This document shows positions 1 through 28,726 of a stretch of 28,726 bases of DNA, piece by piece. The translations under genes were made by a program, and so were the position numbers. Under the pieces are notes generated by a model. The model did no database searches. It had not been told where the DNA came from and saw nothing but the letters and a program-made list of their open reading frames with translations. Origin of the DNA: a virus; IMG/VR virus record IMGVR_UViG_3300028025_002130, positions 1 through 28,726 of that record; one strand, given 5' to 3'. Every line of letters begins with the position of its first letter. The first letter of the stretch is position 1.

Positions 1-14
1 GTTTCTGGGTATTA

Positions 15-362
15 TCAAAGAGATTCCTTAGTGCTATTTGGATCTGTCCTTAGCCTTAAGAGGTAATCCTCGTGACCCTTTGATACTATGTAAGCAATAG
101 ATCCACGAGGAACACCACACACTGTTGCAATGTTATCCAACGTAATCCCTCTCTCTCTAAGAAGGAACGCCTTGTTGCACAGCTCCGGTGTAATCGGGCT
201 GCTGGTCTCTTCCTCGGGCTCCAGGTTGGGTATGGGGTCGCCATCGCCATCCATCATGGTTCCGTTTGGGTAGGACATCCAGCCGTGCTTGATGGCGTAG
301 CGGACCAGGTGCTTCGCTTCCCGTAGGACTTGTGTCTGGCTGATGCTGTATTGTGTGGTCAT
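15..362 (-). CDS. Small helix-turn-helix protein, possible regulator (115 aa)
   Basis: It follows the dnaB-like gene by 6 bp and is the last gene in the direction of transcription in this window. Residues about 60-95 read as a helix-turn-helix (TPELCNKAFLLRERG, then ITLDNIATVCGVPRGSIAYIV), of the kind that decides when a repeat or promoter is bound. The N-terminal part has the pattern AIKHGWMSYPNG. The protein encoded at 8303-8530 has the same layout: an AGWISFPEP motif, a short spacer, then an HTH. The two are probably distant paralogues. A role in DNA binding is inferred from the HTH only; target and function are unknown. The protein is hydrophilic, with no membrane segment. Confidence 0.75.
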   Translation of the reverse strand: MTTQYSISQTQVLREAKHLVRYAIKHGWMSYPNGTMMDGDGDPIPNLEPEEETSSPITPELCNKAFLLRERGITLDNIATVCGVPRGSIAYIVSKGHEDYLLRLRTDPNSTKESL

Positions 363-368
363 TGGTAT

Positions 369-1664
369 TTAGAAACTGGGTGATGGGTCGGAGAATCGGC
401 AGAACTGGCCGTCGTACCACAGAGGCACCAGGCCGCACTCACCGTCCCTCTGTTTGGCAATGGCAATCACAGCCTCGCCCTGTGGTTGGTTGCGCTCCCG
501 GTTGAGCAATAGCACCAGGTCGGCGTCCCTTTCAATCTGACCTGAGTCGGCCAGGTCGGTGAGCCGAGGCACTCGGCCCTTGTCCTTCTCGTTCTCTCGA
601 TTGAGCTGGGCCAGGGCAACCACGGCTGTCTTGGTATCGGAGGCCACGCCTTTGAGTCTGCCAGAGACCTCGGCGATCTCGTAGGTCTTTTTCTCTGCGG
701 CCTTGGATCCGTGGATTTTCTGGAGGTAGTCGACCAGGACCAGCTTCACACCCCATTTACGAACAGCACGACGGATTACGGCGGTGATGGTTGCAATGTT
801 GGACACACCGGATCCTGAGACAAAATGTATCGGGCTGCCTGCGATCTTGGCCGAGGCAGTCGACATAGCCTTCATTCCTCCCTGGTCGAGTTGGCCGGTC
901 TTGATGTTCTGCATCGGTATGCTGCCAATAGCTGATACCATACGGCGCACGATGGACTCGTCTGACATCTCCAGGCTGATAAACAGCGTCGGGATCCGGG
1001 AGTCGATGGCGGCTGCCTTGGCAATGGCAATGGCGATGGCTGTCTTCCCGATGGATGGCCTGGCCGCAATGATGGCCAGCTCACCGAACTGAAAGCCATC
1101 GGTCATCTGGTCGAGCCTGTAGAAGCCCGAGGTGATCCCGGAGAGTTGGCCCTGCCTTGAGAATCTTTCCTGGGTCGAGTCGATGAATCGGCTTACAACG
1201 GACTTAGACGATTGCACCTCCTCTTTAGATGCCTCAACGCTGAGCCCTGCTTCGGCATTAGAGACGATTTGATCGACGGAGAGGGTGGGTACAGCGGACT
1301 CGCGTATCAGACGGTCTCCAGCGGTTCTGAGCTGGCGTCTATGGTAGGCCTCCAGGACAGCCTGGGAGAAGGCCGGATGGTTGGCCGGGCTGGGGCACAG
1401 CTCGTCGCAGCGGTTGAGAGCCTCGAATGGTGGAGTGACCTGAGGCATCGAGCGCTTCCATTCCTTGACCACCGTCGTCAGGTTGACCGGCTCGGTCTTG
1501 GCGACCAGGCCTTTAGTGATCTCGTACAGGTGCCGGAGGCTGTCGGTCTCGATGGCATGGGTTGGGATCTTGGCAAACACCTCGTGGCAGACATCGGAAC
1601 CACCGGAGAGACAGGCGCCGATCAGGCCGTACTCGTCGTCCTGGGCGAAGTAGGGATCGTTCAT
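369..1664 (-). CDS. dnaB: Replicative DNA helicase, DnaB-like (431 aa)
   Basis: Hexameric 5'-3' helicase that unwinds the phage replication fork. Residues 1-110 match the helical DnaB N-terminal domain (DDEYGLIGACLSGG, later LRHLYEI). The RecA-like motor domain starts near residue 178, with Walker A ARPSIGKTA at 201-209, LFISLEMS at 227-234 (the H1a region), Walker B KLVLVDYLQ at 307-315, and a C-terminal IERDADLVLLLNRE segment typical of the family's arginine-finger region. Length is close to bacterial DnaB. The start at 1664 is chosen because its ATG overlaps the initiator's stop (ATGA) and MNDPYFAQDDEYG aligns with the family's beginning; the frame stays open 30 codons further upstream. 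No separate helicase loader is recognisable, so the adjacent initiator may do the loading. Confidence 0.95.
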   Translation of the reverse strand: MNDPYFAQDDEYGLIGACLSGGSDVCHEVFAKIPTHAIETDSLRHLYEITKGLVAKTEPVNLTTVVKEWKRSMPQVTPPFEALNRCDELCPSPANHPAFSQAVLEAYHRRQLRTAGDRLIRESAVPTLSVDQIVSNAEAGLSVEASKEEVQSSKSVVSRFIDSTQERFSRQGQLSGITSGFYRLDQMTDGFQFGELAIIAARPSIGKTAIAIAIAKAAAIDSRIPTLFISLEMSDESIVRRMVSAIGSIPMQNIKTGQLDQGGMKAMSTASAKIAGSPIHFVSGSGVSNIATITAVIRRAVRKWGVKLVLVDYLQKIHGSKAAEKKTYEIAEVSGRLKGVASDTKTAVVALAQLNRENEKDKGRVPRLTDLADSGQIERDADLVLLLNRERNQPQGEAVIAIAKQRDGECGLVPLWYDGQFCRFSDPSPSF

Positions 1665-2425
1665 TGGTAGTCGGAGATGTTGGCACTGTACGCGCCGGTG
1701 CCATTGTTCCCAGAAGGGGAGGTGCTTCGAGACTTGTCGATCTCGCCGTTCCAATTGTTCAACAGGGTCATCAGCTCGCGGCGAAGGTATTTATCGTCCG
1801 ACTGGTAGCGTGCTTCCAAGGCAACCAGGTCTTCCTCCGGGGTGTTGAAGTCGAAGATCTCCTTTAAGGCCTTGATCTCCTTAGTGCTCCACTGGGTCGT
1901 AGGTCGACGCTTGATCAAAGCACCGACTCGTAGGCGGAAGGCTTCGAGCTCAGGTGAAAGCTCACGCGTGACGACTCCTTCCTTTCCTTCCCTTCCCTTC
2001 CCTTCCTTACGGCACGCGTGGTCCTCGCGTGGCTCACGCGTGGCTGACGCGTCATATTCCTCGGTGTTTGTTGGCGTTTCTTCAATGTTTCCTTCTGGAT
2101 CAGGCAAAACGGATTCGGATTCCCGGTTGTTGATCACCTGGTGCTTTAGGAAGCTGGGAATCCATCCAAAGCACGCGTCACCCACGCGATACTTGAGAAC
2201 GAAAGCACGCGTGGCCAACGCGTCGAGCACGCGTGAAAAGTCGACGCCATCGTATGGCAGCACCTGCACACCGATGCGCCTGGGCTCCCACTTGAATCTG
2301 CCTTTTCGGTCAGCAATGCACCAGAGGCCGGCGAAGGCCACACGGAGCGGAAGCCGGGTTTCAATCTCGGCCTCGAATAGTCCCTCGTGATGGAAGAACT
2401 CGGGTTTAATTGTTCGGATTCTCAT
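1661..2425 (-). CDS. Phage replication initiator-like protein (254 aa)
   Basis: The N-terminal about 100 residues follow a common phage replication-protein pattern: RIRTIKPEFFHHEGL, then LRVAFAGLWCIADRKGRF, PRRIGVQVLPYDG, a short repeat of leucines and ALATRAFVLKYRV, and IPSFLKHQ. This is a winged-helix-type initiator or replisome organiser domain. A charged, low-complexity linker follows (about 110-155), then a helical C-terminal domain (WSTKEIKALKEIF, LRRELMTLLNNW) that may contact the helicase. It overlaps dnaB by ATGA and also overlaps the gene before it by ATGA. The coding sequence contains an iteron-like repeat array (1963-2235), so the protein probably binds its own gene, as lambda O does. 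The family assignment is from pattern memory; origin binding is inference. Confidence 0.8.
   Translation of the reverse strand: MRIRTIKPEFFHHEGLFEAEIETRLPLRVAFAGLWCIADRKGRFKWEPRRIGVQVLPYDGVDFSRVLDALATRAFVLKYRVGDACFGWIPSFLKHQVINNRESESVLPDPEGNIEETPTNTEEYDASATREPREDHACRKEGKGREGKEGVVTRELSPELEAFRLRVGALIKRRPTTQWSTKEIKALKEIFDFNTPEEDLVALEARYQSDDKYLRRELMTLLNNWNGEIDKSRSTSPSGNNGTGAYSANISDYQ
1963..2235. repeat. Iteron-like array, candidate replication origin
   Basis: Eight exact ACGCGT cores, mostly within CACGCGTG, begin at 1964, 2014, 2036, 2047, 2173, 2207, 2218 and 2229. Near-copies are TCGCGT at 2025 and ACGCGA at 2184. Spacing is exactly 11 bp for 2014-2025-2036-2047, for 2173-2184 and for 2207-2218-2229, about one helical turn, so the boxes lie on one DNA face. 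On the minus strand the first cluster reads as 11-mers such as ACGCGTGAGCC. A unit of 11 puts each copy in a different reading frame, which argues against a protein-level repeat. The clusters flank a relatively AT-richer stretch (about 2054-2110). Direct repeats inside an initiator gene next to helicase resemble lambda ori. I noticed only one other copy elsewhere (21863). Confidence 0.75.
1975..2008. repeat. 34-nt pure pyrimidine run beside the iterons
   Basis: From 1975 to 2008 the plus strand has only C and T, dominated by a repeated TTCCC unit; the minus (coding) strand is all purine and encodes a Lys/Gly/Glu-rich stretch (EGKGREGKEG). It lies between the isolated ACGCGT at 1964 and the first iteron cluster at 2014. 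Strand-asymmetric purine/pyrimidine tracts occur in phage origins such as lambda ori and can melt or form triplexes. Whether this one is part of the origin is inference; slippage in the coding sequence is the simpler alternative. Confidence 0.6.
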
Positions 2426-2652
2426 ACTTTGAATCCTTTTCGAGCTAAATCAGCCCTGATTTCTACGGCTCGGTCTCTTTTCTCCTCTGCATCCCGTTTG
2501 GCTTCCTGAACCATTTTGCAAAAAAGGTCTACATTTTGGACGGGAATCACAATGAAGGTTTCTTCTCCATTGATTCTTTGAGTGATCCAAACGTGGCCTG
2601 TGACAAAGGCCAGGATCTGAGTGTGTTCTTGTTGTGGTATTTCGTATTTCAT
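2422..2652 (-). CDS. Hypothetical protein upstream of the initiator (76 aa)
   Basis: A short protein with a beta-rich first half (ILAFVTGHVWITQRI, ETFIVIPVQNV) and a charged helical second half (MVQEAKRDAEEKRDRAVEIRADLARKG), likely coiled coil. Its stop overlaps the initiator's ATG (ATGA), so the two are translationally linked. The start is ATG at 2652, 3 nt after the stop of a possible 30-codon frame. I do not recognise the family. Position next to the initiator suggests an accessory replication or regulatory role, but nothing in the sequence proves it. Confidence 0.7.
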   Translation of the reverse strand: MKYEIPQQEHTQILAFVTGHVWITQRINGEETFIVIPVQNVDLFCKMVQEAKRDAEEKRDRAVEIRADLARKGFKV

Positions 2653-2655
2653 GTA

Positions 2656-2748
2656 TCAAACGGAAAACCCCGCCACGCATCGAGGTGAGGAATCGCGGAG
2701 AAACAACGCGACGTGCACGATGCGGACGGGGTAAAATTGATTGGTCAT
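2656..2748 (-). CDS. Possible 30-aa small protein
   Basis: A 30-codon frame begins with ATG at 2748 (MTNQFYPVRIVHVALFLRD...) and ends with TGA 3 nt before the next ATG at 2652, a spacing like other junctions here. An in-frame GTG at 2772 would add eight residues. No clear SD is visible and the product matches nothing I know. It fills most of the 183-bp gap between the exonuclease and the 76-aa gene. The rest of the gap (2749-2835) holds an imperfect hairpin (2799-2825, CCGCTCCC against GGGGCGG) just after the exonuclease stop. This may equally be an untranslated leader for the replication genes. Confidence 0.3.
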   Translation of the reverse strand: MTNQFYPVRIVHVALFLRDSSPRCVAGFSV

Positions 2749-2835
2749 GGTTTCTCTGAAGGTTTCGACGCTCACCTCTCACAGCTCACGTCGACAGGCC
2801 GCTCCCTAGCTTACAGCCGGGGCGGTGTCCAGCGC

Positions 2836-3495
2836 TCAATAGGCCGGGATCAGGATGTCGGCCACCTGCTGAGTGAGCTGCACGTCGCGCAGGCAATAGT
2901 CGATGGCTGCCTGTCGGTCTGTATTCCACAGCAATGAAAACTCGGCACCGCTGCCTGTCTTGTCCCCGAGGCCTAGGTGCCGGCAGATGGATCCGATGCT
3001 GCCATGGGCTCTTGAGTCACCAAGCTGCCACACCTCCCGCAGGTCGACCACCAGGTCGTTCCAGTAGCGGCCTTGGCGCAACCAGTAGGGCGGGGCAATG
3101 CGGTGCTTCCAGGAGCGCTTGATGAGGAAGGGCAGGTCGAAGGCCTTGATGTTGAAGCCGACGAGTTTTGGCTGCCGTTCATAATAATTGAGCAGGGTCC
3201 ACCATTCCCGGAGCATGGCGGCCTCATTGCCGTCGTTTTTGAGCACACCGAGGTGTTGGTGCTCGAAACGGTAGCCGATGCACAGGATCTGGCCTGAGAG
3301 CGCATCTAGGGCAGCGTTGCGGATGTAGTCCGCGGTGTGGTTCTCCTCGGCCTTTTGTAGCTTCTCGGCGATCAGGTCCGGGTTCTTGATGTTGCCCAGC
3401 TTCACGTCTGCCGCGTTAAAGGGTGGGATGTTGAGTTCTGAGAGCGGTAAAGGCCCGGTCTCGATGTCGAAGATGATGGTCGGATTGGCTGGCAT
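2836..3495 (-). CDS. DEDDy-type 3'-5' exonuclease (219 aa)
   Basis: RNase H-fold exonuclease expected to degrade DNA from the 3' end with two metal ions. Exo I is FDIETGPLP with D10 and E12; Exo II is LVGFNIKAFDLPFL with D120; Exo III is YCLRD with Y200 and D204, so all four acidic residues and the catalytic Tyr of the DEDDy class are present. This is the single-domain form related to the proofreading domain of family B polymerases, without a polymerase. No DNA polymerase is encoded here, so it may process ends during replication or recombination or degrade host DNA. The start has a C/A-rich leader (CAACAATCTCAACCAACAG) and no SD. Confidence 0.9.
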   Translation of the reverse strand: MPANPTIIFDIETGPLPLSELNIPPFNAADVKLGNIKNPDLIAEKLQKAEENHTADYIRNAALDALSGQILCIGYRFEHQHLGVLKNDGNEAAMLREWWTLLNYYERQPKLVGFNIKAFDLPFLIKRSWKHRIAPPYWLRQGRYWNDLVVDLREVWQLGDSRAHGSIGSICRHLGLGDKTGSGAEFSLLWNTDRQAAIDYCLRDVQLTQQVADILIPAY

Positions 3496-3559
3496 AGTTC
3501 TGTTGGTTGAGATTGTTGCGCGTTTGTCCCGATGCGCGCCCCCGGTTACCCACGAGTCC

Positions 3560-3580
3560 CCGACAGCAACAGGCTGCCGG
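3560..3580 (-). other. Stem-loop after the regulator gene
   Basis: On the minus strand CCGGCAGC pairs with GCTGTCGG (8 bp, one G-U) around a 5-nt loop, beginning 6 nt after the TAA of the regulator gene. No U run follows, so it is not a standard intrinsic terminator. It sits in the 91-bp gap before the exonuclease and could protect or attenuate the message. Confidence 0.4.
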
Positions 3581-3586
3581 AAAGTG

Positions 3587-3982
3587 TTAGATCTGTTTGC
3601 CGCAATGAGGGCAGACGGTCTTGGTCAAAGGCTGTCTTACGGTAGGCACGCCCAACCATTCGCAGATCTCACGATAGGAGACCCACCCGAACCCACGCAC
3701 CGACCTGGGCTGCAGGTGGCCTAGGTTGTAAAGGTCGAGAGCCTCCTGCCGGCTCTTGATGGCCAGGCTTTCCAGGATGTTGAACGTCCTGGTCGAGAAC
3801 GGGAAGCCCCACACCCGCAGGATCTCCTCGTGCTTCTGGGCTGCCTGCTCGATCTGATTGATCCGTTGGCGGCTCAGGTTAAACCGTTTGCCGATCTCCT
3901 CCAGGGTGTAGCCTTCGGATCTGAGCTGGACCACCTCGGGCACCATATGGGTCAGCTTCATCGTGGGTTTGCGGGTCTTCAT
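3587..3982 (-). CDS. Sigma-region-4-like HTH plus alpha-CTD-like domain regulator (131 aa)
   Basis: Residues 12-55 form an HTH of the sigma-70 region 4 type (MVPEVVQLRSEGYTLEEIG, then LSRQRINQIEQAA; compare sigma factors' SRERVRQIE). Residues 60-112 look like the C-terminal domain of RNA polymerase alpha: FSTRTFNILESLAIKSRQEALDL, then LQPRSVRGFGWVSYREICEWLG, a helix-hairpin-helix with the GFG turn. The end carries CPHC, half of a zinc knuckle. The combination suggests a DNA-binding transcription factor that mimics or engages host RNA polymerase at promoters, for example to switch expression during infection. The domain calls are by pattern; the action on transcription is inferred. The ATG at 3982 is preceded by an A/C-rich leader; Met8 is an alternative start. 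Confidence 0.8.
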   Translation of the reverse strand: MKTRKPTMKLTHMVPEVVQLRSEGYTLEEIGKRFNLSRQRINQIEQAAQKHEEILRVWGFPFSTRTFNILESLAIKSRQEALDLYNLGHLQPRSVRGFGWVSYREICEWLGVPTVRQPLTKTVCPHCGKQI

Positions 3983-4009
3983 GTGTAGAATGTTTGCAGA
4001 ATTTCAGGT

Positions 4010-4606
4010 CTAATTTTTTGATTCAAACAAAGACAGTTTTTCAGTCTCTACCTGGCGGGTTTCAATCATGCTTTGGACGATCCAAAGCGTTTCTTTATAT
4101 CGGACCCATTTCCCCCCGTCCTTTGAGATGGTCACGTTGCTATGCGGAATTATGTTCCACGGGATCCAGTAAGTAGCTCCGGTGTCTAACTGATGGAGCG
4201 CGATTAGGTCTGCTTGAGGCGTTTTTCCAATGCGGTAAAACCAACCTTTGCATGGACCATATTCCGCGAAGTTGGCCGACTTAACATCAACTCGGAGAAC
4301 CTTGTTGATCAGCAGGTCAAACGGCCACTTCACGGCTGCAATTCTCTCAACTTGGAACCCTGCCGATTCCAGTATTTTCTGCACTCTCTTCTCACCGTCC
4401 CAGCCGGTGTCGGAGTCGGAATGTTCTCTTGAAAGACCAAGTCGCTCGGCCCATTTTAAGAACCCACCACTCTTGCAAATCTTGTTCGCTAGATCGCTTT
4501 GTCCTGTTTCTTTCAGATACTGATTTGTGGGCATCAGTCCTGTGCTGCGGTAGTTTTCCATGATTCGGTCTGCAATCATGGCCTCATTCCAAGTTTTTCT
4601 TGCCAT
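4010..4606 (-). CDS. PD-(D/E)XK-type nuclease (198 aa)
   Basis: The C-terminal half fits a PD-(D/E)XK nuclease fold: E72 in GEKRVQKILE, D97 in WPFDLLIN, and D107-V-K109 in RVDVKSANF, followed by ADLIALHQLD and YWIPWNII, as in Holliday-junction-resolvase-like and some homing endonucleases. The N-terminal 60 residues (MENYRSTGLMPTNQYLKETG, GFLKWAERLG) resemble a small helical DNA-recognition domain found in homing-type nucleases. The gene is visibly more AT-rich at its 3' end than its neighbours, and a perfect dyad lies just upstream (4626-4657), both consistent with recent acquisition. It could be a free-standing homing endonuclease or a recombination nuclease; the catalytic residues are visible, the substrate is not. 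Confidence 0.75.
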   Translation of the reverse strand: MARKTWNEAMIADRIMENYRSTGLMPTNQYLKETGQSDLANKICKSGGFLKWAERLGLSREHSDSDTGWDGEKRVQKILESAGFQVERIAAVKWPFDLLINKVLRVDVKSANFAEYGPCKGWFYRIGKTPQADLIALHQLDTGATYWIPWNIIPHSNVTISKDGGKWVRYKETLWIVQSMIETRQVETEKLSLFESKN

Positions 4607-4625
4607 CGGGGCTACCGTGTATCAG

Positions 4626-4657
4626 CTAAAACGATCAAAGACAAGAGATCGTTTTAG
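4626..4657. repeat. Perfect 11-bp inverted repeat
   Basis: CTAAAACGATC (4626-4636) and GATCGTTTTAG (4647-4657) are exact reverse complements with a 10-nt spacer. The arm at 4647-4657 includes the TAA stop of the SSB-like gene. The A run on one side and T run on the other resemble a weak bidirectional terminator, but the stem has few GC pairs and no further T run. An operator for a dimeric regulator, or a mark left at the edge of an acquired nuclease gene, are alternatives. Confidence 0.6.
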
Positions 4658-5394
4658 AATGGAATGTCTGAATCGTTGGGCTCTTCCTGGGCGTTGATTT
4701 CTTCCATGCGCTTGGTCACGGCAGCGATCAGTCCGATGTCCTCCGGGCTTTTACCGGGGCTCACCTTGGCTTTGGGCAGCCAGTGCTCGGCCAGGCCGCG
4801 CACGGCGTCCGGGGTCAGCTCTGAGAGCGCCACGCCCTTGAACTTGCCGACGTGCACCTTGACCTCGGCGATCTTGACCGGCGCCGCGGTAGCCGGCGTC
4901 ACCGTCTTTACCTTGTCGTCCTCCCTGGGCGGCCTGTCCTCCAGGCGTACCCACAGGCCAGAGGGCTTCAGGGGCTCGCCGCTCTTGTGGGGCATGATCA
5001 GCTTGATGTTGCTGAAGGTCTTGGTGCCGTCCCTCGATTGCTCGTGGACGATCACCACAGTGGCCGGTCGGCCGATCAGGTTGTCGAGGTTGATGCTGAC
5101 GGTCTCCTCGGCGGTAAGGGCTCGGCCATGCCAGTCTTTCAGGAACTTGGTCAGGCCGGCCTTCTCGTGCAGGCTGGCGGTCATCGGCGCCGTCATGACT
5201 ACCCAGGGCTGCACCGGATTGCGTGACTGGTCGATCAGATCTAGCTCGAAGGCGATCTTGAACTTCTGTTTGATGCCGTACTCGGTCTCGTAGGCCCGGA
5301 GCGGTGTGATGTCGACACAGACCGCTCGGCCTGTGTACTCGGGGCAGGGTGTGAAGTTCCCGCCGCTCGGTTTCGTTGATACTGTGATTCCCAT
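4654..5394 (-). CDS. Single-stranded DNA-binding-like protein with DIPF tip (246 aa)
   Basis: The protein ends in EEPNDSDIPF, nearly the acidic tip of bacterial SSB (DDDIPF) that recruits repair and replication partners. Residues 20-135 form a beta-rich domain (YTGRAVCVDITPL, KQKFKIAFELDLID, GRPATVVIVHEQ, FSNIKLIMP) as expected for an OB-fold, and match a phage protein group often placed in replication modules. Residues 182-232 (VGKFKGVALSELTPDAVRGLAEHW...) resemble the small GKFKG domain found at the C-terminus of some exonucleases (DUF3820/ExoX-like). A proline/charged linker lies between. Likely role: coat single-stranded DNA and organise replication proteins. The start has a long CA-rich leader (ACACAACAAAGCAAACAC) and no SD. 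SSB function is inferred from the tip and context. Confidence 0.75.
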   Translation of the reverse strand: MGITVSTKPSGGNFTPCPEYTGRAVCVDITPLRAYETEYGIKQKFKIAFELDLIDQSRNPVQPWVVMTAPMTASLHEKAGLTKFLKDWHGRALTAEETVSINLDNLIGRPATVVIVHEQSRDGTKTFSNIKLIMPHKSGEPLKPSGLWVRLEDRPPREDDKVKTVTPATAAPVKIAEVKVHVGKFKGVALSELTPDAVRGLAEHWLPKAKVSPGKSPEDIGLIAAVTKRMEEINAQEEPNDSDIPF

Positions 5395-5426
5395 GTGTTT
5401 GCTTTGTTGTGTCGTTGTTGTTGTGT

Positions 5427-5618
5427 CTACCTGGAGGCTTGTTTCTCGACCTCCGAAAGTTGTTTTGCCATCCGGTCGTACTGAGCCCAGTAGTCGGGCC
5501 AGGTTGACTTGATCTTCGCCAGGTTGTCTGAGTCGGCTACAAGTGCCGCGGCGCCTAGCTTGCGAACGAAAGATCCACCGTATTCAATCATGGTGCGTGC
5601 TACGTCGAAGTCCTTCAC
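5427..5618 (-). CDS. Conserved small phage protein (63 aa)
   Basis: GTG start at 5618 overlaps the preceding gene's stop (GTGA). The sequence RTMIEYGGSFVRKLGAAALVADSDN...STWPDYWAQYDRM matches a short phage protein type I recognise by its GGSFV...FPDYWxxY pattern but whose function is unknown. It is helical and hydrophilic. It ends 33 bp before the SSB-like gene's start, in a CA-rich stretch that serves as that gene's leader. Confidence 0.7.
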   Translation of the reverse strand: MKDFDVARTMIEYGGSFVRKLGAAALVADSDNLAKIKSTWPDYWAQYDRMAKQLSEVEKQASR

Positions 5619-5764
5619 TTGGAGCCTTTCCCGCGCTTCCTGGTAAAGAAGCTGGTGAACTCGATCTTGACCTTCCGGGCAGCCCGATAGGCCTCCCCGG
5701 CGTCCTTCTTGGTCAAACGATAGATTCCAGTGCCGTCCTGTTGGATCTGTTGAGCTGATTTCAT
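5615..5764 (-). CDS. Hypothetical small basic protein (49 aa)
   Basis: The start is placed at ATG 5764 because it overlaps the preceding stop (ATGA); the frame stays open 36 codons further, but that extension overlaps the preceding gene. The product (MKSAQQIQQDGTGIYRLTKK...) is strongly basic at the end (FFTRKRGKGSK), which would suit nucleic-acid binding. Family unknown. Overlaps the next gene's GTG. Confidence 0.6.
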   Translation of the reverse strand: MKSAQQIQQDGTGIYRLTKKDAGEAYRAARKVKIEFTSFFTRKRGKGSK

Positions 5765-5952
5765 TGCAGGATAAAGTCGAAGTTGTTCTGCCAGGTATCT
5801 GATAAACGGTTGTATGTATCGCCCTTGATGCGCCAGGTGCGCGGGTCTCTGGTAGTCCCGCTGTGCCGGCACTTAATCCTCACGTCAATGTGCTGGATGG
5901 CCGTGTTGCGCAGGTGATGGTCGGGCGGCAGTTCGTGGAGTTTGGTGATCAT
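5761..5952 (-). CDS. Hypothetical protein (63 aa)
   Basis: ATG at 5952 and TGA at 5761-5763 overlap both neighbours by 4 nt (ATGA), which identifies this frame inside a much longer open frame of no coding value. The product begins MITKLHELPPDHHLRN and contains HIDVRIKCRHSG and a C-terminal aromatic stretch (WQNNFDFIL). It may be a compact beta domain. I do not recognise it. Confidence 0.65.
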   Translation of the reverse strand: MITKLHELPPDHHLRNTAIQHIDVRIKCRHSGTTRDPRTWRIKGDTYNRLSDTWQNNFDFILQ

Positions 5953-6164
5953 GGTTTGGTTGCCTTTGCTTTGTCCCAGTCGGCGATGGTCTGGATGAGG
6001 TCCTGGTACGATTCCTCGGTCCATTGCCTCTGGGTGCGGTAGGCGTAGACATGGGCAACCAATGCGTTGCCGTAGTCCTCCAGTCGTTTGATGTGTTTCT
6101 TGGCCTCCTCCAGTTCCTTGTAGGTCTTGACGGCGTCGATGGTTCGCATTTCTTCGATGGTCAT
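5949..6164 (-). CDS. Coiled-coil small protein, tandem paralogue family (71 aa)
   Basis: Contains KKHIKRLEDYGNALVAHV followed by a tail ending IADWDKAKATKP. This matches the pattern (R/H)I(K/R)xLExxGnxxxA ... W..AK..KP shared with the proteins at 6723-7019 and 7308-7580, so it belongs to a locally duplicated family. The first half is a probable coiled coil. The last codons (AAGCAACCAAACC) lie just upstream of the next ATG. ATGA overlaps on both sides. Function unknown; such proteins are common in accessory parts of phage early regions. Confidence 0.7.
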   Translation of the reverse strand: MTIEEMRTIDAVKTYKELEEAKKHIKRLEDYGNALVAHVYAYRTQRQWTEESYQDLIQTIADWDKAKATKP

Positions 6165-6385
6165 GGTTTGTTCCTCTCCTCCTCCAGAATCTGAAGCATT
6201 TGACTCGCAACATGTCCGTCTGAGCCGTCCCTAAAGAACGCCGTTGATGCGCGGTGGATGCGGTCTTCCAGTTGTTTGATGCGGTCCTCCCGCTTCCTGA
6301 CTTCGAGAGCGATTGCGCGGAGTTCGCGGGAGTCGTAGTAATTCTGCTTCTCAGCGACATTGATGATTCGTTGTTCGATGGTCAT
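6161..6385 (-). CDS. Coiled-coil small protein (74 aa)
   Basis: Charged helical protein with VRKREDRIKQLEDRIHRAS at its centre, related in pattern to neighbouring coiled-coil genes, and a tail ILEEERNKP. The tail codons GAGGAGAGGAAC act as the SD for the gene that starts at 6164, about 8 nt upstream of its ATG. ATGA overlaps at both ends. Function unknown. Confidence 0.7.
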   Translation of the reverse strand: MTIEQRIINVAEKQNYYDSRELRAIALEVRKREDRIKQLEDRIHRASTAFFRDGSDGHVASQMLQILEEERNKP

Positions 6386-6726
6386 GGCTTGGACTCTTTT
6401 TTAAGTGCTGCTCTTGCTGCGATTATCTCTGACTGTTTTTCGACATCCCAAAATCCAGCGTCTCCGCTATCGGCTAGATGAACAATCCATTTAACGGTGC
6501 CTTCGAGAGCCTCCTCCAGCCGCTTGATTCGGTCATAGAGTTTGTGTCGTTCTACCGTTTCACACGTCTTCGATTGAAGCTTCCGAGGATCGTGATACCC
6601 ACGATGCCAGCTTGTAAGGCATCGAAAGGCCGTCCAGTTTCCCTCGGAATCACCACAAGGTTGTCCGCAATCCAGTATGGCAACGTAAGATCCACAGAAC
6701 GGGCATACGCTCGGTGTATCGCTCAC
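6382..6726 (-). CDS. Zinc-ribbon plus coiled-coil small protein (114 aa)
   Basis: GTG start at 6726 overlaps the previous stop (GTGA) and has an AAGGAGG SD encoded in that gene's last codons. The N-terminal part has Cys8-PFC11 and later cysteines (DCGQPCG, FRCLTSWH), a likely zinc ribbon. The second half contains YDRIKRLEEALEG, the coiled-coil motif of the neighbouring family, and ends ALKKESKP. It looks like a fusion of a zinc-binding head with the repeated coiled-coil module. Function unknown; nucleic-acid or protein binding is possible. Confidence 0.7.
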   Translation of the reverse strand: MSDTPSVCPFCGSYVAILDCGQPCGDSEGNWTAFRCLTSWHRGYHDPRKLQSKTCETVERHKLYDRIKRLEEALEGTVKWIVHLADSGDAGFWDVEKQSEIIAARAALKKESKP

Positions 6727-7019
6727 GGCTTGGCCTCCTTCTTAATCTTCGCGTCATCCCAGCCCTGCAACAGGTTGTCCATTCGTATGGTCCTCATGCT
6801 CGGAGATGGAGGGTTGATGAATGCGTACATTGCGTTGCCAGCTATTTCGAGTTCTCGGATGCGCTGATCGTAGAACTTCCTCTCACCTTCGAGCTTGTCC
6901 CACAAAGCGCGGAGACGGTTTTCGAGTTGGGTGACATCGGATTGAAGCTCGCGGATCTTTGTGGCCTGTGGGTCGATTGTAGTCACCGTATTCGACGTTG
7001 GTATTGTGTAGTCGCTCAT
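6723..7019 (-). CDS. Coiled-coil small protein, tandem paralogue family (98 aa)
   Basis: Start placed at ATG 7019 (MSDYTIPTSN) because it overlaps the previous stop (ATGA) and has GGAAGGAG upstream; a start five codons earlier is possible. A long heptad-rich segment (IRELQSDVTQLENRLRALWDKLEG) is followed by RIRELEIAGNAMYAFI and a tail WDDAKIKKEAKP, the same layout as the proteins at 7308-7580 and 5949-6164. It is the clearest coiled coil of the set. Function unknown. Confidence 0.75.
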   Translation of the reverse strand: MSDYTIPTSNTVTTIDPQATKIRELQSDVTQLENRLRALWDKLEGERKFYDQRIRELEIAGNAMYAFINPPSPSMRTIRMDNLLQGWDDAKIKKEAKP

Positions 7020-7204
7020 TTGCACTCCTTCCATTTGAACTGTGGTTTACCGCTCTTGTCGGCCACCCACTCTGCATGGCCAGCAGCGACTGCTTCACGC
7101 TGTTGTACGTCTCTTTGTGCCTCACCTCCGATGAATCCACCCAAGATGATTGATCCAATTATCAGTCCAAACATCAGCGCATATGGGAAATCTGAGTCAC
7201 TCAC
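7016..7204 (-). CDS. Small membrane protein (62 aa)
   Basis: GTG start at 7204 overlaps the previous stop. Residues 7-27 (PYALMFGLIIGSIILGGFIGG) form a single hydrophobic, glycine-rich membrane segment, followed by a charged tail (QRDVQQREAVAAGHAEW...). An N-out or N-in single-pass inner-membrane protein is expected. It lies among small accessory genes rather than with the lysis genes, so a role in superinfection control or host modulation is conceivable but not shown. Confidence 0.7.
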   Translation of the reverse strand: MSDSDFPYALMFGLIIGSIILGGFIGGEAQRDVQQREAVAAGHAEWVADKSGKPQFKWKECK

Positions 7205-7311
7205 GGCTTCACCTCCTTCTTTCTACACTTGTGCAAGAACGGGAACATGAATCGACCAATCCACCCGATCAGTTCTCCGCACTTCTGGCAGCAATAGCTT
7301 GGGTGCTTCAC
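7201..7311 (-). CDS. Cysteine-rich mini-protein (36 aa)
   Basis: A 36-codon gene with GTG at 7311 overlapping the previous stop (GTGA), an AAGGAGG SD upstream, and a stop overlapping the next GTG. The product begins KHPSYCCQKCGELIGW and ends KCRKKEVKP; four cysteines (7, 8, 11, 29) suggest a small zinc-binding knuckle. The two-sided overlap and SD make it likely real despite its size. Function unknown. Confidence 0.65.
   Translation of the reverse strand: MKHPSYCCQKCGELIGWIGRFMFPFLHKCRKKEVKP
7209..7218 (-). promoter_or_regulatory. Perfect Shine-Dalgarno AAGGAGGTGA
   Basis: The minus strand reads AAGGAGGTGA, fully complementary to the usual 16S 3' end, with 7 nt between AAGGAGG and the GTG at 7204. 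It is encoded by the final Lys-Lys-Glu-Val-Lys codons of the 36-aa gene. It shows that the host has a canonical anti-SD and justifies the GTG start. Confidence 0.85.
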
Positions 7312-7580
7312 GGCTTGGCCTCCTTGGCTTTGCGCCATTTTGAAACAGTGTGCTGCACGGCATCCAACCGCTCATCGCGCAGCCATGCCTCCATCTTATC
7401 CCCCGCCTCCTCCAGCCGCTTGATTCTGGCGTTGGCTGCGTTGAGTTCGCGTTCGAGTTGGCGGGCTAATGTTGAAAACTCGACATCAGGTTCAAGCGTG
7501 GTGTCGGTGGCGAAGAGTTCCCACACCGCATCCGTCCTCGGCGTATCGACCATTTTGTTGGTGTCACCAAGATGGTTCAT
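7308..7580 (-). CDS. Coiled-coil phage protein, tandem paralogue family (90 aa)
   Basis: Start at ATG 7580 (MNHLGDTNKM) overlaps the previous stop and follows a GAGGGAGG SD; Met10 is an alternative. The sequence has the common phage pattern TPRTDAVWEL ... FSTLARQLERELNAANARIKRLEEAG, in which a TPRTDA motif precedes a coiled coil. The tail VSKWRKAKEAKP matches the local family. Known only as a conserved phage protein of unknown function. Confidence 0.75.
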   Translation of the reverse strand: MNHLGDTNKMVDTPRTDAVWELFATDTTLEPDVEFSTLARQLERELNAANARIKRLEEAGDKMEAWLRDERLDAVQHTVSKWRKAKEAKP

Positions 7581-7804
7581 TTCGCCTCCCTCGCTTTGAG
7601 CATGGCGTCGGCCTGCGCGTAAGCTCTGCTCGATACTTCCGTGTAGATAGTTTCTGGCGTGCAATACACGCTGGTAATAATTGCAGCCATTGCTTGTCCT
7701 GCGAAGTAGTCGCGCAGGGTCATACCGTTGCCTTCAACGAAAACTTGATCGAATACAACCGATTTCGGGAATGCACTTCCTCCGTCGTTGATTGGTTGGC
7801 TCAT
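7577..7804 (-). CDS. Conserved phage protein, NDGGxAFP type (75 aa)
   Basis: Start at ATG 7804 (MSQPINDGGSAFPKS) overlaps the previous stop (ATGA) and has a GGAGGAGG SD. INDGGSAFP, GMTLRDYFAGQAMAAI and AYAQADAMLKARE are the three landmarks of a small protein common in phages and prophages. No function is established to my knowledge. The tail codons AGGGAGGCGAAA double as the SD for the next gene. Confidence 0.8.
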   Translation of the reverse strand: MSQPINDGGSAFPKSVVFDQVFVEGNGMTLRDYFAGQAMAAIITSVYCTPETIYTEVSSRAYAQADAMLKAREAK

Positions 7805-8151
7805 TTCGCCTCCTCCACGACTCCACACGGGAGCCACGTTTTACCGCCGTCGGTGCTGTGTTCGCGTTCATCCAGCCACATATCTCGGTCAGCTTGGTTT
7901 GATGTCCATGCGAGGATGCTTCGGTCATGCAACGCTCTTTTGTACCGTATCCACGCTCCCAGTGGCACCTCATCCGCAGTCCACGGGCGGAGAACAGGGG
8001 TGGGTTTGATGCGGTAGTTGTAGGATATAAAATTCCAAGCTGGTTGATCTGTTGTAATCCATTCTTTGTTAGGCACTTCATATTGCACTTCCTTCCCATC
8101 CACATACGCCTGCATGATGCGGATGGCTTCTTTGGTTTGTTCGCGTGTCAT
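7801..8151 (-). CDS. Conserved phage protein, YRIKP...RPWT type (116 aa)
   Basis: ATG at 8151 with an AAAGGA SD 6 nt upstream; ATGA overlaps on both sides. The sequence contains YNYRIKPTPVLRPWTADEVP, LGAWIRY and HSTDGGKTWLPCG, landmarks of a phage protein group found in early accessory regions. It has an N-terminal helix (EQTKEAIRIMQAYVDGKEVQ) and a beta-rich remainder. Function unknown. Confidence 0.8.
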   Translation of the reverse strand: MTREQTKEAIRIMQAYVDGKEVQYEVPNKEWITTDQPAWNFISYNYRIKPTPVLRPWTADEVPLGAWIRYKRALHDRSILAWTSNQADRDMWLDEREHSTDGGKTWLPCGVVEEAK

Positions 8152-8306
8152 TGCTGTTCCTTTCGCTTGAGGTATTCACTGACCGCTTCGTCGGCCACAA
8201 ACTGTAGCTTGTAGCCCTTCTTGGTTGCGTAGTCTTTCAACCGCTTGTGCGTGTCGTCGCTGACGACGAACACCTTGGCCGTCGGACGTTTTGGTTTTGG
8301 ATTCAT
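8148..8306 (-). CDS. Ribbon-helix-helix-like small protein (52 aa)
   Basis: Start placed at ATG 8306 (MNPKPKRPTAKVFVV), which overlaps the previous stop; the frame is open 30 codons upstream. A beta strand (AKVFVVS) followed by two helices (DDTHKRLKDYATKKG, KLQFVADEAVSEYLKRK) fits the ribbon-helix-helix DNA-binding fold. It aligns with the 44-aa protein at 8979-9113 (THKALRDYCLAAGLKLQAVADKAI), so the two are paralogues two genes apart. Likely a transcriptional regulator; target unknown. Confidence 0.7.
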   Translation of the reverse strand: MNPKPKRPTAKVFVVSDDTHKRLKDYATKKGYKLQFVADEAVSEYLKRKEQQ

Positions 8307-8530
8307 CGTCTGTGGTGCTTGATGATCTGGGCCACAAACCGCCGCTTGCATCCGATAGCCCGGGCCACCGTGTCGGTGTCGGCCCCGTTGTCCCACAGCC
8401 GGTAGGCCAGCTCACCGTCAAAGGCCTCGACCGGCTGCGCCCAGTTCCTGCTCAGCTCCCGGGCCTTGGGCTCCGGGAATGAGATCCAGCCCGCAGCCAC
8501 GGCGCTGGTGATCGCCTTCTTGCTGATCAC
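8303..8530 (-). CDS. Small HTH protein (75 aa)
   Basis: GTG start at 8530 overlaps the resolvase stop (GTGA) with GGAGGG upstream; longer starts would run through the resolvase gene. The N-terminus reads ISKKAITSAVAAGWISFPEP, and the C-terminal half DGELAYRLWDNGADTDTVARAIG, CKRRFVAQIIK is an HTH. The layout matches the protein at 15-362. A DNA-binding role is inferred; function unknown. Confidence 0.65.
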   Translation of the reverse strand: MISKKAITSAVAAGWISFPEPKARELSRNWAQPVEAFDGELAYRLWDNGADTDTVARAIGCKRRFVAQIIKHHRR

Positions 8531-8982
8531 TTGAGGCCCTCCGCAATCATTGCGTGCTCCAAAATCAGCACCGCATCGGCCGTCTTCAGTGTAATCACCT
8601 GCCTGGGCTGCCTCTGCTGGGCGATCTGCTTGAGGTGGGCCTTCCACTTCGCACCATGGGTAGCCTTGTTCCCGACCCCCAGTGTCTTCTGCCAGCGCTG
8701 CGGCGGCACCTCGATGCACCTGGTCTTTGATGCTGCAATCAGGCCGTGCAGGAAGCCTGTGTTGAAGCCGAAATTGAACATGGAGCTGCCCGGCGCCCCC
8801 TTGCCGCCCACATAGCCGCCGACCTTCTCGATGTACACCACGTCGCTGATTGCCAGCCTGTCGCTCACCAGGATGCTGATGTCCTGGTCGGTGGTTGGCA
8901 TACTGTTGAGGATGATCCCGGATGGCCCGAGGTAGGCTAGGCCGCCGCTCATGCCCGGGTCGATGGCGAGGATTCGAGTCAC
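8527..8982 (-). CDS. RuvC-like Holliday junction resolvase (151 aa)
   Basis: RNase H-fold nuclease of the RuvC type. AIDPGMSGG provides D8, VVYIEKVGG provides E52, and LKTADAVLILEHA provides the C-terminal acidic residue (D136). MFNFGFNTGFLHGLI and VPPQRWQKTLGV fit the middle of phage RuvC-like resolvases. Expected role: cut branched DNA made during replication or recombination before packaging by the terminase. GTG start overlaps the previous stop (GTGA), with AAAGG upstream. Length is slightly below bacterial RuvC, as usual for phage forms. Confidence 0.88.
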   Translation of the reverse strand: MTRILAIDPGMSGGLAYLGPSGIILNSMPTTDQDISILVSDRLAISDVVYIEKVGGYVGGKGAPGSSMFNFGFNTGFLHGLIAASKTRCIEVPPQRWQKTLGVGNKATHGAKWKAHLKQIAQQRQPRQVITLKTADAVLILEHAMIAEGLK

Positions 8983-9113
8983 TTAGCAGCCTTTCTCAGC
9001 CAGGACAGAATGGCCTTGTCGGCCACGGCCTGTAGTTTGAGGCCGGCAGCGAGGCAGTAGTCCCGCAGGGCCTTGTGTGTAGTGGGTGTCACGTTAATTG
9101 TCTTTGGTTTCAT
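8979..9113 (-). CDS. Ribbon-helix-helix-like mini-protein (44 aa)
   Basis: Start at ATG 9113 (MKPKTINVTPTTHKALRDY) overlaps the endolysin stop (ATGA); the frame is open 25 codons upstream, but the extension would overlap that gene. A strand (KTINVTP) and two helices fit the ribbon-helix-helix fold. Paralogue of the protein at 8148-8306. Probably a dimeric DNA-binding regulator. Confidence 0.65.
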   Translation of the reverse strand: MKPKTINVTPTTHKALRDYCLAAGLKLQAVADKAILSWLRKAAK

Positions 9114-9439
9114 TTCAGGTGCTTCTTGACCTTGGCCCAGTAGGCCTCGGTCGCAGATTTGCGGTCGCCGGTCGGACCACCGTTCCATCGGCGGGCCAAC
9201 TGCTCGGTGCTGGCCCCCTTGCCGTAGGCCTTGAGGTAGGCCTCGCAGACAGCCCGTGCTGCCACGCGGTTGGTCATGTCCTGGTGCCGGTAACTGGACC
9301 CGGTGATCCGGTTCACATCCAGGACCACACCGCGGTGGATCTGTAGGGGGCCTAGGGCGCGTCCGTTGTCGCCGATGGCCTGATCATTACCGGCAGACTC
9401 TACGATCATCAGGGCGGTGATTAAGTTGTTGAGGTTCAT
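9110..9439 (-). CDS. Lysozyme-like endolysin (109 aa)
   Basis: Single-domain peptidoglycan-cleaving enzyme of the lysozyme/transglycosylase superfamily. MIVESAGND contains the likely catalytic glutamate (E14), AIGDNGRALGPLQIH is the usual substrate-cleft segment following it, and LARRWNGGP near residue 87 is the C-terminal landmark. There is no signal peptide or membrane segment, so release should depend on a holin, and candidate holins are about 10 kb away (19293-19756). Start at ATG 9439 is chosen because residue 1 lies just before the catalytic helix and a CA-rich leader (CCCACAGCAAACCACAGCA) precedes it; the frame is open 38 codons upstream. The alternative is a virion-associated lysozyme. 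Confidence 0.8.
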   Translation of the reverse strand: MNLNNLITALMIVESAGNDQAIGDNGRALGPLQIHRGVVLDVNRITGSSYRHQDMTNRVAARAVCEAYLKAYGKGASTEQLARRWNGGPTGDRKSATEAYWAKVKKHLK

Positions 9440-9524
9440 TGCTGTGGTTTGCTGTGGGTTGCTATGGTGCGCGTTGGCCAGTCGCGCCCCTGGTTGGGTG
9501 GTATTCGCCCCACCCTGGCGTAAA

Positions 9525-9665
9525 TCATTCCTCGTCGTTTTCGATGGCCTCAATGAGCTGGCCGTTGACGATGGTGATGCCGTGGTCGGCCAGCATGGCG
9601 AAGATCGAGAGGTTTGTTTCAGCCTGTTTAGCGGCGATCTCAGCGAGCTTTTCGTTCTTGGTCAT
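9525..9665 (-). CDS. Small acidic helical protein (46 aa)
   Basis: A 46-codon gene (MTKNEKLAEIAAKQAETNLS...) ending IENDEE. The ATG at 9665 is preceded by the same type of leader as other free-standing genes here (AGCAAACCAAAGCAAAAC), without SD. It is the first gene after the structural region. The 85 nt between it and the endolysin start hold that gene's C/A-rich leader and nothing else that I can see. Family unknown. Confidence 0.6.
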   Translation of the reverse strand: MTKNEKLAEIAAKQAETNLSIFAMLADHGITIVNGQLIEAIENDEE

Positions 9666-9732
9666 GTTTTGCTTTGGTTTGCTGTGGTGTTGCTTTCGAC
9701 GTGATCAAGATGGCCTATGCCTCGACTTCTGT

Positions 9733-9758
9733 CTACAGAGAAAACTGTTTTTCTGTAG
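9733..9758. repeat. Near-perfect inverted repeat in the gap after the tail genes
   Basis: CTACAGA (9733-9739) pairs with TCTGTAG (9752-9758), and inside them AAAA pairs with TTTT, leaving one unpaired G and a CTG loop: 11 bp in 26 nt. It lies in the only real gap (9666-9799) between the structural genes and the small-gene region. No U run follows on the minus strand, so an operator is as likely as a transcription-related hairpin. The gap also has a TTGACC at 9786-9791 (minus strand), but no convincing -10 box follows. Confidence 0.55.
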
Positions 9759-9799
9759 ATTTTGAAGAAAACCCAATGTTTATGCGGGTCAAACAGGGG

Positions 9800-12505
9800 T
9801 CAAATTCCCTTCAGATCCACCAGACTGAGGGTCAGGTATTTCTGATCGTTGGTGGTGGCGTCGAAGTAACTGGCGATCACCTGGGTCTCGCGTTCCGAGT
9901 AGGAACGGTAGGGCTTCACCCGGGTGGCCAGGACCGCCGGGAACTCGGTGGGCTGGCCGTTCTCGGTCTGCCAGTTGCCTGAGGTGAATCCGAACCGCCG
10001 GCACCAGGTCTGCAGGTTCTGGGGCGGCACAAACCAGTAATCGGTGCCGAAACTGTCCTGGCCTTGGAAGCATTGGACGCCGTAGCCGGTCAGGAGATCG
10101 TAGCCGGCTTGGTCGGTGTACCAAGCGTCCTCGTCAAAGTCAGGCTCGTAGCCGGTGCCAAAGAAGCTGGGTAACCCAGGGGCCTTGTCCATGGTGCAGA
10201 GGCAGTCGGAGCGGGTCCACGAATCAAGGCGCCATTGCAGCAGGTTCCAGAGCCAGGCGCTCTTGGGGATCTTGTGGAAGAATGGGCCGCTGCCGGGGCC
10301 TCCGTTGAGTGTCATCAGGGGCCGGTAGGGAATATCGAAGGTGGCGTAGATGTTTCCTGCGTTATCAAACTTGATGGACGTAAGAGCATCCCTGTATGTG
10401 GCCACCGTGTACAAGGTCTGCAGCGGCACCGTCGAGGCAAAACGGGCTCCTTGTTGATCCTTAAACACATCATCGACTGATTCCTGCAAAAGCGTATCCG
10501 GCCCTTCTGCAAACTTGGGCGTCTTGTTAGGGCTACCCAGGATCCGAACCGAGGCATCGACTCCGTTTGGGCCTCCCCATTTGTTGACCCAAAAGTCGGC
10601 CTCGAATCCAGATGTTGAAGCATGGTCAGGATCACCAAACGTCGCCCTCATGAGCTCATTATCGTAATTGCTGGATGAGAACCCCCAAGGGCCTCCAGGA
10701 GGAATAAAGGCAGCGTTGATAGATCCTTGATACAGCAGGGCCGAGGTTGCTGTAGATGTGCTGATCTTTGTAGGGAACAGATTGGTCCATTGACCCGTTA
10801 CGGTGCTAACCTTTGAAGGTCCAACAAGAACCGTCTTGTCGCTTGAGGAAAAGTAGAAGTTCTGCCAGCCGCCCACACCAAACCCAGGATCATGACTCCT
10901 GATGTAAAGCTGGCCTGAGGTGGCGTAGGCCTCAAAGTCGATCAGGAGGTTTCCGTCGATGCCAATCGGGTTTCCGACGCTGCAGACCAGGCCTTGAGGT
11001 GTCAGCCTTAGTAGGCCGACCCGGTCCTCGGTGATGTCGTGGACGTCGTCGTAATTGTTGAGGAATCCCTGCTCAACAGCCAGTCGGCGTCGGACATCAA
11101 TCACCTTGTCGAAGATGGTTGCCTCGTTGCCAGGAGACCAAAATGGTTGAAGGTTTAATCCGCTTGGGTAAATCGTTGAAATAGTCTTCGGAACCACACC
11201 GATCTCCCACATCGGCACCTGTGGATCGCTAAAGATATTGCAGTCGACTGGGCTGATCTGAATCAAGCCGCGGCGACTGGTTAATGTGAGGCTGGTGGCA
11301 TTCTGCACCACGGTGATGCCAAGGCCTTCCAGGCGCTGCACTAGGCTTCCAACACCCGGGAAGTTGACCAACCTTTCCTCGGAGACCACACCGTTTGATC
11401 CGAAATAATAGCGCACCCGGGCACGTCCCCAGGTGAACACCAGGTCGCCGAGTTGCTGCCTGAAGTCCCCTGGGTCGGCATAGGTGCCTGGATAGACCTG
11501 CCGAACGTCGTGGTGCACCTCCGGGTCGATCTGGGCATCCATGGTGTGCATCCAGTCGAACATAATGAACGGATTGGCCACGTTGTTTGCCTGGGCCGAC
11601 CGTTCCAAGGCCAGGAAGTCCGATGTGTTGGCGCCCTGCCAGCTCGGTGGCCCTTCAGCAAAGAAGGGCACGTCCCCCGGGAAGAACGGGAAGAAATGGT
11701 AGCAGAACCCACCGTTAGGCCAGCGCGTTGCCCAGGTGCCGTCCTGGCGGCGTCGGAATGCCCTGACGGCTCCAGGACCAACGAACTGCCTGTCGGCGCT
11801 GCCATCGGGCAACTGCAGCAGCACCTGCACGGTCGAGGTGCCGCAGTTGTGGACCCGCCAGCAGTCGTAGCGCTGGTATGTGTTCAGGATCCGGAAGTCG
11901 GTCAGGCCCTCGATGGCGATCTCGGCCACCGCCAGCCGGTGCTTGTGGATCCGACCAGGAGGCAGGGTGGGGTCGGAAGGCCCGAGGCTGCCGCGCACAT
12001 AGGACGTGAGCCCGGATCCAACATCAGGATCCCAGCCTAGGTGTACGTCGTATTCGATGCCGGCCACCTCACGGCGCAACAGCTCGAAGCTGTAGTGGAT
12101 CTTGCCGACATCGCAGGTAAACGGATCTCCCGTGGTGCTGTGGTGGTCGACGTAGACCTGGCCGCCGGCCACATCGAGGTGCTTGTTCTCCAGCTTCGAG
12201 AGCTCGATCCGAGCGGCCACCTGGCTATGCTCGTCCCGGTAGTAACCAATGCCGGGAATGCTCGGGTCGGGCACGTTGCCGTTGTCCTTGAGCCTTAGAG
12301 CGGTCTCCGGGTCGTTCCGGTAGACGTACCACACACCATACGGGAACGGCGCCGACCATTGGGCGTATGGATGGAATCTTGATTGAGCCCACAGAGGCCC
12401 CATCCCATTCAGGGCCAGTTGGCACTTCTTGTCGAATCGGCTGTAAAGATTGTTCAGGTTGTAGGCCGTGAACATCTTGTCGAGCCTGCCAGTGGCGTAG
12501 GGCAT
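9800..12505 (-). CDS. Large distal structural protein of unknown fold (901 aa)
   Basis: The longest gene in the window and the last of the tail module. The product is rich in Trp, Tyr, Phe and Gly, with beta-strand patterns throughout and no signal peptide, membrane segment or coiled coil. Examples are WYVYRNDPETALRLKDNG, YDCWRVHNCGTSTVQVLLQLPDG, FPFFPGDVPFF and GFTSGNWQTENGQP. I do not recognise a family. Its place downstream of the tape measure is where phages encode baseplate hub, tail tip or receptor-binding proteins, so a tail-tip or adsorption role is likely by context only. ATG at 12505 comes 2 nt after the previous stop. Confidence 0.85.
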   Translation of the reverse strand: MPYATGRLDKMFTAYNLNNLYSRFDKKCQLALNGMGPLWAQSRFHPYAQWSAPFPYGVWYVYRNDPETALRLKDNGNVPDPSIPGIGYYRDEHSQVAARIELSKLENKHLDVAGGQVYVDHHSTTGDPFTCDVGKIHYSFELLRREVAGIEYDVHLGWDPDVGSGLTSYVRGSLGPSDPTLPPGRIHKHRLAVAEIAIEGLTDFRILNTYQRYDCWRVHNCGTSTVQVLLQLPDGSADRQFVGPGAVRAFRRRQDGTWATRWPNGGFCYHFFPFFPGDVPFFAEGPPSWQGANTSDFLALERSAQANNVANPFIMFDWMHTMDAQIDPEVHHDVRQVYPGTYADPGDFRQQLGDLVFTWGRARVRYYFGSNGVVSEERLVNFPGVGSLVQRLEGLGITVVQNATSLTLTSRRGLIQISPVDCNIFSDPQVPMWEIGVVPKTISTIYPSGLNLQPFWSPGNEATIFDKVIDVRRRLAVEQGFLNNYDDVHDITEDRVGLLRLTPQGLVCSVGNPIGIDGNLLIDFEAYATSGQLYIRSHDPGFGVGGWQNFYFSSSDKTVLVGPSKVSTVTGQWTNLFPTKISTSTATSALLYQGSINAAFIPPGGPWGFSSSNYDNELMRATFGDPDHASTSGFEADFWVNKWGGPNGVDASVRILGSPNKTPKFAEGPDTLLQESVDDVFKDQQGARFASTVPLQTLYTVATYRDALTSIKFDNAGNIYATFDIPYRPLMTLNGGPGSGPFFHKIPKSAWLWNLLQWRLDSWTRSDCLCTMDKAPGLPSFFGTGYEPDFDEDAWYTDQAGYDLLTGYGVQCFQGQDSFGTDYWFVPPQNLQTWCRRFGFTSGNWQTENGQPTEFPAVLATRVKPYRSYSERETQVIASYFDATTNDQKYLTLSLVDLKGI

Positions 12506-12507
12506 GA

Positions 12508-12717
12508 TCAGTAAAACCAGGACTCTTCAGCCGTCTGCACCGTGGTCGAGCCCACCGCGGTCTTTAGCGTCGTGCCATTGGCATTCTGCTCGACCCGTTG
12601 GCCAGGCCCAGCGACAAGCTGGACCCGGCGCACGGCCTCAATCAGTTGATTGATGGCCCGGGCATGGTCTGCCTTCAGGCCGCGTTCCGACAGCTTGGAT
12701 GGCAGTTGTAAAGGCAT
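12508..12717 (-). CDS. Small structural-region protein (69 aa)
   Basis: Short protein (MPLQLPSKLSERGLKADHARAINQLIEAVRRVQLV...) with an N-terminal helix and a threonine-rich end (GTTLKTAVGSTTVQTAEESWFY). The pattern HARAINQLIEAVRR followed by a G/T-rich part recalls small phage proteins encoded just before large tail proteins. ATG at 12717; the stop is 2 nt before the 901-aa gene. Function unknown; possibly an assembly or connector peptide for its large neighbour. Confidence 0.75.
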   Translation of the reverse strand: MPLQLPSKLSERGLKADHARAINQLIEAVRRVQLVAGPGQRVEQNANGTTLKTAVGSTTVQTAEESWFY

Positions 12718-12720
12718 GGC

Positions 12721-13077
12721 TTAAATCTCGCAGAACTGGGCGAAGATCTTCACCGGGCTGTTCGAGGCTTTGACGTACATCGTCGCATCGACCCAGGGGA
12801 TCAGGATGAACTGCCCGGCCGGGATCTGGAACGAGTAGGGCGAGGAAGGCCCGATGGAGACCGGGTTGACCAGATCCAGGTTGACCACCAGCAGCCGGTA
12901 GGGTGTGGCCAGGTCGGCGGTAAGATCCAAGGCCTCGTCGGTGGTTCCGACCACCTGGGTCTGCTGGCCCATATCGGTGCCGGTCATGTTGGCCACCGTG
13001 CTGTACGATTGTGAATTGATCACGGCGCCGCCCTTGGAGGCGTACAGCCGCGCGGACATCTCGACTTCGTTGGCCAT
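12721..13077 (-). CDS. Structural paralogue B (118 aa)
   Basis: Starts MANEVEMSARLYASKGGA and ends KIFAQFCEI. It aligns over its full length with the preceding gene (13090-13449): M(A)xExxMxARLYASKxGA, GTDMGxQTQVxG, IPAGxxxLIPxVxATxY and FCEI are shared. The pair is a tandem duplication that has since diverged. The protein looks all-beta, like a small tail-associated or decoration subunit. ATG at 13077 has an AAAGGA SD about 9 nt upstream. Function unknown. Confidence 0.8.
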   Translation of the reverse strand: MANEVEMSARLYASKGGAVINSQSYSTVANMTGTDMGQQTQVVGTTDEALDLTADLATPYRLLVVNLDLVNPVSIGPSSPYSFQIPAGQFILIPWVDATMYVKASNSPVKIFAQFCEI

Positions 13078-13089
13078 GGTGTTGGTCCT

Positions 13090-13449
13090 TTAGATCTCGC
13101 AGAAAGTAGCCTGGACGGTCACCGCGGAGGTGTTGGCCAGGAGGTACAGGGTGGCGCTGACGTAGGGGATCAGCAGGGTCTCACCAGCCGGGATCCGCAT
13201 TGTGTAGGTGCCGGAAACGAAGCCCAGCTCGACGTAGTTGGTATTATCCAGGTTGCTGATCAGCAGCTTGTAGGGGCTCGTGACATCGACCGGCACGTCG
13301 AGAGCCTCGACGGTCAGGCCGATCACCTGGGTCTGAGAGCCCATGTCGGTTCCGACCATGGTGGCGCTCTTGGTGTAGGTTACTGAGGGCAGGTAGGCTC
13401 CGTTCTTGGAAGCGTACAGCCGGGCGGTCATTTGGATTTCGTCTGCCAT
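13090..13449 (-). CDS. Structural paralogue A (119 aa)
   Basis: Starts MADEIQMTARLYASKNGA and ends TVQATFCEI; paralogue of the next gene. Beta-strand pattern with AGETLLIPYVSATLYLL near residue 90. The ATG at 13449 is preceded by a C/A-rich leader (ACCTACCCAACACCTCT) with no SD. Located between the tape measure and the 901-aa gene, so a multicopy tail component is plausible, but no family is recognised. Confidence 0.8.
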   Translation of the reverse strand: MADEIQMTARLYASKNGAYLPSVTYTKSATMVGTDMGSQTQVIGLTVEALDVPVDVTSPYKLLISNLDNTNYVELGFVSGTYTMRIPAGETLLIPYVSATLYLLANTSAVTVQATFCEI

Positions 13450-13467
13450 AGAGGTGTTGGGTAGGTG

Positions 13468-14325
13468 TTAAATAAACGGGTAAATATCAGTGTCGTATGG
13501 CGCGAACGTCCAAGAGATGTTCTGCTCCACCATATTGGTTTTTACGATCAAGCTGGAGGAATAGTTGGTTTGCTTCCATCCCCATAGTGTTCCGACTGGA
13601 GCCAGGACCTGGCCGATGTTGTTAGTCGGAACAACAGGCAGCATTTTGGTCACGGAAAACGGAAGATTCCAAGAACTGATGAACGACTGCGGTGTGTAGA
13701 CCGGTGGGATGCCTTGAGGAACTTGGGGAAGTCCTAAGCTGCCCGAGAAGGTGGCGATCCGACTTAAGCTGACTCGGGCAACCGGAAACGAATCTTCGCC
13801 TCGGGACAATTTCTGCCAGACCTTCAGAGCTGCCGGCTTGTCAGCCCAGTAGCTCCCTTGAGGCCCGATAGCCTCGGTCACCTCGGTGAGTCTCTTACCT
13901 TCTCGAATTGCGTCCTCGATAGCCTTTTTGTAGCCAGCCGGATTTCCCAGTCTCTCAGCCTCGGCGACAACGAAAGGCAGGGCGAACACCGAGACGTCGA
14001 TATAATCGGTGCGAAATTCAAACCTGATCTCAGGCGCCTCCTGGCCAGCCACCGGAATAATGGCCTCGTCTATCGGATCGCCAGGATCCGCAGTCGGACC
14101 TGAGAAAATAACCGTCGCAGAAGCAAATGGGCCGTCCTCGACCGTGGTGTACTTAGCGCCGATGTTGCTCCAGCCCAGAGTCGCCAAACGGATGGCGTCT
14201 TTGGTGCCTCGGTATTCTATTGTCCAGACGGGGCCGGTGCCGCTCCCGGACTGATCGAACCTCCGGCTGACCTCAATGTATCCAGGAAATTCGGCGAGCT
14301 GTGGGGCTTGTTGAATTGTTGCCAT
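13468..14325 (-). CDS. Tail-associated structural protein (285 aa)
   Basis: Directly follows the tape measure gene, where lambda-like phages encode distal tail proteins. The N-terminal 110 residues are beta-rich (WTIEYRGTKDAIRLATLGW, SATVIFSGPTADPGDP), a helical part follows (ERLGNPAGYKKAIEDAIREGKRLTEVTEAI), then a proline-rich beta region with several aromatic residues. It has no match that I recognise. A distal-tail or baseplate role is inferred from position. ATG at 14325, 2 nt after the tape measure's TAG. Confidence 0.75.
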   Translation of the reverse strand: MATIQQAPQLAEFPGYIEVSRRFDQSGSGTGPVWTIEYRGTKDAIRLATLGWSNIGAKYTTVEDGPFASATVIFSGPTADPGDPIDEAIIPVAGQEAPEIRFEFRTDYIDVSVFALPFVVAEAERLGNPAGYKKAIEDAIREGKRLTEVTEAIGPQGSYWADKPAALKVWQKLSRGEDSFPVARVSLSRIATFSGSLGLPQVPQGIPPVYTPQSFISSWNLPFSVTKMLPVVPTNNIGQVLAPVGTLWGWKQTNYSSSLIVKTNMVEQNISWTFAPYDTDIYPFI

Positions 14326-14327
14326 GG

Positions 14328-15416
14328 CTATTCTTTAACCGCATCAGCAGTTTCCTTGGTGTTGCGTGCTATGTCGCTGATGTCCTGGGCCTGAGATCTG
14401 ACTGATCCAAAGTATTTGTCCAGATTAGACTGAAAAGCCGTGAATCCACCCGTTCGAGCAAGGGCGTCTGTTGGCTGGATTCTTGAAATCTCAAAGCCTG
14501 CTGCCTTGTCTTCACCGAGGCTCTTCCTGCGTATTTCGGAGCGCCTTTTACGTTTCTCGGTTCTGGCTTCAACATCCCGTTCCTGCTCTTCAATCGAGGA
14601 GATGAAAGCCTGCTCAGCCTGGTCGAACATATTTCGCATCTGCTCCCGGGCTGGTAGCTCTTTGGTTCCTGCAGGCGTGCTTGATGCGAGCAGGAATCCC
14701 TCGACAGCGGCGTAAAGGGCCTCGGTGTATTTCTGAATCGGGACAATGACAGCCGTCGTAAAGCTGCCAGTTCCAGCGGTCATCTTGGCCTTCAAGATGT
14801 CCAGTTTATCGGCCACGTCATCCAGTGATGCGATAACTTCATCTTCCATCACCAAGCCGAGATTTCGGGCCTGCTCTGCTGCATCCAAAAGGCCTTCAGC
14901 CATTGCAGGAATCAAAGCGCCTGCACCTCGGCCTGCCAATTCCCGAAACGGCCCCAACAGTTTTTGCGGATCAATGCCTTCTTCAAATGGTTTGCCGAGA
15001 GCCAGAAACATGGACTTAAGATCCATTCCTCTGAGTTCGTCGACGGTGATTCCAAATTTCTGAAGGTTCTCAACGGTAGCCTTGTCTCCAGCCAATGCCT
15101 TTTGCCTGGCGATAGATAGCTTTTCAAGGGCGCCTGCCACATCTTCGAGACTAGATCCGGACTGTTCCGCGGCGAACTTCATCTCCTGGAGGAACTCAGC
15201 AGACACACCAAGCTGGCTCGAAAGGTCGGTGAGCTGGCCGGCCGTCTCGATAGCCTGCATTCCAAACTGGGCCAGCTTGTCGACCGCAAAGATGCTGCCC
15301 ATTGTGGCGCCAATTTCTTTGCCGATGCCTTTGGCCATCGACTGGGAGCGCTTAAGGCCTCCCTCGAATGCAGTGCCATCAAGCCCGAGTTTTGCAATGA
15401 GTGAAAAGATAGCCAT
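14328..15416 (-). CDS. Tail tape measure protein (362 aa)
   Basis: Sets tail length and is released on infection. The N-terminus MAIFSLIAKLGLDGTAFEGGLKRSQSMAKGIGKEIG is the classic tape-measure start (a LGLDxxxFxxGL motif and a helical run). DLSSQLGVSAEFLQEMKFAAEQSGSSLEDVAGALEKLS is the family's repeated helical block. Residues about 268-320 form a charged coiled coil. At 362 residues it is short; by the usual 1.5 angstrom per residue the tail would be near 55 nm. No lysozyme or peptidase domain is inserted. ATG at 15416 follows the upstream TGA by 3 nt. Confidence 0.9.
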   Translation of the reverse strand: MAIFSLIAKLGLDGTAFEGGLKRSQSMAKGIGKEIGATMGSIFAVDKLAQFGMQAIETAGQLTDLSSQLGVSAEFLQEMKFAAEQSGSSLEDVAGALEKLSIARQKALAGDKATVENLQKFGITVDELRGMDLKSMFLALGKPFEEGIDPQKLLGPFRELAGRGAGALIPAMAEGLLDAAEQARNLGLVMEDEVIASLDDVADKLDILKAKMTAGTGSFTTAVIVPIQKYTEALYAAVEGFLLASSTPAGTKELPAREQMRNMFDQAEQAFISSIEEQERDVEARTEKRKRRSEIRRKSLGEDKAAGFEISRIQPTDALARTGGFTAFQSNLDKYFGSVRSQAQDISDIARNTKETADAVKE

Positions 15417-15419
15417 GGA

Positions 15420-15983
15420 TCAATTCTGATTTGTCTGATGCTGATTTGACCACCGCCACATTGCCTCGTCCTTGGGGCTCCATAGTTCGACATCTCCATG
15501 GGTCTCGGCACGCGCCAGGACGAGGCGCTCAGCGTCACCGATTGGCATGGCTAAGACGGTATCCTCCTGGAGACCGATGTCCATGCAGCAGGCCAGCATT
15601 CTCTCGGGCCATGGCATCGACAACTGACGGGATTTGCCTGGCTTGCTTAGGATCTCCGGGGCCGTCGATTGGTTGGCCATCCAGGTGTTCCATTTCTCGA
15701 ACTCGACATCAAACGATAGTTGACGGGTCCGCTTTGACCAAATGTAGATGGCAATGCTTCGCAGCGGTGACCTGATGGCCTTGAGAGACTCTTTAACCGG
15801 TTGTGAGCATATCAAGACGGCCTCCATTAAATCAGATCGCTCTACGGGCCCACCAATGGCCAAGGGTGAGCCGATACGATTTAGGACAAGCGAATGACCG
15901 ACAGAATACGGCACCAACCGGAGCCCCATCACGACAGGACAGGGCTCGGCTGTAGCGTTTAGGATGTCGGCCAGATCGCTCAC
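15420..15983 (-). CDS. Tail assembly chaperone candidate (187 aa)
   Basis: Lies between the tail tube and tape measure genes, exactly where lambda G sits. The product is mixed alpha/beta (MSDLADILNATAEPCPVVMG, PVERSDLMEAVLICSQ) with a C-terminal Gln/Asn-rich tail. I see no separate T-like frame or obvious slippery heptamer, so a G/GT frameshift is not supported. Role assigned by synteny only. GTG start overlaps the previous stop (GTGA). Confidence 0.6.
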   Translation of the reverse strand: MSDLADILNATAEPCPVVMGLRLVPYSVGHSLVLNRIGSPLAIGGPVERSDLMEAVLICSQPVKESLKAIRSPLRSIAIYIWSKRTRQLSFDVEFEKWNTWMANQSTAPEILSKPGKSRQLSMPWPERMLACCMDIGLQEDTVLAMPIGDAERLVLARAETHGDVELWSPKDEAMWRWSNQHQTNQN

Positions 15984-16465
15984 GGGTTCAGGTTCACAGA
16001 GGCACCAGCGGTCAGATTCTTGTACTTCTTGACCGTGATTGAGACCATGGCCTTTCCGCTTTGCGTCAGCTTCACCGATCCGCCGCCGGCATAGATAAAC
16101 CGGCCACCCATCAGAACGTCCTCGGTGTTAAGCACGTCACCATATCCCATCATGGCGATGATCGGAGCACCAGAGATCCGGACCGTCCCGTTGACCGGAG
16201 CCAACGAGCAGAACGCCAGGGCAGCAGCAGCAGTGGCACCAGAGGGGATCAGGTTAAGATTGAGAACCACGCGCTCGTTGTAGCCGATGTGGCCAACAAC
16301 CTCACCAGCGCTATTCCGAACCTCTTCGGTGTCGGCCTCGTGAGTGATGTCGTAACTTTCAATCGAGGTGAGCCCTGTGAAAACGGCGGTCGAGTTGTTG
16401 GTCTGGAACATGGTCACCGTCGCCGGCGATCCAAACTGGTATGCGAGTCCTTGTGAATTGGCCAT
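15980..16465 (-). CDS. Major tail (tube) protein candidate (161 aa)
   Basis: Position and character fit the lambda V role: beta-rich protein of suitable size after a terminator-like gene and before a chaperone-like gene. Strand patterns include VFTGLTSIESYDITHEADTE, ERVVLNLNLIPSG and GKAMVSITVKKYKNL. The protein would polymerise into the tube. Its ATG has a C/A-rich leader (TAACCCAAGACATCT) without SD, the style used by other probably highly expressed structural genes here. Tube identity is inferred from order and strand pattern. Confidence 0.7.
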   Translation of the reverse strand: MANSQGLAYQFGSPATVTMFQTNNSTAVFTGLTSIESYDITHEADTEEVRNSAGEVVGHIGYNERVVLNLNLIPSGATAAAALAFCSLAPVNGTVRISGAPIIAMMGYGDVLNTEDVLMGGRFIYAGGGSVKLTQSGKAMVSITVKKYKNLTAGASVNLNP

Positions 16466-16477
16466 AGATGTCTTGGG

Positions 16478-16960
16478 TTAGATGGTTGCGCTGCAGTAAA
16501 GGGTGAAGGTCCTGGTGAACGTCCTGGACCGATTAGAGATTGAGGCTGCCCCAAAGTCCAGAGGCGCGGCAAACTGGGCCGTAAACGGGCCGCTGGCGTC
16601 GTTTGATGGTGCATCCAGGGCAGAGGCCCCGGACTCGTCAAAGAGCGGCAGGATCCGATTGTCGAGCACCTGGACGGTGGTCATGACATCGGCCTCGTCG
16701 GTGTCGTCTGCCGATAGTTGAAGCTCGACGGCGATCTCCAGCTCGCAGGTTAGGTCGGTGCGTTGGACAGGCCTGGCTGAGTTGGTCGAGACTACCAGGC
16801 GCGGGAAGTTGGGCATGACGTCCTGCTCGTCCGGGTCGTCGTACAGGCCGCGGCTGTAGGAGGTTAGGCAGGTGGGCGTGCCAGCGCCGGAGGCTGACCA
16901 GTCGGCGACTGCCAGGTAGTCGGCCACGGCCTTCTCTGCTCTTAGGGCTACGGCGTTCAT
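16478..16960 (-). CDS. Tail terminator-like protein (160 aa)
   Basis: Fits the lambda U position: after the Z-like gene, before the tube gene. The N-terminal helix (VALRAEKAVADYLA) is followed by strand-rich segments (CELEIAVELQLS, RTFTRTFTLYC) and acidic loops, a pattern of tail terminator proteins that cap the tube and join it to the head. ATG at 16960 overlaps the previous stop (ATGA). Assigned by synteny and fold pattern. Confidence 0.65.
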   Translation of the reverse strand: MNAVALRAEKAVADYLAVADWSASGAGTPTCLTSYSRGLYDDPDEQDVMPNFPRLVVSTNSARPVQRTDLTCELEIAVELQLSADDTDEADVMTTVQVLDNRILPLFDESGASALDAPSNDASGPFTAQFAAPLDFGAASISNRSRTFTRTFTLYCSATI

Positions 16961-17754
16961 TTGATCGCGATTCCGTTGTCTTCGAGCACCTTGCCGTTTT
17001 GCAGCATAGCCTCGGTCATGTGATTGGTCAGCTCGGCCAGCTCGTCGTCCATGGCTTTCTGCATGGCCTGGTTGTAGATCATGGCCACCCGGTTGTACTG
17101 ATTGTCAGCCACCCCGGCAGTCATGACCACCGAGGCTGTCGGGTTGAAGCCTGGTGTGGCCTGGATGCCTCGGGCTTTGGTGCCCTTGTGCACGGCGACA
17201 TTCTCCTCTGGCAGCCCGTATTGGTTGGCGAGTGAGACCAGGGCGGCGTTGGTCTTCTTTGGCGCCTTGTAGCCTGCAGGCTTCGACAGAGGCTTCCATT
17301 TCGGGCTTTGAAACTGGGTGAAGCCCTTGTTGTAGATCCGGATGATCTTCACCACACCAGAGCGGAGGTAACCGACTGAGGCGATAGCCTTCCGCATCAG
17401 GGCCGATGCTGCTGCCTTCATCTCCTCGCCGTACAGGCCGCGGCGGCCGGCCTTGGCTTCCTTCGACTGGGCGATCAGATGCACCCGGCGAAGCAGGCGG
17501 GACTTGCCGATGCGTTTGCCAGTCTTCTTGGACTTCCGATTGATGTTTCCCAGCGGGGTGCCGAGGTAGTCGGAGATCCGGCGCCGTTCTTGGCCTGGGC
17601 TCTTAGGCGGCACCAGAACGAACAGCCGGACCATCAGGTAAAAGAACCGGGAGTTGACTGCCTTGTGAAGGTCTCGGCTCGTCTGCAGCAGGTAGGCCTT
17701 CATTGCAGCGTCGAACTTGCTGCTGTCGACCGTCATGTTAACGACAGGCCTCAC
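16957..17754 (-). CDS. Head-tail completion protein, Z-like (265 aa)
   Basis: Strongly basic, helical N-terminal half (MTVDSSKFDAAMKAYLLQ, then SPGQERRRISDYLG and KSKKTGKRIGKSRLLRR), with WKPLSKPAGYK near residue 152 and a helical C-terminus. Basic proteins of this size beginning with DxSKFxxAM occur as minor tail or HK97-gp10-like completion proteins, and the gene lies where lambda Z would. GTG start at 17754 overlaps the previous stop (GTGA); Met7 (17736) is an alternative. Probable role: join head and tail. Confidence 0.65.
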   Translation of the reverse strand: MRPVVNMTVDSSKFDAAMKAYLLQTSRDLHKAVNSRFFYLMVRLFVLVPPKSPGQERRRISDYLGTPLGNINRKSKKTGKRIGKSRLLRRVHLIAQSKEAKAGRRGLYGEEMKAAASALMRKAIASVGYLRSGVVKIIRIYNKGFTQFQSPKWKPLSKPAGYKAPKKTNAALVSLANQYGLPEENVAVHKGTKARGIQATPGFNPTASVVMTAGVADNQYNRVAMIYNQAMQKAMDDELAELTNHMTEAMLQNGKVLEDNGIAIK

Positions 17755-18206
17755 CGGGTCTTGGCTCCTAGTTCGAGGCTGTAGTAGGCGCCGGAGGCAT
17801 CGACCCGGCAGGACAGGATCCGCAGGGTGCGTCCCTGGTAGACCAGCGTGCGGCCGACCACCGGCCTAGGCTTGCAGAAGGTGAGGGCGATGCGGTCGGT
17901 GTTCTCCTGGAGCAGATAATAGCCGTCCTCCTTGAGCAACCGAGAGAACTCGGTGCCCTGGTCGAGGGTGTACAGCGTGGTGTCCATTGTGACCAGGGTG
18001 CTGTCCCAGGTCTTCCAGTCGGAGAACTTGACCAGGATCCGGGATGCCACGTTGTCCTGAAATCCACCAGGCACCGGGGTGTTGGCATCGGTGACCATGG
18101 CCGGTATGCACCGGATCGAGCTGCCCTCCCAGATGAACATCGGCGCCCCCAGCATCTGCTGGAGCACCGTCATGCCCTGCTGGAGACTGGAGCCGATGAT
18201 GGTCAT
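17751..18206 (-). CDS. Head-tail joining protein candidate (151 aa)
   Basis: First gene of the connector series, in the FII-like position. Compact beta-rich protein: MLGAPMFIWEGSSIRCIPAM, RILVKFSDW, GRTLVYQGRTLRILSC. The middle segment (LLKEDGYYLLQENTDRIAL) resembles the end of the 78-aa protein at 21198-21434 (IALEDGTDLLLTENSDKFIL), a strand-repeat motif common in phage structural proteins. TAAATG junction with the previous gene. Function assigned by order. Confidence 0.6.
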   Translation of the reverse strand: MTIIGSSLQQGMTVLQQMLGAPMFIWEGSSIRCIPAMVTDANTPVPGGFQDNVASRILVKFSDWKTWDSTLVTMDTTLYTLDQGTEFSRLLKEDGYYLLQENTDRIALTFCKPRPVVGRTLVYQGRTLRILSCRVDASGAYYSLELGAKTR

Positions 18207-18710
18207 TTAGGCGGTGAAGTAGGTGCCGGAGATCAGGATCCGGCTGGTGGCCTGGATCTGGCTGGCCATGCTGGTGATGTCGCCGGTCTCGTAGTGGTAC
18301 AGGGCGGCGTAGGATGTACCGCCGACAACCTTACCGATCACCGCGGTCTTAGCCTGGGCGGTGGCATTGTCGAGCCAGATGGCCAGGGCAGCGTCGTAGG
18401 ATACAGGATCCGGCAGGCTGATCCGCAGGTCACCGGTGGCAGATCCGCTCACCGAGTTCACGGTGATGTCGGCCGTAAAGGTGGAGACAAAGCCGATGGA
18501 TGTGTGGCGCGCTGTGTTGATCGTGTAGCTGTAGGTGCGGCCACCGCCGGAATCGGTCAGTGTAGGCACCCAGGCGGCCGGGGCTGTGTCGATTGGCAGG
18601 TTGCCATACAGCTCGTCGAAGTTGTCGTTAATCTTCTGCCCGGCGCCGCGGAGGGTGTCCCCGGTGTTGTCGTTGGCGATGGTGCCGATGTTGATGATTT
18701 GCTGGGCCAT
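18207..18710 (-). CDS. Fibre-like structural protein (167 aa)
   Basis: The N-terminus IINIGTIANDNTGDTLRGAG plus QKINDNFDELY is a signature I recognise at the start of phage tail fibre and adhesion proteins. The rest is a beta-rich Thr/Ser/Gly domain (AAWVPTLTDSGGGRTYSYTI, FTADITVNSVSG) ending TSRILISGTYFTA. It likely projects from the virion and may bind the host surface or decorate a fibre. The ATG is 2 nt after the lipoprotein stop (TAACCATG). It shares the island with the S74 fibre at 20327-21196. Confidence 0.75.
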   Translation of the reverse strand: MAQQIINIGTIANDNTGDTLRGAGQKINDNFDELYGNLPIDTAPAAWVPTLTDSGGGRTYSYTINTARHTSIGFVSTFTADITVNSVSGSATGDLRISLPDPVSYDAALAIWLDNATAQAKTAVIGKVVGGTSYAALYHYETGDITSMASQIQATSRILISGTYFTA

Positions 18711-18712
18711 GG

Positions 18713-18940
18713 TTATTCCTTCGGGAGAGCGTACCAGCCTTCCGGGATGATCACGCGGTTTCTGCTTTTGACGATACTGCCAGTCGAGTCCTTCGCCCAG
18801 ACCTTAGCCTTTACCGGCTCGGCCAGGCGCACTGGGGTCCCCGGAGGCACCAGGACCACTCGGGTCGGGGCGCAGGCCAGCGTCGTCAATGCGAGCATGA
18901 AGACGAGCGGCCAGAGAGTTGTCCTTGGCTCCGTCTTCAC
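18713..18940 (-). CDS. Small lipoprotein, spanin candidate (75 aa)
   Basis: I place the start at GTG 18940, where GTGA overlaps the preceding stop and gives a clear signal sequence: basic start (VKTEPRT), hydrophobic core (WPLVFMLALTTLA) and Cys23 as lipid site. An upstream GTG (18982) would add 14 residues and overlap the previous gene by 46 bp. The mature part (VPPGTPVRLAEPVKAKVW, IIPEGWYALP) matches a short phage lipoprotein type encoded near holins. In such cassettes it is a candidate outer-membrane spanin (Rz1-like), acting in the last lysis step. The lipobox has Thr at -3, not ideal. Confidence 0.7.
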   Translation of the reverse strand: MKTEPRTTLWPLVFMLALTTLACAPTRVVLVPPGTPVRLAEPVKAKVWAKDSTGSIVKSRNRVIIPEGWYALPKE

Positions 18941-19296
18941 AGGTTTGATCCTTCTGTTCCAGCAGCTTGTCGAGGGCTGCACGCATCAGGCCCTGCGATA
19001 GGCTGGCTAGGGGGTCCATGTTTGATCAGGTTAGCGTGGAAGATAGCGGCCCAAACGAAGATTCCGGCCAGGCCGCAATTCATTAGGATCTCGGTGTCGG
19101 GCGGTGTCGATAGCGTCAAGCAGTTGCCTAGGGCTCCTGCCGCGGTTCCAGCCAGTGACAGCCGGAGAGTTAGGCTTGAAGCCTTCGGCCAGCGTTCGAT
19201 CAGGCCGCCGGTGCGGTAGATCATCACCATGAAGACAGAGACGCCACCGGCCAGGACGGCATTGGCGATCACATTGATGATCGTCTCGGGCCTCAT
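18937..19296 (-). CDS. Three-pass membrane protein of lysis cassette (119 aa)
   Basis: Predicted membrane segments at about 7-26, 44-62 and 70-91 (VIANAVLAGGVSVFMVMIY, LSLAGTAAGALGNCLTL, NCGLAGIFVWAAIF). It lies between two other small membrane genes and the lipoprotein gene, so a lysis-related role (holin or pinholin, or partner) is likely. I recall similar phage proteins with the LTLSTPPDTE motif between segments, without known function. ATGA overlap with the preceding gene, GTGA with the next. Confidence 0.7.
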   Translation of the reverse strand: MRPETIINVIANAVLAGGVSVFMVMIYRTGGLIERWPKASSLTLRLSLAGTAAGALGNCLTLSTPPDTEILMNCGLAGIFVWAAIFHANLIKHGPPSQPIAGPDACSPRQAAGTEGSNL

Positions 19297-19577
19297 TTCT
19301 TCTTGAGTTTCAGCCTGTCCATGACCAGCTCCACACCGTTTAGACCGAGGAATCCCATCAGGAACGCCGCGGCATACTGGGTGTTGCTGTTCTTCATTCC
19401 GAAAATGTCGACCACCACCGGGGTCAGGTAGTTGGCCGACAGGGTGCCCACCAGCAGCGAGGTCAATGTGGTGAACCAGTCCTTGTGACCGTCCTTCTTC
19501 ACAGTGACCAGGCTGCCGGCGAATCCTGCTGCAAGAAGCCCGATATTGACTCCGAGGTCTCGCAGCGTGTCCTTCAC
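19293..19577 (-). CDS. Holin candidate (94 aa)
   Basis: Three hydrophobic segments (about 8-26, 36-58 and 67-86) with short charged loops and a highly basic C-terminus (LKLKKK), the layout of a small phage holin. VNIGLLAAGFAGSLV and SANYLTPVVVDIF are typical of one phage holin-like group. Expected to make membrane lesions timed to release the endolysin (9110-9439), which has no export signal. ATGA overlaps both neighbours. Confidence 0.7.
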   Translation of the reverse strand: MKDTLRDLGVNIGLLAAGFAGSLVTVKKDGHKDWFTTLTSLLVGTLSANYLTPVVVDIFGMKNSNTQYAAAFLMGFLGLNGVELVMDRLKLKKK

Positions 19578-19756
19578 TTGCTCTTGTCCTCCTGCTGGGC
19601 GTCCTGGGCCTTCAGAGCGGTGAACATGGCACCAGCACCACCGACAGCGGCGGCGATGGCACCGCCCATGTCACCGGCGATGGCCTGCTTGATGGCGATT
19701 GAAAGTGCGGCCAGTAGGACGGCCACACCGCCGGCGGTTGTCTTCCAGTTCTTCAT
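19574..19756 (-). CDS. Small membrane protein, holin or antiholin candidate (60 aa)
   Basis: Begins MKNWKTTAGGVAVLLAALSIA and has a first hydrophobic helix (8-26) and a second, Ala/Gly-rich one (31-48), then a charged tail (QDAQQEDKSK). The K-W start followed by TTAGG is a motif of small phage membrane proteins. Being the gene directly before the larger holin candidate suggests a regulatory partner. Overlaps its neighbours by ATGA. Confidence 0.65.
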   Translation of the reverse strand: MKNWKTTAGGVAVLLAALSIAIKQAIAGDMGGAIAAAVGGAGAMFTALKAQDAQQEDKSK

Positions 19757-19905
19757 TCGGATTTAGGTTGTGCTGCTGCGAGAATGATGTCGGCCAAAGG
19801 AACGCCGACCTTGGCGTTCTGGTAGCCACCGGCCTTGATGGCGATGTCGATAAGCTGGAGCAGGCTATTGGTCTGCTCCTGAGTGAGTGTGATGGTGATT
19901 TCCAT
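19753..19905 (-). CDS. Hypothetical small protein (50 aa)
   Basis: ATG at 19905 is 1 nt after the preceding stop (TGATATG); an upstream start 13 codons earlier would overlap that gene. The product MEITITLTQEQTNSLLQLIDIAIKAGG has a strand followed by an amphipathic helix and no membrane segment, ending ILAAAQPKSE. Function unknown; it is translationally coupled to the membrane protein cassette by an ATGA overlap. Confidence 0.6.
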   Translation of the reverse strand: MEITITLTQEQTNSLLQLIDIAIKAGGYQNAKVGVPLADIILAAAQPKSE

Positions 19906-19906
19906 A

Positions 19907-20323
19907 TCAGACCGCAGTGTCGGAAACGACAGGCTGCTCCGCAACCAAAACCGGCGTCACCTGAGGCAACATCGGAGGCACGATCATCTCAGGCTCGGGC
20001 GGCGGCACCGGCGGCACCCACGGCAGCGGCAGACTCACCACGGGCGGGTTGATCTGGTTGGCAATCTGGAGCGAGACGTTCGCCTCAATCGCGCTCTGAT
20101 CGACTCCGTTGGCGTAGCACCAGCTCAAGACCTGATCCTGCGTGAGGTCAGGATAAGGAGTGAAGCTACCAGTCGGAGGAGCGAATGAGCAGGAGCCGTA
20201 GCAGGTTCCAGAGAACGATTCCTGCGAGCCGTTGCAACGCCAGTCGGCAGTGATAACGACATCGGTGAGAGAGCCTTCGGTGGGTTTGACGAGAAGGCGT
20301 TCGATGATCCAGAGGATGGTCAT
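19907..20323 (-). CDS. Short structural protein with Pro-rich tail (138 aa)
   Basis: The N-terminal 95 residues carry a pattern I recognise from small phage structural proteins (DUF7936-like): DVVITADWRCNGSQES, a CYGSC turn, F.P..DLTQDQVLSWCYAN, then SLQIANQINP. The remainder is proline-rich (LPLPWVPPVPPPEPEMIVPP). It follows the S74 fibre gene by 3 bp. A role as fibre accessory or attachment subunit is plausible by context; the family has no established function to my knowledge. Confidence 0.6.
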   Translation of the reverse strand: MTILWIIERLLVKPTEGSLTDVVITADWRCNGSQESFSGTCYGSCSFAPPTGSFTPYPDLTQDQVLSWCYANGVDQSAIEANVSLQIANQINPPVVSLPLPWVPPVPPPEPEMIVPPMLPQVTPVLVAEQPVVSDTAV

Positions 20324-20326
20324 AAA

Positions 20327-21196
20327 TTAGCGGGCTTCGAGGGTTTGGACGCGGGCGGTGAGTTCTTTGATGGCAGCGACAAGAATCGGAACCACTCGTG
20401 ACATATCAATCGACTGAGCTTTGATGCTGCCATCCTCGTTCACATCGTCCTTCTCGCCATTGACCGCAGCGGGAACAACCTCGGCCAATTCATGGGCCAA
20501 GAATCCTTCGCCAGCAGAACCGTTCGACTTCCACTTGTAGACAGAAGGCTTGAGCGCATTGACGCGAGCAAGTCCACCAGACAGCGGAGCAACAGATTCC
20601 TTCAGTCGATAATCGGAAGTGCTGTTGAACGTAGCGCCGGAAGTGGTGACTGAGATGTTTCCAACGCTTGAGTTGTTCCTACGAAGATCGACAATGGTTC
20701 CATCAGATGTAGTGCGATTTACTACAATCTGAATCTGATTTCCTTCAGACTGCATTCCGATTGATGCCTGACCAAATGTTACGCCAGAAGTGTTGTTAAG
20801 ACCGGCACCCGTGCGAGCCACCAAAAGGTTTCCAGAAGAATCGACGCGACAACGCTCAGATCCGCCAGTTGATATTGCAACAGTGTCAGAAGCAGGAAAA
20901 TAAACTCCCGTGTTCGTGTCTCCTGTCGTATTAAGAGCAGGAGTCGATGCTGAACCAGCAGCAAAAGTCGAAACTCCAGTGACGCCAAGCGTGGTTCCAA
21001 CAGTCGCAGCGCCGGTGATGGTGGCGGAGGCGAGGGTGGCGGTGCCGCCGGAACCGAGAAGTTGATTGATCGTCGACTTCTTGGTCGTGCCGCTGGCGGC
21101 CATTGACGTATCGGAGACGTCGACGATCACCAACGGGTCGGCCGTGGGATCGACTGTTGAGATGGCCGTTAAGGCCGTAATTTTGGAGTCTGCCAT
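20327..21196 (-). CDS. Tail fibre with C-terminal S74 self-cleaving chaperone (289 aa)
   Basis: Residues 1-50 (SKITALTAISTVDPTADPLVIVDVSD...) are a typical fibre/virion-anchor start, and 50-190 are Thr/Ser/Gly-rich repeat strands, as in trimeric fibres. From about 194 an intramolecular chaperone (Peptidase_S74) follows: SDYRLKE has S194 and K199, the Ser-Lys pair with the spacing of endosialidase chaperones; then YKWKS, GFLAHELAEVVP and a terminal coiled coil (VPILVAAIKELTARVQTL). Self-cleavage at S194 would release about 96 residues after trimer folding. The catalytic pair is visible; host range role is inferred. The gene is between the head and tail modules, unusual for a fibre. Confidence 0.85.
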   Translation of the reverse strand: MADSKITALTAISTVDPTADPLVIVDVSDTSMAASGTTKKSTINQLLGSGGTATLASATITGAATVGTTLGVTGVSTFAAGSASTPALNTTGDTNTGVYFPASDTVAISTGGSERCRVDSSGNLLVARTGAGLNNTSGVTFGQASIGMQSEGNQIQIVVNRTTSDGTIVDLRRNNSSVGNISVTTSGATFNSTSDYRLKESVAPLSGGLARVNALKPSVYKWKSNGSAGEGFLAHELAEVVPAAVNGEKDDVNEDGSIKAQSIDMSRVVPILVAAIKELTARVQTLEAR

Positions 21197-21197
21197 A

Positions 21198-21434
21198 TCA
21201 GTAAACGGTGAGGATGAACTTGTCGGAGTTTTCGGTTAGTAAAAGGTCGGTGCCGTCTTCCAAAGCGATTCGGTCGTAGGTGCCGAACGAGAAAACGATC
21301 TTACCGGAGGCATCTTCCTGCAGGACGAAGAACTCGTCCTCCTGGAGCATATCGCGCCGCAGGATCGGCAGATCGAAGCCGCCGGCCTCGCCGGAGGGCG
21401 CTCGATTGGTTCCGATGCCGATGCCGAGTCTCAT
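21198..21434 (-). CDS. Small beta-rich structural-region protein (78 aa)
   Basis: Begins MRLGIGIGTNRAPSGEAGGFDLP and then alternates short strands with acidic loops (EFFVLQEDASGKIVFS, DRIALEDGTDLLLTENSDKFILTV). The ALEDGxxLLLTEN type of repeat is also seen at 17751-18206. It follows the 87-aa gene by 3 bp (TAACACATG) and precedes the fibre by 1 bp. May be a virion component; no family recognised. Confidence 0.65.
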   Translation of the reverse strand: MRLGIGIGTNRAPSGEAGGFDLPILRRDMLQEDEFFVLQEDASGKIVFSFGTYDRIALEDGTDLLLTENSDKFILTVY

Positions 21435-21437
21435 GTG

Positions 21438-21701
21438 TTAGGCGGTGCGAGCCAGGAATGCCACGGCCTTGCCAGAGGCCAGTTGAAAGCCGGTGATGTC
21501 ACCGCACAGCGGGAAGCCGGCCGGCAGGGTGATGCCGGTCCAAGTCCCAGAGATCCCAGTGCCTGTGATCGAGGTGAAGACGGTCGGCTCAGCCGGAATC
21601 ACGGCCGAGAAGTTGCCAGTCTGGGCAGCCGTGGTGGTCACCGGGAAGAATCCCTGGCGCCCCATGCTGTATTCCATCGAGATGTCTGCTTGAACGGCCA
21701 T
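21438..21701 (-). CDS. Hypothetical head-region protein (87 aa)
   Basis: Short beta-rich Thr/Gly protein (MAVQADISMEYSMGRQGFFP, GTGISGTWTGITLPAGFP, CGDITGFQL). Its ATG is preceded by a C/A-rich leader (CTAACCAAGACAAAAC) that begins right after a strong hairpin (21719-21752), suggesting its own translational control. It lies where lambda-like phages encode a decoration or head-completion protein. Function unknown. Confidence 0.65.
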   Translation of the reverse strand: MAVQADISMEYSMGRQGFFPVTTTAAQTGNFSAVIPAEPTVFTSITGTGISGTWTGITLPAGFPLCGDITGFQLASGKAVAFLARTA

Positions 21702-21718
21702 GTTTTGTCTTGGTTAGA

Positions 21719-21752
21719 GGGGAGGCCACCGGAACTTTCCAGCAGCCTCCCC
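21719..21752 (-). other. Strong RNA hairpin after the capsid gene pair
   Basis: GGGGAGGC and GCCTCCCC are perfect 8-bp arms. Inside them, CTGGA pairs with TCCGG (one G-U) across a 2x2 internal loop, closing an AAGT tetraloop, so the stem totals 13 bp in 34 nt. It lies 9 nt after the stop of the 58-aa gene. No U run follows on the minus strand, so not a standard terminator; it may block 3' exonucleases, pause polymerase or separate capsid mRNA levels from downstream genes. Confidence 0.7.
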
Positions 21753-21761
21753 AATATTAGG

Positions 21762-21938
21762 TTAACCTTTGCGAACTTTCGGTGCCAGGGCTCCCTGTAT
21801 CCACAGGATGAGCTTGCCTCCTTCGGGAACGGTCGCGGTGTTGAAGCCGTCGCGCTGGAGAGACGCGTCGACATCGGGACCAGAAACGAGCTTGGTTTTG
21901 CCGTTCTTGTCCACCGAGATGGTTGTGGCGATTCTCAT
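21762..21938 (-). CDS. Small head-associated protein (58 aa)
   Basis: ATG at 21938, 11 nt after the capsid stop. The product begins MRIATTISVDKNGKTKLVSG and ends WIQGALAPKVRKG. It is a small beta-type protein in the position of a decoration or neck protein. The TAA at 21762-21764 is followed by the hairpin at 21719-21752. Function unknown. Confidence 0.65.
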   Translation of the reverse strand: MRIATTISVDKNGKTKLVSGPDVDASLQRDGFNTATVPEGGKLILWIQGALAPKVRKG

Positions 21939-21949
21939 GGGTCAGCCGA

Positions 21950-23107
21950 TTAGGCGGTGATGAGAACTTCGGCCTGCGTGGTGTCCGCGGCGGCAGCACC
22001 GAACATAATGTCGTAGGACGCCATGTGAGCGCGGGTAGCGCGGCTGTACCAGACCGACAACAGCACGGAGAGGCCGTTGGACAGCTCGACCGTGCGCTGC
22101 TCCAGGAACTCACCGGCGATCATTCCGACCGGCAGGCCCGAGGCCACCGCGATGGCGTCCTGGCCGCAAACGAAGCCGGCGGTGTTGGCGATGGCGCCGG
22201 TCCAGTCGTTCTGCTCCAGGATGTTGGCGAATCCGAAATAGCCGTTGTTCAGAGGGCCGTAGCGGCTGTCCGGGAACGGGTTGGTGCCGGCGGCAGCAGT
22301 CAATTGGCCGGAGAACATCAGGCGAGCCAGGTGGCCACCGTCGAGCAGCAGCAGCTTCTGGCGGTAGTTCTTGGCCAGGGCGAGGATGGCCGGGAGGTCG
22401 GAGCTGTCGAAGTTGGCAGCCGTTCCGATAGCCGTGCCGGCGCCGTAGTTACCGGAGGTCATCACCGCGGTGACCTTCTTGGAGATCGCCAAGGCGAAGA
22501 TCTCGGCAGAGCCCTGGGACAAGTCGGAGAGGGCGAAGCCCTGGTTGAGCTCCTGCTGGGTGACCGTGAAGGTCTTGGTGATCTGGTTCACCGTCACCGA
22601 GGTGGCGGCCAGAGTCGATTGGTTGGCAGCGCCATCCTCGAAGTTGGTGGCGTTGTCGACCGCGGCGTCGCCGGTGGTGAACTTCTTAACCTGCACCGTC
22701 GCACGGGGGCGGAGGTTATCTAGGCCGACGTTGCGGGTGAAGTTGCTGATCATGGCCAGCTTGGCAGTGGCCACGGTGATCACGGCGTCGGCGAGGTAGT
22801 CGACAACCAAGCCAGAAGCGAAGGTGTTCGCGTTCTGCGGGGCAATCAGCGCCGACTGGCGGAGCAGTTCGCTGTGGTTCTCAACCAGGAAGCGCTGGCG
22901 CTCGGCACCGGCGCGGAGGCTCTTGTGCTTCTCCAGGAGCGGGTTGCCGAGGTTCTGGATCACCGGCCGGAGCGGCTCGGGAGCAGGGGCGGCGGTGATG
23001 CCCTTGGCGCTGATGGCAGCGGCAACGGCCTTGGCCACGATGGCGTCGATGTCGAGGGCGGACGGCGCACTAGGAGCGGCCGCCACCACGGTGTTTGTAT
23101 CAGTCAT
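21950..23107 (-). CDS. Possible internally started major capsid protein (385 aa)
   Basis: The codons before Met334 of the fusion (Ser-Gln-Gln-Thr-Pro-His-Asn) are CACAGCAGACACCACACAAC, a C/A-rich, G-poor stretch like the leaders of the genes at 5394, 9439, 9665 and 27942. The protein from MTDTNTVVAAAPSAPSA onwards would be a 385-aa capsid subunit with a helical, Ala-rich N-terminal part (possible delta domain). Whether ribosomes start here is inference; the alternative is proteolytic release from the fusion. Confidence 0.4.
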   Translation of the reverse strand: MTDTNTVVAAAPSAPSALDIDAIVAKAVAAAISAKGITAAPAPEPLRPVIQNLGNPLLEKHKSLRAGAERQRFLVENHSELLRQSALIAPQNANTFASGLVVDYLADAVITVATAKLAMISNFTRNVGLDNLRPRATVQVKKFTTGDAAVDNATNFEDGAANQSTLAATSVTVNQITKTFTVTQQELNQGFALSDLSQGSAEIFALAISKKVTAVMTSGNYGAGTAIGTAANFDSSDLPAILALAKNYRQKLLLLDGGHLARLMFSGQLTAAAGTNPFPDSRYGPLNNGYFGFANILEQNDWTGAIANTAGFVCGQDAIAVASGLPVGMIAGEFLEQRTVELSNGLSVLLSVWYSRATRAHMASYDIMFGAAAADTTQAEVLITA

Positions 23108-24106
23108 GTTGTGTGGTGTCTGCTGTGATGTCGGCGCGGTTGTCGCGCCATCGGCGGCAGCGTCGGTGCTGCCGGTCGAAAGTTTGTCATCCGGAGATTC
23201 ATCCGGGGTCTCGCCCTCCTCGATTTCGAGCTGGGCATAAAGCGCTTGGAACCAATCACGGCCTGCGGCGCCGCCCCAGAGGTTAGCGGAGACATCGGCC
23301 GGGGTGTTGGGCTCGGCATCCAGGAAGCGCTCGTTGCGAGCCCACCAGGCGTTGGCCTTCTGGATCTTGGCCTCGTTGGGGGCCTCACCGGCCACCAGGG
23401 CCTCGGCCTCCAGAACGGTCTCTTTCTCCAGGCCTTCACCAGCCAGGCCTTGGGCGTACTGCTCCAGGCCGCGGCGAAGGTTGTTTTTAACGGTCTCCGG
23501 GGCGGTTTTGGTGACAGCCCGGGGGTGCCAGCAGGCGGCGATGGCCATCTGCTCCTCGGTCATCTTGTCGGCCAGGCCGAACTGGATGGCCTCCTGGGCG
23601 GTAAACCAGGTCTCTTCCTTCATGGCTGCCCGGATCTGAGAGGTCGGTCGGCCGGTCACCTTGGAGTAGATACCGGCCAGCACCTCGGCGTGTTGATCCA
23701 AGGCATCGGCCATCTTCCGCATCTCCTCCGAGGTGCCTGCCACCATTCCGGAGGGGTCGTGAATCATGAACAGGGCGGCATCAGCGATCTCAACGGTGTC
23801 GCCGGCCAGGGCGATGATCGAAGCAATCGAGGCAGCAATGCCGACCACGCGGGTGGTGACGGGCGCCTGCCGGCCTCGCAGCATATTGTAGATGGCCAGG
23901 CCGTCCCAGACGTTGCCGCCGGGGCTGTTGATCTCGATCACCAGGGGGCCTTGGCCGACGTCCTGAAGGGCTTGGCTGAAGGCCTTGGCCGAAATACCGG
24001 AGCCACCGAACCAGTCCTCACCGATCTGATCGAAGATCTGGAGGGTGGCCGGCTCCGAGGCCGAGGCCCGGGGCTGGTAGGAAAGCCAGTTGTTGATCTT
24101 GGTCAT
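21950..24106 (-). CDS. Prohead protease-scaffold-major capsid fusion (718 aa)
   Basis: Residues 20-190 are a ClpP-like protease: GPLVIEINSPGGNVWDGLAI, then VVGIAASIASIIALAG with the nucleophile Ser in AASIAS (S93) and FMIHDPSG with catalytic His116. Residues 200-333 are charged, helical and repetitive (EKETVLEAEALVAGEAPNEA), like a scaffold or delta domain. Residues 334-718 are the capsid subunit, with ISNFTRNVGLDNLRPRATVQVKKF, a central FEDGAANQSTL segment and SRATRAHMASYDI near the end. In lambda these are separate (C/Nu3 and E). The fusion implies one polypeptide or internal initiation: Met334 (23107) has a C/A-rich leader like free-standing genes. The protease would remove the linker during maturation. 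Starts with ATGA overlap with the portal. Confidence 0.88.
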   Translation of the reverse strand: MTKINNWLSYQPRASASEPATLQIFDQIGEDWFGGSGISAKAFSQALQDVGQGPLVIEINSPGGNVWDGLAIYNMLRGRQAPVTTRVVGIAASIASIIALAGDTVEIADAALFMIHDPSGMVAGTSEEMRKMADALDQHAEVLAGIYSKVTGRPTSQIRAAMKEETWFTAQEAIQFGLADKMTEEQMAIAACWHPRAVTKTAPETVKNNLRRGLEQYAQGLAGEGLEKETVLEAEALVAGEAPNEAKIQKANAWWARNERFLDAEPNTPADVSANLWGGAAGRDWFQALYAQLEIEEGETPDESPDDKLSTGSTDAAADGATTAPTSQQTPHNMTDTNTVVAAAPSAPSALDIDAIVAKAVAAAISAKGITAAPAPEPLRPVIQNLGNPLLEKHKSLRAGAERQRFLVENHSELLRQSALIAPQNANTFASGLVVDYLADAVITVATAKLAMISNFTRNVGLDNLRPRATVQVKKFTTGDAAVDNATNFEDGAANQSTLAATSVTVNQITKTFTVTQQELNQGFALSDLSQGSAEIFALAISKKVTAVMTSGNYGAGTAIGTAANFDSSDLPAILALAKNYRQKLLLLDGGHLARLMFSGQLTAAAGTNPFPDSRYGPLNNGYFGFANILEQNDWTGAIANTAGFVCGQDAIAVASGLPVGMIAGEFLEQRTVELSNGLSVLLSVWYSRATRAHMASYDIMFGAAAADTTQAEVLITA

Positions 24107-25638
24107 TCTGATTTCTTGGATCTGGGTTTCCGTTTCTTGGCCACTGCAACCACCTCCTGGGGAGGCTCAGACGGGATGGCCTCGGGCATAGTCTCCGAGG
24201 GCGCCTGCTCGATGGCCATCTCGGCCGGCTCCGGTGCGATAGGCTGCTTCTGGGCGGTCGAGATCTCGGAGACATCGAGGCCGTATTTATTGGCCAGGTC
24301 TTGGATGTACCGGGCCTGCTGCGCCTTGGCCTCCAGGGCAGATCGCCAGTCGATGCCTCGGGCGCCGTAAATCTCGTCGTAAGTTGTGACGCCGGCACCA
24401 AGTTCTGCAAGCTGTGCGGCAGAGTTGCGGCCGACGTCGACGTTAGGCGAGCGGGGCGCCTGGATGGCCACCTCGTACCAGTCGTCGGGAGAATCGCGGA
24501 GGCTGGGGTCGGTGCGGATGGCGTATTCCATCACATATTCCCAGATCCTACGGGCGGCCGAGGCCATCACCTGGTGACGGCTCCGGAACCACACTGAAGA
24601 CATATCCAGGGCGCCGCGGTAGACCGTGCCCTGCATTCCCTCCGGGAACACCAGGACGTAGGGGATGCCGACGCCGGCGCACACCTTCTCAGTCAGGCTG
24701 CGCCAGTATTCGCGCATGTTGACGTTGGGGCGGTCGGCCTGGAACTGCTCGAACTCGTCCCCGGACTTCAGAACTTTGACCGTCGAGCCGAACACGTTCT
24801 CGTAGTACGTCTGGGCAGTGCCTTGGCTACCGACAACACCGGAGCGGAGGCTGCTGGCCTGCACCTCCCCGGAGCTGGTCTTGATCACCTGGGCCACGCT
24901 AGAGGCCAGCTTACAGGATTCCATCTCCAGCTTCTGGAGGTCGTCCAGGTCGTGCAGGTCGTTAATGACGCACGCCACGAAGGGCAGGCCGCGGAGCTGG
25001 CCGGCACGCTGGGCCTCGTAGATGTGGACGATGGAGTCGGAAGATATCGACCGGACTTCGGTGAGTTGGCCCTGGTTCGTTTCCTGCCCAATAAAGTAGG
25101 AAAGAGCGCGGCCTGTTTTGGTATCGAACCGGACTCCATCGAAGATGTCCGGCGATTGCTCCTGGCCGGTAGGTGTCGCCACCTGTTGCGGCTCGATGAG
25201 CTGAAGACGCGGACGCCCCGAGTCGCCCTTGGTCAGAAGCAGGAAGGATTCACCATCGTAGAACCAGCCACGGGCGGCCAGGCTCATGAGGGTGCCGAAA
25301 GACTGCCGGGATCCGATGTCCGGATAACGGCACCAGGTGTCCCACCATTTCTTGGCCCGGAGATTCCAGTCGGGATCCGAGGAAGCCGGCTGCACCGAGA
25401 AGTTGCTGCCAACGGTGTAGTTCTCGAACAAGTCACCGAGGCGGTTCATCACCGCGTTGTTCTGCTCGAAGAATCTGCTTTTCCGGACGATCTGCTGCCG
25501 GGTCGAGGCAGTAACATCGAACCGCACCGAGGTGTAGCTCGTGTCCAGGAAGGAACGCCGGATCGAGTTGGAAGCGCCCTCGTAGCGGTTTACAGGAGCC
25601 GACCGGAACTTAGCCAGGATGGTGTCGAGGAATCCCAT
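24103..25638 (-). CDS. Portal protein, lambda family (511 aa)
   Basis: Dodecameric channel at the head vertex through which DNA is packaged and ejected. YEGASNSIRRSFLDTSYTS, then VRKSRFFEQNNAVMNRLGDLFENYTVGSNFSVQP, DGESFLLLTKGDSGRPRLQLIEPQQV and WRSLTEKVCAGVGIPYVLVFPEG match the lambda gpB-type portal. Length is typical. The C-terminal part is acidic/proline-rich (EPAEMAIEQAPSETMPEAI) and ends basic (KKRKPRSKKSE). Start at ATG 25638 shares one base with the previous stop (TGATG). The stop overlaps the protease start. Confidence 0.92.
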   Translation of the reverse strand: MGFLDTILAKFRSAPVNRYEGASNSIRRSFLDTSYTSVRFDVTASTRQQIVRKSRFFEQNNAVMNRLGDLFENYTVGSNFSVQPASSDPDWNLRAKKWWDTWCRYPDIGSRQSFGTLMSLAARGWFYDGESFLLLTKGDSGRPRLQLIEPQQVATPTGQEQSPDIFDGVRFDTKTGRALSYFIGQETNQGQLTEVRSISSDSIVHIYEAQRAGQLRGLPFVACVINDLHDLDDLQKLEMESCKLASSVAQVIKTSSGEVQASSLRSGVVGSQGTAQTYYENVFGSTVKVLKSGDEFEQFQADRPNVNMREYWRSLTEKVCAGVGIPYVLVFPEGMQGTVYRGALDMSSVWFRSRHQVMASAARRIWEYVMEYAIRTDPSLRDSPDDWYEVAIQAPRSPNVDVGRNSAAQLAELGAGVTTYDEIYGARGIDWRSALEAKAQQARYIQDLANKYGLDVSEISTAQKQPIAPEPAEMAIEQAPSETMPEAIPSEPPQEVVAVAKKRKPRSKKSE

Positions 25639-26045
25639 CAGGTCATCCCCGTTCTGATGGCGCCCTCTCGACGGAAGTTCGAGAAGTCACCGCCGTAACT
25701 GGTCACAGCGACCAGGACGACGGCCATCATTTTGTTGAAGATCTGGGTGTCGGTAGGGGCGGCGATGCCGTCCTGGCCGAGTAGGTAGACAGCCAGCTCG
25801 TAGTCGGCGATCAGGCTTTCCCACATCTCGACCATCTCGGAAGGCGTGGGGGCGCCCTTACCGGGCTCGGCAAACTCGACCGAGACATCCGAGGAAGATG
25901 TCGACCGAACAACCTGGCCGGACTCGATCACCGAGGCCGCGGCAATGACCTTCGAGGTCAGGGCGGCCAGCAGTGTGGCGCCACCGAGGGCGCTGTAGAC
26001 ACTGCGAAGATAGGCACGCTTGATTGCGACCGTGAAAGTGAACAC
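25638..26045 (-). CDS. Hypothetical protein between terminase and portal (135 aa)
   Basis: Lies in lambda's gpW place, but is twice as long as gpW and does not resemble it. Helical N-terminal segment (IKRAYLRSVYSALGGATLLAALTS), a Ser/Thr-rich stretch, and a C-terminal part (MVEMWESLIADYELAVYLL, MMAVVLVAVTSYGG). The start is uncertain: GTG at 26045 is the first usual start codon, yet the frame continues with a sensible sequence (AIEQAKKCESLQPE) back to an ATT at 26084 just after the terminase stop. Function unknown; a head-completion role is possible. Confidence 0.65.
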   Translation of the reverse strand: MFTFTVAIKRAYLRSVYSALGGATLLAALTSKVIAAASVIESGQVVRSTSSSDVSVEFAEPGKGAPTPSEMVEMWESLIADYELAVYLLGQDGIAAPTDTQIFNKMMAVVLVAVTSYGGDFSNFRREGAIRTGMT

Positions 26046-26091
26046 CTCGGGCTGGAGGCTTTCACATTTTTTGGCCTGTTCAATGGCTTAG

Positions 26092-27942
26092 CTAAGACTG
26101 GACATCGCTTGACGCTAGGTCATTCCAGAGCATCACCATGGCCAGTTGCATGATCTCGCAGTCGTGCAGATGGTCGGGCCACTTTTGGTTGCGCTTCACC
26201 CAGACGTGTTTGATCCGGCCGGCGCGGTTGGCTTGGGGCCGTAGCAGGTGAGAGTCGAGGTGACGCCAGTAAAGATCAGGATCAGCCACATAGGCACCTT
26301 CGGCCTGGACGCTGGGCGGCTCTTGGTGCACGCCCCATTCCCGGTCGATGTCGCCCTTCCGGAGCCTTGAGAGCATATCCCGGAGGTGCTCGGTGTCGAA
26401 CACCAGGAGAGGCTGCACCACATCGGTACGCATCGAGGAAGATGTCGACAGGCCGAACGGGTGCACCGCCCCGCTTGATGTCGTGAACCGGGCGCCGGTC
26501 TCCCGACCTTTTAGTGGAAGCCATCCGATCAGGGCAGGCTTTCGGAGACCGCCCTCTGGCGGGAACCGCAGGCCGCACGGGTAGCTGATAGGGTTTGAGG
26601 TCACCGAGGAATAACTGGCGCAAGAATCGTAAACCGTCTGGGTATTGAAGCCTGAGTCAATGCCCACATCCATGTCGTGCACCTCCAGAGCCACCTGCAC
26701 CCGGCGTAGGGCAGCGAAGTCATCGGCATGGCCGGCAGCCACCAGGGTGCTGTTGCCGTCCTTCCATTCCCGGCAGACCCACCACAGGAACGGCGCCACG
26801 GCCTGGACGTCTGCGGTGAGGTAGCGGCGGCCACCGGTGATCGTGACCGCGGCCGATGCCTCGGGTCGTTCCTGCTGTACGTCCTGCTGCTCCCAGGGCT
26901 CGGCCAGGTTGCCGTTGATGAATCCTTGCAGGCCGGCCATGGATGCCTTGGCCTCGATGAAGGCCACGGCCAGATGGCCCCAGGTGCACTTCCGATCCGG
27001 GCTGTAGAGGCTGCTGAGATGGTAGGACCGCACGCCGGGCATGGCGTTGGGATTCTCCGGGCGCCATTGGCCGTGCCGGAGGGCTGCCACCTTGTGGGCG
27101 TCGGTGATCTTGCCAAGGCAGAGCTGGCAGACGTAATGGGCGGAGGCCCGGATCTTGGCCAGGTCATGCTTGCCGTCCTCGGTCTTGGCGTCGTCCCAGG
27201 TCACCTGGCGCCATTCGAGCTTGATCAGCTCCCGGCAGTGTGGGCAGGGCAGGTAGTAGCGGCGCTGGTCGCCCCGGAGGAAGCGCTGCCAGATCCGGCC
27301 TTCGACCACCGTGGGCGTGCTGGTCATGAAGGCTTTGCTACTTGAAAAGCTCTTGAGGCGCTGTTCAGCCAGGTCGAGGGCGTCGGCCTCCTTGGCGGTA
27401 GCCTCGGCGAACTTGTCTACCTCGTCGGCAATCAGCACCCGGACGGGTCGGGAGGCTAGGTTGGCCGGGCTGTTAGATCCGACAAAAGTCAGGGTCGACC
27501 GGGTAAAGTTCTGCTCTAGGTTGGTGATCTTGTCGGCCTCGGCCGGGAAGCATTCGAGCATGGTCGGGCTGTCCTCCAGCATAGGCAGCCAGCGGGACTT
27601 AGAGAATGACCTGGCCAGATTCTCCGAGGGCATCAGCCACAGGGCCGGGCTGGGCTCGTTGGCGATCAGCCAGGCCAGGCCGGCCATCAGGGTGGTCGTT
27701 TTACTGGTCTGTGATCCCCAGCATAGGGTCACCTCGGAGACCGATGGATCCTTCCAGGCCTCCATGGGCTCCCGGGTGTAGGGCCGCACCGAGGTGGAGA
27801 ACGGCCCGGGGTGCTCGGTCTGCCGTTGGGTTAGCCGGAGGTTGGCCTCGGACCATTCGACCACCGTCTGCTGCGGGGTCGGGCGGTAGAGGCTCCGGCG
27901 GTAGTCCAGAAGGGAGCGCTGCAGGTCGGTCAGGATTTCCAT
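26092..27942 (-). CDS. Terminase large subunit, GpA family (616 aa)
   Basis: ATP-driven DNA packaging motor with a nuclease domain. Walker A-like GSQTSKTT at 76-83, Walker B VLIADEVD at 169-176 with D173 and E174, and the coupling motif MTSTP at 206-210. Two Cys pairs (CPHC 233-236; CQLC 272-275) make a zinc-finger-like insertion typical of GpA. In the C-terminal nuclease, YLTADVQ (D378) and GIDSGFN (D429) supply acidic metal ligands. Start at ATG 27942 gives MEILTDLQRSLLDYRRS and overlaps the small subunit's end by 13 bp. Longer starts run in that gene. The leader is C/A-rich (CTACACAACACCGACCC) and lies in the small subunit's last codons. Confidence 0.95.
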   Translation of the reverse strand: MEILTDLQRSLLDYRRSLYRPTPQQTVVEWSEANLRLTQRQTEHPGPFSTSVRPYTREPMEAWKDPSVSEVTLCWGSQTSKTTTLMAGLAWLIANEPSPALWLMPSENLARSFSKSRWLPMLEDSPTMLECFPAEADKITNLEQNFTRSTLTFVGSNSPANLASRPVRVLIADEVDKFAEATAKEADALDLAEQRLKSFSSSKAFMTSTPTVVEGRIWQRFLRGDQRRYYLPCPHCRELIKLEWRQVTWDDAKTEDGKHDLAKIRASAHYVCQLCLGKITDAHKVAALRHGQWRPENPNAMPGVRSYHLSSLYSPDRKCTWGHLAVAFIEAKASMAGLQGFINGNLAEPWEQQDVQQERPEASAAVTITGGRRYLTADVQAVAPFLWWVCREWKDGNSTLVAAGHADDFAALRRVQVALEVHDMDVGIDSGFNTQTVYDSCASYSSVTSNPISYPCGLRFPPEGGLRKPALIGWLPLKGRETGARFTTSSGAVHPFGLSTSSSMRTDVVQPLLVFDTEHLRDMLSRLRKGDIDREWGVHQEPPSVQAEGAYVADPDLYWRHLDSHLLRPQANRAGRIKHVWVKRNQKWPDHLHDCEIMQLAMVMLWNDLASSDVQS

Positions 27943-28562
27943 GGGTCGGTGTTGTGTAGTGTCTTGAGCGCCACCTCCTGCACCCACCTGGTTAGCTCGA
28001 TCTCGCAGTGTTCCGGGTCGTGTGGAGTAATCCGGCCTGAGAGCTGTTTCGGCATGGCCTTCAATAGGGAGGCCACCGCCCCGTCGTGCTCCTGCATGAC
28101 ACGGCGCACCCAATCGCCGCTGACCAAGCGTCGTTCCTTCTCAGCCTGGGCGATCACCTCGTCACGGGCGCTGGTTAGGTTCTTAGCTGCTGCGGCGTGG
28201 ATGGCAACCAGGCGCCCTGCATCGGCTCGGCCGCCCCGGAGGGCATCGACAGCCAGGTCGTAGGCTGCACGCTCGATTTGCCGCTGCCGCTCGTAGGCGC
28301 CTTGTGGTGAGTCGATAGCCGCGGTGGCTGTGTCGATAGGGTTCGAGGCTTCCGCGGGGCGGTAGGGGCCTTCCTGTTCGATTGCGGGGGATTCTGGTGT
28401 GAGTGGTGTTTCTATGTGTTGCGTCGTGGACTTGGCCCGGATGTTTTTCTTGCGCCAGGCATCGGCGGCCTCGGGACTATGCATGGGCATCCCCTTTGCA
28501 GCCAGTTGGGTGACGTAGCCGTGCGAAACACCGGCGTGCTTGGCGTATTCCCGTTGGGTCAT
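27930..28562 (-). CDS. Terminase small subunit-like protein (210 aa)
   Basis: ATG at 28562 overlaps the stop of the previous gene (ATGA), giving MTQREYAKHAGVSHGYVTQLAAKG, an excisionase/Nu1-type winged HTH that recognises the packaging site. The frame stays open 38 codons further upstream but this runs through the preceding gene. A linker rich in Pro/Thr/Glu follows, then a helical domain with a coiled coil (IERAAYDLAVDALRGGRADAG...) that would oligomerise and bind the large subunit. Position next to GpA supports the call; distinctness from other small terminases cannot be judged by eye. Confidence 0.8.
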   Translation of the reverse strand: MTQREYAKHAGVSHGYVTQLAAKGMPMHSPEAADAWRKKNIRAKSTTQHIETPLTPESPAIEQEGPYRPAEASNPIDTATAAIDSPQGAYERQRQIERAAYDLAVDALRGGRADAGRLVAIHAAAAKNLTSARDEVIAQAEKERRLVSGDWVRRVMQEHDGAVASLLKAMPKQLSGRITPHDPEHCEIELTRWVQEVALKTLHNTDPWKS

Positions 28563-28726
28563 GGCTTCAAGGCTCCCAGGATCTCGGGAGGCAGCATCGA
28601 GTTGGGCACGGTCGAAGCATACTGCAAGGCCCGGAAAACACCGTCCCTCCTGCTGTCCTGCGGGTTGGGCACGCAATAGCTGGCCAGTTGCTCCGGCGGG
28701 GTGCCACGTTTCATGAGGCGAATGAA
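28559..28726 (-). CDS. Gene cut or nearly cut by the window edge (>=51 aa)
   Basis: A minus-strand frame runs from the window edge to a TGA at 28559-28561 that overlaps the small terminase ATG (ATGA). Visible residues begin FIRLMKRGTPPEQLASYC and end MLPPEILGALKP. The Met at 28714 could be the true start, making a 51-aa protein complete in this window; otherwise the gene is 5'-truncated. Its family is unknown. The ATGA overlap supports reality and decides the small terminase start. Confidence 0.6.
   Translation of the reverse strand, partial: FIRLMKRGTPPEQLASYCVPNPQDSRRDGVFRALQYASTVPNSMLPPEILGALKP

Follow-up and report, generated by a model that had tools for sequence, protein, structure and literature searches.

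The window analysed here covers positions 1 to 28,726 of IMG/VR virus record IMGVR_UViG_3300028025_002130, a linear fragment on which terminase, portal and helicase genes are present. Its minus strand encodes a 254-aa replication initiator, residues 1-130 of which are spanned by a profile match to phrog_16167, and no Pfam family was matched by this protein at E <= 0.001, hence no RepA_N domain. The helicase gene lies immediately downstream with its start overlapping the initiator stop codon, and the adjacent helicase reported by the first-pass annotation proved to be of the DnaB type. Just 5' of the initiator start, positions 2426-2638 could not be aligned even to the two relatives (L009 and L036) that align on either side. 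The features of the locus are as follows.

369-1664, minus strand: DnaB-type replicative helicase gene (PF03796, 4.1e-71; phrog_19, 1.9e-80)
1661-2425, minus strand: replication initiator gene, 254 aa (phrog_16167 replication initiation protein, 3.4e-40)
1964-1969, minus strand: eighth box, on the helicase side of the purine tract and variable in relatives (exact-site search)
1975-2008, minus strand: polypurine tract on the coding strand (polypyrimidine on the plus strand) with GGAA/GGGAA repeats (sequence, codon test, recombinant junctions)
2014-2052, minus strand: putative iteron cluster 2, ACGCGT at 2047, 2036 and 2014 with TCGCGT at 2025, all in 11-bp steps (linker codons)
2053-2170, no strand: AT-richer spacer between the clusters, 46.6% GC
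2173-2189, minus strand: outlying part of cluster 1, ACGCGA at 2184 and an exact box at 2173, 11 bp apart (sequence)
2207-2234, minus strand: putative iteron cluster 1, ACGCGT at 2229, 2218 and 2207 in 11-bp steps (exact-site search)

Exact copies of ACGCGT were found at 1964, 2014, 2036, 2047, 2173, 2207, 2218 and 2229, all inside the initiator gene, and the near-copies TCGCGT (2025) and ACGCGA (2184) fill the 11-bp steps, so that the eight boxes, two near-copies and spacing described earlier were all recovered at the positions claimed; TRF likewise reported an array at 2013-2052 with a period of 11. The repeat core had been given as CACGCGTG, which occurs in only five of the eight copies, and the invariant core is ACGCGT, usually with C/G on the flanks. 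When all 28,726 bp were counted, eight of the nine ACGCGT sites lay within 273 bp (the ninth is at 21863). The proposed comparison of this count with a composition model gave an expectation of about 0.025 sites per 273 bp under an order-3 model built from the remainder of the contig (P ~6e-16 by the binomial for eight of nine sites in the 273-bp stretch). The boxes use all three codon phases, with the peptides SRV at gene position 191, DA(L/S/C) at 202, 247, 373 and 406, and TR at 213, 384 and 456. None of 10,000 protein-preserving codon shuffles reached eight boxes (mean 1.1, maximum 6), nor did any of 10,000 draws from the codon usage of the window (mean 0.4, maximum 4). The use of three phases and the failure of the shuffles bear out the earlier argument that selection on amino acids did not create the boxes.

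Eighty viral relatives were found with the initiator protein (loci of 4-9 kb), and since the record of L079 ends before cluster 2, counts refer to the other 79. The first-pass annotation had let its reading depend on phase conservation in close relatives, and boxes with 11-bp phasing were retained in register in 76 of these 79 (the exceptions being L076-L078), at conserved gene positions 191/202/213 and about 361-373/372-384 and even at 57-60% protein identity. ACGCGT was almost absent elsewhere in these loci, and the main variation consisted of a 12-bp deletion between the clusters and a floating last box; L050 carries the same array in a record that starts inside the gene. A second sample of 80 initiators from host genomes, chosen by protein alone and including Rhizobiales, Bradyrhizobium, Janthinobacterium, Comamonas, Shewanella, Stenotrophomonas, Acidobacteria and others, held 248 boxes in 67.4 kb of gene, with flanks mostly containing 0-1 per 4-5 kb. 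Spacings between adjacent boxes in this sample were 11 bp (119 pairs), 10 bp (11), 21 bp (6) and 22 bp (11), and L268 has five boxes exactly 21 bp apart, which indicates that the rule is helical phase and not a fixed repeat unit. A fixed helical phase between the two clusters was not supported, as their distances ranged from 157 to 239 bp with weak concentration. Judged by sequence comparison, the ACGCGT array is kept in hundreds of related phages. On a 46.6-kb circular extrachromosomal element of Bradyrhizobium ISRA432, six of the ten ACGCGT sites of the record form two phased triplets in the initiator gene and no other initiator is annotated on this phage-plasmid, which provides circumstantial support for an in-gene origin; the record could be an excised prophage.

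Phased boxes were also observed outside the initiator gene. Two Curvibacter loci, L254 (3394-3443) and L114 (1459-1508), have a second phased cluster (11, 11, 22) about 200 bp downstream of it. Far from the initiator, ct4oC223 (L372) carries phased ACGCGT at 37460-37509, just upstream of the large terminase gene, and Vibrio phage VvAW1 (L371) at 6939-6977, 20084-20100 and 25522-25538; the distant groups in these two phages are possible secondary initiator sites. Phased triplets additionally occur in a conserved 279-aa non-initiator ORF of L111, L120 and L152, the L152 copy of which had no PHROG or Pfam match. GC skew, suggested earlier as a check, gave no informative signal on the linear window fragment, and it was set aside as an origin marker because its minima lie off the initiator gene in VvAW1 (detrended minimum at 31503, about 0.8 kb from the gene at 32319-33212) and in ct4oC223 (minimum at 25400, about 4.7 kb from the initiator at 30126).

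Constraint at the level of codons was examined in 27 protein-selected genes, where the cluster-1 codons are near-fixed (TCA 23/23, CGC 25/27, GAC 27/27, GCG 26/26, ACG 25/25 and CGT 25/27; also GTG/A), in comparison to 17-60% use of those codons for these amino acids in other parts of the genes. These data bear on the view that protein sequence or codon bias produced the repeats as a by-product, through the SRV/DA/TR motifs and the K/E/G/R linker. The cluster-1 peptide DFSRVLDALTTRG is itself conserved, as this view would have it; against it, the codon-preserving nulls fail, codons are near-fixed at box columns only, and cluster 2 lies in a variable linker. Moreover, the FFTSEDI clade has kept the cluster-2 boxes in the absence of both cluster 1 and the SRV/TR peptide, and the boxes are therefore not there for the sake of the peptide. 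The codon nulls and codon-column tests ruled out chance, codon bias and peptide repetition as sources of the boxes, so that we give the by-product view practically no credence and regard it as already refuted as a sole cause. The 11-bp-phased boxes are real, and neither chance nor a coding by-product.

The 34-nt pyrimidine run noted on first inspection falls exactly at 1975-2008 and corresponds to the polypurine tract of the coding strand. Within the KREG linker runs, arginine is encoded by AGR in 88 of 95 cases (93%, versus 14% elsewhere) and glycine by GGR in 260 of 264 (98%, versus 42% elsewhere), and the purine tract is therefore a second DNA-level element. On the helicase side of the last box, it typically begins some 30 bp from the point where that box starts, and it is GC-neutral (54% GC over 1976-2012 in the window, mean 52% in relatives). 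No AT-rich unwinding tract was found beside the putative iterons, where there is merely a mildly AT-richer spacer; this spacer, also described earlier, has 46.6% GC at 2053-2170 versus 55-56% for the flanking parts of the gene, and was lower in GC than its gene in 21 of 22 relatives. On sequence grounds the purine tract is a candidate unwinding or loading element and a candidate recombination joint.

An AlphaFold2 model of the window initiator, built with 40 relatives, placed a winged-helix domain at the N-terminus (roughly residues 1-110) and a helical domain at the C-terminus (157-235), joined by a linker predicted to be disordered (116-153). Most 10-residue blocks of both domains had pLDDT values of 81-91, falling to 68-73 for the N-terminus and the blocks close to the end of the N-domain, and below 50 in the linker. 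The N-domain was modelled with helices at 14-23, 27-37, 48-55 and 63-72 and strands at 43-45, 77-81 and 84-88, and by winged-helix topology helix 63-72, which precedes the two wing strands, would be the recognition helix. The codons of this predicted helix occupy 2210-2239, and cluster 1 (2207-2234) lies within these and the codon of residue 73; cluster 2 (2014-2052) encodes linker residues with pLDDT below 50. Foldseek searches of the PDB returned weak winged-helix matches only, and no sequence relatives of the N-domain were found among solved structures. In structure comparison, the RepA_N-type initiators 4pql (Z 6.3), 4ro3 (Z 5.6) and 5kbj (Z 5.5) were weak matches tied with unrelated winged helices, and phage replisome organisers were matched in a viral structure library. 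A scan for residues associated with boxes found asparagine at N99 in 64 of 64 box carriers versus 14 of 34 others, and R65 and R73 were also associated; these associations are only a lead, since phylogeny and the choice of peptide patterns for fetching relatives both confound them, as does the coding of cluster 1 in the case of R65/R73.

The three viral relatives without boxes are natural recombinants. L076-L078 have a C-domain very similar to that of the window and a foreign N-domain, in a backbone whose nucleotide identity is 84-91% upstream, as far as about 2639, and about 86.5% at 1998 and lower positions, and their joint with the window sequence lies inside the purine tract. On the retained side the eighth box reads TCGCGT in these loci, and several box-bearing lineages also do without it. 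The converse exchange was observed in L080 and L081, which share only the block 1977-2428 (N-domain and boxes) with the window and have a foreign C-domain. At the sequence level, then, the boxes are exchanged together with the predicted DNA-binding domain at the N-terminus, and the joints fall at the tract. In diverged relatives that lack ACGCGT boxes, the linker holds different repeats in helical phase, such as ACGGGGAAACA at 11 bp (L236), CACATG at 10 bp (L237) and CACGTG (L234), and most of these alternative linkers then carry a purine-rich or other short-repeat tract. In L238, a Francisellaceae relative, GCATACCCGGGCATGCCCAGG repeats in 10-bp steps have largely replaced ACGCGT at gene positions 425-600.

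A scan of IMG/VR for ACGCGTN5ACGCGTN5ACGCGT, which used no protein information, matched at least 120 stretches. Among the matches listed, 101 of 116 array loci fell at the N-domain of the window initiator's family and 5 more in other initiators, so that 106 of 116 were in replication initiators. The other families are of the phrog_9474 type (L085, L105, L172) and the DUF1376 (PF07120) primosomal type (L115, L159), the N-domains of which showed no detectable sequence relation to the window family in these scans. Some members resemble the window in having ACGCGT linker arrays at 11 bp followed by a strand-asymmetric short repeat; near relatives keep the boxes and then have GGACA- or AACAG-type short repeats, and distant phrog_9474 relatives have CACGTGCA-like repeats and ACCGG repeats in place of boxes.

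Comparison with known systems showed that the lambda-like origin proposed in the first-pass annotation is apt in location and logic and departs from lambda in its parts. Ori lambda lies in the middle of the initiator gene O and consists of iterons and an AT-rich tract, with four iterons in lambda and six in Stx phages (PMC7466680). The window similarly combines a putative in-gene origin, repeated candidate initiator sites and an adjacent special tract; lambda has long iterons, an AT-rich unwinding tract and a helicase-delivery gene as neighbour, whereas in the window two clusters of a 6-bp core repeated at 11 bp adjoin a polypurine tract of neutral GC content, and the neighbouring gene encodes DnaB itself. 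The profile matches of the window initiator included no O-like PHROG, and the C-terminal part of a clade-2 relative (L086) matches phrog_345 'O-like'. In plasmid pSK41, a RepA_N domain binds four boxes placed centrally in rep, and plasmid pPR9 is a chimera in which N-domain and origin were replaced together and the C-domain kept (PMC5703833). The window shares with pSK41 centrally placed boxes and an encoded peptide that is only linker, together with a predicted N-terminal winged-helix domain that would bind the boxes, and pPR9 corresponds to L078 in the exchange of N-domain and origin (putative in L078) around a constant C-domain. RepA_N iterons are inverted repeats around poly-A (PMC7145576), unlike the boxes of the window, where there is no Pfam RepA_N match, fold likeness is weak (Z 5.5-6.3) and a second cluster lies inside the predicted recognition-helix codons. 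PLE RepA N-domains covary with their origin (PMC8263062); here too the predicted DNA-binding domain and the putative origin are exchanged as one module and the conserved C-domain is separate, although the PLE origin is intergenic with semi-palindromic iterons of about 30 bp (PMC7145576, PMC8263062). The precedents of lambda, pSK41/pPR9 and PLE mean that this kind of system is already known. What sets the window apart is the iteron code, the cluster in the codons of the predicted recognition helix, the GC-neutral purine tract and a code common to several initiator families, and a literature search for ACGCGT iterons or an origin of the window initiator family found nothing relevant among open-licence papers.

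The boxes, their phasing, the DNA-level constraint on boxes and tract and the co-transfer of the N-domain can be read from the sequences themselves. Because the boxes are kept in relatives and transferred together with the predicted binding domain, the gene very probably carries its own replication start, and our preferred reading, with a probability of about 0.83, is that the boxes are the iterons of a theta origin inside the gene of the initiator that binds them and loads the adjacent DnaB. Binding by the initiator, the place of melting, helicase delivery by the C-domain and the start site are what we infer. The N-terminal winged-helix domain would bind the palindromic boxes every 10-11 bp along one helix face, and initiator on the two clusters, about 160 bp apart, would wrap or loop the intervening DNA. 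The strain may be released in the strand-asymmetric polypurine tract (or in the AT-richer spacer) with exposure of one strand, the C-terminal domain would bring in DnaB, the product of the neighbouring gene, and replication of the theta type would start towards that gene. Counting against an in-gene origin are the off-site GC skew, the tract GC of about 52-54%, the extra-genic phased boxes (VvAW1, ct4oC223, L254) and the lack of a fixed phase between clusters.

The extra-genic boxes can also be interpreted as a sign that the array is an operator, at which the initiator or another phage regulator represses the gene or sets copy number, with replication starting elsewhere, and a phased palindromic array would suit a repressor too. 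However, the boxes sit within the initiator coding region, at 190-460 bp, and not at a promoter, and both the co-transfer with the N-domain and the conserved tract alongside are better explained by an origin; we consider an operator alone unlikely, and autoregulation could coexist with origin function. Since ACGCGT is palindromic, as many host protein sites are, the boxes might instead be bound by a host nucleoid protein, methylase or initiator and not by the phage initiator. This we judge very improbable, since phages with these boxes have hosts from Rhizobiales, Betaproteobacteria, Gammaproteobacteria and Acidobacteria, and the repeat type changes along with the initiator N-domain. Alternatively, the natural module joints at the adjoining purine tract may suggest that the array serves recombination or packaging, for example as a joint for module exchange, and plays no part in replication; the joints lie at the tract and not in the boxes, which vary from module to module where a shared recombination site would have to be constant, making this explanation scarcely credible.

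If the boxes are indeed iterons of an in-gene origin, they may represent a widespread and undescribed class of phage origin, with the initiator's own recognition-helix codons in its binding site, a strand-asymmetric short-repeat tract replacing the AT-rich element, and a code that is shared by at least three initiator families and switched in sister clades; this broader proposal is tentative and we lean towards doubting it. Were it true, the tracts would differ by family (polypurine here; GGACA, AACAG or ACCGG repeats elsewhere) and might provide a single-strand track for the initiator or helicase, as DnaA-trios do for DnaA, and the ACGCGT code would serve families with no detected sequence relation between their N-domains, with sister clades using other codes. 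The array provides a base-pair-level predicted origin for a large number of phages infecting Proteobacteria and Acidobacteria, most of them unstudied and some of them in culture, such as Vibrio phages VvAW1 and 1.131.O. With its swapped N-domains and repeat codes, this naturally occurring series offers a system for studying the evolution of initiator specificity, and the purine tract raises the question of whether an AT-rich element is needed for an origin to open.

Escherichia coli phages HK639 (L193) and Louie (L197) belong to the MARSRNIKPGFF sister clade and have TGCAAG and CTGATTCC repeats in their initiator genes, with TGCAAG pairs 11 bp apart in Louie. By their sequence these repeats are a candidate origin of a different code, in coliphages that are accessible in the laboratory.
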